Below, piece after piece: positions 1 to 56,443 of a stretch of DNA of 56,443 nucleotides. The translations under genes and the position numbers were made by a program. Position 1 is the stretch's first letter, and each line of letters starts with the position of its first letter. The notes under the pieces were generated by a model. It worked only from the letters and a program-made list of their open reading frames with translations, did no database searches and was not told the DNA's origin. This DNA is from an uncultured Chlorobiaceae bacterium (GTDB lineage Bacteria; Bacteroidota; Chlorobiia; Chlorobiales; Chlorobiaceae): assembly GCA_903865705.1 (NCBI GenBank), contig CAIPKT010000104.1:1-56443 (forward strand), in the 5' to 3' direction.

Positions 1-52
1 AAATCTCCAGTTGTTTGTTTTAGAAATAAGAACACTTCAGTTCAAAGATCCC

Positions 53-259
53 TTACGCTGCTTTTGCAGTCAGGCCAATTGCTTCAGCATATTTCAAATA
101 GGTCTCTACAGAGGCAACGACTACTCTTGCTTCAATGGCAAGAAGCTCAATACCTACAAGTGATACCCTTACCCATGCGTCAACGACTACACCCTTATCA
201 AGGATACGGTCAATAACCTCTACGAGGCTTGACGAGCCGATTGTTTTCTCTACTGCCAT
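53..259 (-). CDS. gvpA: Gas vesicle structural protein GvpA
   Basis: Main shell protein of gas vesicles, the gas-filled protein cylinders that give buoyancy. The 68-residue product starts [11 protein letters not shown] and has the family core of an amphipathic helix, two beta strands and a second helix: [14 protein letters not shown] near residues 18-31, then [19 protein letters not shown]. Length fits the family (about 70 aa). The reading frame is open 30 codons further upstream, but the ATG at 259 is chosen because a GGAGATC ribosome site sits directly before it and the upstream residues do not look like GvpA. The gene is read leftward, so any other gvp genes would lie beyond position 1. 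Gas vesicles are known in some Pelodictyon/Chlorobium strains. Confidence 0.95.
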
Positions 260-334
260 GATGATCTCCAGTTTTTGATTTTCATTTACCGTCTTGTTAA
301 ATGAGGGACAGTACGCCTCGCTATAAAAAAGATG

Positions 335-388
335 CATATAGTGTGCCAAATGTTCAGATTATCGTTGAACATTTTGGCGCACTATATG
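335..388 (-). promoter_or_regulatory. Long palindrome in the gvpA leader
   Basis: Arms at 335-356 and 366-388 are nearly perfect complements (one G-T pair and one extra base) around a 9-base loop. It lies 76-129 bases upstream of the gvpA start. Read leftward, the hairpin is followed a few bases later by a run of six T (CATCTTTTTTATAG), which resembles a terminator or attenuator before gvpA. It could also be a DNA operator. The structure is seen directly; the role is inferred. Confidence 0.6.
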
Positions 389-454
389 TAAACTGTTTTA
401 CAATTGAGTGATATGCTGTCGCTTTTTTTCATTTTCATTTTTCAGTTTGAATAA

Positions 455-476
455 GAAAAAAACAAGCCAGCTTGTT
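455..476 (-). terminator. Likely terminator of uup
   Basis: Read leftward the sequence forms AACAAGC-TG-GCTTGTT followed by a run of T, a short rho-independent terminator shape. It lies about 190 bases past the uup stop codon and would separate uup from gvpA. Confidence 0.5.
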
Positions 477-481
477 TTCGG

Positions 482-571
482 CATTAATCCGCACAACTGT
501 GCGGGTTAATGTTCGATTCTCATGCAAACATCAGCTTATTTCCCCCTTATTGATGGAGGGAAACAAGCTGA
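482..571. repeat. Two further inverted repeats between uup and gvpA
   Basis: The first has arms 482-495 and 498-511 (CATTAATCCGCACA against its complement, one wobble pair). The second has arms 531-546 and 555-571 around an AT loop. With 455-476 and 335-388 this makes four hairpins in the roughly 400-base gap 260-667, which holds no convincing gene. The larger frame seen on the plus strand from 607 is the shadow of uup. Confidence 0.55.
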
Positions 572-667
572 CTATCGCGTTATTATAAAAGTAATTAGAG
601 TGAGTCGTGCCGGTGAGGCCTGAGGAGGAAATGGTAGTATTAAAAAGGAAGTCCCTTGTCGCTTATC

Positions 668-2566
668 TTACGCCTGTTCGGCGAGTTTACTCCATCGGGT
701 CATCTGTTTTTCAAGCTGCTGCTGAAGCCCATGAAGCTCAGAACCAAGTTGCTGCTGCAAAGCGAAATCACTGCCTGCCGACACCAGACGTTCGGCTATC
801 TCCGACTGACGGGTTTCAGCCTCATGAATCGAGCGCTCTAGCAGTTCAAGCTCACGCTTCTCCTTGCTTGACAGTTTTGACTGCGCGGGCTTTACCGATA
901 CCGGTGGAAGAATCTTCTGAGCCTCTTTCCCTGATGATTTCTTCTCATCCTTGCCCTTGGCCGCCAAAGTTGCCTTCATTTCAAGATAGACGGTATAGTT
1001 GCCCGGATAGCGGCGAATACTGCCGTTCTCCTCGAAGGCGAAAATATACTCAACCGTCCGATCAAGAAAATAACGGTCATGACTGACCACCAAAAGGCAA
1101 CCCTGATAGGTATCGAGATAATCCTCAAGCACCCGGAGCGTCGGGATATCAAGATCATTGGTAGGTTCATCAAGCAAAAGCACATTGGGCGAATCAATAA
1201 GCTGCTTTAACAGATAAAGTCGCCGCCGTTCGCCGCCGGAAAGGGTACGGATATAACTATACTGGGTAGATGGGGCAAAGAGAAAGCGCTCAAGCATTTT
1301 AGAGGCAGAGAATACCATGCCATCCTTGGTCTTGATCTGCTCGGCATGCTCCTGAATATACTCGATCACCCTTTTTGAGTCGTCAAGCCCCCTGCTCTGC
1401 TGATCGTAGTAACCGATATTCACCGTCTTGCCATGTTCGATGTGGCCGCTGTCGGGCTTGACACGCCCGGTAATCATATCAAACAGGGTGGTTTTACCCG
1501 ACCCGTTCGGCCCGATAATGCCGATACGATCACCTTTCTGCAGATGGTACTCAAACGACTGCAACAGCAACTTGTCGCCGTAGGATTTCGAAACCCGGTG
1601 AAACTCAATAATTTTATCGCCCAGTCGTCCCGCGCCAAACCCGATCTCAAGCTCTTTCTGCTTCTCCTTCCTGGGGGCATAAACCAAACTTTCAGCACGC
1701 AGCATCCGCGCCTTCTGTTTCGTCGTCCGCGCCTTGCATCCGCCCCTCATCCAGTCAAGCTCCTGACGAACAAGGGCAGAACGCTTGCGGTCGTCCCGTA
1801 TCGCCTGCTCCTCCTGTTCAGCCTTCTGTAAAAGATAGCTCGAATATCCCCCGGAATAAGTGACTGCCGTCCGGCCATCCATCTCAATCATACGCGTAGC
1901 GACCCTGTCAAGAAAATACCGGTCATGCGTAATCAACAGCACCGCGCCCTGATAACGCCGGATATATTGCTCCAGCCACTCAACACTGTCGGCATCAAGA
2001 TGGTTTGTCGGCTCATCAAGAATAAGCCCGTCACTTGGCACAACAAGCGCATGAGCCAAAGCCACCCGCTTCCGCTGACCTCCTGAAAGCGTGCCCATAA
2101 GTGCCGTAAGATCGTATAGACCAAGTTTACCAAGCACCATCTTGGCGTTTGACTCAAGCTCCCATGCGCCGCAAACATCAAGTTCATGGGCAAGCCGGCT
2201 CATCTTCTCAATCAATGAAGGATCCTCGCTGTGGCGTGTTTCAAGCTCCTTGCAGACCAGTTCATACTCATAAATCAGGTCCATCGCCTTATCACTCGAC
2301 TTCAGGATAGCTTCCAGCACTGTATCCTCAGGATTGTAAGGCGAATCCTGAGGCAGATAGGCAATCTTTTTCTGGTTAGCCACCATCACCTTGCCTTTAT
2401 CGGGCGTTTCCACTCCGGCAAGGATTTTCAAAAGCGTACTCTTCCCGCTCCCGTTCGCTCCGATAATACCGATCTTGTCGCGGTCATCAATGCCAAACGA
2501 CACATCCTCAAACAAATGCTTCAGACCATATTTTTTCTGTAACCCTTCAACCGTTAAAAGCACCAT
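668..2566 (-). CDS. uup: ABC-F ATPase, Uup type
   Basis: Soluble twin-ATPase of the ABC-F family; Uup proteins act on ribosomes or branched DNA and have no membrane domain. The 632-aa product shows Walker A GANGSGKS (36-43), signature LSGGQ (160-164) and Walker B LILDEPTNHLD (from 181) in the first cassette, then GPNGSGKTT (352-360), LSGGE (442-446) and LLLDEPTNDLD (463-473) in the second. A charged linker separates them. The lysine- and glutamate-rich tail from about 545 is predicted coiled coil, as in Uup, which uses it for DNA binding. Full length for the subfamily. The start has a GGTGAG site upstream. It is a single gene, divergent from the one at 2861. Both ATPase sites look intact. Confidence 0.93.
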   Translation of the reverse strand: MVLLTVEGLQKKYGLKHLFEDVSFGIDDRDKIGIIGANGSGKSTLLKILAGVETPDKGKVMVANQKKIAYLPQDSPYNPEDTVLEAILKSSDKAMDLIYEYELVCKELETRHSEDPSLIEKMSRLAHELDVCGAWELESNAKMVLGKLGLYDLTALMGTLSGGQRKRVALAHALVVPSDGLILDEPTNHLDADSVEWLEQYIRRYQGAVLLITHDRYFLDRVATRMIEMDGRTAVTYSGGYSSYLLQKAEQEEQAIRDDRKRSALVRQELDWMRGGCKARTTKQKARMLRAESLVYAPRKEKQKELEIGFGAGRLGDKIIEFHRVSKSYGDKLLLQSFEYHLQKGDRIGIIGPNGSGKTTLFDMITGRVKPDSGHIEHGKTVNIGYYDQQSRGLDDSKRVIEYIQEHAEQIKTKDGMVFSASKMLERFLFAPSTQYSYIRTLSGGERRRLYLLKQLIDSPNVLLLDEPTNDLDIPTLRVLEDYLDTYQGCLLVVSHDRYFLDRTVEYIFAFEENGSIRRYPGNYTVYLEMKATLAAKGKDEKKSSGKEAQKILPPVSVKPAQSKLSSKEKRELELLERSIHEAETRQSEIAERLVSAGSDFALQQQLGSELHGLQQQLEKQMTRWSKLAEQA

Positions 2567-2860
2567 ACCGTCTCACCGTTCCTTATATCTTATATTCGTT
2601 TCATTACCCTTCATGACCATGCAAAAGATGGGAATATAACTATTGCAGTCCGTTTAGCACCCATCTCATTGCGCAGTTTTTCTCCGACAAAAAAAGCGAA
2701 TAGCGCATAAAAAAGCATTTATCAACAAATAAAATGAGTGTTTATTTGTTTCCGGTTTCCGGTTCTCTTTTTTTTTTATAAACTATGCAAACTTAAAAAC
2801 AACATACAGGATAGTTCCCGCAAAACCGGGCTGAAACAGCCCCAAAAAAGAGTACGTCAG
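2567..2860. other. Divergent intergenic region with an AT-rich palindrome
   Basis: Region between the uup start and the gene at 2861; it must hold promoters for both. A perfect 10-base inverted repeat (AACAAATAAA at 2724-2733, TTTATTTGTT at 2741-2750) surrounds a 7-base loop. No gene is seen: a plus-strand frame open from 2738 has no ribosome site at that start. Confidence 0.5.
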
Positions 2861-3415
2861 ATGAGTGAATTTGAAGAATTACTGACAGGGAGCGATATAG
2901 CTGTACCGGACGTTTTACATCAGCTACCATACCATCAGCAGCAGGAAGTGGTTTTTTGGGTAAAAAACCTTGTAAGCCATAAAACTGAAGGACTTGACGA
3001 CCTCTTCAATGCCATAAGCATGATCGTCAAGTATATTCCCCACTTCATGGTCATCCCACTCATGGTAGAGCATATCCGTCCCCGGATTGCCGCCGGAGTA
3101 TGCATTAAAATGGGTGTCGACCAAGCTACCGGATATGCCAACGACCTTCCTTTGGAATATTTCAGCGAGGTTTCCAAATATCTTGACGCCACAACGATGG
3201 CTCAGATTCTCGAAAAAATGAAAAAGCACACCGTCGAAAAGTTTATCCACTTTGAACTACAGCACCACCAGAGCCGAATACTCGACATCTCAGAGCATCT
3301 CGACCGGCGCATCCTGGAAATCGTTGCAAAGCTTGTCACGCTTCCACATCATGAAACCGATCCTGCCAATAACCCTCACAGGACCATTATCGACAAAATC
3401 AGGGCGATGCAATAA
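2861..3415 (+). CDS. Conserved-looking protein of unknown function
   Basis: I do not recognise this 184-aa soluble protein. It starts MSEFEELLTGSD; the ATG at 2861 is preferred over an upstream start at 2738 because the extra 41 residues are low-complexity and hydrophobic in a way the rest is not, and AAAAGAG lies about 10 bases before 2861. The chain is predicted mostly helical, with two helix pairs of similar spacing, each preceded by a glutamate- or histidine-rich stretch (for example HFELQHHQSRILD near residue 130). This loosely recalls helical-repeat N-domains such as that of MgtE, but no catalytic motif is visible. It converges on gmd and overlaps the sugar-dehydrogenase remnant at 3399-3479. 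No signal peptide or membrane segment. Confidence 0.7.
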   Translation: MSEFEELLTGSDIAVPDVLHQLPYHQQQEVVFWVKNLVSHKTEGLDDLFNAISMIVKYIPHFMVIPLMVEHIRPRIAAGVCIKMGVDQATGYANDLPLEYFSEVSKYLDATTMAQILEKMKKHTVEKFIHFELQHHQSRILDISEHLDRRILEIVAKLVTLPHHETDPANNPHRTIIDKIRAMQ

Positions 3416-3479
3416 CCAACGCATTCGGTAACCCCACATAACCGAGCCCAATAACAGCAATTCTGACAGGAGTGGTCAT
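3399..3479 (-). pseudogene. N-terminal remnant of a nucleotide-sugar dehydrogenase
   Basis: The minus strand reads MTTPVRIAVIGLGYVGLPNA and then ends within a few codons. I-A-V-I-G-L-G-Y-V-G-L-P is the hallmark NAD-binding start of UDP-sugar 6-dehydrogenases (WecC/TviB/Ugd family), which normally run past 400 residues. Here only about 26 codons remain before a stop, running into the end of the convergent gene at 2861-3415. It sits directly downstream of gmd, on the same strand, so it is probably what is left of a further sugar-nucleotide gene in that cluster. It is too short to be functional. Confidence 0.65.
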
Positions 3480-3548
3480 AAATACAATATCAGCAGTCAA
3501 AAGAAATTAATAACGGTACCCCAAAGCAAGACTTCATAAAATATCTTG

Positions 3549-4667
3549 CTACTCCTTGCTCAGGTCAATGTGGTAGCCGTTGGCCTTAAGAAGTGCGTGC
3601 TGTTTGGCGAGGTTAAGATCGTTGATTACCATTTCGGCAATCATTTCGTCAAGGGTTATTTCAGGGATCCAGCCAAGATCGGCTTTAGCCTTGGAGGGAT
3701 CACCAAGAAGGGTCTCTACTTCTGTAGGACGGAAATAACGGGGATCAATACGGACAACAACGTCGCCTTCATTCAGAGAATCATAGAAGCAGGAAGGATC
3801 TATGGCATCAATGATACCAATTTCATGGGCACCAGCTCCCTCCCAGCGGATTTTGATACCGAGCTGCTCTGCCGACTTCGCAATAAACTGGCGCACCGTA
3901 TACTGCACCCCGGTGGCAATAACGTAATCCTTCGGTTCATCCTGCTGGAGCATCATCCACTGCATACGAACGTAATCCTTGGCATGACCCCAATCGCGAA
4001 GAGCGTTCATGTTACCAATGTAAAGACACTCCTCAAGCCCTTGGCTGATATTAGCAAGACTTCGTGTAATCTTTCGTGTTACAAACGTTTCACCTCGTCT
4101 GGGAGATTCGTGGTTAAACAGAATGCCATTACACGCATACATCCCGTAAGCCTCGCGATAATTGACCGTTATCCAATAGGCGTACAACTTGGCAACCGCA
4201 TAAGGACTGCGCGGATAAAACGGTGTCGTCTCCCGCTGAGGTATCTCCTGCACCAAACCATAAAGCTCTGAGGTCGATGCCTGATAAAACCGTGTTTTCT
4301 TTTCAAGACCAAGAAACCGGATAGCTTCAAGCAAGCGCAACGTGCCCATACCATCAACATCTGCCGTATATTCCGGCGCCTCAAAGCTGACGGCCACATG
4401 ACTCTGTGCACCCAGATTATAGACTTCATCAGGCTTGACTTCGGCAACTATGCGGGTAAGGTTACTGCTATCCGTCAAGTCGCCGTAATGCAGCACAAAG
4501 TTACGATGATTAACATGCGGATCCTGATAGAGATGATCTATCCGCTGGGTATTCAAACTACTGGCCCGGCGTTTGATGCCGTGCACTTCATACCCCTTTT
4601 CGAGAAGAAATTCGGCCAGATACGATCCATCCTGGCCGGTTATACCGGTAATAAGAGCAACCTTCAT
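3549..4667 (-). CDS. gmd: GDP-mannose 4,6-dehydratase
   Basis: Converts GDP-D-mannose to GDP-4-keto-6-deoxymannose with bound NADP, the first step to GDP-L-fucose and related deoxysugars for surface polysaccharide. The 372-aa product has the SDR nucleotide site [12 protein letters not shown] (8-19), the TSELYG segment and the catalytic YAVAK motif. Full length for the family. The frame also has a TTG two codons upstream, but the ATG at 4667 gives MKVALITG, the usual start. It lies 2 bases after the fcl stop, so the two genes are translated as a pair, fcl first. Read leftward. Confidence 0.95.
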
Positions 4668-4669
4668 AG

Positions 4670-5629
4670 TCAATTAGTATTGTTTTTTAAAAAATCGCCG
4701 CAGGCAAGCGTCAACCCTTCTTCCAAAGAGACGCATGCATGCCAGCCGAGGTTGTTCAGAAGAGTACTGTCCATCAGCTTTCTTGGAGTACCATCAGGTT
4801 TAGCAGGATCAAATTGTATAGCGCCCTCGTAACCAATCACCTTGGCAATAGTCAGCGCCAGCTCATTAATAGTGATATCGTCGCCCGAGCCTACATTAAT
4901 ATGGCTCTGCATTGGCGAGGAATGGGCTTCATAAATATCTTTATCAAGATTCATCACATGCACGCAAGCCGTAGCCATATCGTCGATATAAAGAAACTCC
5001 CGGCGAGGAGTGCCGGTCCCCCAAATCATAACCTCAGAATCACCATTGATTCTGGCCTCATGAATACGACGAATCAACGCCGGAATAACATGGCTGTTCT
5101 GCGGATGATAATTGTCACCGATGCCGTACAGGTTTGTTGGCATCACACTACGGTAATCAGTACCATATTGCCGGTTATAACTTTCACAAAGTTTGATGCC
5201 CGCAATTTTAGCAAGAGCATAAGGTTCATTGGTTGACTCAAGCGGGCCGGTCAACAGTGCGCTTTCGCCCATAGGCTGGACGGCCTGTTTTGGATAAATA
5301 CAGCTTGAACCGAGAAACAATAGTTTTTGAACGCCAGCCTGCCACGCCTCATGAATAACATTAGCCTCAACCATCAGGTTCTGGTAGATAAACTCCGCCG
5401 GATAGGTATTATTGGCATATATCCCGCCCACTTTTGCCGCAGCCAGATAAACTTGATCCGGCTTTTCCTCCTGAAAAAATGCACGTACCGCCGCCTGGTT
5501 CGTCAAATCAAGCTCACGGTGTGTTCTCATAACAAAATCCTGCAACCCAAGCCCCGAAGCCAAAAGATGCCGTAAGATCGCTGATCCAGCCATACCCCGA
5601 TGGCCCGCTATATATATTTTATCTGGCAC
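4670..5629 (-). CDS. fcl: GDP-L-fucose synthase (epimerase/reductase)
   Basis: Takes the Gmd product to GDP-L-fucose by epimerisation at C3 and C5 and NADPH reduction at C4. The 319-aa product shows [10 protein letters not shown] (9-18) for the cofactor, the SSCIYPK loop and the YALAK catalytic motif, all standard for WcaG/Fcl. The start codon is GTG, supported by GAGG nine bases upstream. It precedes gmd in the same transcript, making a two-gene GDP-fucose operon. No other polysaccharide gene is intact nearby; a dehydrogenase fragment lies beyond gmd. Confidence 0.95.
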
Positions 5630-5723
5630 TAGGTAACCTCGCTTTGCATGTTCTGTAATAATTTAAAAAAAAGAACGTCCTGCCGACTAAAACACCGTTG
5701 GCAATATGCTAAGAAATACACAA

Positions 5724-6269
5724 TCAAAAACAGCGGCTACAGCCGATACCATAAAATGCACTGCCTACCTGCGGCTCCAGACGCCACCCTTTATAGGGCG
5801 TTGTAAAGAGATAGCTGCTGCCTATCCCGATAACAGCTCCGGCAATCACATCACGGGTGTGGTGCTGTTTTGATTCAACCCTGCTGTACCCGACAAATGA
5901 CGCTGCAATATATGCGGGTATCCCGTAACTCCACCCGTACCGTCCACGAATAAACTCTGCAGAAGCAAATGAAGTAGACGTATGGCCGGATGGAAACGAG
6001 TGCTGCCCGCCATTCGGGCGTGTTGCATCGATAGAGTACTTCAACCCATACGTAACCCCCAGCGTCACCGCTCCTGACTCCGAGAACTGAACAAAGCCAT
6101 CGCGATCATGAAAAGCCAACGCAAGCCCGGCAGCCGTGGCAGGCAAGGCAAGCTGAAGAATTTCACCAGCCCTCTCAACACCATCGCTTGCTTCAGCGGC
6201 ATCACTCAAAACAAGGCAAAACAAAAGGCTCATGAAGATCACATGTGCCCGATAGGTAAAATTACTCAT
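5724..6269 (-). CDS. PAP2-family phosphatase, exported or membrane-linked
   Basis: Acid phosphatase of the PAP2 superfamily, likely acting on lipid phosphates or pyrophosphates at the periplasmic face. The 181-aa product opens with a signal-like segment (VIFMSLLFCLVLSDAAEA). All three catalytic motifs are present: K-x6-RP as KYSIDATRP, PSGH in SFPSGHTS, and SR-x5-H-x3-D as SRVESKQHHTRD. So the enzyme should be active, though the substrate is not evident. It follows fcl-gmd on the same strand with its own gap, so it may be expressed separately. A bacterial lipid A or undecaprenyl-pyrophosphate phosphatase role is possible. Confidence 0.85.
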   Translation of the reverse strand: MSNFTYRAHVIFMSLLFCLVLSDAAEASDGVERAGEILQLALPATAAGLALAFHDRDGFVQFSESGAVTLGVTYGLKYSIDATRPNGGQHSFPSGHTSTSFASAEFIRGRYGWSYGIPAYIAASFVGYSRVESKQHHTRDVIAGAVIGIGSSYLFTTPYKGWRLEPQVGSAFYGIGCSRCF

Positions 6270-6290
6270 AACACTTTGTTTGGTTACTGG

Positions 6291-6431
6291 TTATCCCGAA
6301 GGCCACTCGAGCGTACCCATCGGGCCATACAAGGTCGGAAGAAGCATGCGTTCGTGATTCAACAGGCGCAAGCGGGTAAAAAAACTGCTACCGCTTTCCC
6401 GGCTGATTCGCCCATCACGGTTAGCCTCCAT
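6291..6431 (-). CDS. Possible small ORF (46 aa), uncertain
   Basis: Open frame beginning MEANRDGRISRESG and ending LEWPSG. I do not recognise it. It is the last of three short leftward frames filling the gap between the cupin gene and the PAP2 gene. No clear ribosome site is seen. It may be a real small protein or the decayed end of a gene; residue use looks more protein-like than random. Confidence 0.2.
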   Translation of the reverse strand: MEANRDGRISRESGSSFFTRLRLLNHERMLLPTLYGPMGTLEWPSG

Positions 6432-6464
6432 CAAGAACGGAGGTGGCGTCTTTTTTGAAGCCGT

Positions 6465-6578
6465 TTAGCGCCAGCCGAAGCAGTTGCGAAGAGTCTGAAG
6501 CTGCATAACCGGCTGACCGGCCAGCGCCTCCCTAATGCGAGGTTCAATCGGACGCGGGTAAAAAAAGAATACATTCAT
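6465..6578 (-). CDS. Possible small ORF (37 aa), uncertain
   Basis: Open frame starting MNVFFFYPRPIEPRI and ending RNCFGWR. A weak AAGGG site lies upstream. Not recognised. It sits between two other short leftward frames and shares the string TTTTTTTACCCGC with the next one, so part of this gap may come from one disrupted gene. Confidence 0.25.
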   Translation of the reverse strand: MNVFFFYPRPIEPRIREALAGQPVMQLQTLRNCFGWR

Positions 6579-6657
6579 GAGCACAACTGACCCTTGAAAT
6601 ATGAAATTCATGGACACAAACTACGTAATTTAAAGCAAAACATAAACAACCTGACGA

Positions 6658-6780
6658 TCAAAGCCAACCCCTATTTTTTTCAAGCACTGTATATCCCGCA
6701 TATCGTTTCCAGCACTCCTCCGGAGCTTCTCCCTTTTTACCATCGACAGTTTTGACTTTAGAGGTGCTCTTTGATAACAT
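6658..6780 (-). CDS. Possible small ORF (40 aa) overlapping the cupin gene end
   Basis: Open frame starting MLSKSTSKVKTVDGKKGEA and ending LEKNRGWL. The start lies inside the last codons of the cupin gene in another frame, an arrangement typical of translational coupling. Composition is charged and protein-like, with a PEECWKRYAGY stretch. Not recognised. It could also be a frame-shifted tail of the cupin gene. Confidence 0.3.
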   Translation of the reverse strand: MLSKSTSKVKTVDGKKGEAPEECWKRYAGYTVLEKNRGWL

Positions 6781-7189
6781 TCGGCACCCCGACTGCTCCC
6801 GTGTAAAAGACCACAAGCGTTACCGGTACATGGCCGGCATTATATCCGTTATGCAGGGTATTGATGACTTCAAAAATGGCGTCACCCTTTTTAAACAGAA
6901 AAGTACGACCATCTTTCAGTTCTACGGTCAGCGCACCCTCCATAACGTAGGCATAAACCGGCACAGGGTGCTGGTGCCAACCTGTTGATCCTCCGACAGG
7001 AATAGTCACAATAAGGGCAGTAACTTCAGGTTGAGCTGTATTAAGATAAATCAGCGGTTCACCGTCGCTCGATGTTGACGAGGTGATCAGTTTTTTCACC
7101 TTCACGTTACGATACTCATTCGCTTTGGCGGCAAAGGCTGGCGGCGAAACCAGGAATAAACATAAGAACAAAAGACAAAGATTTTTCAT
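6758..7189 (-). CDS. Exported small cupin protein
   Basis: Single-domain cupin of 143 aa with a classic signal peptide (KNLCLLFLCLFLVSPPAFA, cut near residue 21), so it acts in the periplasm. The metal motif is visible as GWHQHPVPVYAYVMEG, with the two histidines and a later glutamate, and a second conserved strand pair around NTLHNGYNAG. Cupins of this type bind a metal and often modify or sense small ligands; no specific substrate can be read from the sequence. It is divergent from ptpS. Length is normal for a stand-alone cupin. Confidence 0.85.
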   Translation of the reverse strand: MKNLCLLFLCLFLVSPPAFAAKANEYRNVKVKKLITSSTSSDGEPLIYLNTAQPEVTALIVTIPVGGSTGWHQHPVPVYAYVMEGALTVELKDGRTFLFKKGDAIFEVINTLHNGYNAGHVPVTLVVFYTGAVGVPNVIKEHL

Positions 7190-7230
7190 AACGAACTTTA
7201 TTTAGTACCGTATTAATCGGTGCACTGTAT

Positions 7231-7260
7231 TTGACCGGGCTTGCAATACTGTTTTATCAT
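7231..7260 (+). promoter_or_regulatory. Candidate sigma-70 promoter for ptpS-folE
   Basis: TTGACC at 7231-7236 and TATCAT at 7255-7260 with an 18-base spacer, 65 bases upstream of the ptpS start and between two divergent genes. Match by eye only. Confidence 0.35.
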
Positions 7261-7325
7261 GAAACTTATAGCCCAAGGCAGTAGTTAGAAGAACAAGATA
7301 AATAATTAGTATTTAATGATCATGT

Positions 7326-7775
7326 ATGAATGAACTTTTGCAGAAGCCAAGAAAAGTCTACGTTTCAAGAACAATTGAGTTCAATGCTGCTCACAGGCTG
7401 TTCAATCCAATCTGGTCTGATGTTGAGAATGTTGGCGTTTACGGCAAATGCAGTAACAAATACGGGCATGGGCATAATTATCTGCTTGAAATAACTATCT
7501 GCGGAGTTGTTGACCGAAACACAGGGTTTCTTTTTGATTTGAAGGAGCTTAAGGGTATCCTTGAAGAAGAGATTACTGCCCGGTTCGACCACCGGCATCT
7601 GAATCATGACGTGCCGGAATTACAGGATTGTGTGCCAACTACTGAAGTGCTTGCTGTGCTGATATGGGATATACTTGAAAAACGATTGCTTGCCATCAAT
7701 AATCGGGAGATTACACTCCATGAAGTCAAATTATATGAAACAGGAAAAAATGCCGTCCGATATCTTGGAGAGTAA
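7326..7775 (+). CDS. 6-pyruvoyltetrahydropterin synthase (PTPS/QueD family)
   Basis: Zinc enzyme that acts on dihydroneopterin triphosphate made by FolE. The 149-aa product shows the zinc histidines in FNAAHRL (19-25) and HGHNY, the catalytic cysteine in [13 protein letters not shown], and the substrate glutamate in YETGKN near the C-terminus. The run [11 protein letters not shown] and the tail [16 protein letters not shown] resemble animal PTPS more closely than QueD, as I recall those sequences. Chlorobium species make tetrahydrobiopterin glycosides, so a biopterin role is more likely here than queuosine. It overlaps folE by 56 bases, forming a two-gene pathway unit. QueD activity remains possible. 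Confidence 0.85.
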
Positions 7776-8400
7776 ATCCCCCCTACGAGGAAGTTGTTAC
7801 GATGATGATGACTGCATTGCTGAGGGAGCAGAAACCGATCCGCTATTGCTTGGCGGTATGTCGAATGCGGTGACAGCTATGCTTGAAGGGATCGGCGAAG
7901 ACCCGAGCCGGGAAGGGCTGCTGAAAACTCCTGAACGGGTTGCGCGTTCGCTTCGCTTCCTGACAAGAGGGTACCGGGAGGACCCTGAAGAGTTGTTGAA
8001 AAAGGCGGTTTTTACAGAGGCTTATGATGAGATGGTGCTGGTGAGGGATATTGACCTTTTTTCAATGTGCGAACACCATATGCTTCCCTTTTTTGGAAAG
8101 GCTCATGTGGCCTATATTCCTGATGGAAAAATTGTGGGACTTTCAAAACTTGCCCGGGTGGTTGAGGTTTTCGCGCGACGCCTGCAGGTTCAGGAACGGC
8201 TTACCCAGCAGATCCGCGACGCCATCCAGAGTGTGCTGAATCCGAAAGGCGTTGCTGTCGTCATTGAGGCTCGGCATCTCTGCATGGTTATGCGTGGCGT
8301 CCAAAAGCTTAACTCGGTCACCACAACATCGGCCATGTCGGGGCAGTTCATTACCTCACAGTCGACAAGAAGCGAATTCCTGCGTCTGATCAAGCCGTAG
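7720..8400 (+). CDS. folE: GTP cyclohydrolase I
   Basis: Opens the imidazole ring of GTP to give 7,8-dihydroneopterin triphosphate, the substrate of the PTPS encoded just upstream. The 226-aa product has the zinc motif SMCEHH, the core [13 protein letters not shown], the segment [10 protein letters not shown] and the closing [10 protein letters not shown] signature, so it is a full type I enzyme. The N-terminal 40 residues are acidic and variable (a DDDD run). The ATG at 7720 is chosen because GGAG lies 10 bases before it; the frame is open back to 7675, and ATGs at 7735 and 7750 are alternatives. The long overlap with ptpS suggests coupled translation. Confidence 0.93.
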
Positions 8401-8422
8401 CGCGCCTCCGCCAAAAGTTACC

Positions 8423-8450
8423 ATCTGTCCCGGAATTGTTCGGGACGGAT
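8423..8450. terminator. Hairpin between convergent folE and hyaD
   Basis: Arms ATCTGTCCCG (8423-8432) and CGGGACGGAT (8441-8450), one wobble pair, 8-base loop. It lies just past the folE stop and just past the hyaD stop from the other side, so it probably ends transcription from both. No long T run. Confidence 0.45.
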
Positions 8451-8467
8451 AGCTTGCCTTTGTTGCG

Positions 8468-8956
8468 CTACCCTTCTGCCAGCCACCCGTCGATAATCGC
8501 TCTCCCCTTCTCTAATGCTTCGGGCATGAGCAAAGATACTTCCGGGCTTAATCCGATATTGAGTTCAAGTTCTCGGGGGGGGATACCTATCAGCACAATC
8601 TCTTTGGGCATTTTACCGCGAAGTTGAGCAAGCCCGAGCAGTTCGCTGAAACCCATCTGATGGGAAGACATCTTGCGGTGAATGAAAGCAGGAAGCTCTT
8701 CATTTCGATAGACATAGACCCCGCGATCATATTCAACCGGAATAAGCGCGTCAAACACCAGTACGGCATCGCAGGATTCGATATAATCAAGCAGGTAGAT
8801 CCCCTGTGTTCCTCCGTCGATCCAGTTAACTCGCTCCGGAAAAGAGGATGCGCCTCTGAATGCGTTGAGAGCGGTCACTCCAAAGCCTTCATCACCATGG
8901 AGCAGGTTGCCAAGACCGATAATATTGATTCGATTGTACTTCACTGAAAATTGCAT
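8468..8956 (-). CDS. hyaD: [NiFe] hydrogenase maturation protease
   Basis: Endopeptidase that removes the C-terminal peptide of the hydrogenase large subunit after nickel is inserted. The 162-aa product has the family start GLGNLLHGDEGFG (14-26), with the nickel-sensing acid residue in DEG, the second acidic ligand in FDALIPVE and the histidine in SSHQMG. Full length for HyaD/HupD. It is the last gene of the hyaABCD group, 115 bases after hyaC, with a hairpin in between. Its substrate, HyaB, ends in DPCLACASH plus 15 residues, the expected cleavage site. Confidence 0.93.
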   Translation of the reverse strand: MQFSVKYNRINIIGLGNLLHGDEGFGVTALNAFRGASSFPERVNWIDGGTQGIYLLDYIESCDAVLVFDALIPVEYDRGVYVYRNEELPAFIHRKMSSHQMGFSELLGLAQLRGKMPKEIVLIGIPPRELELNIGLSPEVSLLMPEALEKGRAIIDGWLAEG

Positions 8957-8997
8957 TGATTAGTCATGGAAAGTGCAAAGTGCGGCGCCCATCAGAA

Positions 8998-9037
8998 AAG
9001 CCTGCTGCGGTAGATTCTTATCCCCCGCAACAGGCTT
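8998..9037 (-). terminator. Hairpin between hyaC and hyaD
   Basis: Arms AAGCCTGCTGCGG (8998-9010) and CCGCAACAGGCTT (9025-9037) with one wobble pair; read leftward the stem is followed by TTTTC. It lies inside the hydrogenase gene group and could lower hyaD expression relative to hyaABC, or protect the hyaABC message end. Confidence 0.45.
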
Positions 9038-9071
9038 GAGTATGACAAAAAAACAAGGGGTACCTTCATCT

Positions 9072-9755
9072 TCAATCAGGTTCTTCTTCAACCTTGTGCT
9101 TATAGCCGGTAATGATCGAAGAGGTAACGCTGGTGCGGTCGACCACATCGTGACGGATGACGGCATAAAGGTGCATGATAACGTAGATCGGTAACATCCA
9201 TGACCCCAGATGATGTATGAAATGGAGGGTATAGCTGCCGCCAAAAAGCGGAATCATCCAGCCAAACAGGGTTTCGCTAAATCCACCCGGATTGTTTTCA
9301 CCATACATCGCAAGACCCGAAAAAATCATAAAGATTGACCCACAGAAAATAAAAAGAAAGTGAGCCAAGGCTGCAACAGGGTTATGGCCTACATAGTTCG
9401 GCTCATCCGAACGCAGAAAAAGATAGGACTCAACCTGCTCCCTGAAGGGCTTGCCCCACCAGGAGGGCGACCAAGGCCTGAAACCGCCAAAGCGGGCATA
9501 TTTATCGCCACCAAAAAGCGCCCAGTAGAGGCGAAAAAGAAAGTTGGCGATAAAAATAAAGGCCACGACAAAATGCAGGTAACGCCACCAGGCCATCCCC
9601 TTGTAAAAGACCGCCTCACCGAGAGGAGGGTTAAAAAGGGGTGCTGCAATATACATGCCCGTTACAAAAAGAGCAACCATACACAGGGCATTGATCCAGT
9701 GATACAGCCTGACAGGAAGCCTCCATACGTAGATTTCTTCTATTATTCTCCCCAT
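9072..9755 (-). CDS. hyaC: Hydrogenase cytochrome b subunit
   Basis: Integral membrane di-heme cytochrome b that anchors the HyaAB hydrogenase and passes electrons to the quinone pool. The 227-aa product has four hydrophobic segments and heme-ligand histidines in YHWINAL (19-20 region), WRYLHFVVAF, FIHHLG and YVIMHLYAV, as in HupC/HyaC. It starts with GGAG upstream and lies 13 bases after hyaB, so it is cotranscribed. Full length for the family. In a green sulfur bacterium this would feed H2 electrons to menaquinone (inference from the family). Confidence 0.93.
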   Translation of the reverse strand: MGRIIEEIYVWRLPVRLYHWINALCMVALFVTGMYIAAPLFNPPLGEAVFYKGMAWWRYLHFVVAFIFIANFLFRLYWALFGGDKYARFGGFRPWSPSWWGKPFREQVESYLFLRSDEPNYVGHNPVAALAHFLFIFCGSIFMIFSGLAMYGENNPGGFSETLFGWMIPLFGGSYTLHFIHHLGSWMLPIYVIMHLYAVIRHDVVDRTSVTSSIITGYKHKVEEEPD

Positions 9756-9768
9756 GACAAAGCTCCGT

Positions 9769-11487
9769 TTAGACGATTGTAACCGATGTTATCTCGTTGC
9801 CATGCATATCAAACAGATGAGAGGCACAGGCAAGGCACGGATCGAATGAGTGTACCGTTCTGAGAATCTCAAGCGGCTGTTCGGGATTGATCATGGGGGT
9901 ACCCTTCAAGGCCGACTCGTAGGCACCTGAAACGCCATTGGCATCACGAGGAGAGGCATTCCATGTGGACGGCACAACAATCTGGTACTCCTTGATCTTC
10001 TTGTCCTTAATTTGAATCCAGTGACCAAGCGAACCTCGCGGAGCTTCGGTGTAACCGAATCCCTTGCACTCGTCAGGCCAGGTTGAAGGATCCCATCGAT
10101 CACTGTTGAACGTACGAAGATCTCCAGTTTTGATGTTGGCAATGAGTTGATCGTAGTAATGACGCATGAACCCTGCAGTCTGCTTGCATTCAATGCCTCT
10201 TGCTGCAGTACGTCCGAGCGTCGAGAACAGGGCCTCTGGGCCTACTCCGAGCTTTGAAAGTACCATACCGACCGTATCCTTGATCATCGGGTCACCCTTG
10301 GCGTAGGCAATCAGCACCCGGGCTAGCGGGCCTACCTCCATCGCATGGTTGTTCCAGCGAGGGGTCTTGAGCCAACTGTACTTTTTGTCGGTATCGAGAT
10401 GCGCGAAGGGGGGCTTGGGGCCTGTATAGTTAGGATTGGTCTCTCCCTGCCATGGATGAAGCCCCTTGCCGTCTCCTTTGGAGTAGGTATACCAGCTATG
10501 GCTTACTTCTTCGGTAACCTGTGATGCGTCCCTCGGATCTACGTCAATAACCGTACTGAGATCCTTGTTGAGAATTGCTCCCCTTGGCCAGAGAAGTGTT
10601 TTGAAATCTTCAAGCGTGGTCTCGGGAAAATCGCCATAACTGAGATAGTTGCCAATGCCGCCGCCGTGCAGCCAGCCCTTGTAGTATCCTGCAATGGCCA
10701 AAAGATCGGGAATATAGACCTGATCGATAAAGGTGTTCGTATCGTCAATGATTTTCTTGATCATCGACAAGCGCTCAATATTGATCGCGGTGTCACTGTT
10801 TGGATCGATGGCGCAGGCCATACCACCAACCAGGTAATTCGGATGGGGGTTCTTGCCGCCAAAAATAGTGTGAATCTTGACAATCTCTTTCTGGAAATCA
10901 AGCGCTTCAAGATAGTGCGCTACAGCAATCAGATTCACTTCCGGTGGAAGCTTGTAGGCCGGGTGGCCCCAGTAACCATTAGAGAAAATTCCAAGTTGTC
11001 CGCTTTCAACAAAGCCGACAAGGCGCTGCTGCAAATCCTTGAAGTAACCAACAGATGATTTCGCCCATGGAGAAATGCTTTGTGCTATCGCTGAAGTCTG
11101 TTTTGGGTCGGCTTTCAGGGCGCTAACCACATCCACCCAATCAAAGGCGTGCAGGTGATAAAAATGAACCAGGTGATCCTGTGTGACCTGGGTTGCGTTC
11201 ATCAGGTTCCTGATGATACGGGCGTTGGTCGGAATGGTGAGACCAAGTGCATCCTCGACGCAACGAACTGAGGCGAGGGCATGAACCGTTGTACAGACAC
11301 CGCAGATACGCTCGGTAAAAGCCCATGCATCTCTTGGGTCGCGCCCTTTGAGGATAACCTCGATACCGCGCCACATCGTGCCGCTGGAGTAAGCATCCTC
11401 AATCACATTACTGTCGTTCAGCGTTGCCTCTATTCTCAAATGTCCCTCAATACGAGGAATCGGATCAACAACTATTTTTTTGGCCAT
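9769..11487 (-). CDS. hyaB: [NiFe] hydrogenase large subunit
   Basis: Carries the Ni-Fe(CN)2CO site that splits H2. The 572-aa product has the N-terminal motif RICGVCTTVH (60-69) and the C-terminal motif DPCLACASH (549-557), giving all four cysteine ligands. A 15-residue tail follows the last histidine and should be removed by HyaD, so the enzyme needs full maturation. The RIEGH motif near residue 12 is also intact. Group 1 (uptake, membrane-bound) by its partners hyaA with a Tat signal and hyaC. GGGAG before the ATG. The hyp maturation genes are not in this window. Confidence 0.97.
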   Translation of the reverse strand: MAKKIVVDPIPRIEGHLRIEATLNDSNVIEDAYSSGTMWRGIEVILKGRDPRDAWAFTERICGVCTTVHALASVRCVEDALGLTIPTNARIIRNLMNATQVTQDHLVHFYHLHAFDWVDVVSALKADPKQTSAIAQSISPWAKSSVGYFKDLQQRLVGFVESGQLGIFSNGYWGHPAYKLPPEVNLIAVAHYLEALDFQKEIVKIHTIFGGKNPHPNYLVGGMACAIDPNSDTAINIERLSMIKKIIDDTNTFIDQVYIPDLLAIAGYYKGWLHGGGIGNYLSYGDFPETTLEDFKTLLWPRGAILNKDLSTVIDVDPRDASQVTEEVSHSWYTYSKGDGKGLHPWQGETNPNYTGPKPPFAHLDTDKKYSWLKTPRWNNHAMEVGPLARVLIAYAKGDPMIKDTVGMVLSKLGVGPEALFSTLGRTAARGIECKQTAGFMRHYYDQLIANIKTGDLRTFNSDRWDPSTWPDECKGFGYTEAPRGSLGHWIQIKDKKIKEYQIVVPSTWNASPRDANGVSGAYESALKGTPMINPEQPLEILRTVHSFDPCLACASHLFDMHGNEITSVTIV

Positions 11488-11502
11488 GAGCTACTCCCGG
11501 GG

Positions 11503-12591
11503 TTAGGCTTTATCTTTATTATCATGCTTCTCTTCTTTCGCCTTCTTGACTGCGGTAACGGCCGCATGGGCGGCGGCTCCGGCAGCAGCGGCGCCTACGG
11601 CAATCACACCAATCTTGTCGGCATTGCTGTCGGTACCGAGGAACGGTACTTCGGCAAGTCTCTGGTAGAATGGGCCCCTGTCCCAGAAGTTTGGCTCGGA
11701 GCAGCCAATGCAGGGGTGACCGGAACCGATGGGGAAACTAGTTCCTCCGTTCCACTGTATCTTGGAGCATGAGTTATAGGTGGTCGGACCTTTGCAGCCC
11801 ATTTTGTAGAGGCACCACCCTTTTCTTGTGGCTTCGTCTTCAAAGCTTTCGACAAACATGCCTGCATCAAAGAATGCCCGGCGGTAGCATTTGTCGTGGA
11901 TACGCGTCTTATAGAAGGCTTTTGGACGGCCAAGGCGGTCGAGGTCAGGCAGGGTGCCGAAGGTATGGAAATGGGCAATGACGCCGGTCATGACTTCTGA
12001 TATCGGCGGACAGCCTGGTACCTTGACGATTGGCTTGTCTTTGATAATGTCGGAAATAGGGGCGGCTCCGGTGGGGTTCGGATGGGCGTTCTGCACGCAC
12101 CCGAACGAGGCACACGAGCCCCAGGCGATGATGGCTGCTGCATCGGCCGCAGTCTCTTTCAAGGTGTTCAGGAATGAGTCGCCGCCGACCATGCAGTAAA
12201 CTCCGTCGTCTTTGGTGGAGGCGTTTCCTTCAACCGCCAAGATGTATTTTCCTTTGTACTCTTTCATGATTCTGCGGCGCTGATCCTCAAGCTGAGTACC
12301 TGCGGCGGCACTGAGGAGGTCGTCATAGTCGAGCGATATCATGTTGAAGAGCAGGTCTTCGATAGTGGGGTGGGAAGAGCGGATAAACGACTCGGAACAA
12401 CAGGTACATTCAAGTCCGTGAAGCCAGATGACCGGCGTACGGGGCTTGTTTTCCATGGCCTGAACGATGTTCGGTACCATCGATGGTGAAAGTCCGAGAT
12501 AGACGGAGGTCAAAGAGCAGAACTTCAAAAAGTCTCTGCGGCTTACCCCCCTGGCCCTGAATACATCGGCAAAAGTCTGATTACGTTGCAT
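11503..12591 (-). CDS. hyaA: [NiFe] hydrogenase small subunit with Tat signal
   Basis: Iron-sulfur subunit that carries electrons from HyaB to HyaC. The 362-aa product begins with a twin-arginine signal, SRRDFLKF at 17-24 plus a hydrophobic stretch, so the folded HyaAB pair is exported to the periplasm. The proximal cluster cysteines appear in LECTCCSE; others in [13 protein letters not shown] and the C-terminal cysteine-rich part ([13 protein letters not shown]). A C-terminal Ala-rich helix (about residues 325-345) anchors it in the membrane, followed by a charged tail. First gene of the operon, with GGGAGG before its ATG. Confidence 0.97.
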
Positions 12592-12745
12592 TATACTGCC
12601 TCCCTTTTATAAAAGATCATAGTAGCTGGAAAGAGCTTGTAATAAAAAAGCGAGAAATAAAGGTGCGGTTCTGGCGCCCGCCTATAATTTGAGAGCTTAA
12701 AAACAGAATACGATTGAAGCTAACATTTGTTTTGTGAAATACCAT

Positions 12746-12781
12746 AAAAAAACCCCGTTCATCCTTGCGGAAAACGGGGTT
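12746..12781 (-). terminator. Rho-independent terminator of the nuo operon
   Basis: Read leftward: AACCCCGTT, a 13-base loop, AACGGGGTT and then a run of T. A textbook strong hairpin 27 bases past the nuoN stop, separating the nuo and hya operons. Confidence 0.88.
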
Positions 12782-12808
12782 ATAACAATTTTATCGCCAC
12801 AAAAGATG

Positions 12809-14341
12809 TTATTGCGGAGGCATCGTAAAACCAAACATTGCTGATGAGTAATTAGCAAAATCTGAAAGCGGTGCAAAAAAGATTCCGAAAACAAGTGTCA
12901 ATATCATCAGAACTGTCATGAAAATCTGCGGTGCCAAGGTGAGGTTCATGCTCTTGTCATCAGGGAGCTTTGATTCGCGGAGGAACATGTTGAGCGGAAT
13001 CAACATATAATAATAGAGCGATATCACACTGGTCATGATGCCGACAAGCGCTATGCCGAGATAAAGTGAGCCTTTTGCAAGCAGGGCTGAAAAGATGTAG
13101 AGCTTGCCGATAAAACCGACGGTTGGAGGAAGACCGACCAAGGAGATGAGGAAGACGGTCAGCGCGGCTCCTGCAAGCGGCATTTTTATGCCAAGCCCGC
13201 GGTAGTCATCAAGATTTTCGCTTCCAGTTTTGTTGGCAATAAGAATGACGACATAGAATGCGCCGAAATTCATGATGAAATAGGAAAGCAGGTAAAGCAG
13301 TGTCGCCTGAGTGTTCATGACAATGATACCGAGCAGGAGGTAGCCTGCATGGGCAATGGATGAATAGGCAAGCATGCGCTTGACGTTTTTCTGCCAGAGC
13401 GCTACGACGTTGCCGTAGATCATGGATGAAACCGAGAGAAGAATGAGCAGCGACACCCAGTCAAGGCCAAGCTTGTTCTCGGGTGGAAGCCCTACATGGG
13501 GAATGGCAATGTAGAAGAAGCGCATGAGCAGTGCAAAGCCTGCCGCCTTGGATGCAACGGAAAGATAAGCCGTAATGGGAGTCGGTGATCCTTCATAAAC
13601 ATCGGGTGACCAAAAATGAAAGGGCACAGCTCCTATCTTGTAACCGAAACCGGCCAGAACAAGGAGTGATGCAAAAATCATCACCAGCGAATCGGAACCA
13701 TGCGCGGAAAGTTCGAGGCTGATTTTAATAAGATTGGTCTGGGCAGTGATGCCGTAAATAAGCGAGAAGCCGTAAACCATGAGGCCTGATGATACAGCGC
13801 CGTAGACCAAATATTTCAGGGCAGCCTCCGCTGAACGAGCGTTGCGCTTGAAATAGCCGGCAAGGATGTAACCGGTGAAGCTTACCAGCTCCATCGAAAG
13901 GAAGATCATCAGCAGATCAGCCGAGGAGGCCATCATGATCATGCCGATCACCATCGCAACGACAAGCGCGTAATACTCGCCCATACTTTTCACTTCCCGG
14001 TCAAATTGCTCATCAACCATCGTTACAATAACGGCGATGATACCGGAAAGCACAAAAAAGTATTTAAAGAAGAGGGCAAACTCGTCCAGGACGTACATCC
14101 CGAAAAAGAGCTCCCCTGCCGGCAGGCTATGCTGCTGGAAAATGAAGATGGTGCTGCCCGCAAGCCCGAGAAGGGTTGTTATGGAGAGCAGATTGTTTTT
14201 GCGCTCTTTAGCTACCAAATCGATAACGATAAGGAGCATAAAAAGCGCGGACAGATAAATTTCAGGTATAAAAAATCCAACGCTTGCTTTTAGACTTGCA
14301 ATGATACCCTGGATTTCAGCACCTGATGGCAGCTCGAACAT
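12809..14341 (-). CDS. nuoN: NADH-quinone oxidoreductase subunit N
   Basis: Antiporter-like proton channel subunit of complex I, in the membrane arm. The 510-aa product has about 14 hydrophobic helices and family motifs including the lysine in AALKYLVYGAVSSG and the segment YSSIAHAGYLLLG, which carries conserved lysine/histidine positions of the Mrp-like fold. Full length. AAGAG before the ATG. Last gene of the nuo operon, 43 bases after nuoM and closed by the terminator at 12746-12781. Confidence 0.95.
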   Translation of the reverse strand: MFELPSGAEIQGIIASLKASVGFFIPEIYLSALFMLLIVIDLVAKERKNNLLSITTLLGLAGSTIFIFQQHSLPAGELFFGMYVLDEFALFFKYFFVLSGIIAVIVTMVDEQFDREVKSMGEYYALVVAMVIGMIMMASSADLLMIFLSMELVSFTGYILAGYFKRNARSAEAALKYLVYGAVSSGLMVYGFSLIYGITAQTNLIKISLELSAHGSDSLVMIFASLLVLAGFGYKIGAVPFHFWSPDVYEGSPTPITAYLSVASKAAGFALLMRFFYIAIPHVGLPPENKLGLDWVSLLILLSVSSMIYGNVVALWQKNVKRMLAYSSIAHAGYLLLGIIVMNTQATLLYLLSYFIMNFGAFYVVILIANKTGSENLDDYRGLGIKMPLAGAALTVFLISLVGLPPTVGFIGKLYIFSALLAKGSLYLGIALVGIMTSVISLYYYMLIPLNMFLRESKLPDDKSMNLTLAPQIFMTVLMILTLVFGIFFAPLSDFANYSSAMFGFTMPPQ

Positions 14342-14384
14342 AATTCTCTTCGTTTATTCTTTAACCTCTGTCAATTCCATTAAA

Positions 14385-16019
14385 TCACATCTGTGACATC
14401 ACTACGGGCGAAAGCACTTGAACCAGCTTGTTAATGCTTGAAGTCAACATACCAAGCACAGGCATCGGATAGATGCCGAGGAAAATGGTGATCAAAAGAA
14501 GCGGCACAAGCATGGCAAGTTCGCGTCCGTCAAGATCAATTTTTCCTTTCCAGTCATGGAAATGAATATGCTCATGGCCGTCAGCTCCAATTTCAAGATC
14601 ATAAGCTGCATCTGCCTTTCTCTTTCCGAGGAACATCCTCTGGAGCGACCAGAGCAGGTATGCTGCACCAAAAACGATACCAAGGACGGAAACCATGGCG
14701 ATATAGCGGGTTGTAGGTGAGCTGAAGGCTCCGACAAAGACCAGCGCTTCTGAAATAAAGCCGCTCAACCCGGGAAGACCAAGGGAAGCGAACCAGGCTA
14801 CCGTAACAATCGCTGCATAGACGGGCATGTAGGATGCAAGTCCACCGAATTTATCGATCTGACGGGTATGTGCACGGTCATAGATAACGCCTACAAGAAG
14901 GAAGAGCATGGCGGTAATAGTGCCATGGTTGAACATCTGGTAAAGTGCACCAACCATTCCCTCGCTGTTTCCTGCTGAAAGGCCAAGCAGCACATAGCCC
15001 ATGTGGCTGATGGAAGAGTAAGCAACCATCTTTTTAAGATCCTGCTGCGCCAGCGCACAAAGTGCACCGTAGATGATATTGATGGCACCGAAAATACCAA
15101 TCACATACATAGATGCCTGAAAGACCTCAGGGAAAAGCGGGAAGTTGATACGAATCATGCCATAGGTACCAAGCTTCAGCAACACACCGGCAAGAATAAC
15201 CGAGATCGGTGTCGGTGCCTCAACGTGAGCGTCCGGCAGCCAGGTATGGAACGGGAACATCGGAACCTTAATGGCAAAACCGATAAAGAGAACGATGAAG
15301 GCGACATATCGCCACATGACATTGTCAGGCCCGAGAATAGCATCCTTTATAAAGTTGCTCTGGGTAGCCATGGCAACAAGACTGAAGGTATGGTTGCCGG
15401 TAACCGGATCAAGTACGCTTAAGTAAAGACCGATCATGACAAGGAGCATGAAGACCGAGCCGAACAGAGTGTAAAGGAAAAACTTGATGGCTGCATATTC
15501 ACGATTGGGGCCTCCCCAGATACCGATAAGGAAGTACATCGGAAGAAGCATAATTTCCCAGAAAACGTAGAACAGGAAGAAATCAAGCGAAACAAAGCAA
15601 CCCATCATGGCTGATGCGAGAAGGTTATAAAGGATAAAATACCCTTTTACCTGTTTCTGGATGGTCCAGCTTGAAAGCACGCCAATTGCCGAAACCAGTG
15701 CGGTCAGAATGACCATAGTGACAGAGATTCCATCAACACCGAGGAAGTACTCGATGTTCAGTGAACCGAAACCACCGAGATGCAGACTGATCCATGGAAC
15801 CTTTTCAACAAATTGGAATGACCCGAGAGGGCTTCCTCCAGGTCCTGCTGTTATTCCAGGCAGCGAAGGATCGTAACCTTTCCAGATCAGAACTGCCAGC
15901 ACTCCCTGGGCAAGAGCCGCAAGCAATGAAACAATTCTGATTATCTGCTTTTGCGATGAAGGCACAGCAAGTATTACCAGACCGGCAATAATAGGCAGAA
16001 AAACAATTAAACTCAGCAT
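14385..16019 (-). CDS. nuoM: NADH-quinone oxidoreductase subunit M
   Basis: Second antiporter-like channel of the complex I membrane arm. The 544-aa product has about 14 helices, the conserved FYVFWEIMLLPMYFLIG segment with its key glutamate, and the lysine-bearing KMVAYSSISHMGYVLLG. Somewhat longer than usual because of a C-terminal loop with a His cluster (GHEHIHFHD, near 14545-14590) between the last helices. It lies 41 bases after nuoL in the same operon. The His cluster matches the style of the larger insert in nuoL. Confidence 0.95.
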   Translation of the reverse strand: MLSLIVFLPIIAGLVILAVPSSQKQIIRIVSLLAALAQGVLAVLIWKGYDPSLPGITAGPGGSPLGSFQFVEKVPWISLHLGGFGSLNIEYFLGVDGISVTMVILTALVSAIGVLSSWTIQKQVKGYFILYNLLASAMMGCFVSLDFFLFYVFWEIMLLPMYFLIGIWGGPNREYAAIKFFLYTLFGSVFMLLVMIGLYLSVLDPVTGNHTFSLVAMATQSNFIKDAILGPDNVMWRYVAFIVLFIGFAIKVPMFPFHTWLPDAHVEAPTPISVILAGVLLKLGTYGMIRINFPLFPEVFQASMYVIGIFGAINIIYGALCALAQQDLKKMVAYSSISHMGYVLLGLSAGNSEGMVGALYQMFNHGTITAMLFLLVGVIYDRAHTRQIDKFGGLASYMPVYAAIVTVAWFASLGLPGLSGFISEALVFVGAFSSPTTRYIAMVSVLGIVFGAAYLLWSLQRMFLGKRKADAAYDLEIGADGHEHIHFHDWKGKIDLDGRELAMLVPLLLITIFLGIYPMPVLGMLTSSINKLVQVLSPVVMSQM

Positions 16020-16060
16020 GTTCCGTGTCTGTAAGTTATCGGATTAAAAGTAAATCTCTC

Positions 16061-18370
16061 TTAGTAGATCAGTCGTGTAAAATAAAAAACAAAGTAACCG
16101 AATACGGCCAAAAGCACCATGACGACATAGGTCTGGACCTTACCGGTCTGGAGCTTTTTCAATACAGCGCCCGACGTGTTGACGGTGAAAGCTGTAAAGT
16201 TAACCATGCCATCAACAACATGCCTGTCGAAACCGTCATTGACAAAGGCAAATTTCTTGACCAGTAAAGCAACACCGTTGACCATACCGTCAACAATATT
16301 GGTGTCAAACCAGGAAAGTATTTTAGCGAGCACCATAGAGCCTCTGATAACGGTGGCTTCATAGATTTCGTCCCAGTACCATTTATTGAGCGAAAAGAGA
16401 TAGAGCGGCCGGATCAGGCGTGCAGTCTTTTCGGGGTCAATAATTTTGAAAACGTAAACCACAAAGGCCATGATTATACCAAGCGCTACCATAATGCTTG
16501 AGATATAAATCGCCGTGTAGTGAGCCGCATGACCGGCATGAACAATTTCAGCCTGACGTGGATCTGTGTAGAGATGACCACCCTTCGCTTCGCCATGTGA
16601 GGCAACAGCTTCGCCATGTCCACCAACTGCTGCAGCGGATTCAGTGGAAGTTGCTGTTGCGCCATGTGCTGGAGCAGGAACTTCACTAGTCGGAACAACT
16701 CCTGCAAGGTGCGGTGCGGCTGTAGCTGTAAGCAGTGCGCCTTTCTGAGGGTTGGCTTCACCGACAACAGTTGCGGGGGTCGGAATCATCTTCATGAACC
16801 AGCCTTTTGCACCGTCAAGCGGGTCGGGTGAATAGACCGCGTAAACGGAGAGAGCTGCCAGAATAACAAGAGGTGCCCGCATGTTCCAAGAAACCTCGTG
16901 CACTGAGTGAGCTGCATGATGATCGTCGGCATGGGTGTCGTGCGTGTCGTGCGCGTGATGAACCTGGTGACTCTTGTCGGCAGGTTTCAGGTGCGTGCGA
17001 CTGTCACCGAAAAAGACGAGCCAGATTTGACGACCCATATAAAAAGCGGTCAACATGGCGGAAAAGAATCCAAGAACTGGAATAAGATAAAATATACCGC
17101 CGCCTTCTACCTTGGCAAAACCGATGGCACCGGCAAGAATTGCATCTTTGCTCAAAAATCCGCTGGTAAGTGGAAGGCCGGCAAGGGCGAGGGTTGCAAG
17201 GGTAAAAGTAGCAAAGGTCCATGGCATGTGCTTGCGAAGACCGCCCATCCAGCGCATATCCTGCTCATGGTGCATGGCGTGTATGATGGCGCCTGAACCA
17301 AGGAAAAGACATGCTTTGAAAAATGCGTGCGTAACAAGGTGGAAGAGCGCTGCGGAGTAGGCTCCAACACCGAGGCCGAGCACCATGTAACCAAGCTGCG
17401 AAACGGTTGAGTAGGCCAGAACTCTTTTGATGTCGTTCTGGGTTATGGCGATGGTTGCTGCCATGAAGGCCGTGCAGGCTCCGATAAAAGCAATAACGTG
17501 CAGTGCGTCCGGCGTGAGAATAATAAAGATACGGGCAACAAAGTAGACGCCTGCAGCAACCATGGTAGCCGCATGAATCAGAGCCGATACCGGAGTAGGA
17601 CCCTCCATGGCATCAGGAAGCCATACATGGAGCGGAAACTGAGCGGACTTGCCCACGCATCCCATAAAGAGAAGGATTCCGGCAGCGGTCAACCAGGCAT
17701 TGGAAAGACCGAAGTTCCCTGCTGCAAGGTTGGCATAGATCTGCTCGAAGCTGAAGGTATGGAACTGTGAGTAGAGAATCAGGATACCCAGCCACATGCC
17801 GATGTCACCAACACGGTTGGCCAGAAATGCTTTTTTCTGCGCATCGGCCGCGCTGTCTTTTTCGAAGAAGAAGCCGATAAGAAGATAGGATGAAAGTCCG
17901 ACGAGCTCCCAGAAAATATAGATGGCGAAAAGATTGTCGGAAAGCACGATACCAAGCATCGAGAAGGTAAAGATGCCCAGGAAAGCAAAATAGCGGCCAT
18001 AATTCTTGTCGCCGGCCATGTATCCGGTCGAGTAGAGGTGAACCAGAAGGCTGATAAGGGTAACCATTGCCAGCATGATGGAGGTTAGGTTATCGATAAC
18101 GATACCCATCTTTATCTGCAGCGGGCCAACTCCGGGAACGTTGCCTAAATCAATCCAGGTAAAATCCCATGCAATCCTGAAAGCCGGGTCGTATGTCTGT
18201 ACGATGACCGTCCAGAAAATATAGGCTGAGATGCCGAACGCTGTACCAAGTATTCCTACCCCTATAAAATCACCGTTTCTGGCTATACGGCGATTAAAAA
18301 AGATAAGAATGATAAACGAAAGCAGCGGCAGCAGCAGTACGACTATTGATAACTGAATTAAACTGTGCAT
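16061..18370 (-). CDS. nuoL: NADH-quinone oxidoreductase subunit L, oversized
   Basis: Distal antiporter-like subunit of complex I, with the long lateral helix. Family motifs are clear: FWELVGLSSYLLIGF, HVWLPDAMEGPTPVSALIHA and RVLAYSTVSQLGYM. At 769 aa it is well above the usual 610-660. The extra length is two inserts after the main core: a His-rich one (about 16900-17010; SHQVHHAHDTHDTHADDHH) and an Ala/Gly/His-rich one (about 16520-16790). Both fall between helices and are probably exposed loops. The C-terminus resumes with hydrophobic helices. Cotranscribed with nuoK and nuoM. His-rich loops could bind metal or simply be low-complexity expansions. Confidence 0.93.
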   Translation of the reverse strand: MHSLIQLSIVVLLLPLLSFIILIFFNRRIARNGDFIGVGILGTAFGISAYIFWTVIVQTYDPAFRIAWDFTWIDLGNVPGVGPLQIKMGIVIDNLTSIMLAMVTLISLLVHLYSTGYMAGDKNYGRYFAFLGIFTFSMLGIVLSDNLFAIYIFWELVGLSSYLLIGFFFEKDSAADAQKKAFLANRVGDIGMWLGILILYSQFHTFSFEQIYANLAAGNFGLSNAWLTAAGILLFMGCVGKSAQFPLHVWLPDAMEGPTPVSALIHAATMVAAGVYFVARIFIILTPDALHVIAFIGACTAFMAATIAITQNDIKRVLAYSTVSQLGYMVLGLGVGAYSAALFHLVTHAFFKACLFLGSGAIIHAMHHEQDMRWMGGLRKHMPWTFATFTLATLALAGLPLTSGFLSKDAILAGAIGFAKVEGGGIFYLIPVLGFFSAMLTAFYMGRQIWLVFFGDSRTHLKPADKSHQVHHAHDTHDTHADDHHAAHSVHEVSWNMRAPLVILAALSVYAVYSPDPLDGAKGWFMKMIPTPATVVGEANPQKGALLTATAAPHLAGVVPTSEVPAPAHGATATSTESAAAVGGHGEAVASHGEAKGGHLYTDPRQAEIVHAGHAAHYTAIYISSIMVALGIIMAFVVYVFKIIDPEKTARLIRPLYLFSLNKWYWDEIYEATVIRGSMVLAKILSWFDTNIVDGMVNGVALLVKKFAFVNDGFDRHVVDGMVNFTAFTVNTSGAVLKKLQTGKVQTYVVMVLLAVFGYFVFYFTRLIY

Positions 18371-18426
18371 GTTCCTTTAGTTTTTACACCGAAATAAATT
18401 AAAACAGATAGTGCTTTTACGCTCCG

Positions 18427-18744
18427 TTACTCTTTCATGGAGTCAATACTTGATACATCGACACTCTTGAATATCTTGAATATGTTGATCACGATAGCAA
18501 GTGCAATAGCTGCTTCGGCCGCAGCAATGACGATAACAAAGAGGGCAAACATTACCCCTTCCATTCCTCCGTTATACTTTGAAAATGCCAGAAAATTGAT
18601 ATTCGCTGCATTAAGAATAAGTTCAACACCCATCAACACAACGATTGCGTTCTTCCTGGTCATGACGGCAAAAAGCCCAAACCCCAGAAGAAAGGCTGAT
18701 ATTGTCAGGTAGTGATTGAGCCCTATGGTTGTCAACTGTTCCAT
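18427..18744 (-). CDS. nuoK: NADH-quinone oxidoreductase subunit K
   Basis: Small membrane subunit of complex I, linking NuoH and the antiporters. The 105-aa product has three hydrophobic helices with the conserved glutamates in LMGVELILNAANINFLAF (near residue 36) and VIAAAEAAIALAI (near 70), needed for proton movement. The ATG at 18744 gives MEQLTTIGLNHYL, the standard family start; a longer frame upstream of it overlaps nuoJ and is not family-like. Operon order nuoJ-nuoK-nuoL. Confidence 0.95.
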   Translation of the reverse strand: MEQLTTIGLNHYLTISAFLLGFGLFAVMTRKNAIVVLMGVELILNAANINFLAFSKYNGGMEGVMFALFVIVIAAAEAAIALAIVINIFKIFKSVDVSSIDSMKE

Positions 18745-18769
18745 GTTTTGTGATAGACTTATTGATTCG

Positions 18770-19282
18770 TTATTTCCCTGACTTGTCGAAACGTGCAAGA
18801 AATGCAGCCCCGATAAGTGCTGCAAGCAGCAGTATGGAGACCATTTCAAAAGGCAGAACATATCGTGACATAGTTTCAAATCCAATCCGCTCTACTATGC
18901 TTCCCTGCAGGGTGGTTTCGGAAGGCATCCAGCCATGCGTGGTATAAAAGGTGTAGAGCAAAGCTCCTATGATGCCGGCAAGCAAAATTGTGCCGGGTAT
19001 GATATGCGTTACTTCGCTTTTCTGGCCCGTCTGCATGATACTGTTGGTAAACATGACACCAAAAAGCAACAGGACAAGGATGCCGCCCACATAAACAACA
19101 ACCTGGGTAACAGCAATGAAATCAGCGCTCAGAAAGACATAGAGCGCCGCAACGCCAAAAAAAGTAAAGAGCAGCGAAAAAGCGGAATAAATAACATTCC
19201 GGGTAAACACGACAAACGCGGCTGAACAGACCGTAATGGCCGCGAATAGATAAAAGATGACCGTATAAGTTGGGTTACTCAT
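18770..19282 (-). CDS. nuoJ: NADH-quinone oxidoreductase subunit J
   Basis: Membrane subunit of complex I with five helices; the third carries the pi-bulge motif VTQVVVYVGGILVLLLFGVM that takes part in coupling. The product is 170 aa from the ATG at 19282 (MSNPTYTV). Another ATG at 19297 overlaps the nuoI stop as TAATG and would add five residues; neither has a strong ribosome site, so the start is open. Same operon as nuoI and nuoK. Confidence 0.93.
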   Translation of the reverse strand: MSNPTYTVIFYLFAAITVCSAAFVVFTRNVIYSAFSLLFTFFGVAALYVFLSADFIAVTQVVVYVGGILVLLLFGVMFTNSIMQTGQKSEVTHIIPGTILLAGIIGALLYTFYTTHGWMPSETTLQGSIVERIGFETMSRYVLPFEMVSILLLAALIGAAFLARFDKSGK

Positions 19283-19296
19283 GGTGTTAGAGCACA

Positions 19297-19932
19297 TTAA
19301 TTTTTATCGCCTGATTCTCCGCCCTTGCTTTCATTAAGGGCATCTGCTGCCTTCTTCTCTTTTTCCGCCAGTGCCTTTGCCTGAAGTTCAGCATTCTTGC
19401 GCTTTTTGGCCTCAGCCTCAAGCCGGGACAAGTTGCCGAAATGATACATAAAGTTGCTTCGGTCAAACTCGGAAAAATCACTGACTGGAGTGTGCACAAG
19501 ACATTCTGTCGGGCAGACTGTTGTGCATATTCCGCAAGTCATGCACTTTGCCACATCAATATCAAAAACAGGAATCCAGAATTTTTTCTGCTGCCCATCC
19601 GAGGTCTTACCGCACAGTGCCAGATCATCAGCCGCGACCTTAATGGTCTCCATAAATATACAGGCAATCGGGCAGGCTCTGACGCACTGACCGCAGCCGA
19701 TGCAATCCTCGATATCGTTATAGAGGCGGTAGCGACCGTTTTTAGGTGTTGGTATGACCTCCCGCGGGTATTGCAGGGTGCACAAACCGTCAACCTGACG
19801 GAAATAGTCGACATCATCAAGACCAGCATCGCCTTTGCGATGGATGGCATTGAAAAAATGCTTCAGGGTGATTCCCATGCCGGTGGCGATAGTAACTGCC
19901 CCGGTTTTTATATTCCCGAAATACTCACTCAT
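19297..19932 (-). CDS. nuoI: NADH-quinone oxidoreductase subunit I (2x[4Fe-4S])
   Basis: Ferredoxin-like subunit that carries clusters N6a and N6b. The 211-aa product has CIGCGQCVRACP and CMTCGICTTVCP, two full C-x2-C-x2-C-x3-CP motifs. The C-terminal 45 residues are rich in lysine, glutamate and alanine and extend past the usual 160-180 aa. In a complex without NuoEFG this subunit is near the site where the electron donor should dock. Ferredoxin has been proposed as that donor in phototrophs; it is not proved here. Confidence 0.95.
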   Translation of the reverse strand: MSEYFGNIKTGAVTIATGMGITLKHFFNAIHRKGDAGLDDVDYFRQVDGLCTLQYPREVIPTPKNGRYRLYNDIEDCIGCGQCVRACPIACIFMETIKVAADDLALCGKTSDGQQKKFWIPVFDIDVAKCMTCGICTTVCPTECLVHTPVSDFSEFDRSNFMYHFGNLSRLEAEAKKRKNAELQAKALAEKEKKAADALNESKGGESGDKN

Positions 19933-19977
19933 AATCTATACGTCATTACTTTCCCGGTCGTTGACTGTTGAACTCTT

Positions 19978-21096
19978 TTAAGGCACATAGACTTCCCATA
20001 TTGCGGTCAGCACAAAACTGACAAAGGCAAACGGGGTCAAAACTTTCCAGCAAAGATACATAAGCTGGTCGACCCGTAAACGTGGAAGAGTCCAGCGAAG
20101 CCACATGTGTACAAAAATAAAGAAGAATCCTTTTGATATCATCCAGAATGCACCCCAAATTGGGCCGCTTGTCATGTCGTTCAGGGCAAGTGAACCGATG
20201 TTGGGCAATGGTGAGTTCCATCCACCAAGAAAGACGATGGAGATAATGGCGGAAACCATAAACATGCTGCCATATTCTGCAAGAAAAATAACAGCGAACT
20301 TCATGCCGGAGTATTCGGTGAAGTAACCGGCGACCAGCTCTGATTCTGCTTCCGGAATATCGAAGGGAGCGCGGTTAACTTCGGCAAGCGAGGCGATAAA
20401 GTATATGATAAATGGCAGCCAGGCAATAGGCGACTGAAAGAGAAAGAAGTGCGCAAAACCAAGTGTGCCCGACTGCAACATGGTGATCTTTTGCATATCA
20501 AGCGTACCGGCCATCATGGCGCCACAAAGAAGTGCGATGGCTGCGGGAATTTCATAACTGACAATCTGTGCAACGCTTCGGACAGCTCCGTAAAGAGACC
20601 ACTTGTTGTTGGAGCCCCAGCCGGCAGCAAGAATACCGACAACTTCAAGTGCTACGATGCCAATTGCATAGAACAAACCGACGTTCAGGCTTGCCCCGAT
20701 AAATGCGGAACTGAAGGGCAATACAGCGTAAGCCAGAAAGGAGCCGACAAAGAGGACGCCCGGTCCAATAACAAAGAGAAACTTGTCGGCCGAGGTGGGG
20801 ACGATATCCTCTTTCTGAAGCAGTTTCAGAATGTCGGCAATCGTCTGCAGGATACCCCATTTGCCAACTTCCATAGGACCAAGCCGATCCTGCATGAAAG
20901 CTGAAATCTTCCGCTCGCCGTAAACGCCGTAGGTCAGTGAGTAGAGGGCAATAAAAACAAGGGGGATGGCGGCAAGAATAACCAGACCAAGTGGCAAGCC
21001 AATGAAATAGAACCCGGCAAGTGCTTCTGACCAGGCGTTGAGATTAGTACCCATAAGAAAAGGCATGCTAAATTGCGATAAAGCCATTGAACTCAT
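19978..21096 (-). CDS. nuoH: NADH-quinone oxidoreductase subunit H
   Basis: Membrane subunit forming much of the quinone chamber. The 372-aa product shows the key loop [20 protein letters not shown] and [16 protein letters not shown], both hallmarks of NuoH, and about eight helices. The first ten residues ([10 protein letters not shown]) vary and the start could be the second ATG four codons in. It overlaps the nuoD stop by four bases, so nuoD and nuoH are coupled. Full length. Confidence 0.95.
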
Positions 21097-22295
21097 CGGT
21101 CAACCTCCCCGAGCACAATATCGATGCTGCCGATAATGGCGACAAGATCGGGTATAAGCTGACCTTTAGAGAGGTCTTTCATCGCTGAAAGATTGACAAA
21201 GCAGGATGACCGTCCTTTGCAGCGAAGGGGTTTGGTCGACTTTCCGTCGCTCTGAATGTAAAAGCCAAGTTCGCCACGCGGATTTTCGGCACGGGCATAA
21301 ACTTCACCGGCTTTTGGACGAATGCGCTTTGGAATGGCTGATCTGGGATTAAAGCCTTCAGAAGTTGGCATTTTTTGGATGCACTGCTCGATAATTTTAA
21401 GACTCTCGTCCATTTCAAGGGCACGGACCAGATGGCGCGAAAGGCAGTCGCCGACAACGGATACTTTGCCGTCCGGAACAGGGACGTTAAAGTCAAGCTC
21501 GGGATAGATGGAGTAGGGATCGTTTCTTCTCAAATCCCACTTGACTCCTGAACCGCGAAGCATGGGACCTGACCAGCCGTAGTTGATGGCAACATCAGCA
21601 GGCATGATGCCTATTCCTCTGGTACGTTTTACAAAGATTTCGTTTTCAGTGAGAAGGTTGCAGAGTTCTACTGTTTTTGGTCTGAAATAGGTAATGAACT
21701 CCCCCACTCTTTTGAGAAAATCGGACGGGACATCGTATGCAAGACCGCCAATCCAGATATAGTTATAGAGCATTCGGGCTCCTGATGCCCATTCGAGAAG
21801 ACCGAGAATGATTTCACGATCACGAAAACAGAAAAGAAAGGGGGTAAATGCGCCAAGGTCAATGCCATAAGTACCGATGGCGACAAGATGCGACGCTATC
21901 CGGTTCAACTCGGCAACAATAACACGGATAAACTCTACACGGCGGGGTATTTCAATATCAAGAAGCTTTTCAACTGCGAGAGCATAAGCAAACTCGCTGT
22001 TCATACCTGCTAGGTAATCAAGACGGTCGGTATATGGGACAATGGCGGGATAATCGACATTCTCACAACACTTCTCAAAACATCGGTGGAGATATCCGAG
22101 ATAGGGTACCGCTTCGGTAATGACCTCTCCATCGGTAAGACATTCGAGCTTGAGAACACCATGTGTTGATGGATGCTGAGGGCCCATGGCAAGAACCATC
22201 TGCTCAGTGGCAAGATCCTTTTCTATAACGACCACATTATCGCTTTTTCGGGTGACCCTGACCGAACCCAGTCCGGATGTATCTAATTCCTGCAT
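21093..22295 (-). CDS. nuoD: NADH-quinone oxidoreductase subunit D
   Basis: 49-kDa-type subunit next to cluster N2, which lines the quinone site. The 400-aa product shows the [12 protein letters not shown] motif, with conserved histidines and tyrosine nearby, and the segment [20 protein letters not shown]. It is related to hydrogenase large subunits but has lost their nickel cysteines, as usual for NuoD. It lies 31 bases after nuoC and overlaps nuoH. nuoC and nuoD are separate genes here, unlike the NuoCD fusion of E. coli. Confidence 0.96.
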
Positions 22296-22326
22296 ACTTG
22301 AGCTGCTTTTACTATTAAATCCACTG

Positions 22327-22845
22327 TTAGTAGGGCACCTTTATTCCGTGATATGATTCCTGTACCTTGTAATCCTTAAGGAGCGGAAAACCTTCCCAGT
22401 CGTCAGGACAAAGAATTCTTCTTAATTCTGGATGGCCGGTGAAGAGCATGCCAAACATATCATAAGCTTCCCGTTCATGCCAGTTCGCTGTATGCCAGAC
22501 ATAGGCCGCACTGGGTATCGAACCGCCAACGCGGGCGCACTTCAGCTTCACTGCCAGCTTATGATTGAACAAGCCAAGCGACTCTATATTGCAGACAATG
22601 CCAACCTTTTCTTCGGCCTGATAGTCCACTCCGCTCAAGCAGGCCATATAATTGAATTGCAGCTTTGCGTGATCACGCATGAAAAGAGCGATTTCAGGCC
22701 AAAGCGCCGTATCGAGGACCTCAAAAAACGGCATAGTCTCATTGGCGTCGAATGCTGACACCGCTGAACCAAATTTTTCATGGATAATCGCATAAGCTGC
22801 TGCACTCTGCTGTACCGACTGCGAAAAAACCTTACCTTCTTCCAT
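22327..22845 (-). CDS. nuoC: NADH-quinone oxidoreductase subunit C
   Basis: 30-kDa-type peripheral subunit of complex I that packs against NuoD. The 172-aa product has the signature [24 protein letters not shown] (residues about 120-143; only described, shown in part) and the downstream [12 protein letters not shown]. Usual length. It is followed by nuoD at 31 bases and preceded by nuoB at 25 bases in the same leftward operon. Confidence 0.94.
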
Positions 22846-22870
22846 CTGAGTGGTATGCCTGTTTATTTAA

Positions 22871-23440
22871 TTATGCTCCGACAGCCTTACGCGCTTCTTC
22901 AATAACGACCTGGGGATCAACACTTTTTTCAGCCAGCTTCTTCAGTGCATCCGCTCTGGAAACACCAATCTGTTCCATGCGTATCAACTCCTGGATTTTC
23001 ATAAGACCGCCAATCAGCGATTCGGGTCTTGGCGGACAGCCCGGGACGTAAACATCAACAGGAATAATACGATCAACACCTTTGAGAACGTGATAGCCAT
23101 GTTCCCAATATGGGCCTCCACAGTTGGAACAGCTTCCCATTGAGAGGACGTATCGTGGTTCAGGCATTTGCTCATAAAGACGAATAACTCTTTCGGCCAT
23201 CTTCATGGTAACCGTGCCGGCAACAATCATAAGATCGGACTGGCGGGGAGAAGATCGCGGAAAGATACCGAAACGCTCAAGATCGTAGTTGGATGCATTG
23301 GTCGCCATCATCTCAATGGCGCAGCATGCAAGACCAAAGCCCATCGGCCAAAGGGAGGACAACCGGGCCCAGTTCAGAACGTTATCAACCGATGTTACGA
23401 GAACATTATGATTTGTTATCCCGGCATCAAGTAAACCCAT
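22871..23440 (-). CDS. nuoB: NADH-quinone oxidoreductase subunit B (cluster N2)
   Basis: Holds the terminal [4Fe-4S] cluster N2 that reduces quinone. The 189-aa product has the four cysteines: the adjacent pair in LACCAIEM, one in MGSCSNCGG and one in VPGCPPRP. The [13 protein letters not shown] stretch is also diagnostic. Full length, with a C-terminal charged tail. It follows nuoA at 27 bases. Confidence 0.96.
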
Positions 23441-23467
23441 AACGGCAAAAGAATATTGTGAAAGGAG

Positions 23468-23899
23468 TTAACCCCTGAGAGAACCTGATTTCGGGGACGG
23501 CATTTCAGGCATTTTAGGAATATTCGGAGTAGGCCGTACCCAGTCCAGATCCCCTTTTACCCATGCATACGCAAGACCGAGTACAAGAATACCTGCAAAA
23601 ACAAGAGCTTCGACAAGCGCAAATTCGCCAAGCTGCTTGAACACTGTCGCCCAAGGATAAAGAAAGACAACCTCAACATCAAAAATGATAAAGATAAGGG
23701 CTACGACATAAAAGCGGATATTGAACTTCACCCATGCACTGCCTACAGCTTCCTCGCCGCACTCATAGGTTGAATTTTTGGCGGGATTTGGCCGGCTGGG
23801 ACGAAGGAGCCGGGCTGTGAGATAACCGCCGGCGACAAAGACAACACCAAGGGCAAAGAAAGCAAAAACATTTCCAAAATTACTCAGAGTCTGATCCAT
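23468..23899 (-). CDS. nuoA: NADH-quinone oxidoreductase subunit A
   Basis: Small membrane subunit with three helices, and the conserved loop [20 protein letters not shown] with its cysteine near the quinone channel. From the ATG at 23899 (MDQTLSNFG) it has 143 aa, close to the family norm; a GTG 20 codons upstream would add residues that do not look like NuoA. The tail is rich in proline and serine. First gene of the 11-gene operon; its promoter should lie in 23900-24130, which is AT-rich with a TATATT box. Confidence 0.94.
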
Positions 23900-24050
23900 G
23901 TAACGCCAATTTGAGTTAATCCCGGTGGGATACAGCAAGTTACTTTCGGTCCTGTACACATAACTTTGTTACAGGAGCGCAAATATAAAAAAAAATTCCT
24001 TTGCTCACAGAAAAAAAGAAGGTTTTTAAGGCGCTTTTAAGAAATGAAGC

Positions 24051-24072
24051 TCCCCACCGCATGCAGCGGGGT
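24051..24072. terminator. GC-rich hairpin upstream of nuoA
   Basis: TCCCCACCGC at 24051-24060 and GCAGCGGGG at 24063-24071 form an imperfect stem; on the plus side a TCTTTTT run follows. It lies between the small membrane protein gene (ends 24137) and the nuo operon and probably stops leftward readthrough. Confidence 0.4.
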
Positions 24073-24136
24073 ATCTTTTTCATAACAAGTTCAGTCATTT
24101 TCGCCGCGAGAGGCGGGAAATATGACCCGTAGAGAT

Positions 24137-24385
24137 TTATGGCGCGTTATAAAACCTGGTACCAATACGCATAAAAAGCCTTAACAAAAAGACTGTCAGA
24201 ATAACTACGATAAAAAGGGTAATCGTCAGCGTAACAGCCCAGGATGCGGTGAGAGCAAACAAGCCCGGCCCAAGTGCGTACAGTATAACTGCACCGATAA
24301 TCGGTGACCATACAATACCAACAACAATGGGAAGCCCGGTTTTCATAAACCGCTTCTTGGTTTCCAAATCAGGAAATAGTTTCAT
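24137..24385 (-). CDS. Small two-helix membrane protein, unknown
   Basis: 82-aa protein with two hydrophobic helices (PIVVGIVWSPIIGAVILYAL and a second that begins SWAVTLTITLFIVV), a basic N-terminus and an arginine-rich end (LRLFMRIGTRF). I do not recognise a family. It lies 6 bases after the TPR gene and so ends a four-gene leftward group with the PAP2-like protein and the ferrochelatase homolog. Probably an inner-membrane partner of unknown role. Confidence 0.7.
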   Translation of the reverse strand: MKLFPDLETKKRFMKTGLPIVVGIVWSPIIGAVILYALGPGLFALTASWAVTLTITLFIVVILTVFLLRLFMRIGTRFYNAP

Positions 24386-24391
24386 AATTTT

Positions 24392-24997
24392 TTAAAAAAA
24401 GAGGCTTCCGATTTGCTCGGCCAGTGTGGCATCGAGCTTTTTTAATAGTTCATACTCGCGTTTCAGCCCTTTCATATCGCCCCTGGCCAGATAATACATG
24501 GCTATCTTGCTGTGGGGTTCTGGATTGTCGGGTTCAAGGTCGAGTGCTTTTTCAAAGGCTTCCCTTGCTTGCTCATATTCACCGAGGTCAAGGTAGGCAT
24601 CACCAAGTACGCAATAGGTCTCGGCATAATCAGGGTCGATCTCTATCGCCTTTTTAAGGGTTTTCAGAGCAGCTTCTTCTTTGCCAAGGGTAAATTGCAC
24701 AAAGCCAAGATGCTTGTATGCCTGTATCAAACCCGGATCAAGCACAATGGTTTTCATCAGATCGCATGCCGCTTTTCGGTAACTGCCCATCGACAAGTTG
24801 GTAACAGCACGTGCATAAAGTGCCTCAGGGTCGCGACGGCGTACCTTTATGCAGCGGTCAAGCAACTCAAGCGCCTCCGTGTTGCGGTGATGGTCGATAT
24901 AGATCCGCGCAAGCTCATACTGCTTCAGTGGATTTTCGGGATCCTGCTGAAGTTCGGCCTCCAGTTGCTCCATTTCTTTATCAGATACAGCGTTCAA
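24392..24997 (-). CDS. TPR-repeat protein
   Basis: 201-aa soluble protein of four to five tetratricopeptide repeats covering residues 15-185. Typical consensus is seen in YKHLGFVQFTLGKEEAALKT and AYLDLGEYEQAREAFEKALD, with the next repeat at DNPEPHSKIAMYYLARGD. No signal peptide or enzyme domain. TPR units bind partner proteins; here the partner is unknown, but the gene lies 11 bases after the ferrochelatase homolog and 6 before a small membrane protein, so a scaffold role in that group is possible. Confidence 0.85.
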   Translation of the reverse strand: MNAVSDKEMEQLEAELQQDPENPLKQYELARIYIDHHRNTEALELLDRCIKVRRRDPEALYARAVTNLSMGSYRKAACDLMKTIVLDPGLIQAYKHLGFVQFTLGKEEAALKTLKKAIEIDPDYAETYCVLGDAYLDLGEYEQAREAFEKALDLEPDNPEPHSKIAMYYLARGDMKGLKREYELLKKLDATLAEQIGSLFF

Positions 24998-25008
24998 TGA
25001 TTTTAAGT

Positions 25009-26073
25009 TTACGGGTTATGCGCAAGACTTGCAAAGGCGCCCTGCAAGTTACTGAGCGTCTGAAGCTCATCGAGTACCCGACCGGCAAGCCATCGGCCAA
25101 ATTCGGGTGACTCATTGATGCATCTGACATACTGGGATAAAGGAAATGCTGCATTCTCAAGCTTTTTGCTGGCATCATATTCGGTCTCGCTGTTGTCGGC
25201 AAAAAAACCGTAGGGAAACATGACCACTCCCTGATACCCTTCACGCTTAAACTCCTCAAGCGCTTTTTCAATGGTATCGGCAGTCCACTCCCCACCTGTT
25301 GAATGGTTTAAGCAACCTTGGCGAACGTCGCTAAAAATATTGTCAGGGTGAGCCATGATTTTACGTTTCATGACATCGAAGAAGGCTATGGTTTCTTCAA
25401 GCCCGGTAAAGAGTTTGGGTGGTTTACCGGCTCGATTTTTGACAAGCGTACCGTGAATAACGAGGACAAGACCGATTTTACCTTTTTTGTTGAGACGAAC
25501 AGGAGCTGAAAGCTGCCCGAAAAGATAGTCTATATAAATATTGTGAAGTCGATCGTCTTTCCACAGTTTGCTCATCACTCTTACCTGGGCAAAGGTACTG
25601 TCGCCATAAAGGTCGAGAACCATCTGGCAGGCCACACCGCATGAAAATGCCGATTCAACCGGTATCATCGGCACTACCACAATCCCGTCGTACTCCTGGC
25701 GCAACTGCGGCAGCAGATCATCGAGATAGGGCGGCACAAAATAATAGGCGTCAAAAACGTTTACCTCTGCTCTGGAAAGCAACGTGTTGCCGCTTGCCGC
25801 AATAAAATCAGCAAGTGTGCGGGTCTGGGCCCGGTTGATGGTAAGGAGAGATGAACGGTAACGGTTCAGCTTCCAGTTGAAATAATGCTTTGTTGAACGA
25901 TAATCAGCAATAAAATAGATCATTGCTGTCGGAATTTTAACAATCTGGCGGGTAACAACTTTCAGGATTTTCCTTGAGCAGGGCCACAGGTTTTTGACGG
26001 TAACCTTTTCCACCTCTCCGTATGTAGTAACAACAACGGCATATTTCTTTCTGTTCACAGTCCCTGCCACCAT
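25009..26073 (-). CDS. hemH: Ferrochelatase-family protein, divergent
   Basis: Ferrochelatases insert Fe2+ into protoporphyrin IX. The 354-aa product has the family fold cues: an opening strand (KYAVVVTTYG), VVVPMIPVESAFSCG in the middle, the metal-site histidine in VLVIHGT, and the late signature FFADNSETEYD, which stands for the usual SDH-x-ETL-x-E-D. The histidine of the SDH motif is replaced by asparagine, so it is clearly divergent. The length is normal. The start MVAGTVNRKK overlaps the previous gene by 19 bases. A role in heme synthesis is likely; a chelatase with other specificity cannot be excluded. Confidence 0.75.
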   Translation of the reverse strand: MVAGTVNRKKYAVVVTTYGEVEKVTVKNLWPCSRKILKVVTRQIVKIPTAMIYFIADYRSTKHYFNWKLNRYRSSLLTINRAQTRTLADFIAASGNTLLSRAEVNVFDAYYFVPPYLDDLLPQLRQEYDGIVVVPMIPVESAFSCGVACQMVLDLYGDSTFAQVRVMSKLWKDDRLHNIYIDYLFGQLSAPVRLNKKGKIGLVLVIHGTLVKNRAGKPPKLFTGLEETIAFFDVMKRKIMAHPDNIFSDVRQGCLNHSTGGEWTADTIEKALEEFKREGYQGVVMFPYGFFADNSETEYDASKKLENAAFPLSQYVRCINESPEFGRWLAGRVLDELQTLSNLQGAFASLAHNP

Positions 26074-26648
26074 TGCAACTCCGCAACAGTCAAAACAAAA
26101 CCTACCAGAGCGCCCACAAGGGTTTGCATAAAATTATGGGCTTTCAGAACAATTCTCGACCACATGAGCAGCGGCACAAGAAGCAGCAGCCATAACGAGA
26201 CAACCCCGAACTGCATAAAAAGCAGGCCGACAGATGAAGAAAAGGTAAAGAGATGAATACTGATCTTCCACTGAAGAGTGACCAGCAAAATAAAGACTGT
26301 ATTGACCGCATTGAAAAGCAGGATGCCAGTAAGAAGCCGCGGCGGGTTTAGCTGCTTCATAAACTCGTAGCCAAGAGCATTGACGGCGATAAGCACCAGC
26401 AAGGGTAAAAAGCGCTGCTCACGGAACGTTATATTGTAGTCAGAAATCCTGCCTATTTTTTTGAGCCCGGAAATCAGAAGGATGGGGGCAATAGTGCTGG
26501 AAAGAAAAAGCACCATCAAATAGGACATGCTTTTTACGTCGCCGGCACACCCAAGCATGACAATCGCAATATAGACTGCTGGCGCAACGACAATTGGACT
26601 TATAACCCAGGAAATAACGTTTGCAACACGGTGGAAATTAAACGGCAT
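26055..26648 (-). CDS. PAP2-like integral membrane protein
   Basis: 197-aa protein with about six membrane helices. The end WSRIVLKAHNFMQTLVGALVG matches the third PAP2 motif shape (R, H and then a helix), but the first two PAP2 motifs and the catalytic aspartate are not visible, so activity is doubtful. ATG at 26648 (MPFNFHRVAN) is chosen; a second ATG at 26690 is possible. A longer frame reaching 26843 is rejected because it runs through the tRNA-Leu gene. It overlaps the ferrochelatase-like gene, so the two are coupled. Confidence 0.65.
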   Translation of the reverse strand: MPFNFHRVANVISWVISPIVVAPAVYIAIVMLGCAGDVKSMSYLMVLFLSSTIAPILLISGLKKIGRISDYNITFREQRFLPLLVLIAVNALGYEFMKQLNPPRLLTGILLFNAVNTVFILLVTLQWKISIHLFTFSSSVGLLFMQFGVVSLWLLLLVPLLMWSRIVLKAHNFMQTLVGALVGFVLTVAELQWWQGL

Positions 26649-26760
26649 AGGCTCAAAACGTATAAACCGAAATGAAAATGTTAGCGTCATACGCCGCAAA
26701 AAGTATCTTGAAAGATAGTTTTTATTAGAACAAAAACCACGTATATTCTTAGTCTGTACT

Positions 26761-26842
26761 GCGAGAGTGGTGAAATTGGTATACACGCTAGTCTTAGGAA
26801 CTAGTGCCGTGAGGCGTGAGGGTTCGATTCCCTTCTCTCGCA
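26761..26842 (+). tRNA. tRNA-Leu (anticodon UAG)
   Basis: Acceptor arm GCGAGAG pairs with CTCTCGC; the anticodon stem CTAGT/ACTAG encloses the loop CTTAGGA, giving TAG. A long variable arm (GCCGTGAGGCGT) and the T arm GGTTCGATTCCC confirm a class II leucine tRNA. Discriminator A at 26842; CCA is not encoded. Confidence 0.95.
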
Positions 26843-26856
26843 CCGCTCAAAAACAG

Positions 26857-26941
26857 GCCAAAGTGGCGGAATTGGTAGACGCGCTGGACTCAAAATCCAG
26901 TGAGTGAATAACTCGTGTGGGTTCGATTCCCATCTTTGGTA
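26857..26941 (+). tRNA. tRNA-Leu (anticodon CAA)
   Basis: Acceptor GCCAAAG pairs with CTTTGGT (one G-U); anticodon stem CTGGA/TCCAG around CTCAAAA gives CAA. A long variable arm and GGGTTCGATTCCC are present. It starts 14 bases after the first tRNA-Leu, so the pair is one transcript. CCA is not encoded. Confidence 0.95.
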
Positions 26942-26982
26942 CGACTCTCAAATCCAGGCAATTTTAGCAGGACGACTTCTTC

Positions 26983-27501
26983 ATGAACAGAATGTATTCA
27001 CCGTGGCGTGAAGTTTACATGCAATCTTTCAAGGAAGACAAGCCTGCCGGTAAAGACGGTAAATCTGTTTTTGCCGATATTCCTCCGGAAGAAGATGAAA
27101 AGCGTTTTGTCCTCTACAGGGCAAAAAAATGCTTCATCATCATGAACCTCTACCCCTACAATTGCGGACATCTCATGGTAATACCCTACCAGCAGACACC
27201 CGACTTTTCAGAGCTCGACAAAGAAACCAAACTTGAGGTGATGGAGCTTACCGATCTCTCCATCAAAGCCTTGAAAATTACCTTACGGCCGCAAGGGTTC
27301 AATGTAGGCGCCAATCTTGGCCGCGTTGCTGGCGGAAGCGTAGATAACCATATTCATTTCCATATCGTCCCACGCTGGGAGGGCGACACCAATTTCATGC
27401 CGGTCCTCGCCGACGCAAAAGTCCTCAGCAATGATATGCGCTCGACCTATCTGAACCTGAGAAAAGCGTTTACTGATCTTACCCAGGCAGAAGGACAATA
27501 G
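26983..27501 (+). CDS. HIT-family nucleotide hydrolase
   Basis: Histidine-triad protein of 172 aa, probably hydrolysing AMP-linked or dinucleoside phosphates. The catalytic HIHFHIVPRW triad is at about residues 126-135, and the RAKKCFIIMNLYPYNCGHLM substrate strand lies in the first half. It begins MNRMYSPWREVYM, as many bacterial HIT/AP4A-phosphorylase-like proteins do. AGGA lies 11 bases upstream of the start. It follows the two tRNA genes and is 13 bases before the methyltransferase gene, with which it is probably cotranscribed. Confidence 0.9.
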   Translation: MNRMYSPWREVYMQSFKEDKPAGKDGKSVFADIPPEEDEKRFVLYRAKKCFIIMNLYPYNCGHLMVIPYQQTPDFSELDKETKLEVMELTDLSIKALKITLRPQGFNVGANLGRVAGGSVDNHIHFHIVPRWEGDTNFMPVLADAKVLSNDMRSTYLNLRKAFTDLTQAEGQ

Positions 27502-27514
27502 TCTTGTTTGCTCA

Positions 27515-28456
27515 ATGGAAACCGCTCCCTGCCCGATAAGCGGCTCCGCCGAATTCACCCACTTGCTCCAGGTACCCGACCGTTTTGATGCTACAGGAAA
27601 AGAGCGATGGACGTTAATGCGTTCGTGCGCCTCCGGGCTCATCATGCTCAATCCGCGTCCCGACAGCTCTGAAATATCCGTTCATTACCATACGGGGCAA
27701 TATGACCCTCACCTGCATGCGCAAATCAGCGCAACTATAGCACAGAGAGCCTACCTTGCCGCCCGACGCTTTCTGCTTCGTTACCGGGCCGGTCTCATCC
27801 TGCGGGGAGCCTCAAAACCCCTGCGGCAACTTCGCATACTGGAAATCGGCTGTTCCACGGGAGATCTCCTGAACTATTTCCACCAGAAAAAGAGAATCCC
27901 GCTTCAGAATCTGGCCGGAGTCGAGCCTGAGCCTGAAGCTGCGGAGTATGCCCGGACTGTTTTTGGATTGAAGGTTTATCCATCATCAGGCGATGCCGCA
28001 GACGAAGAAATAAGGTTTGATCGAATCGTTTTGTGGCATACCCTTGAGCATATTCACGCTATCCACGAAACACTGGATTATGCGGCTCAACAGCTTGCAC
28101 CGGACGGAGTGCTCATTATTGCCCTGCCCAACCCTGAAAGTTATGATGCAAAACACTATCAGGAAAACTGGATAGCCTGGGATGCCCCGCGCCATCTCTA
28201 CCACTTTGTGCCCGAAACCCTTGAAAAACTGCTTGAACAGCATAACCTGAAAGTTGTCCATCGCCAACCCTACCCCCCCGACTCAATCTACAACACCCTG
28301 CACAGCGAAAAACTGCGCTGCAAAATCGCGCGAAAAGGATTTCATGCTCCGCAGTTGGGATTTGCACTGCTGAAAGGGATCGCAGCCGCAGTTGTCGGAG
28401 CGGTTCTGCCACTGAAAGCATCAAGCCTGGTATATTTTGTAAGAAAGAGTATTTGA
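27515..28456 (+). CDS. Class I SAM-dependent methyltransferase
   Basis: 313-aa protein with the SAM-binding motif LRILEIGCSTGDLLNYF (about residues 107-123), an acidic post-motif in GVEPEPEAAEYAR, motif II LWHTLEHIH and the later PNPESYDAK region, typical of the Methyltransf_23 type that often modifies quinones, lipids or sugars. A short N-terminal part (to about residue 60) has paired cysteines/serines. Substrate unknown. Its start is 13 bases after the HIT gene. It converges on the TolC-like gene. Confidence 0.85.
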   Translation: METAPCPISGSAEFTHLLQVPDRFDATGKERWTLMRSCASGLIMLNPRPDSSEISVHYHTGQYDPHLHAQISATIAQRAYLAARRFLLRYRAGLILRGASKPLRQLRILEIGCSTGDLLNYFHQKKRIPLQNLAGVEPEPEAAEYARTVFGLKVYPSSGDAADEEIRFDRIVLWHTLEHIHAIHETLDYAAQQLAPDGVLIIALPNPESYDAKHYQENWIAWDAPRHLYHFVPETLEKLLEQHNLKVVHRQPYPPDSIYNTLHSEKLRCKIARKGFHAPQLGFALLKGIAAAVVGAVLPLKASSLVYFVRKSI

Positions 28457-28578
28457 TTGCACTCCAAGAACAAGCAATAAATCCGGTGCGGCCACATACA
28501 CAAAATTGCAGCATTTCACCATATAACCTAAATTTACCAACCAATAGCATAAGAAGCATTGATTACTGTTCCCGTCAA

Positions 28579-29976
28579 TCAACCCTTTGAAGCGACCTCG
28601 ACCCCCAAGCGTCCGAGGGCTTTTTCGAGCTGGGTGCCTGCAACGAGATAGTCGTATATGGCCTGCAGATAGTTGGTTTTTGCCTTGTTGAGTTGCAGTT
28701 CGGCATCGGTCAGCTCAAGACGGGAGCCGATACCTTCTTTGAACCGCAGAAGCGATATTTTATAGCTACGCTCTGCGACGCTTATGGTTGTAGACTGCAC
28801 TTCGATTCTCTTCTGCGCCTCTTTGTAGTTTAAAACCCTTACCTCTATTTCAGCCCTGACGTTAGCCTTGAGATCCTCAAGCCTTGTACGGGTCTGAAGC
28901 TGCGCTATCCGGGCCTGTTCAACCTGGGCGCTTATGCGATAGCTGGTAAAAATCGGGAGGGTGAACTGAAGTCCTACGGAAGATGATGCCGGCCAGACGG
29001 AATCAGATGGCCGTATCTTGTCGTCAAATGCCGTTTGCGTCTCAAGCTTGCCAAATGCCGAAATCACTGGAAACCGCTCGGCACGGGCGGCATTGATTTT
29101 TTGACTTTCCGCCTTGACCTGAAGATCAAGCATGCGCAGATCAGGCCGTGAATCGAGCGCCTCACGATAAGCCGTGGCAATATCAAGCGGATATGATTTT
29201 GAAGAGAGCTCCAACTTGCCGCTCAACACCACGCTGCTGTCGGCCGGCAGACCCATCGAATTTTTCAGCTTGGTCAAGGTAATAGCTACGCGGCTTTGCG
29301 CTTGTATGAGATCAGGCCTGAGATTTTCTACCGAGAGAAATGCCTTGAGCGTATCGATATCAGCGGCAACTCCCTGCCGGAACATCGCCCTGGTATCTTT
29401 TCGCGATTGTTCCCAGCGGGCAATGCTCTGTTCAATCAGATGCAACTGGTCTGTTGATATAAGGGCATCAAAGTAGGATATCTTGATATCGGCGACAACG
29501 GCCGCTTCGGTATTGCGGTAAGCCTCTTCGCTCATCTTGCGGACAATGCCCGCGGCATTTATACCGGCAATGGCCGACAGATTGAAAAGCGGCTGACGGA
29601 CATCCAGGGTGGCGCGACCGGCGTTGTCGGAGCTTGTTTCGAGAAAACCTGAAGGAATAAAAGGGCTTGAAGGCAAAAGAAGAACGGAGGGCTTCAGTGT
29701 GCGGGTATAGGTAAACCCGGAAGTAATCTGGGGCAGCACCTCTGACCAGGTCTGCCGGATTTTCTGAGAGGCCATGTCGCGATCAAGGCGGGCGATTTGG
29801 AGCGAACGGCTTCTTTCGAGCCCGATACGCACCGCTTCATCAAGTGTGATTGATCTTGTCTCCCCCGGAGAGGCGGCAACGGCGGCATTGGCAGTAGCAG
29901 TGGCATGAGGGGACGAAGTGGCTGCGAGTATCATAAACAGCAGCAAAAATAAAAATACCGATCGTATCCTGTTCAT
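28579..29976 (-). CDS. TolC-family outer membrane efflux protein
   Basis: 465-aa outer membrane channel protein. The ATG at 29976 gives MNRIRSVFLFLLLFMILAAT, a proper signal peptide; the frame extends upstream to 30084 but without one. The mature part has the two repeated long-helix segments of TolC: a first DEAVRIGLERSRSLQIARLD and a second near ATAYREALDSRPDLRMLDLQ, each about 180 residues. It should form a trimeric beta-barrel with a periplasmic tunnel for exporting small molecules or proteins. No pump or adaptor gene sits beside it, so the partner is elsewhere. Confidence 0.9.
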   Translation of the reverse strand: MNRIRSVFLFLLLFMILAATSSPHATATANAAVAASPGETRSITLDEAVRIGLERSRSLQIARLDRDMASQKIRQTWSEVLPQITSGFTYTRTLKPSVLLLPSSPFIPSGFLETSSDNAGRATLDVRQPLFNLSAIAGINAAGIVRKMSEEAYRNTEAAVVADIKISYFDALISTDQLHLIEQSIARWEQSRKDTRAMFRQGVAADIDTLKAFLSVENLRPDLIQAQSRVAITLTKLKNSMGLPADSSVVLSGKLELSSKSYPLDIATAYREALDSRPDLRMLDLQVKAESQKINAARAERFPVISAFGKLETQTAFDDKIRPSDSVWPASSSVGLQFTLPIFTSYRISAQVEQARIAQLQTRTRLEDLKANVRAEIEVRVLNYKEAQKRIEVQSTTISVAERSYKISLLRFKEGIGSRLELTDAELQLNKAKTNYLQAIYDYLVAGTQLEKALGRLGVEVASKG

Positions 29977-30080
29977 AAACTGGTCTGTCTTGATGAAAAA
30001 AACTTGCCTCCATGCTGCGTGTCCACGCTGGTAAGATAACTGCATGAATAATATACAAAGAGCATCCCGTTTCGAAACAA

Positions 30081-31424
30081 TCAAGGTTTGTAGCGCTCAT
30101 TCCATAAAAGCCGAAGGCGCTCCCTGATATACTTTTCGCGACCTTCATCTCCGGGACGGTAATAGGCTTTTGGCTCCATGCCTTCAGGGAAGTAATGCTG
30201 CGCAACAAAGTTGGCCGGATAACTGTGGGGGTACTTGTACCCAACGCCGTACCCTTCCTTTTTCATGAGTTTGGTCGGTGCGTTGCGCAAATGAAGGGGA
30301 ACCCTCAGATCCTGCATTGTTTTGGCCTCACTCATGGCGTCATTGAGACCCTGATAACTTGCATTTGATTTGGGAGCAGATGCAAGGTAGGTGACACCCT
30401 GGGCCAGATTGATCCTTGCCTCAGGCATGCCTATCATGGCAACCGCCTGAAAGACGGAGATAGCAAGAGTGATGGCGTAGGGATCAGCATTGCCGATATC
30501 TTCGCTGGCAAAAATAACCATCCGCCGCGCTATGAATTTGGGGTCTTCCCCACCATCAATCATTCGGGCAAGCCAGAAGAGCGCGGCATCGGGATCGGAA
30601 CCCCGCATGGATTTAATAAAGGCTGAAATGATGTCATAATGGTTCTCGCCGCCCTTGTCATAAACAGGTGCTTTGTACTGCAACGCTCGCTCAAGCAGCT
30701 CGCGATTCAACACCATTTCCTTAGCCCCTGTGGGCAAAAGAGCGAGGGCCGCTTCAACAGCATTCAAGGCCTTGCGCGCATCTCCTCCGGAAAACTGGAG
30801 CAGAAAATCAAGGTCGGCAATGTCAATGGAGAGTTCCCTGAAAAGAGAATCTTCTTTCAGGGCCCGCCGAATCACCATTTCAATTTCATCCGGCCCAAGA
30901 GGCTTGAGAATATAGACCTGCATCCTGCTCAACAGTGCGCCATTGACCTCAAAAGAGGGGTTTTCGGTCGTTGCGCCGATAAGCACAATAAGACCCTGTT
31001 CAATGGCATGCAGCAGCGTGTCTTGCTGCGCCTTGTTAAAACGGTGAATTTCATCAATAAAGAGGATCGTCCTGCGTCCGGCACGCCTCGATTTTTCAGC
31101 ATTTTCAAGTGCCTTGCGCACCTCCTTTACTCCGGAGTCGATGGCTGAAAGCTGTTCAAAAGAGTAATTGAGCGCTGAAGCGCAGATTTCGGCAAGAGTG
31201 GTTTTGCCTGAACCGGGAGGGCCCCAAAAGATCATTGAGGGCATCTGGCCACCGGCAAGAAATTTTCGGAGCGGCCCATTTTGCCCCACAAGGTGCTCCT
31301 GTCCGGCCATATCATCCAGGGTTCGCGGGCGTACCCGTTCAGCAAGAGGCCGAAAATAATCTCCTGAACCTTGTAAAGGGGAAAAGCCGAATAAGTCGGA
31401 CTGCATGGTTTCAGTGTCAGCCAT
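30081..31424 (-). CDS. rarA: Replication-associated recombination protein A (AAA+ ATPase)
   Basis: MgsA/RarA family AAA+ ATPase that works at stalled replication forks. The 447-aa product has Walker [10 protein letters not shown], Walker [17 protein letters not shown], the sensor [12 protein letters not shown] and the C-terminal tetramer region ([14 protein letters not shown]). N-terminal [20 protein letters not shown] is the family opening. Full length. The ATG abuts the ribE stop codon directly, so the two are translated together, an odd pairing by function but common as a neighbour in Chlorobi-type genomes (inference). Confidence 0.95.
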
Positions 31425-32081
31425 TTAAAATCCGTTTTCCTGAAGCCATCCTTCATCAATCCGCGAATCGGCCCGGGGTGAAGAAGTGGCTCGTCCAAGC
31501 TGGCGCGCGACATATTTGCCCAGAATATCGAACTCAAGGTTAACCAGGCTACCGGCTTTAAGACCGTTAATGGTCGTATGGGCAAAAGTATAGGGAATAA
31601 CCGCCACGGCAAAGAGCAGCGGTTCAAGCTTTGCGACGGTCAGACTGATGCCGTCGATTGTTATCGATCCGGCCGAGACAATAAACGGGCTGAAGGCATC
31701 CGGGAATGCTATCCAGAGTTCACGGCTGGAACCCAGCTCCCTGATTTCGTGCACAACCGCTGCACAATCAACATGGCCAAGTACAAAATGGCCACCAAGG
31801 CGGTCAAGGGGACGAACCGCCCGTTCAAGGTTCACCAGAGCGCCATGACGGAGCGAGCCGAGCGTTGTTTTGGAAAGGGTCTCCTCGACGGTATCGACCT
31901 CAAACCACCCGTCACCAAAAGCGACAACGGTCTGGCAAACACCGTTAATGCTCACGCTCTCGTCAATCGATAGGTTGGCGAACTCATCGGTATTGCCAAA
32001 CAGCACCTTGAGCCGCAGGCCGCCCTGCCTACGCGTCGCGCTCCCAATTCGGCCGACATCCTTGATAATTCCTGTAAACAT
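31425..32081 (-). CDS. ribE: Riboflavin synthase (alpha chain)
   Basis: Combines two 6,7-dimethyl-8-ribityllumazine molecules into riboflavin. The 218-aa product has two lumazine-binding half-repeats, the first from MFTGIIKDVGRI and the second near GHVDCAAVVHEI, which also carries the key residues. Length is normal. It ends right against rarA and starts 6 bases after tpx stops. ribD of the same pathway lies 1.1 kb upstream on the same strand, so the group 34.8-30 kb may be one loose operon. Confidence 0.95.
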   Translation of the reverse strand: MFTGIIKDVGRIGSATRRQGGLRLKVLFGNTDEFANLSIDESVSINGVCQTVVAFGDGWFEVDTVEETLSKTTLGSLRHGALVNLERAVRPLDRLGGHFVLGHVDCAAVVHEIRELGSSRELWIAFPDAFSPFIVSAGSITIDGISLTVAKLEPLLFAVAVIPYTFAHTTINGLKAGSLVNLEFDILGKYVARQLGRATSSPRADSRIDEGWLQENGF

Positions 32082-32087
32082 TTTTAG

Positions 32088-32588
32088 TTACGCGAGTACC
32101 TTAAGAGCGGCACTGTAATCGGGCTCATCAACAATTTCAGCCACCTGTTCGGTATAACGCACAATACCGTCGGCATCGATAACGACAATTGCACGCGAAA
32201 GAAGCCCCTTGAGAGGACCCGAAGCAAGAGTAACACCATAATCGCGGCCGAATTCAGGAGAGCGGAAAACAGAGAGTGTGACAACATTTTTCAATCCTTC
32301 AGCTTCACAAAAACGACTGTGCGCAAAAGGCAGGTCAGCGGAAATACAGAGTACGACCGTGTTGTCGAGCGATGAGGCTTCTTGGTTGAAACGCCGGACT
32401 GAAGAGGCGCATACTGACGTATCAAGGCTCGGAAAAATATTGAGCACCAATCTTTTGCCAGCAAAATCAGCAGGTCCCGCTTCAGAAAGATCGGTTTTTA
32501 CCAAGCAAAAAAAAGGAGCTTCTGAGCCTTTGACAGGAAGTGAGCCAACCGTTTCAACAAGAGTGCCCTTGAAGGTAATTTGTGCCAT
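32088..32588 (-). CDS. tpx: Thiol peroxidase (2-Cys peroxiredoxin)
   Basis: Thioredoxin-dependent reduction of hydrogen and alkyl peroxides. The 166-aa product shows the peroxidatic cysteine in FPSLDTSVCASSVRRFN (near residue 60) and the resolving cysteine in HSRFCEAEGL (about residue 94), the standard Tpx spacing. Full length. It lies just upstream of ribE. In an anaerobic phototroph it would serve as oxygen or peroxide defence. Confidence 0.93.
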   Translation of the reverse strand: MAQITFKGTLVETVGSLPVKGSEAPFFCLVKTDLSEAGPADFAGKRLVLNIFPSLDTSVCASSVRRFNQEASSLDNTVVLCISADLPFAHSRFCEAEGLKNVVTLSVFRSPEFGRDYGVTLASGPLKGLLSRAIVVIDADGIVRYTEQVAEIVDEPDYSAALKVLA

Positions 32589-32698
32589 AAAGAAATAGTT
32601 TCAGGTTAAAAAAGGATGATAATAACAGTAATAAATATTGAATACAAAAAGAGAACCATAAAAGGGGCAAATGCGTTCACCTGAAAATGATGACGCCA

Positions 32699-33115
32699 TC
32701 AGTCCCAGGGACCTTTACCACGGGCCATATTGAAACGTCCGGCTCCAAAAAAGAAAACGGCAAGAGCGCCGAACAAGTAAAATGCCTGGAGTTCAAGAGC
32801 ATATCCGCCATGTGGCGATACCGAAAAAAGCTCTTTGGTATGAACAAGAAAGATTGCCATCATCATGACGAAGGCCTGAATGAGGGCCGCCTGACGGGTA
32901 TAGAGCCCCAGTATCATGAAAAACGGGGCCAGAATTTCACCGACCAATATCAAGTGAGAGAGATATCCCGGAAACCCGGCGCCACGAAGCATCTGTTCCA
33001 CATTTCCATATCCGTGCTGAAGCTTGCTTATGCCGTGAAAAAGCATAAGTGTACCAACCAAAACCCGCAGAATCAGCTTTCCAAGATCACTGTTATTTAC
33101 AAAACGGTCAAGCAT
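32699..33115 (-). CDS. DoxX-family membrane protein
   Basis: 138-aa protein with four membrane helices, of the DoxX/TQO-small-like family. Family cues are the N-terminal LILRVLVGTLMLFHGISKL and the GEILAPFFMILGLYTR segment. The ATG at 33115 is chosen over one 11 codons earlier because AAAGGAG sits 7 bases before it. Function is not settled; members are linked to thiol or quinone redox and oxidative stress, and the neighbouring tpx fits this. Its own gap of 86 bases from ribD suggests a local promoter. Confidence 0.88.
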   Translation of the reverse strand: MLDRFVNNSDLGKLILRVLVGTLMLFHGISKLQHGYGNVEQMLRGAGFPGYLSHLILVGEILAPFFMILGLYTRQAALIQAFVMMMAIFLVHTKELFSVSPHGGYALELQAFYLFGALAVFFFGAGRFNMARGKGPWD

Positions 33116-33201
33116 AAGGAGTCTCCTTTTTGGATATTTTTTAGCCATTGCAAACCCCGTTTTAATATTACTCCTCTTTCCTCTGATGATAACCCTCCGG
33201 T

Positions 33202-34302
33202 TTAAGCTTCAACATAAGCCTCCAGCAGCACATCACGACCAAAAAATTCTGGCAGCCCGAAACGCAGATTTACAGCCTGATTCGGTATGCTGATACCAAG
33301 AGGCGCAAACGCGCTCAAGCCGTCTCCGCCAAACAACTTCGGCGCAATAAATATAAGTATTTTATCAACAAGCTTTTCACGAATGAATGAAGCTGACAGA
33401 CGGCTTCCTCCCTCTACCAGCACCGAAAGAATCCGGCGTTTATGAAGTTCCGCAAGCACCTGTCGCAAATCCAGCTTCCCGGCATGCTCATCGACAAACA
33501 ACACCGTCACCCCTTTTTCCATCAACCGGGCAACCTTCGGCAAACCGGCAAACGAAGTTGATGCAACAACAAGAGTCGGAGCCTCGGCGTCAAAAATTTT
33601 TGATTCAAGAGGAAGGCAGAGCCGGCAATCAAGAACGACCCTGAGCGGATTGCGCCCGGAACAATGCCTGACGGTAAGCTGAGCATCATCGGCACGAACA
33701 GTCGCCTCACCGGTCATCACCGCATCATAGGTACTCCGAAGACGGTGCACCTCGCTCCTCGACTCCTCACCGGTAATCCAGCGGGACGCTCCAAGCGAAG
33801 TTGCAATTTTGCCGTCAAGGGTCTGGGCAAGTTTCAGAGTCACAAACGGTAATCCGACCGTATGACTTTTAATAAACGCCTCATTACATTTTCCGCATTC
33901 AGCCTCCAGCACCCCTTCGGTCACTGAAATCCCTGCGGCATAAAGCTTTGCAATCCCCTTTCCGGCAACCTCGACATGGGGATCACGGCAACCGATAACA
34001 ACACGCGCCAACCCCTTTTCAACAATGAGATCGCTGCATGGAGGAGTTTTTCCGAAATGGGCGCAGGGCTCAAGGGTCACATAAAGTGTTGATTGATGAA
34101 GCATACGTTCATCAGCAACTGAAGCAATGGCATGCACTTCGGCATGAGGGCCGCCAAACTGCTGATGGTAGCCCTCGCCAATAATCTCCCCGTTATAAAC
34201 AATAACCGCACCCACCATAGGGTTTGGGCTCACCCTGCCTGCACCCAGCAAGGCAAGCTCAAGGGCTCGCTTCATAAAAAAGAGATCATCACGCTGCACC
34301 AT
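33202..34302 (-). CDS. ribD: Riboflavin biosynthesis deaminase/reductase RibD
   Basis: Bifunctional enzyme: the N-terminal half removes an amino group from the pyrimidine and the C-terminal half reduces the ribose. The 366-aa product has zinc motif HAEVHAIAS and [11 protein letters not shown] (about residues 50-90) and the reductase part from about 150, with [11 protein letters not shown] and [11 protein letters not shown]. Full length. It starts 3 bases after the dCMP deaminase stop, so it is read with that gene. The other riboflavin gene, ribE, lies a little further on. Confidence 0.95.
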
Positions 34303-34305
34303 TCC

Positions 34306-34839
34306 TCACTCCTTCTGATGAGCCGGCAGGTTAATTTGCACCAGCCTGATACCGGAAAGCCGCAGCAGTTCGTCTATATGCTCAATTTTATAGGGCTTAG
34401 CGTAGTAGATGGTTTTTATACCCACGTTGATGAGCACTTTCAGGCAGTGAATACAGGGGCTGGCGGTAATATAGATATCTGAATCCTTGATCGACACGCC
34501 ATGCTTGGCCGCCTGGGCTATGGCATTAATTTCCGCATGAATCGCATTGACGCAATTCTCCTCCACGGTGCCATCAGGATGAATACTTCGGTAGATACGG
34601 CAGTTGCTGTCGTTACAGTGAGGAAGCCCGGATGGCGCGCCGTTGTATCCGGTAGAAAGAATACTGTTCTCCCTGACAATAACCGCGCCAATGTGCCCCC
34701 TTGTACAGGTTGCCCTGCGTGAAATAAGATCAGCGACACTCATAAAATATTCATGCCAGCCAAGCCGTTTTTCAGCCACAGCGCCCGCCTTCCCTTCCTC
34801 ACCGGAGCAGCAACATCCGCTCTTCGTTTCTTCCTGCAT
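34306..34839 (-). CDS. dCMP deaminase family protein
   Basis: Deaminates dCMP to dUMP, supplying dTMP synthesis. The 177-aa product has the zinc motif [10 protein letters not shown] and PCIHCLK, the dCMP-specific [11 protein letters not shown], and the cysteine-rich N-terminus GCCCSGEEG. The ATG at 34839 (MQEETKSG) has CAGGAC before it. The N-terminal cysteine run is not part of the core fold and is unusual. Next to ribD, another deaminase. Confidence 0.88.
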
Positions 34840-34933
34840 AGTCCTGTTTTTTAATACATTGTAAAAAGTGACAGACAACAATATTCATTAAAATAGAGAA
34901 AAAGATCGGGCTTACGCAACCGGTTCATCAATC

Positions 34934-36592
34934 ATGCTACGCAATTACTTTACCCTTTACCATGCGGCAATGGAGCTGCACGAGCGGCTTGCGGGCGGTT
35001 ATCTCACCGAAGCATATTCGGAGCATAAAAACGAAGTGACCCTCAACTTCGTTACGCCTGGCCACCAGCACCTCCGCCTTATCGTTTTGACCCATACTCC
35101 ATTTCTCTGCCTCTACACAAAAGAGGGATTGAAGAAAAAAGCACGCGATTCTGCAAGCCTGCTGACCGGGCTCTCCATGCAACCGGTTACGGGAGTTGCC
35201 ATCTCCCCCACTGACCGCGAAATCCATATTTATTTTGAGGATTCAGCTATCCTGGTATTGCAACTCTTCAGTTCAAAAACAAACCTCTTTCTTGTCAGAG
35301 ACAATTGCATTATCGAAACGTTCAAGCATAACAGCACACTTGCCGGTCAACCATATCAGCCGTATGAAGAATCCCCCGGAATATTGCGAAAGCTTGAAAC
35401 TCTGGCCATGAACAAGGCTCTTTTTTTGGAGAAATACAACAAACCGAACGTTGAAAACATAGCCAAAAGCACAGCCGACAGAATAGCCGCCGATCTTCCG
35501 GGCTTTGACCAAACACTGGTGCAGGAACTTCTGAAACGTGCAGGAACAGAGGATAACCCTGAAGCCCTCTTCAATGCCTTTCAATCGGTATTTTTTGAGC
35601 TGCTCGATCCGCAGCCGGGGGTTTCGGAAAAAGAGGATGGCCTATTGCAGTTCACCCTGCTGCACAATGACGAGAAATCCAAGCGTACTTTCGACTCCGT
35701 CCTGGATGGACTGGCCCATTACAGTATCTCCATGCAGCGCGTTCTTGAAACAAAGGAGGAACTGAAAGGTCTGCGTACAAAACTGTTGCGGCAACTGGAA
35801 AAAACCCGAAAATCGCTTGAAGGATTCAATCCCGCATTGCTCAATGAGTTTGCCAAAAACTATGAGCAGTGCGGCCACCTGCTCATGGCGGCACTCTACC
35901 AACCGCGGACAGAACGGAAAAGCATCAGTGTCGAGAACATTTTTGAACCCGGAGCACCGGATAAAATCATTGTCTTGAAAGAAGCGCTGACGCTGCAGAA
36001 AAATGCGGAAGAGTATTTTTCAAAAGCCTCAAAAACCAAAGGCAAACTTAAGGCAATGGAGGATAGGCACGAGAGGCTTCGGAAAGAAAAGGAGACCCTT
36101 GAAACGCTGCTTGCTGAAACTGAGAGCATTTCAAGCCCCAAAGAGGCTCGCTGTTTTATTGAACAACAAAGCAGAAACCCTGGCAAATCACGCGAACCGG
36201 CGCTGAAAAATATCCGTACCGCACCGCCGTTCAGAACCGTGAACATCTCGGCATCAATCACCCTTTTTGTCGGCAAAAATGCGGCTAACAATGAGCTGCT
36301 CACCTTCAGCCACACCAAGCCGGACGACATCTGGCTTCATGCGCGGGGATCTGCCGGCTCTCACTGTGTCCTGAAGGGTACAACACTCAGCAATCTCCCT
36401 GCGATCCGGCAGGCTGCCGAAATTGCCGCATGGTACTCGTCAGCAAAAAATTCCGCACTGGTTCCGGTGATCTATACCCTGAAAAAGTATGTCCGGCGAG
36501 GCAAAAAACTGGCTCCCGGTCAGGTAATCGTCGAACGCGAAGAGGTTCTGATGGTCAAGCCCTCAAACCGCCTGTTCAGCGATCAGGCTTAA
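34934..36592 (+). CDS. rqcH: RqcH-like NFACT protein (ribosome quality control)
   Basis: Bacterial RqcH binds stalled 50S subunits and adds alanine tails to the nascent chain. The 552-aa product has an NFACT-N part (LVLQLFSSKTNLFLVRD region), a long coiled-coil middle (about 255-400) and the C-terminal NFACT-R domain with KPDDIWLHARGSAGSHCVLK. Slightly shorter than the B. subtilis protein. It was once annotated as fibronectin-binding protein. Its end overlaps the usp gene by 17 bases tail to tail. The start follows a short divergent gap from the dCMP deaminase. Confidence 0.88.
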   Translation: MLRNYFTLYHAAMELHERLAGGYLTEAYSEHKNEVTLNFVTPGHQHLRLIVLTHTPFLCLYTKEGLKKKARDSASLLTGLSMQPVTGVAISPTDREIHIYFEDSAILVLQLFSSKTNLFLVRDNCIIETFKHNSTLAGQPYQPYEESPGILRKLETLAMNKALFLEKYNKPNVENIAKSTADRIAADLPGFDQTLVQELLKRAGTEDNPEALFNAFQSVFFELLDPQPGVSEKEDGLLQFTLLHNDEKSKRTFDSVLDGLAHYSISMQRVLETKEELKGLRTKLLRQLEKTRKSLEGFNPALLNEFAKNYEQCGHLLMAALYQPRTERKSISVENIFEPGAPDKIIVLKEALTLQKNAEEYFSKASKTKGKLKAMEDRHERLRKEKETLETLLAETESISSPKEARCFIEQQSRNPGKSREPALKNIRTAPPFRTVNISASITLFVGKNAANNELLTFSHTKPDDIWLHARGSAGSHCVLKGTTLSNLPAIRQAAEIAAWYSSAKNSALVPVIYTLKKYVRRGKKLAPGQVIVEREEVLMVKPSNRLFSDQA

Positions 36593-36986
36593 TCAAAAGC
36601 AGCGGTATGGAAATATTTTGCCGGATAACCCTTGAGACGCTTCCGAAAAGCATTCTTTCCGGCAAACTGTGGCCATGGGCAGCCATTGCCACCAGATCAT
36701 AGCTCTGCTCCTCAATTTCTCTCAAAATTTCTCGCTCCGGCTCTCCGCTCTTGATCATCGAGTCCACCTCAATCCCCTCTTCACGCAGTTTTTGGCTGTA
36801 ACGATCGAGAATCAAGGTTGCCTCTGCGCGAAGAAAGCGCTCCTGATCAAGGGTATGTGAATGAACGACATGCAGCAAATGCAGTTTGGCTCCAAGCTGA
36901 AGGGCAAGAGCCGATACCTGTTCGACAAGGCAGTCATCGACCGGTGAACAGTCGATGGCAACAAGAATCTCACGGTAAACCTTCAT
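36576..36986 (-). CDS. Universal stress protein (UspA domain)
   Basis: 136-aa single-domain universal stress protein. The ATG at 36986 follows GGAGGAAACTGAG, a strong site. The opening MKVYREILVAIDCSPVDD and the ATP-loop region AAHGHSLPERMLFGSVSR are standard, but the loop lacks the exact G-x2-G-x9-G-S spacing, so ATP binding is uncertain. It overlaps the end of rqcH and begins 2 bases past mntH, so mntH and usp are one transcript. Confidence 0.88.
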   Translation of the reverse strand: MKVYREILVAIDCSPVDDCLVEQVSALALQLGAKLHLLHVVHSHTLDQERFLRAEATLILDRYSQKLREEGIEVDSMIKSGEPEREILREIEEQSYDLVAMAAHGHSLPERMLFGSVSRVIRQNISIPLLLIKPDR

Positions 36987-36987
36987 C

Positions 36988-38277
36988 TCAGTTTCCTCCA
37001 GTGATGGTTGTGTAAAAAAAATAGCTGTTGAGAGCAATCACAAGCAGAGAAACAAGAGCGGCCGTAATAAACTCTGCGTTCCCGCTTCTGAAACCGCCCA
37101 TCACCTTTCGGTTACGGCAGAGCATCAGTAAGGGAATAAGGGTAAAAGGAAGCTGCAGACTCAAAATCACCTGGCTCATAATCAGGATGCGAAAAGTGTC
37201 CAGACCCAAGAGAATGACGAGAAGGGCCGGAATAGCCGTAACAAAGACAGCAACCCGGTAAAACAAGGTGCGGGGATCCGCCGGCCTGCCAAGAAAACCC
37301 GTTATCACATCAGCTTCCGCCATGGATGAGGTAATGGAAGAACCGACACCCGAAAAAACAAGGGCAACGGCAAACAGCAGACCGGCAAGCGGTCCGGCTA
37401 ACGGTTTCAGAGTTGCCGATGCCTGTTCGATGCTGTTGACCGAAACATGATTATTGAAAAAAACTGCTGCCGCAACAATGATCATCGAAGAGTTGACCAC
37501 CCACCCGAGCGTCATGGCAACAATGGTATCCATCTTTTCATAACGAAGCAACTCTCTTTTCTCTTCTTCCGAAATCCCCCACTCCCTGCTGTGAATAACG
37601 TTTGAATGGAGAAAGATATTGTGCGGCATCACCAGCGCTCCGAGAATGGCCAGCGCAACATAAATGCTCTCCCGGCCAACCCTCGGCACCACAACGCTGG
37701 GAGCTACTGCGGCCCAATCAGGCCGAACAATAAACAGCTCAGCAAGATAGCAGAGCGTGATAATACCAAGGAAACCAACAATGATGGTTTCGACCCGGTG
37801 ATAGCGTTGGCTGATGATAAGAAACACCTCAAGAAGCAACGTCAACACCGCACCCATCCAGAGCGGTATGCCAAACAGCAGACTGAAGCCTATCCCGCCT
37901 CCCAGAAGCTCGGCTACATCAGTTGCAATACAGGCAAGCACAACACTCACGCCCAGAAAAGCGCTAACCGGCTTCGAAAAATTATCGCGGATGTTGACCG
38001 CCAGCGATTTCCCCGTAGCGATTCCCAGTTTAGCCGCCATATGCTGAATGAGCACCAGCATGAGGGTACCAAGGGTAACCACCCACAGCAACTCATAGCC
38101 GAACTTCGACCCTCCCTCAATATTTGTAGCCCAGTTACCGGGATCGACAAAGCCAACCGTCACAAGAAACCCCGGACCAAGAAAGCTGAGAAGCGTCTTG
38201 AGCGAAAACGCCTTCTTTTCCGGCATCCTGGATAGATCAGCGACGGCCCCCATTCCTGCGTTTTTCAAATCCGACAT
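36988..38277 (-). CDS. mntH: NRAMP-family divalent metal transporter
   Basis: Proton-coupled importer of Mn2+ or Fe2+ in the inner membrane. The 429-aa product has eleven helices, the metal-binding VGFVDPGNWATNI motif in helix 1 and VMPHNIFLHSNV in helix 6, as in MntH. Both DPGN and MPHN are intact, so transport should work. It is the first gene of a pair with usp. Regulation is not visible: no clear MntR or Fur box was seen upstream, and 38278-38566 has none that I can name. Confidence 0.93.
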   Translation of the reverse strand: MSDLKNAGMGAVADLSRMPEKKAFSLKTLLSFLGPGFLVTVGFVDPGNWATNIEGGSKFGYELLWVVTLGTLMLVLIQHMAAKLGIATGKSLAVNIRDNFSKPVSAFLGVSVVLACIATDVAELLGGGIGFSLLFGIPLWMGAVLTLLLEVFLIISQRYHRVETIIVGFLGIITLCYLAELFIVRPDWAAVAPSVVVPRVGRESIYVALAILGALVMPHNIFLHSNVIHSREWGISEEEKRELLRYEKMDTIVAMTLGWVVNSSMIIVAAAVFFNNHVSVNSIEQASATLKPLAGPLAGLLFAVALVFSGVGSSITSSMAEADVITGFLGRPADPRTLFYRVAVFVTAIPALLVILLGLDTFRILIMSQVILSLQLPFTLIPLLMLCRNRKVMGGFRSGNAEFITAALVSLLVIALNSYFFYTTITGGN

Positions 38278-38566
38278 GATTAGGCTTTTTTAAAACAAAA
38301 TACGCTTGCGATCCTGCTCGGGGGATGCATGCAAGGAAAAAGAATTCTGACTGAACGCAAGAGAGAACTGCTGGCTGCCAAGAAATCGAAGCACTGTTGA
38401 ATAGTAAATGTAGTACTCTGATTTCACAATAATAGTACACCTGGATTATGTTTTTTATTTTTTATTACATAAATTATACAATGTTTTATACTCCCAAAAT
38501 ATCGTCACGGTCTGAGAACTCAGGTCTATCAGTCTTATCTGCTTCAGGCAATAAAAGATTACTCTT

Positions 38567-38752
38567 ATGAAAGAAGAAACAAATAATTCCTCTCTCCTGA
38601 AGAATAAGATAGATGACTCTGTCGATAAGCAGAAGGAACTCAATGACACCGGGTCTCCAAGTAAAAACGAGAATGAACAGCAAAAAGCATTCAACCATCT
38701 CGCCCAACATGTAAAGGTACTTAACTTATTATTTTATAGTCTTATAAAGTAA
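38567..38752 (+). CDS. Possible small protein (61 aa), uncertain
   Basis: Frame of 61 codons: a lysine- and glutamate-rich, polar N-terminal part (MKEETNNSSLLKNKIDD) and a hydrophobic end (KVLNLLFYSLIK). No good ribosome site. It could be a real small protein or chance coding in AT-rich DNA. I do not recognise it. Confidence 0.25.
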   Translation: MKEETNNSSLLKNKIDDSVDKQKELNDTGSPSKNENEQQKAFNHLAQHVKVLNLLFYSLIK

Positions 38753-38770
38753 ACTATAATTTTAACAGAG

Positions 38771-38926
38771 ATGAATCATGGCACTCACCAGGATCGCCCC
38801 TCCCTGAGCCAGAATGCCATTGACCTTGTGAGAGACGAGGGCCCGTTATATCTGCTCTATAGCTTCTCAGGCTGGGGATTCGAGAATGGCATTAAGACAA
38901 CTGACGAAGTCGTAGGCGACAGGTGA
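38771..38926 (+). CDS. Possible small ORF (51 aa), uncertain
   Basis: Frame beginning MNHGTHQDRPSLSQN and reading GPLYLLYSFSGWGFENG before the end TTDEVVGDR. Residue use is protein-like and the GC level is higher than in the flanks, which suggests a remnant of a larger gene or a short real protein. Not recognised. Confidence 0.25.
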   Translation: MNHGTHQDRPSLSQNAIDLVRDEGPLYLLYSFSGWGFENGIKTTDEVVGDR

Positions 38927-39040
38927 ATTAAAGTAATCCAACCGAAGGCGTTAGAATAAATAAATCGCATTGAGCAGTCTCTTTTGGCTGGTTTGCTTTT
39001 TCAGGGCGTAGGTTGAATTTTATGAGGAGGGATTTTGTTA

Positions 39041-39499
39041 ATGGTTTCTGTTCGATTTAGATTCCCGAGAGTTTGTGTCTCTCTTCAACCTACATTTTTT
39101 ATCTCCATGGAAACTTATAAACTTGTCCTGCCTGAACACCTCAATCATTACGGTTTTCTCTTCGGCGGCAATCTTTTGAAATGGATTGACGAGATTGGCT
39201 ATATCACCGTCTCTCTGGATTACCCCGGTTGCAACTTTGTAACCGTCGGCATGGACAAGGTGGAGTTTAAAAAAAGCATCCGGGGTGGTTCCATACTCTG
39301 TTTTGTGACTGAGAAAACCAAAATCGGGCATACATCAATCGAGTACACCGTCCGCGTGTACAAAAAAAGTATCGAAACCGGTGAACGGGTTATGGCTTTC
39401 AGTACGCATATTACCTTTGTCTGTCTTGACGACAAGGGAAAAAAGAAGGGACTTTGCTGCGGCTATAAAGAGAAAGGCACAGAAAACAACTGCATCTAA
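39041..39499 (+). CDS. Hotdog-fold acyl-CoA thioesterase (YciA type)
   Basis: Cleaves acyl-CoA thioesters. The 152-aa product has the core [21 protein letters not shown] (about residues 28-48, part shown) with the catalytic aspartate, and [15 protein letters not shown] for the active groove. GAGGAGG ten bases upstream points to the ATG at 39041, which adds 22 residues before [11 protein letters not shown]; homologs often begin at the latter, so 39107 is an alternative. The last residues contain cysteines (GLCCGYKEK). It converges on the LptF/G permease gene. Confidence 0.85.
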
Positions 39500-39513
39500 A
39501 CTGTTTTTCAGTT

Positions 39514-39531
39514 CCTCCCGCTATCGGGAGG
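39514..39531. terminator. Perfect hairpin at a convergent gene junction
   Basis: CCTCCCG-CTAT-CGGGAGG, a 7-bp perfect stem, sits between the thioesterase and the LptF/G gene ends and overlaps the last codons of the latter. It probably works as a two-way stop, though no T run follows. Confidence 0.45.
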
Positions 39532-40846
39532 TATTGAATACCGCACCGGTCAGACTGATCACAAGGGAAATGCCGATAAAGGCCATGACAATATTGGCCA
39601 GCCACATGGATATCATGGGGTCAAGGAGTCCCCGTTCGGCGATTTTTTCACCAGATATCATGATCACCCAGTAGAGCACAAAAAGAAGAAGCGAGATGGC
39701 GGCACCAACACCGAAGCCCCCTCGCCTCGCAAAAACCCCAAGAGGAGCTCCTACCAAAACAAAGACAAAGCAGGCAAGGGAGAGTGCATATTTTTTATGA
39801 TAAGCCGCCATATAGCGGTTGTACATGCTCCGGTTTGCTTCGATGCTTTGAAGTTCCAGGTCAAGCCGGGCAAGCTGGCGCTCGACATAAACCACGGCGT
39901 CAGCATTCAGTTTGCCGGCCGATTGAGATAATTTGATTTGCGTTCCGGAGTTGCCCGGGCTCTTTTCGGCAATGCGTTGCCCGATCTTTTCAAGCGGTAT
40001 TTGGATAAACTTTTCTGATGATGAAATTCTTCTCCTGAATTCATCACCAATAACAAGCAGCTCTTTTGCTGAAAGTTCTGTGTCGCCCGAACGCATCCGA
40101 CTCTCCGGAGAGCGTGAAAAACCAAAACCAGATGACTCAAAAACAAAGCGGTGCTTCGCGAAACTGATTTTGCGATAGTTTTTGTGATCGGGCTGACGTA
40201 CTTGATGAATTTCACCATTGAGCAGCGTCATGACCAGATACTGATAATCACCGGTGAAGTCAATGGTGCCTTTTTCGGCCGTCACCATCGTCGTGTTATC
40301 CCGCCTTGTGGCATCATAGATCACAATACCTCTCAGTTCCTTTGAACGGTCATCTGCCTTGCGAACAAATATGGAATAGCCGTCCACAAGGGTTGAAAAT
40401 GCGTTTTCCGTTAATCCGAAAGCTGGTTTCGATCGTGCGATGTCGACCATCAGGGATTTTGCATAATAGTTGGCTCGGGGAAGCACAACATTATTGAAGC
40501 GCTCAACAAAGAGCGACAGGAAAAGTCCTGCCAGGAGAACCGGAATCATAAGCCGGTAAAGTGAGATACCGGAGGCCCTGAATACGGTCATTTCAGAGGT
40601 AGTAGTCAGTGACCCAAATGTCATGACGACCGCAACGAGAACGGCCATAGGAGCCGCAAGACCGACCATCCATGCCGACTGCAGCGCAATAAGCTCCAGA
40701 ATGGCGCTAAACCCAATCCCCTTGCCGATAAAACGGTCAGCAAAGGTGGCAAAAAACTGGAGTATCAGGACAAAAATAATGGTGACAAAAGCAAAAAGGA
40801 AGGGCCCGACAAGCGATTTCAGGATATAACGATCAATGATTTTCAT
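39521..40846 (-). CDS. LptF/LptG-family permease (YjgP/YjgQ)
   Basis: Inner-membrane subunit of the LPS export ABC transporter. The 441-aa product has the N-terminal DRYILKSLVGPFLFAF segment, three helices, a long periplasmic region (about 110-340) with beta-jellyroll character and three C-terminal helices ending SLVISLTGAVF. It is longer than the usual 350-380 aa. The family takes LPS from the inner membrane with LptB. LptF and LptG cannot be separated by eye. It is a single gene, with no other lpt gene in view. Confidence 0.9.
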   Translation of the reverse strand: MKIIDRYILKSLVGPFLFAFVTIIFVLILQFFATFADRFIGKGIGFSAILELIALQSAWMVGLAAPMAVLVAVVMTFGSLTTTSEMTVFRASGISLYRLMIPVLLAGLFLSLFVERFNNVVLPRANYYAKSLMVDIARSKPAFGLTENAFSTLVDGYSIFVRKADDRSKELRGIVIYDATRRDNTTMVTAEKGTIDFTGDYQYLVMTLLNGEIHQVRQPDHKNYRKISFAKHRFVFESSGFGFSRSPESRMRSGDTELSAKELLVIGDEFRRRISSSEKFIQIPLEKIGQRIAEKSPGNSGTQIKLSQSAGKLNADAVVYVERQLARLDLELQSIEANRSMYNRYMAAYHKKYALSLACFVFVLVGAPLGVFARRGGFGVGAAISLLLFVLYWVIMISGEKIAERGLLDPMISMWLANIVMAFIGISLVISLTGAVFNTSR

Positions 40847-41153
40847 AAACAGCTTTCCCTTGAATCCCCTTTGTTTGCAATGATAGCCCTCTGCCGTGAC
40901 GGCTTATTTCGAGCAGGCTTATACTTTTCAATATAACCCGAATCACCAAGCACCTGAAGAAAAACCTTTTGCCACAAGTAATACAGCTTGCGTTATATGA
41001 ATATTTCGTATCATAAAGTAGCGGGTTATTACATCAGTCATCGGACTGCACAGCACATCGGACAACATTCAACTTACTTTTTGAACCTATGCATCAAGTA
41101 TAACCCGGTTAAAAGCGGCACAGCTTTACAAAAAACAGATATTTTCAGCGGCA
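40847..41153. other. Divergent gap between LptF/G and the L,D-transpeptidase gene
   Basis: 307 bases that must contain both promoters. I see no gene, strong hairpin or named operator. A GCCGTGACGGC palindrome near 40895-40905 is too short to interpret. Confidence 0.4.
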
Positions 41154-41858
41154 GTGAAAACTTTTTTATCACATAAAAGGCCAATTTGCCATATTTTGGT
41201 AATGATGGTATTGTGTCTCTCAAGTTGTTCTCTATCCGGATATGCCGCTGAAAGCACAAATGCATCTCCTCTTGCCACTGCAGCACCCGCTGTCAGCCTA
41301 TCCCCACTCCCTGATGGCTTTATCAAAAGGGTCATCAAAAAAGGCGAATCACTTTCACAAATATGCACGACTGACTCAACAGTGCGGGTCATCTTCATGA
41401 AAGTCAATCGGATCGACGAACGACACTTTCCTACAGGAAAAGAGGTGCTGATTCCAGTTGATGTCAACAAAGCCATGCTCTACACTCCCGTTCCCTCCAT
41501 GCTCACCGACAGCAGAGGAGAGCGCGAGATCAGAGTTTTTATCGACCTTCAATATTTTGGAGCGTATGAAGGCGGAAAACTTCTTTTTTGGGGCCCGGTA
41601 TCCTCCGGCAAAAAGCAGAAGCCCACACCTCCCGGAAAGTTTTTTGTCAACTACAAAGAACGGTTCAGGCGCTCCATCAAATATGAGAACGCCCCTATGC
41701 CGTTTTCAATAAACTATAATAAAGGGTTTTTTATTCATCAGCAGTCACTTCCTGGCCGTCCAGCCTCACATGGTTGCATCAGGCTTCTGAAGATGGACGC
41801 CGAACGCCTTTTTTTCTGGTCGCAACGCAACGACCCGGTCACGGTGGTCAATAACTGA
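41154..41858 (+). CDS. L,D-transpeptidase with LysM-like domain, likely lipoprotein
   Basis: Peptidoglycan 3-3 cross-linker or carboxypeptidase. The 234-aa product starts at GTG, gives a basic n-region and a lipobox LSSC, so it is probably a membrane-attached lipoprotein. Residues about 58-100 form a LysM-like unit (KKGESLSQI, VNRIDERHFPTGKEVLIP) for glycan binding. The catalytic YkuD motif is HQQSLPGRPASHGCIR near residue 200, with the essential cysteine. Full catalytic set. It lies alone and converges on pfkA. Confidence 0.9.
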   Translation: MKTFLSHKRPICHILVMMVLCLSSCSLSGYAAESTNASPLATAAPAVSLSPLPDGFIKRVIKKGESLSQICTTDSTVRVIFMKVNRIDERHFPTGKEVLIPVDVNKAMLYTPVPSMLTDSRGEREIRVFIDLQYFGAYEGGKLLFWGPVSSGKKQKPTPPGKFFVNYKERFRRSIKYENAPMPFSINYNKGFFIHQQSLPGRPASHGCIRLLKMDAERLFFWSQRNDPVTVVNN

Positions 41859-41902
41859 AGAGAAGCCGCTCCTTCAAGCTCCTTATTGAGTGGAGATACC
41901 CG

Positions 41903-42931
41903 TCACGTAGACTGCATCAGCCTTTGAATATCAAGGAGATTGGTGTCGATACTATGATTGAGTTTTACCGCTTTATTAAAGGGTACCGATACAATTTTTT
42001 GGTTAGCCAGCCCGATCATGATGTTTTTCTGGTCATCAAGCAAGGCTTCAATGGCTGCGACTCCCATTATGGTTGCGTTCACCCGATCGTTAGCAGTTGG
42101 ACTCCCTCCTCGCTGAATATGGCCCAGAATCGAGACCCGTACATCCAGATCCGGATTTTCTTTACGCACTTTATCGGCAATTTTCATAGCCCCTCCGGTC
42201 TCATCGCCTTCAGCAACAATAATAATGCCGCTGGTCTCCTTGTCTTTGTACCCTTTATTCAAAAACTTTGTCAACTCTTCTTCCTGCTCTTTCGATTCAG
42301 GAATTAAAATAACCTCAGCTCCGCAGGCAATGCCGCTATTCAAGGCAAGCAGACCCGCCTCATGACCCATCACTTCAACAAAGAAAATTCGTCCGTGTGA
42401 ACGGGCTGTATCCCGAATTTTATCAACCGCTTCAACAACAGAGTTCAACGCAGTTTCGTATCCAATGGTATAATCAGTCCCATACATATCGTTATCAATG
42501 GTGGCTGGAATTCCAACAAACGAAATATTGTACTCCTGCGACATCTTCAACGCACCAGTAAAAGAGCCGTCGCCGCCAATAACAACAACTGCATCAATTT
42601 CAGCTTTTTTCAATTGCTGATACGCTTTTTCACGACCCTCAGGAGTTCTGAATGCATCACTCCGGGCAGTTTTAAGAATGGTGCCGCCCAACTGAAGAAT
42701 ACCACTGACGTCCGACGATTTCAGCGAAATAAAATCACCCTCAATCATTCCCTGATATCCACGACGGATGCCCACTACTTTCAGCTTATTGGCTATTGCT
42801 GCACGTGTTACGGCCCGGATTGCGGCATTCATTCCCGGAGCATCACCACCTGAAGTAAACACAGCTATCTTCTGCAGTTCCCCATTTTTCTTTGAACTCT
42901 GCGGCACACTCTTTTTAACTACAGTCATCAT
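41903..42931 (-). CDS. pfkA: 6-phosphofructokinase (ATP type)
   Basis: Phosphorylates fructose 6-phosphate, the committed glycolytic step. The 342-aa product has the ATP loop GGDAPGMNAAIRAV, IGGDGSFTGA (glycine where PPi-users have Asp) and PATIDNDMYGTDYTIGYETA. The ATG at 42931 gives MMTVVKK; a frame reaching 43090 is rejected as it lacks a ribosome site and family similarity. Length is standard. Chlorobi are autotrophs and use glycolysis to break down glycogen. Preceded by a long gap with gene debris. Confidence 0.94.
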   Translation of the reverse strand: MMTVVKKSVPQSSKKNGELQKIAVFTSGGDAPGMNAAIRAVTRAAIANKLKVVGIRRGYQGMIEGDFISLKSSDVSGILQLGGTILKTARSDAFRTPEGREKAYQQLKKAEIDAVVVIGGDGSFTGALKMSQEYNISFVGIPATIDNDMYGTDYTIGYETALNSVVEAVDKIRDTARSHGRIFFVEVMGHEAGLLALNSGIACGAEVILIPESKEQEEELTKFLNKGYKDKETSGIIIVAEGDETGGAMKIADKVRKENPDLDVRVSILGHIQRGGSPTANDRVNATIMGVAAIEALLDDQKNIMIGLANQKIVSVPFNKAVKLNHSIDTNLLDIQRLMQST

Positions 42932-43108
42932 TATATTTTTACCTGTTTCATACCCAATGGGATCGATGTTGCAATGTTGCAACGTCCATTCAAGATCACA
43001 CAACCCGCGAGGTAAAGTGGCTTCAGGGCAAAAAATAACACGATTCCGCAGAAAAAGAAACAGATTCAGGTAACCCGCCGCAAAGTTCACTGTTAAGAAT
43101 AAAATCTC

Positions 43109-43228
43109 TTAACGTCCGATTTTGTCAGAATTACGAATATCGGGGCGCTCCAGATTGCTGTAAGGTTTTTCAGGAAAAGCCGTTCTGCAAAGAGTGGTTT
43201 TACCTGATTGCCTTGGACCGGTAAGCAT
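43109..43228 (-). pseudogene. Remnant of an AAA/DUF4143-type ATPase
   Basis: The minus strand reads MLTGPRQSGKTTLCRTAFP then EKPYSNLERPDIRNSDKIGR and stops. That is the Walker A (GPRQSGKTT) start of the ATPases fused to a DUF4143 domain, which are near 400 residues and often mobile or toxin-linked. Only about 39 codons remain, with a stop upstream too, so it is a broken leftover. No intact copy lies in the window. Confidence 0.65.
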
Positions 43229-43292
43229 TACAAAAGAATATTATAAGCCCCCCGATGCTGCAGGGTCGGCATTAGATGACGTGCAATCATTG

Positions 43293-43327
43293 TATGCAAT
43301 ATTAAAGTTGAATCTTAATATTGCATA
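43293..43327. repeat. Perfect AT-rich inverted repeat
   Basis: Arms TATGCAATATTAA (43293-43305) and TTAATATTGCATA (43315-43327) around a 9-base loop. It lies 65 bases from the AAA remnant. It may be the end of a lost mobile element, a protein-binding site or a message-end hairpin; no T run supports a terminator. Confidence 0.6.
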
Positions 43328-43572
43328 GTAAAGCAAAAACCAAGAAAATTTGACCAACGTCCATTCTCCTCCCGGTCTCCCACCTTTTCTTGCCCTTGCC
43401 GCTGTCAGACCTGCATGGGTAGGTTCCTGATTTTGAAGAAGGAATGCAAAATTGAGTTTACATGATGTTTACAATGAAGAGAAGAATACCTCACTCAAAT
43501 TAGGCTACCTTAAAACTGAAATTTACAGATGTGTCTTAATACAGTCCAAATACTATTAAAAAGAAACCTAAG

Positions 43573-44274
43573 ATGGAGTGGTTGTATTGCGATTTCCATA
43601 TTCATACAACATGGAGTGACGGGGATTTGTCAATCAAGGATGTTGTGCAGTTGTATGGTGAAGCCGGGTTTGATGTCATAGCTATAACAGACCATATACT
43701 TGACAGCAAGAGTTTGTTACAGGCAAACAAAGCGTATGGAAATCATTGCAGTATTGAAAAAAAAGACTTTATCCATTATCAGCGAGAGCTCTGGAATGTC
43801 GCCCGTTATGCATGGGAAGCCTATAAGATGCTGGTTATTCCCGGTATTGAGCTCACTAACGATACCTCAAAATATCACATTCTTGCGCTTGATAACAAAG
43901 AGTATATCAGCCCGGATCTCGGAGTTGAAGATATCCTGAATGAAATTAAAGCTCAAGGCGGGATTTCTATTGCTTGCCACCCGTATATTCGTAACCATTC
44001 CGGTGAAGCACCGTCCGAGTATCTCTGGACTAATCAGGATCGGTTTGCGTTGAAGTTTGATGCATGGGAAGTCGCAAACAGGGATGATCTTTTCAATGTT
44101 GTCGGGTTAAAAAAATTCAATTACATCGCCAACTCTGACTTTCATCAGGTCAAACATCTCCGGTCGTGGAAAACGCTGTTGCGGTGCAGCCGAAATACTG
44201 AAGCTGTCAAACAGGCCATAAGAACCAACGAAGCGGTTGCCTTATTTCTATACCGGGGAGGTTCCCTAAAATAA
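43573..44274 (+). CDS. PHP-domain metal-dependent phosphoesterase
   Basis: 233-aa PHP protein. The metal-binding set is complete: DFHIHTTWSDG (7-17), ITDHILDS, PGIELTND, CHPYIRNHSG and NSDFHQ near residue 195. Such enzymes hydrolyse phosphate esters such as nucleoside phosphates or act in DNA repair; the exact substrate is unknown. It stands alone after a 640-base gap and precedes umuDC by 200 bases on the same strand, so a repair link is possible but not shown. Confidence 0.85.
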   Translation: MEWLYCDFHIHTTWSDGDLSIKDVVQLYGEAGFDVIAITDHILDSKSLLQANKAYGNHCSIEKKDFIHYQRELWNVARYAWEAYKMLVIPGIELTNDTSKYHILALDNKEYISPDLGVEDILNEIKAQGGISIACHPYIRNHSGEAPSEYLWTNQDRFALKFDAWEVANRDDLFNVVGLKKFNYIANSDFHQVKHLRSWKTLLRCSRNTEAVKQAIRTNEAVALFLYRGGSLK

Positions 44275-44476
44275 ACGCACGCAAGCCAAGCAACTGCAGC
44301 CGATCCTAAATAGGCTTTCGAGACTAACGATTCAGCCCGTGCGGTTATTGGCTTCCCCCTCGTTTTCCGTTATCAAATGCCCCTACTCAACATCCTCTCT
44401 ATCCGGTAATATAGAACGGCGGTGAAAGATATGGAATGGTCGATGTATATTCCGGTAATGAAACCACTGAACTACG

Positions 44477-44929
44477 ATGAGACTCACAAGATTGCATTCC
44501 GGCCCGGTGTTGGACTTTTTCACTCCGGATTTTACAACGTTGCTTGAGCTGCCGCTTTCCGGTACGGCTATTGCGGCCGGCTTTCCCTCGCCTGCTGAAG
44601 AGTATGTGGAGATTGCCCTTGACCTGAACAAGGAGTTGATCAAACACCCTGCCGCTACCTTTTATGCGAGGGTAAAAGGCGATTCGATGGTTGATGCGGG
44701 CATTCAGGATGGTGACTTGCTGGTGATCGATAAGGCCCTTGAGCCGAAAGAGGGCTCTATTGCGGTCTGTTATCTTGATGGCGAGTTTACGGTGAAGCGA
44801 CTCTCTGTGCGGGAAGAGGGCGTTTATCTTATGCCGGCCAATGCTGAGTTCAAGCCTATCAAAATCACTGAAGAAAATGATTTTCTGGTGTGGGGCATTG
44901 TTGCTTATGTGATTCACAAACCCGGGTAA
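44477..44929 (+). CDS. umuD: UmuD-like S24 peptidase (SOS regulator of pol V)
   Basis: Partner of UmuC; RecA filaments trigger its self-cleavage. The 150-aa product shows the cleavage site AIAAGFPSPAEEY (A-G bond at about residue 34), the nucleophile serine in VKGDSMVDAG and the lysine in FTVKRLSV, so the Ser-Lys pair is intact. Full length. The ATG at 44477 lacks a strong ribosome site. umuC follows 22 bases on. I could not identify a LexA box in 44275-44476. Confidence 0.92.
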   Translation: MRLTRLHSGPVLDFFTPDFTTLLELPLSGTAIAAGFPSPAEEYVEIALDLNKELIKHPAATFYARVKGDSMVDAGIQDGDLLVIDKALEPKEGSIAVCYLDGEFTVKRLSVREEGVYLMPANAEFKPIKITEENDFLVWGIVAYVIHKPG

Positions 44930-44951
44930 CCGCCCGCTGGAGATCTCCCCC

Positions 44952-46223
44952 ATGTTTGCCCTTGTTGACTGCAATAACTTCTATGCTTCGTGTGAACGGG
45001 TATTCAATCCCACCTTGCGCTTGCGCCCGGTCGTTGTGCTATCGAATAACGATGGCTGCATTATTGCCCGCTCGGAAGAGGCCAAAGCGCTGGGCATCCA
45101 GATGGGCACGCCGGAGTTCAAGTGCCGCCCGCTGCTGCAATCGCATGCGGTTGCGGTCTTCTCCTCGAACTATCCCCTTTATGGCGATATGTCGTCGCGG
45201 GTGATGATGACGCTTGCCGCCCTTGCTCCGGAAATTGAAGTCTACTCCATCGATGAGGCTTTTCTGGATATGACGAGCTTTGCGCGCTTCGACCTCACGG
45301 AATATGGCAGGCTGATTCGCAAGACCGTCCGGCAACATACCGGCATTCCGGTTTGTGTGGGCATGGCGCCGACGAAAACACTTGCGAAGATGGCTAACCG
45401 GCTGGCAAAAAAGAACCCGCACTATCTGGGCGTCTGCATACTCAACAGCGAAGCCGAAATCCAGTCGGCACTTGAACGAACAAAGGTTGAAGATATCTGG
45501 GGCATCGGGCGGCAGTGGAGCAAGCTGTTGCAGGCAAAGCGGATCGAGAGCGCCGCTGACCTGGCCGCCGCGCCTGCCGCCTGGGTGCAAAAGCACCTGC
45601 ACATCGTGGGCGCCAGAATACAGGCTGAACTGCAAGGCCAATCCTGCCTGCCAATGGAGCTGGTGCGGCCCGCAAAGCAAAGCATCTGCACCTCACGCTC
45701 CTTCGGCCGCAGCGTTACCGCCCGCGAAGAGCTGCAGCAAGCCGTGGCAACCTTCGCCGCCAAGTGCGCTCTCAAGCTCCGCAAAGAGCAGGCCGTTGCC
45801 TCCCTGCTTACCGTCTTTATCTCTACCAGCCCGTTCGACGAGTCGTGCGACCGCTACTGGGGAACCAGAACGGCTTCCCTGCCACGGCCAACCAGTGACA
45901 CCATGACCATTCTGAAAACAGCCCAGACCATGCTTGACGGCATCTTTCAGGAAGGCAAAAGCTACAAGAAAGCCGGCGTGCTCGTCAGCGGAATCATGCC
46001 GCAAGCAGCATGCAGCACAACCCTGTCGCTCTTTGCGGAAGAAGCGCCAGCACCGGAACCCGACAAAAAGATCATGCAGGTAATGGACGCGATTAATCAG
46101 CGCTACGGCAGCGGAGCCGTGCACCTGGCAGCAGAGAACTCAGAAAGCTGGAAGCCAAATCAGGAGAAGCTGTCAGCAAAGTATACGACACGGTGGGATG
46201 ATATTATTGAGGTGAAGGTGTAA
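44952..46223 (+). CDS. umuC: UmuC, DNA polymerase V catalytic subunit
   Basis: Y-family translesion polymerase. The 423-aa product opens FALVDCNNFYASCERVFNP, carries the catalytic YSIDEAFLDM acidic pair near residue 100, then the helix-hairpin-helix part (IWGIGRQWSKLLQ) and the little-finger domain. Length is normal for UmuC. It follows umuD closely, forming the classic SOS mutagenesis operon. GC is higher than in the flanks, for example at 45540-45720, which may mean it was acquired. Confidence 0.94.
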   Translation: MFALVDCNNFYASCERVFNPTLRLRPVVVLSNNDGCIIARSEEAKALGIQMGTPEFKCRPLLQSHAVAVFSSNYPLYGDMSSRVMMTLAALAPEIEVYSIDEAFLDMTSFARFDLTEYGRLIRKTVRQHTGIPVCVGMAPTKTLAKMANRLAKKNPHYLGVCILNSEAEIQSALERTKVEDIWGIGRQWSKLLQAKRIESAADLAAAPAAWVQKHLHIVGARIQAELQGQSCLPMELVRPAKQSICTSRSFGRSVTAREELQQAVATFAAKCALKLRKEQAVASLLTVFISTSPFDESCDRYWGTRTASLPRPTSDTMTILKTAQTMLDGIFQEGKSYKKAGVLVSGIMPQAACSTTLSLFAEEAPAPEPDKKIMQVMDAINQRYGSGAVHLAAENSESWKPNQEKLSAKYTTRWDDIIEVKV

Positions 46224-46467
46224 ACTCAAGCCTCCCCGCCCGCACATCACGCCTATTTGGATTGCAATGTTATTGATACTCCAGGTCGATCAGATTCTTG
46301 AAGTAATGGAGCGCTACACCTGTATTTGATACTCATATAACATATAACACGCATAACTCAGGGGTTTTCTGTTCTTAGCGAACGGTGAAATGTTTTTGCC
46401 GGTTTGTTAATGACGCACAAGATATTTAAGGTTGGTTAGTTGGTTCCAATTAAAATACCCGGTATTC

Positions 46468-47220
46468 ATGTTTAATAAACTCTTTATGAACAAGGTGTGG
46501 ACGGTGTCCGCCCTCTTTGGCATCTCGCTGGCCCTTTATGGTATTGACTTCAGTATTTCCGGCAACTTCAGGGAAATATCAGCCAGCTTTCTCGGCAATC
46601 TCGCCTTCCTGCCCATTTACATCATTGTCGTCACAATCCTCTTCGAAAGGGTGCTCAAAGAAAGGGAGCGCCAGCGGGTAATGAGAAAACTGAACATGGT
46701 CATCGGCGTCTTTTTCAGTGAATTCGGCAACCACCTGATAAAAGAGTTGTCGGTACACGTGACGGGAAGCGAAGAGCTGAAAAGCCGCCTGCGTATGACC
46801 GTATCATGGAAAAAGCAAGATTTTGACGCGGCGCTCGAGTATGTGCGCCAAAGCAACCAGAGGATCAACATCGATAGTGACGCCCTCCCCGGCCTGAAGC
46901 AGTTCATGGCCGGAAAACGGAGCTTCCTGTTGAGCCTGCTGGAAAACCAGAATCTGCTTGAGCATGAAAATTTTACCGACCTGCTCTGGGCAGCGTTTCA
47001 TATCACGGAAGAGCTCGGGGCCCGGCAGTCGTTCGATCGTCTTCCTCCGAGCGACAAAGAGCACATCAATGGCGACATAAAGCGGGTTTTTGGTCATCTG
47101 ATACGGGAATGGATCCTCTATATGCAGCATCTCAAGGAGGATTACCCCTATCTTTTTTCACTGGCGGTTCGTCTCAATCCTATGATCGACTCGCCGGATC
47201 CCGTGGTGTATCAGGACTGA
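46468..47220 (+). CDS. Membrane-anchored protein of unknown function
   Basis: 250-aa protein with two N-terminal membrane helices (VSALFGISLALYGI and the segment FLPIYIIVVTILF) followed by a helical cytoplasmic part: a charged linker (ERVLKERERQRVMRKL), then about 180 residues ending in DYPYLFSLAVRLNP. I do not recognise the family. The ATG at 46468 is chosen over a TTG at 46432. It lies just ahead of the Tad pilus locus on the same strand but is separated by 265 bases with its own promoter for flp, so linkage to the pilus is unproved. Confidence 0.7.
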   Translation: MFNKLFMNKVWTVSALFGISLALYGIDFSISGNFREISASFLGNLAFLPIYIIVVTILFERVLKERERQRVMRKLNMVIGVFFSEFGNHLIKELSVHVTGSEELKSRLRMTVSWKKQDFDAALEYVRQSNQRINIDSDALPGLKQFMAGKRSFLLSLLENQNLLEHENFTDLLWAAFHITEELGARQSFDRLPPSDKEHINGDIKRVFGHLIREWILYMQHLKEDYPYLFSLAVRLNPMIDSPDPVVYQD

Positions 47221-47312
47221 GGGCTTCCATGATGAGCTGAGCAATTTGTTCTTTGGCCGCCATGCACGATAGAAATCGTTGGCTTGAAAGGGCCTAAATC
47301 AATTTATTGCTC

Positions 47313-47342
47313 TTGACTTTACACTTTTTTTTTACATATATT
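47313..47342 (+). promoter_or_regulatory. Likely promoter of the Tad locus
   Basis: TTGACT at 47313-47318, an 18-base spacer with a T tract, then TATATT at 47337-47342. It is 144 bases before the flp start and fits the sigma-70 pattern well. Confidence 0.6.
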
Positions 47343-47388
47343 ACCATTGTAACACTTGCAATCTCATTATATGCGTATTAATAGGTTT

Positions 47389-47442
47389 CCCGCCCAATAA
47401 GTGGATATGAACTAAGGCCGCACTCACAAGGCGGGGGTTTTT
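47389..47442 (+). promoter_or_regulatory. Hairpin in the flp leader, possible attenuator
   Basis: CCCGCC at 47389-47394 pairs with GGCGGG at 47430-47435, followed by GGTTTTTATG. It lies between the promoter and the flp start, so it may act as a conditional terminator. The roughly 35-base loop holds further structure. I compared it with the c-di-GMP-I riboswitch pattern by memory and it does not fit. Confidence 0.35.
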
Positions 47443-47485
47443 ATGTGGGGGTAACGATTTACTAATATCATTGGGAGATAAAGCC

Positions 47486-47656
47486 ATGCTGAAAAAGTTC
47501 TTCTCTATCAAATCACAAAAAGGCGTAACGATGATTGAGTACGCCTTGATTGCCGCTCTGGTTGCTGTTGGTGTGATTGTAGCTCTTGGTCCTCTTAGAG
47601 ATGCGATAATTGACCTTTTTAATACTGTTGCAACGGCACTCAATAATGCTGCTTAA
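47486..47656 (+). CDS. flp: Flp-type pilin
   Basis: Main subunit of the Flp/Tad pilus, a thin adhesive fibre. The 56-aa prepilin starts MLKKFFSIKSQKG; the expected cut is after that glycine, before VTMIEYALIAALVAVG, where the E-Y pair at +5/+6 is diagnostic. A single hydrophobic helix follows and the tail ends NNAA. The ATG at 47486 has GGGAG eight bases upstream. First gene of the locus at 47.5-56.4 kb. Length fits the family (50-70 aa). Confidence 0.92.
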   Translation: MLKKFFSIKSQKGVTMIEYALIAALVAVGVIVALGPLRDAIIDLFNTVATALNNAA

Positions 47657-47684
47657 TAGTAATAACTCTTTTACAGCTTAAGCA

Positions 47685-48500
47685 GTGAAACTACCAGTAT
47701 TTGCTCTTGCCATCGCCCTCACTCTGGGTGCGATGGCAGCTTTTATCGCAGCCCGCTGGATGAACGATGCTCAAACCTCCGTATCCAGGGTCGTCATCGT
47801 TGAGCAGCCCATCGAAGCAGGCAAAGCTATTACGGTTGATCAAATCAAGGCCATCGATTGGCCAAGTTCGACCGTTCCCCGAGATGTATCAACTCGCACA
47901 ACTGACGTGGCGGGTCGAATTGCCCGCGTCTCCATGATCCCGGGTGAGCCTGTTTTACTTGGCAAATTGGCCCCTAAAACAGCAACGGGAGGCTTATCCT
48001 CGACCATCCCGGAGGGCAAACGCGCCATTACAATTCAAGTAACCGAGGTGATTGCTGTTGCTGGATTTGCCCTTCCGGGTAGCTACGTGGATGTTTTGGT
48101 TAGCAGCAAAGACGCCAACCAAGAGCCTTTTTCGCGAACAGTGCTGTCGCGCATCAAAGTGTTGGCTGTGGCCCAACAAACCACAGCAAATCCTGATGAG
48201 CCAAAAGTGGTCAATGCCGTAACCCTTGAGCTTACGCCGCTTGAATCAGAAAAGCTTGATCTGGCCCGCAATATCGGGAAGCTTGCTCTCGTCTTGCGCA
48301 ACGAATTCGACACCAGCGTCATAAACTCCGCTGGAGTGCGTCTGCAGGATATTATGAATTCACGGCCCGCTGATGCTGCCACTTCTTCGACGGCTGCATC
48401 AGCGCCACCGGATACCCAGACTGTGGCGGCACCGTTGCGTCAAAGCCATGGACCCGAAGAAATTCGTGGCGCCAGCCGCCAAACTGCTGTCACACCCTAA
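47685..48500 (+). CDS. cpaB: Tad pilus assembly protein CpaB/RcpC
   Basis: Periplasmic protein that supports the secretin channel. The 271-aa product begins at GTG with a membrane-signal helix (PVFALAIALTLGAMAAFIAA), followed by a SAF-like domain (IEAGKAITVDQIKAIDWP, about residues 43-62) that resembles antifreeze and flagellar FlgA domains, and a second repeat near VAVAGFALPGSYVDVLV (described loosely). The last 50 residues are low-complexity with Ala, Ser and Pro. It lies 28 bases after flp and 5 bases before the secretin gene. Confidence 0.9.
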   Translation: MKLPVFALAIALTLGAMAAFIAARWMNDAQTSVSRVVIVEQPIEAGKAITVDQIKAIDWPSSTVPRDVSTRTTDVAGRIARVSMIPGEPVLLGKLAPKTATGGLSSTIPEGKRAITIQVTEVIAVAGFALPGSYVDVLVSSKDANQEPFSRTVLSRIKVLAVAQQTTANPDEPKVVNAVTLELTPLESEKLDLARNIGKLALVLRNEFDTSVINSAGVRLQDIMNSRPADAATSSTAASAPPDTQTVAAPLRQSHGPEEIRGASRQTAVTP

Positions 48501-48505
48501 CCTAC

Positions 48506-49927
48506 ATGCACATGAATTTGATATGTCTAATGCGTTTTACCTTTAGGATGAGTGCTTTTGTAGCGCTTCTTGCTGGCACCGTAAGCGTGAGCGCAATGGC
48601 CTCTCCCTCGATCTACCTTGTGCCTGTGGGCGAATCCAGGGTCTACCGGCTCGCACGACCCATTACACGTGTTGCCGTGGGCAACCCGGAGGTGGCCGAT
48701 TATATCATCATTAACCCTTCCGAACTCTATCTGCTGGGTAAAAAAACAGGCGCAACCAATCTTGTTGTCTGGGATCAAAAAGGCAACTTCACCTCCACAC
48801 CGTTGCAAGTCAGCCGTAATATCCACCCCATAGAAGTCATGTTGAAAGTCGTTTTGCCCAATGAGACCGACATTCAGATTTTTGCCTGGGGGCCAGCGTT
48901 GGTACTGGCCGGCACGGTGTCGAACACCCTGGTTGCAGAAAGCGCCTACCGCCTGGTAAAATCGTATATGGGTGGCACGGTACCGGAAGTCAACCCCGAA
49001 ACGACCCTGGCGAATAGTGCCTCTGCCAGTGGCTCTGCGGCAACCACCATATCTGGCATGGGCGGTAGCAGCTCTGCTTCTGCCTCAGCCTCAGCCTCAG
49101 CCCCGGTTTCAGCGGCATCTGCCAACATACCTGGCGTGGTCAACCTCCTCAAAGTCCGCGACTCGCAACAAGTCCGCCTCGAAGTCCATATTGCTGAAGT
49201 TTCAAAGTCATACCTCGAAACGTTGGGCCTCGGCTGGACGCCAAGCTCAGGCAATATCCAAGGCAGCTTCCGTTCAGGGTTTGTCAGCAACGCCACGCTT
49301 GACCTCTTTCTGCATGGCAACCGGCTCCAGGTTGAAGCCCAGCGCAAAAACAGTTTGATTAAAATCCTGGCAGAACCTACCATTGTCGCCTTGAGCGGTC
49401 AAGAGGGGTACTTCCTGGTTGGCGGCAAAATTTATACGCCCACGGTCGGCTCCAACGGTACGGTCGACTACGTCGAACGCACCTATGGCGTTGGTTTGCG
49501 GTTTACGCCCATCGTACTGGATGGTGGTCGTATTTTGCTCAAGGTTGCACCTGAGGTCTCTGAGCCTAACCTGGTACCTGTCACTGCCGGAACAGCAAAC
49601 AATTTACCCTCCTTTAAAATCAGCTACGCTTCCACCAGCGTCCAAATGAAAGAGGGTGAAAATCTCGTTATTGGCGGTCTTCTGCGCGAAAAACTTACCG
49701 AAGACATACAGAGAGTGCCCTTGCTGGGTGACATTCCCCTTCTCGGCGCACTATTCCGACGCATCGAGAAGAGTTCTGAAACGACCGAACTCATGGTTGT
49801 AATTCGACCAACCCTGGTCAAAGCCAGCGCCTCTGCGCCGGTGCTCCCCACAGACAGGTTTGCCGCGCCTACTCAAAAAGAGCTTTTCATCGACGGAAAG
49901 CTTGAAGGGTCACGGGGGGTAAAATGA
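48506..49927 (+). CDS. cpaC: Tad pilus secretin CpaC/RcpA
   Basis: Outer-membrane ring through which the pilus passes. The 473-aa product has a signal peptide (to about residue 32), the N-terminal BON/pilus-retraction-like part (VGNPEVADYIIINPSELYLLG) and the C-terminal secretin domain with VALSGQEGYFLVGG and VPLLGDIPLLGALFR. Residues about 165-205 are a Ser/Ala run (SASASASASAPVSAAS) coded by GCCTCA hexamers. It ends with its TGA overlapping the tadE ATG. Full length. Confidence 0.93.
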   Translation: MHMNLICLMRFTFRMSAFVALLAGTVSVSAMASPSIYLVPVGESRVYRLARPITRVAVGNPEVADYIIINPSELYLLGKKTGATNLVVWDQKGNFTSTPLQVSRNIHPIEVMLKVVLPNETDIQIFAWGPALVLAGTVSNTLVAESAYRLVKSYMGGTVPEVNPETTLANSASASGSAATTISGMGGSSSASASASASAPVSAASANIPGVVNLLKVRDSQQVRLEVHIAEVSKSYLETLGLGWTPSSGNIQGSFRSGFVSNATLDLFLHGNRLQVEAQRKNSLIKILAEPTIVALSGQEGYFLVGGKIYTPTVGSNGTVDYVERTYGVGLRFTPIVLDGGRILLKVAPEVSEPNLVPVTAGTANNLPSFKISYASTSVQMKEGENLVIGGLLREKLTEDIQRVPLLGDIPLLGALFRRIEKSSETTELMVVIRPTLVKASASAPVLPTDRFAAPTQKELFIDGKLEGSRGVK

Positions 49928-50370
49928 GCGCAATGCGCGCAGATGCAGACAGGCTTCATGCCCCAACAACGGAGCGCGCTCAATCCCAAAAGGGCAGTGC
50001 TTTAGTCGAATTTGCGCTCATCCTGCCTATATTTCTGATGCTCATCTTCGGGATGGTTACTTTTTCTTTAGCCCTGTACAACAAAACCGTGCTCACCATG
50101 GCTACCCGTGAGGGTGCGCGTGCCGGAGCCAAGTACGTTGCAAACCGGACCAACACCCTCATCAAGAGCAACGCCACCACAGCTGTTACTGGTGCCTGTG
50201 GTAACCACCTCATCTCCTTTGGGACTGCCATGACCCCCATTATCACCTTTAATGCCGATCCGATTACTGACAAAATCCTCACCGTCAAAGCAAGAGTCAA
50301 TTACACTGGACTCTACATTTTTTCGATCAGTATTCCAATCTCGGCCCAATCCAGCATGAGGCTCGAATAA
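49924..50370 (+). CDS. tadE: TadE-family pseudopilin
   Basis: Minor pilin-like protein with a type IV-like signal: QKGSALVEFALILPIFLML (about residues 22-40) with the conserved glutamate at +5 after the glycine cut site. 148 aa, single membrane helix and a short periplasmic head with paired beta strands. Its ATG overlaps the cpaC stop by four bases, so translation is coupled. A typical TadE domain. Confidence 0.9.
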   Translation: MSAMRADADRLHAPTTERAQSQKGSALVEFALILPIFLMLIFGMVTFSLALYNKTVLTMATREGARAGAKYVANRTNTLIKSNATTAVTGACGNHLISFGTAMTPIITFNADPITDKILTVKARVNYTGLYIFSISIPISAQSSMRLE

Positions 50371-50372
50371 CC

Positions 50373-51521
50373 ATGGCACTTTCACACCACATCATCAAAC
50401 CGCTGCATGGCCATCGAGGCGGTGTCGCTATTTTGTTTGCCCTGTGCTTGCCGGTATTGATTGGCTTTGCCGCTTTGGCGGTTGATCTGGCCCGCATCAA
50501 CCTGACCAAGGTCGAACTGCAAAACGCAGCCGACGCTGCTGCCCTCGGCGGCGCTCGTTCACTCAGCGACACAGGGAGCTATCCCAATTGGTCAGCGGCC
50601 ACGGCCACGGCGTTGAATGTGGCACGACGCAACTTCGCCAATGACGGCCACCTGATTCAGGATGCTACCATTAATACGGGTTACAGGAACAATGACCCCT
50701 CGATCCGGGTCACGATTGCTATCTCCGGCACCCAAAATAACGGGCCCTTGCCGTTGTTTTTCGCCCCCATTCTGGGTATTGCCCCAAAAGTCATTCAAGC
50801 CAGTGCCGTTGCCACGATAACTGGTGGAGGTGGTCCTTTTGACTATGCAATATTTTCAGGCAGCACTTCAAATAATATGAGTATAAACGGCAGCTCTTAT
50901 AATATTAAAGGTTCAGTTCATGCCAATAAAAATCTAGATATCAATGGTAGTTCGATTACTATTACTGGTGCTGCAGAAGCAAGAGGAACAGTTACAACGA
51001 ATGGCAGCAACCTTAATATAGGTTCAATATTACCTAATGATGCAAGAGATATACCCATGCCGGATCAAAGTGCTTCTATAGCCGCAGCGGCAGCGGCAGC
51101 TCATCAAACGTATACCGGTTCCAAAACCATTAATGGAAGCAGTATTACTTCTAACCCGATTTACGTTCAAGGAAGTCCAGGCACTATCACGGTAAATGGC
51201 TCTTCATTTACCGCTACAGGAGCTGTTATGGCAGATGGCAATATTACTATAAATGGCAGTGGTGCGGCCTCAGGCAACAGTCAGGTATGCTTTTATTCTA
51301 AAAACGGCAATATAACTCTTAATGGTGGTAGTTATGCCCTAAATGGGGTATTGTACGCCCCCAATGGCAGCATTTTTATCAATGGTAGTAGCATTACGGT
51401 AAATGGTTCTATTGTAGGTAAAAAAATAAATATAAACGGTAGCAGTTTTAAAGTTGATAGAACCAATTATCCAATAACATCGCTATCGTTGCCAGGAACT
51501 AATGTGCAGTTGGTTGAATAA
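50373..51521 (+). CDS. tadG: TadG-like minor pilin with NGSS-repeat domain (chimeric)
   Basis: 382-aa protein. Residues 1-150 are a normal TadG opening: one membrane helix (VAILFALCLPVLIGFAALAV), VDLARINLTKVELQNAADAAALGGAR, and ITGG. From about residue 155 it becomes a run of short beta units with about six N-G-S-S and five N-G-S or N-G-G-S motifs, one turn roughly every 15-25 residues, as expected for a beta-solenoid. The DNA changes too: 34 of 60 bases are G or C at 50401-50460 but 18 of 60 at 50881-50940. No VWA domain is seen. The normal TadG C-terminus appears to lie out of frame just downstream. It could be a pilus-surface or adhesin subunit. Confidence 0.75.
   Translation: MALSHHIIKPLHGHRGGVAILFALCLPVLIGFAALAVDLARINLTKVELQNAADAAALGGARSLSDTGSYPNWSAATATALNVARRNFANDGHLIQDATINTGYRNNDPSIRVTIAISGTQNNGPLPLFFAPILGIAPKVIQASAVATITGGGGPFDYAIFSGSTSNNMSINGSSYNIKGSVHANKNLDINGSSITITGAAEARGTVTTNGSNLNIGSILPNDARDIPMPDQSASIAAAAAAAHQTYTGSKTINGSSITSNPIYVQGSPGTITVNGSSFTATGAVMADGNITINGSGAASGNSQVCFYSKNGNITLNGGSYALNGVLYAPNGSIFINGSSITVNGSIVGKKININGSSFKVDRTNYPITSLSLPGTNVQLVE
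50868..51455 (+). repeat. Coding repeats for N-G-S-S motifs in tadG
   Basis: About eleven imperfect copies of a unit coding I/V-N-G-S-S/G, at uneven 15-30 residue steps, with codons that differ between copies (AACGGCAGC, AATGGTAGT, AATGGCTCT). That points to old divergence rather than recent slippage. Amino acid pattern N-G-S is also a glycosylation-like sequon, but no glycosylation gene is beside it. Confidence 0.7.
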
Positions 51522-51697
51522 TTAGATTTAGGAGTAAATTTCTCGTAGCTCCTTTGGAGGATTTTATAAAACAGACGATAAAAAATATTACGGGTTATTT
51601 CATCAACAACGTGCCAATCGCCCCCACTGACCTGGGCACCGGCAACGGCAACGGTTTGCCACTTGGCGCCTACAGTCCACCCATACTGGTACAATAG
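51518..51697 (+). pseudogene. Orphan C-terminal fragment of a TadG protein
   Basis: In the frame one base behind tadG's, the sequence runs without a stop from 51518 to 51697 and reads EDFIKQTIKNITGYFINN and then APTDLGTGNGNGLPLGAY, ending YSPPILVQ. A proline-lysine/leucine-valine-glutamine ending is typical of TadG C-termini as I recall them. It has no start codon of its own beyond a TTG. GC returns to high (38 of 60 at 51601-51660). This fits the original end of tadG left behind by a segment swap or frameshift. Confidence 0.6.
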
Positions 51698-51698
51698 C

Positions 51699-52889
51699 AT
51701 GAACATTTTTACATATTCTCCCCACCCCTGGGAGGTTCCCGATAAACAACTTGAGCTGGGTCAACACCAACTGACCCGACTGGTGGGTGAGCAAGGGGAC
51801 ATGGAGCGCAAACTCACAGCCCAAAAACCAGACTTCGTATTTCTCGTAGGTTTTGACCCCACAGCCCCTCATTACATGCATGAGGTAGAGAAACTCTGCC
51901 TTGCTCTACCGCTTACCGCCATCGTGGTTCTGCGCCCACAAGCACCGCCTGAAATTTTGTTATCGCTTATGCGCGCTGGAGTGCGTGAAGTCATTGTCGA
52001 CAGCACCCCCGAAACCCTGAAACAAGTTATCGAACGCGCTCATCTTCGTGCCAGACGCGCCAGCATTATTAGTCAGGGTCGGGTTTTTGGATTTGTTTCT
52101 TCCAAGGGTGGAGATGGCAGCTCTTTCATAGCGGCCAACCTGGCCTTTGCTCTCTCTCAAGATCCCCGAAAAGGTACCCGTGTGCTGGCGATCGATTTTT
52201 CTTTACCCTTTGGCGACCTTGACATGTACCTCTCCGGAGATATCCACCTTCAAGATTTGGCTGATATCTCCAGTCAATCCGACCGGATCGACCAGTCGCT
52301 GCTCGACAGCATGGTGCAGCACCTCAGCCCAAAGCTCGACCTCATTTCCTCACCAGCCACGTTCGAAAAAATCGTTCAAATCGAACCCCAGCGCGTGAGC
52401 GAACTCATTCACATTGCTACCGCCTTTTACGACTACATTGTGGTTGACTTTGGCACCTCTTTCCATCAAGTTGACATTTGGCTTCTCGAGCACCTTAACG
52501 AACTCTGCATCGTCTTGACTCCAACGCTGCCATCGCTGCGCCGGGCGGGACAACTACTCGAACTCTGGAAAGAATTTGAAAAACCCACCACCCGTATCGA
52601 AATCATCCTCAACCGTGCTGACTCAGGTGTTAACATTTCTGGTTCCGAAATCGAGAAAGTCATCGGCAGGCAAATTGACAGACGCTTTCCCTCTGACCCG
52701 GAAGCGGTGCAAAAATCCCTTTTGCTTGGTAAGCCCTTCTTGCAGGTTGACCCAAAATCCAAATTTTCCAAAACCATCGACGACTGGGCAGCACACCTCA
52801 CGGGCAGCAGTCGTCGTAAACGCTCCTCGTTATGGCAACGCTTAAAGAGCAAATTGCTCGCTGGAACCTCTCTTCAAAAGGGACTTTAG
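51699..52889 (+). CDS. tadZ: Tad localisation ATPase TadZ/CpaE
   Basis: MinD/ParA-like ATPase that positions the pilus machine at the cell pole. The 396-aa product has a degenerate receiver-like N-terminal part (about 1-120) and the deviant Walker A VSSKGGDGSSFIAANLA (about residues 133-149), then LAIDFSLPFGDLDMYLSGD and YDYIVVDFGTSFHQ. The ATG at 51699 is preferred to one 12 codons earlier, which lies in the TadG fragment. It overlaps cpaF by 58 bases. Usual length. Confidence 0.9.
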   Translation: MNIFTYSPHPWEVPDKQLELGQHQLTRLVGEQGDMERKLTAQKPDFVFLVGFDPTAPHYMHEVEKLCLALPLTAIVVLRPQAPPEILLSLMRAGVREVIVDSTPETLKQVIERAHLRARRASIISQGRVFGFVSSKGGDGSSFIAANLAFALSQDPRKGTRVLAIDFSLPFGDLDMYLSGDIHLQDLADISSQSDRIDQSLLDSMVQHLSPKLDLISSPATFEKIVQIEPQRVSELIHIATAFYDYIVVDFGTSFHQVDIWLLEHLNELCIVLTPTLPSLRRAGQLLELWKEFEKPTTRIEIILNRADSGVNISGSEIEKVIGRQIDRRFPSDPEAVQKSLLLGKPFLQVDPKSKFSKTIDDWAAHLTGSSRRKRSSLWQRLKSKLLAGTSLQKGL

Positions 52890-54271
52890 CTCCCCCTGCA
52901 TCGTCGACTGCAACCACGGAGACGCAGTCACAACCTCACGAGGTGACGGCTCCAGCTTCGCCTGACGCAGCGCCGGCGATAACCGTCAATGCATCCCCAG
53001 GGGGTGACTATTACGTGGCTAAAATGAAGTTGCACCAAAAGCTGCTCACCCGCATTGACCTTAACGCCATCGAAAGCATGACCCCCGGGCAACTGCGCAA
53101 CGAGCTTGGGGTTTTGCTTCTTTCGCTCATCAAAGAAGACGATATCCGGCTCAATGAACAAGAGCGCGCCCAGGTGGTGGCCGACCTCAAAAACGAAATC
53201 ATGGGTCTGGGCCCTTTGGAGCCCTTGCTGGCCGACCCCTCCATTTCTGAAATCATGGTCAACGGTTACCAGAAGGTCTATGTCGAAAAAAGCGGCTGCA
53301 TTCAACTCACCGACATCCGCTTCAACGACGACGTACACCTCATGAAAATCATCGACAAAATAGTCTCTCATGTTGGGCGGCGCATCGATGAATCCAGCCC
53401 AATGGCCGATGCCCGCCTGCCCGATGGGTCGCGCATCAACGCCATCATTCCGCCGTTGGCTCTCGATGGTCCTGTCCTCACCATTAGGCGCTTTGCGGTT
53501 GTACCCATGCAAATGCACGACCTTATTCAAAAAAACACACTCACGCCAGCCATGGATGAACTGTTGTCAGCTCTGGTTAAAGTTAAGTGCAACATCATCA
53601 TTTCCGGGGGGACTGGTTCGGGTAAAACGACGCTGCTCAACATTCTTTCGGGCTTTATTCCGACCACCGAACGCATCGTCACCATCGAAGACACTGCCGA
53701 ACTGCAGCTTCAGCAAGATCACGTTATTCGCCTCGAAACGCGCCAGCCAAACATCGAAGGTAAAGGCGAAATTTCCATGCGTGCACTTGTGAAAAACTCC
53801 TTGCGCATGCGGCCCGACCGAATCGTGCTTGGCGAGGTTCGCAGTGCCGAGGTGATCGACATGCTCCAGGCTATGAACACCGGACACGAGGGCTCGCTCA
53901 CCACCATTCACGCCAACAGCCCGCGTCATGCGCTGGGCCGGCTTGAAAACCTGGTGGGCATGGGTGGCATCAGCCTGCCCAGCAAAGCTCTGCGCGAGCT
54001 TATTTCCTCGTCGCTTCAGATTATCGTCCAAATCTCACGAATAACTGACGGTAGCCGCAAGATCACGAGTATTCAGGAAATCATCGGCATGGAAGGCGAC
54101 GTCATTACCACCCAGGAAATCTTTAGCTACAAGCGCACCGGCACGAACCCGGACGGAACGGTGCAAGGAGTGTTCAAAGCCACGGGCGTGCGTCCCAATG
54201 TATCTGAAAAAATTCGCACCTATGGCATCAGCCTTAGTGAGGGCATGTTCGACTCTGATGCCAACGACTAA
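52832..54271 (+). CDS. cpaF: Tad pilus secretion ATPase CpaF/TadA
   Basis: Motor ATPase that powers assembly of the Flp pilus. The 479-aa product has the N-terminal segment (to about 130), then Walker A ISGGTGSGKTTLLN near 258-271, Asp box TIEDTAELQL, Walker B RPDRIVLGEVRSAEV and the His box TGHEGSLTTIHANSPRHAL. All active-site elements are intact, as in type II/IV secretion ATPases. It begins inside tadZ in another frame, so the two are coupled. Full length. Confidence 0.95.
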   Translation: MATLKEQIARWNLSSKGTLAPPASSTATTETQSQPHEVTAPASPDAAPAITVNASPGGDYYVAKMKLHQKLLTRIDLNAIESMTPGQLRNELGVLLLSLIKEDDIRLNEQERAQVVADLKNEIMGLGPLEPLLADPSISEIMVNGYQKVYVEKSGCIQLTDIRFNDDVHLMKIIDKIVSHVGRRIDESSPMADARLPDGSRINAIIPPLALDGPVLTIRRFAVVPMQMHDLIQKNTLTPAMDELLSALVKVKCNIIISGGTGSGKTTLLNILSGFIPTTERIVTIEDTAELQLQQDHVIRLETRQPNIEGKGEISMRALVKNSLRMRPDRIVLGEVRSAEVIDMLQAMNTGHEGSLTTIHANSPRHALGRLENLVGMGGISLPSKALRELISSSLQIIVQISRITDGSRKITSIQEIIGMEGDVITTQEIFSYKRTGTNPDGTVQGVFKATGVRPNVSEKIRTYGISLSEGMFDSDAND

Positions 54272-54286
54272 CCTACGAGCAACATC

Positions 54287-55243
54287 ATGATGACATTTTT
54301 GTTACCCTTTTTTGTTTTTGCGGCAGTCATGTTGATCTTGCTGCTGGCCTATGTGGTGTGGGGCAACTTTTTTGACCGCCGCAACAAAATCAAAAAAAAA
54401 CGATTGTTGGCCATCCACAACGCCGTTCACCCGGGCAAGCAAAGCCTCGGCAGCTTGCAGGACAGTGCATTCGAAACTTCGCTACGCTTACGCTTCAAAG
54501 CGTTTGAGCAACTCGAAACCCTGGTTCAACGCGCCCACAGCCAGCTCTCTGCCGTGCGCATAATGGGCCTAATGTTCGCCTTGTGTATAGTTGTTTTAGT
54601 GTTTGGTCTTCTGCTCAAAATCAATTTCTTGCTTCTGCTCGTTCTGGCCATCGCAATCGGCAGAATGCCGGTTCTGTGGTTATCTCGAAAGGCCAACAAA
54701 CGCCGCAAAGCTTTCGAAGACAAGCTCCCGGAAACGCTCGACTATATCTCACGCGCAATGCGCGCCGGCCACAGCCTTACCTCGGCCATCGGCATGGTTG
54801 GCAAGGAGTTCGCGGACCCCATAGGTCAAGAATTCAAAACCGTCTTCGATGAAATCTCCTTCGGCATCTCATTCAAAGAGGCCATCGGCCAGCTCGCCGA
54901 TCGCGTTCAAAGCAACGATATCAATTTCTTTGTCATATCCCTTATGATTCAGCATGAAACTGGTGGTAACCTCACCGAACTACTCGATGGGTTGGCCAAA
55001 ACCGTGCGCGAACGCGTCAAACTGCGCGGCAAAATGCGCACACTCGCAGCCGAAGGGCGCGCGTCAGCATGGGTATTGGGCAGTATACCATTTGCGCTCG
55101 GCGGTATCCTCTCGCTCATAAGTCCCGGCTACATGTCGGTACTCTGGACCACTCCCCAAGGCCAGACCCTCATCCTTATCGCTGCTGGACTCATGGCCGT
55201 TGGCTTCTTTCTGCTCAACCGCATCGTCCAGATCAAGGTTTAA
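54287..55243 (+). CDS. tadB: Tad pilus inner-membrane protein TadB
   Basis: T2SF-type platform protein, partner of TadC. The 318-aa product has a first helix pair near residues 4-25 and 85-125, the F-domain with RAMRAGHSLTSAIGMVGKEF, a second near FFVISLMIQHETGGNLTELL, and closing helices. Follows cpaF by 15 bases. Typical length, signals intact. Confidence 0.92.
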   Translation: MMTFLLPFFVFAAVMLILLLAYVVWGNFFDRRNKIKKKRLLAIHNAVHPGKQSLGSLQDSAFETSLRLRFKAFEQLETLVQRAHSQLSAVRIMGLMFALCIVVLVFGLLLKINFLLLLVLAIAIGRMPVLWLSRKANKRRKAFEDKLPETLDYISRAMRAGHSLTSAIGMVGKEFADPIGQEFKTVFDEISFGISFKEAIGQLADRVQSNDINFFVISLMIQHETGGNLTELLDGLAKTVRERVKLRGKMRTLAAEGRASAWVLGSIPFALGGILSLISPGYMSVLWTTPQGQTLILIAAGLMAVGFFLLNRIVQIKV

Positions 55244-55260
55244 CCCTAACCACAATTATC

Positions 55261-56172
55261 ATGCAAGCCATCCTGCAAATTTTGACCATCGTGCTCTCAG
55301 GGGCCGCCGTCGCCTCGGTTGTGCTCGCGTTGTACAATTGGGTGATCGACAACTCCCTCAAAAAAAACCTCGTTCAAATCGTTCGCCAAGGCTTGGCCCC
55401 AGCCGATACCCACAACGTAGCCGCCGTTATCAACATCCTCTCAAAACTTTCGCTTCCGGAAGAAGGGTGGCAAAGCTCCAACGTTCAGCTCAAGTTTTTG
55501 CAAGCCGGCATTCGCAACAAAAACGCACCTCAGTACTATTTTGCCGTTAAAACCTTGCTCACACTGGTGCTGCCGGTGGTGCTGGCTATACTACTGCATT
55601 TTATCCAGCCTCAAAGCTCCTTCGCTCTTGGCCTTTTCTGGGTGCTGCTCACAGCCGCAGCGGGCTACTACCTGCCTGAAATATTGCTGCGCTTAATCAC
55701 TAAAAAACGTATCGAACGCATGCGCAACAGCCTCCCCGACATGATTGACCTCATGGTTATTTGCACCGAGTCGGGCATGAGCATAGACGCTGCCATTGCT
55801 CGCATATCGCACGACATGGCTAACACCAACCCCGACCTGGCCCAGGAGTTTTCCCTCTCAGCCCTCGAAATGCGCGCTGGTTCAACCCGCATTGAAGCCT
55901 TGCACAACCTGGCACTGCGCTCACACCTCGAAGATCTGGAAGACCTTGTCTCCGTGCTCATACAGGCCGAAAAATTTGGAACCAGCCTGGCCGTATCGTT
56001 GCGTGTGCAGTCAGATATGATGCGTACACGCCGCACCCAACGTGCCGAAGAGATGGCCGCAAAAATCCCCGTCAAAATGACGGTACCACTCATCTTATTT
56101 ATATTCCCGACGCTTTTTATTGTGCTGCTGGGGCCGGCAGCCATCAAGATCATGGAAGTCTTTAAAAAATAA
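55261..56172 (+). CDS. tadC: Tad pilus inner-membrane protein TadC
   Basis: Second T2SF-type platform protein. The 303-aa product begins MQAILQILTIVLSGAAVAS at 55261, which is the first ATG in frame after tadB; a longer frame from 55069 is a shadow of tadB. Four helices; F-domain motifs at SLPDMIDLMVICTESGMSID and the second half near VSVLIQAEKFGTSLAVSLRV. No strong ribosome site; coupling to tadB through an 18-base gap is likely. Confidence 0.92.
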   Translation: MQAILQILTIVLSGAAVASVVLALYNWVIDNSLKKNLVQIVRQGLAPADTHNVAAVINILSKLSLPEEGWQSSNVQLKFLQAGIRNKNAPQYYFAVKTLLTLVLPVVLAILLHFIQPQSSFALGLFWVLLTAAAGYYLPEILLRLITKKRIERMRNSLPDMIDLMVICTESGMSIDAAIARISHDMANTNPDLAQEFSLSALEMRAGSTRIEALHNLALRSHLEDLEDLVSVLIQAEKFGTSLAVSLRVQSDMMRTRRTQRAEEMAAKIPVKMTVPLILFIFPTLFIVLLGPAAIKIMEVFKK

Positions 56173-56184
56173 TCCCTCGCGATC

Positions 56185-56443
56185 ATGAGTCTCAGTTGCA
56201 TGTTGCTTCACCTCTGGGCACACTGGCCATGGTTGTTGGCCGGTGCGTGGGTGGGCCTGTGGCTGGTACCCTTGGCCCGCATCATTCCGTGCAAAGTGTT
56301 GCATTGCCCCCAAGCCTCCCTGAACGCATGGCAGGGTCCCGGAGGCGGCCTGGAGCAGCCTATTCCGCTGGCCAGACGCATTTGGGTGCCTGTGGTCAAC
56401 GCCGGCCTGTGGTACTATGCAGCCGACACTGCCCGTTACCCGG
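56185..56443 (+). CDS. Start of a likely prepilin peptidase, cut by the window end
   Basis: 86 codons are visible from the ATG at 56185. The segment opens with a hydrophobic stretch (LLAGAWVGLWLVPLARIIP) and reads GPGGGLEQPIPLARRIWVPVVNAGLWYYAA, which recalls the start of A24/CpaA-type prepilin peptidases. The catalytic aspartates would lie further right, outside the window. Position after tadC in a Tad locus supports the guess. Partial. Confidence 0.6.
   Translation, partial: MSLSCMLLHLWAHWPWLLAGAWVGLWLVPLARIIPCKVLHCPQASLNAWQGPGGGLEQPIPLARRIWVPVVNAGLWYYAADTARYP

Follow-up and report, generated by a model that had tools for sequence, protein, structure and literature searches.

A Chlorobium tadG gene whose C-terminal module appears to have been replaced by one of Bacillota type

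Large TadGs whose C-terminus is a modular domain have been proposed to form the backbone of the Tad pilus tip, where such modules would customise the function of the pili (PMC12075869). In Caulobacter a candidate tip pilin is CpaL, which carries a vWA domain (PMC12607857), and in Thermus the beta-solenoid pilin ComZ, which binds DNA, has been argued to fit nowhere but at the pilus tip (PMC6561018). The window analyzed here, a stretch of 56,443 nucleotides from a genome of 226 contigs, contained a tad locus at 47.5–56.2 kb with genes for Flp pilin, CpaB, RcpA, TadE, TadG, CpaE, TadA, TadB, and TadC. The genus is called Chlorobium throughout on the basis of its named close relatives, which are uncultured Chlorobiaceae MAGs. 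Taking the explanation as a whole, we consider it probable that the ORF at 50373–51521 encodes a TadG minor pilin that is functional and that received its C-terminal module from a Bacillota-type tadG in place of the original one, yielding one chimera that then spread by recombination.

The tad locus and the two parts of its tadG

The gene was placed in the TadG family by its position next to tadE, in a tad locus with a secretin, an ATPase and TadB/TadC, the order of which was conserved in relatives. The protein had an N-terminal Tad domain with a hydrophobic helix (PF13400; residues 16–62, E = 1.8e-12) and a Tad_C-like stretch at residues 60–147, which scored 22.0 bits, just under the cut-off of 22.1. 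The C-terminal part contained 13 NG turns, whereas 10,000 composition-preserving shuffles averaged 3.5 and never exceeded 11; this bears out an earlier description of an NG-turn-rich C-terminus on a TadG core, and the module was internally repetitive. Pfam also recognized a domain there: DUF7305 matched residues 263–362 (34.6 bits against a curated cut-off of 27; profile positions 80–179 of 185) and covered the module only partly; no paper on DUF7305 was found in the literature searched. The Pfam scan of the window TadG gave neither a vWA nor a DUF3494 match. The lack of vWA, which the initial annotation had singled out, is uninformative, because the ordinary Chlorobium TadG that was scanned had no Pfam vWA match either.

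GC counts given earlier for this region (34/60, 18/60, and 38/60) were exact on recount, and the dip that they describe is real, with a composition break at codons ~141–151 of TadG. Its proposed extent was too short, since the AT-rich stretch does not end at the 51521 stop and continues to about 51577 (GC of 0.28 in the spacer and 0.57 in the remnant described below). The GC3 was 0.61 in residues 1–154 and 0.28 in residues 155–382, compared with 0.51–0.64 in the neighboring genes, indicating that amino-acid usage alone does not account for the dip. Two other parts of the window, at 38093–39152 and 43078–44127, were equally AT-rich over 684 nt; low GC alone would therefore prove little, and the dip was treated as a lead. 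The module is spanned by an inverted repeat of 18 nt (50796–50813 and 51641–51658, 83%), which was taken as chance.

Table 1. Features of the tad locus, in coordinates of the window.
Feature	Coordinates	Strand	Basis
Flp-type major pilin (presumed from its Flp-like N-terminus), 56 aa, MLKKFFSIKSQKGVTMIEYALIAALVAVG...	47486..47656	+	Read from sequence, Flp-like N-terminus
Presumed CpaB/RcpC-like protein	47685..48500	+	ORF; gene order kept in relatives' loci
Presumed RcpA/CpaC-type secretin	48506..49927	+	ORF; relatives' loci
TadE-like minor pilin	49924..50370	+	Pfam TadE, E = 2.7e-17
Apparently chimeric tadG, whole ORF, 382 aa	50373..51521	+	
TadG core, residues 1–152, apparently native to Chlorobium	50373..50828	+	Pfam Tad, GC3 0.61, common to ordinary TadGs
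Predicted beta-solenoid C-terminal module, residues 153–382, Bacillota TadG type	50829..51518	+	DUF7305, GC3 0.28, AlphaFold2, Bacillota homologues
AT-rich non-coding spacer 3' of the solenoid stop	51522..51577	+	Alignment with other solenoid loci
Untranslated, apparently displaced remnant of ordinary TadG C-terminus, NITGYFINNVPIAPTDLGTGNGNGLPLGAYSPPILVQ*	51578..51697	+	Profile match
CpaE/TadZ-like protein	51699..52889	+	ORF; relatives' loci
TadA/CpaF ATPase	52832..54271	+	ORF; relatives' loci
TadB-like protein	54287..55243	+	ORF, match, relatives' loci
TadC-like protein; listed ORF, true start probably further in	55069..56172	+	Second, weaker TadB-type match at 55555–56001

The displaced end and the states of tadG in the genus

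After an AT-rich spacer of ~56 bp, one frame at 51578–51697 read IKNITGYFINNVPIAPTDLGTGNGNGLPLGAYSPPILVQ*, corresponding to the last ~36 codons of the ordinary Chlorobium tadG end, a displaced remnant that the initial annotation missed. A profile built from nine ordinary Chlorobium TadG ends matched the downstream DNA of the window with 52 bits (E = 1e-16), compared with 9.3 bits for the best of 1000 shuffles of that stretch read in six frames. The same profile gave 65 bits in G017, 51 in G010 and 16 in G021, and was marginal in G016 and G063. There was no obvious start codon for the remnant in the window, and alignment showed that G016, G021, G063, and G083 have lost part of it or retain it in decayed form, as expected for dead DNA. 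Its location behind the solenoid stop indicates that the ordinary end was displaced and that the solenoid is the derived state; at the level of sequence, both the replacement and its direction are thus documented.

Only spacer and remnant lay between tadG and cpaE, with no displaced tip on a core fragment and no tip arrays. The spacer (...GCTCCTTTGATGGATTTTATAAAACAGACGATAATAA...) was present in five of the six other solenoid loci (short in G083) and absent in G016. It was common to both solenoid subtypes, and the remnants began at about the same place. No promoter or terminator was found inside it, and the Bacillota loci examined gave no convincing match that would make it a donor 3' flank.

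The TadE–CpaE interval was extracted from 19 tad loci of the genus, and the end of tadG could be read in 18, of which seven had the solenoid, ten an ordinary end, and one no C-terminal module. The solenoid was thus not unique to the window (G000) but was also carried by G010, G016, G017, G021, G063, and G083. The normal, different C-terminus sought in relatives was found in the ten ordinary loci, those of G011 (two loci), G012, G024, G026, G062, G072, G078, and G084 (two loci); one of them, L053, was cut by the interval end just before its terminus. The tadG of G034 was cut at a contig end; it is absent from the TadA+CpaE tree below and was labeled ordinary by mistake in the N-terminal, RcpA, and TadE trees. 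Ordinary TadGs were about 333–356 aa long and ended in ...GKYITGHFI...NPGTGNGV-YGAYTPPILVK. They (L062, L055, L060, and others) resembled the window protein in core, gene order, and genomic position, and their last residues survive as the window's remnant, but their C-terminal ~175 residues form another module (GLFPFVI...QWTTF...PPILVK), without solenoid repeats. The locus without a module (G077, L059) encoded a TadG of 152 aa ending in ...HSILVE, the ordinary terminal residues, and its tadG showed an apparent internal deletion of the end module. Two genomes each had two separate tad loci, all with ordinary tadG ends (L062/L065 in G084 and L052/L053 in G011). DUF7305 was found in seven of 61 genomes of the genus, exactly the seven solenoid ones. 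In a phylum sample of 198 genomes, a sequence model of the solenoid matched four, each of them belonging to this genus.

Bacillota homologues and probable spread within Chlorobium

The solenoid model (228 positions), built from the Chlorobium copies and L018, a contig of a Bacillota MAG, matched 29 of 250 genomes of one Bacillota class. All seven matches that were read were TadG-like ORFs; five aligned over essentially the whole module, and a strong TadA match lay within a few kb of tadG in five. One Bacillota protein scanned consisted of Pfam Tad plus DUF7305, and that of G168 matched the model end to end (positions 1–228 of 228, E = 1e-66). Four Bacillota TadGs (L110/G168, L111/G139, L112/G172, and L113/G159) combined a Tad core with the same solenoid, from GGPF to a final LIE/LVE, and their genes, like that of the window, sit in a tad cluster beside TadA. 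They differ in having Bacillota cores and loci of 62–65% GC, whereas the window has a Chlorobium core with an AT-rich module. The junction in the window was located where Bacillota TadGs also start the module (GGPFxYxIFSGS). Judged by these homologues, the module is a usual TadG end of another phylum. Since the same domain occupies the same place on Bacillota TadGs, the event would have been a swap between two TadG genes and not a fusion of an unrelated domain. The foreign-domain fusion first proposed therefore stands as to a replaced C-terminus, foreign to Chlorobium, and is not supported as to a novel joining of an unrelated surface domain.

The closest non-Chlorobium copy in the genome collection, and the sole close outside match, was that of L018 (74% identity), a 5'-truncated solenoid fragment at 1780–2406 without a Tad core. 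It fell within the Chlorobium solenoid group with moderate support, so that its own transfer could have run the other way. Contamination was considered and rejected, as the neighboring methyltransferase had 59–70% identical homologues in the same Bacillota class and the contig looks native to the Bacillota bin. A viral or plasmid origin of the module was likewise not retained: no relative was found in IMG/VR (queried with a single protein, a search limited to close relatives) or in phages, plasmids gave only a distant Ruminococcus match (29%), and a viral fold search returned solenoid look-alikes only.

In the TadA+CpaE tree, the solenoid loci were scattered, and a single solenoid clade was rejected (AU p = 4.2e-7). 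The window was sister to ordinary G026, G010 to ordinary G012, and G083 to ordinary G072, and well-supported branches forced at least five state changes. The tree describes the locus, which is prone to mosaicism, and should not be read as a species tree. The RcpA and TadE trees showed no clean association with the C-terminal state and both differed from the TadA+CpaE tree, so that recombination has probably left the entire tad locus a mosaic. The RcpA alleles had about 82–86% or 64–76% DNA identity to the window's rcpA and did not follow TadA/CpaE, which suggests recombination there too. The rcpA of L056 (G016; 9939–8424, minus strand) reads in two frames, with 14 stops in a straight read, as an assembly error, a pseudogene, or slippage could produce. 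The patchy distribution, the foreign composition, and the Bacillota homologues can all be read directly from the DNA.

Divergence at fourfold sites was lower in the solenoid than in CpaE+TadA for the pairs window–G017 (0.11 and 0.32), window–G010 (0.15 and 0.27), window–G016 (0.20 and 0.32), G017–G010 (0.13 and 0.24), and G017–G016 (0.14 and 0.31); bootstrap comparisons were one-sided, over 21 pairs, and uncorrected for multiplicity. The reduction was confined to G000, G010, G016, and G017, apart from a few pairs that involved G021/G063. In comparisons with G083 it was not seen, which fits older sharing. The spacer common to six loci, including both subtypes, argues for one founding event, and the pattern reads as an older origin of the chimera with later recombination among some species.

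We accordingly favor the following sequence of events. A recombination event directly behind the pilin core would have brought into a Chlorobium tadG the solenoid-coding half of a tadG of Bacillota type, together with some 56 bp from its 3' side. The ordinary end would thereby have been pushed behind the new stop, where its last ~36 codons would persist and decay as a remnant. A single origin of the chimera is probable, followed by exchange among Chlorobium species through recombination at tadG, and the solenoid allele would now coexist with ordinary-ended alleles and one without an end module.

It is rather unlikely that the solenoid allele entered the ancestor of the clade once and that both alleles were then sorted into species without recent horizontal spread. 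Such sorting would account for the common spacer and 3' junction of six loci, and for fourfold divergence similar to that of flanking genes in the G083 comparisons and in G016 compared with G021/G063. It does not agree with the about two- to three-fold lower solenoid divergence of window–G017, window–G010, and G017–G016, nor with an end state discordant with genes 200 bp away. Repeated, independent acquisition from different Bacillota donors seems improbable: the existence of two subtypes (the NGSS type and that of G021/G063), the position of the Bacillota contig L018 among the NGSS type, and only borderline rejection of a single Chlorobium clade (AU p = 0.06) would suit it, but independent events would not give a spacer common to six of seven loci and both subtypes (partial in G083), or remnants starting at about the same place. 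An origin in place, by drift or internal repeat expansion of the ordinary end without foreign DNA, would agree with the internal repeats but can be dismissed, being already contradicted by the end-to-end match with Bacillota TadGs and by the persistence of the ordinary end as a remnant.

Beyond the single replacement and later spread preferred here, we hold it possible, somewhat short of probable, that the tadG end is a general exchange point at which Chlorobium species, and occasionally phyla, trade tip modules after the pilin core. If true, displaced ends would be left behind, and tip specificity would evolve through the exchange of cassettes rather than gradually. The locus itself would represent a tip exchange that occurred in nature, in which the old end can still be seen and direction and approximate breakpoints are given, and close relatives with an ordinary end, a solenoid, or nothing offer a natural experiment on the role of the tip module.

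Predicted fold and comparison with known systems

The full-length TadG model was too poor to use (pLDDT 53), and the module was therefore folded alone. AlphaFold2 (five sequences) predicted a solenoid, rich in beta structure and with a single short helix (pLDDT 81.9, pTM 0.84), in line with the solenoid initially proposed. The module had no significant sequence relative of known structure. Top Foldseek matches in the PDB were DUF3494 ice-binding proteins (best E = 3.6e-3, probability score 0.99) and tapirins, with TM at or below 0.5 and E-values above 0.001; these matches speak for a solenoid and not for a function. The solenoid frame was open in all seven loci, with dN/dS of about 0.3–0.5 in close pairs. 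Together with published tip pilins, the open frames favor the module as a putative contact part at the tip. If the protein behaves like the Tad and type IV minor pilins described in the literature, its core would insert in the membrane and assemble into the pilus with TadE and Flp, and its solenoid would be displayed at the filament tip and contact the target; tip location, binding, and the route of recombination are all inferred. As the solenoid would be the contact part, the swap would change what the pilus touches, and the locus points to a function-bearing role for DUF7305.

Two more specific functions were considered. A role of the solenoid tip in DNA uptake, as the receptor that binds nucleic acid, on the model of Thermus, seems very doubtful: ComZ (6qvi), a DNA-binding beta-solenoid pilin argued to sit at the tip (PMC6561018), was among the Foldseek matches, but the match was weak (TMq 0.47, probability score 0.57, E = 0.5), the module is not positively charged (10 K+R and 9 D+E), and the ComZ solenoid is inserted, not fused at the end. 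Binding of ice or another crystalline or glycan surface is highly improbable; it would follow the top Foldseek matches, yet TM values were below 0.5, Pfam did not recognize DUF3494, and beta-solenoids match by shape alone.

As a putative tip contact module, the window's solenoid can be set beside four described cases. The KilN/TadG tips of Myxococcus (PMC12075869) and Caulobacter CpaL (PMC12607857) are, like the protein proposed here, TadG-type minor pilins with a C-terminal domain at the proposed tip. The Myxococcus tips carry KilN paralogue heads and CpaL a vWA domain, which the window protein lacks, and the variation reported for them is one of paralogous tip sets, whereas the window has a swap within one gene that left a remnant. 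Thermus ComZ (PMC6561018, PDB 6qvi) shares with the window protein a beta-solenoid on a pilin, but it is not a Tad pilin, its solenoid is inserted in the pilin fold whereas that of the window follows the core, and no sequence similarity was found between them. From the C-terminal displacement of rhs genes (PMC2935791) the window differs by having no tip arrays, no repeated core copies, and only ~36 codons of the old end; as here, a conserved core stays in place, a new C-terminus displaces the old one, and a fragment is left downstream.
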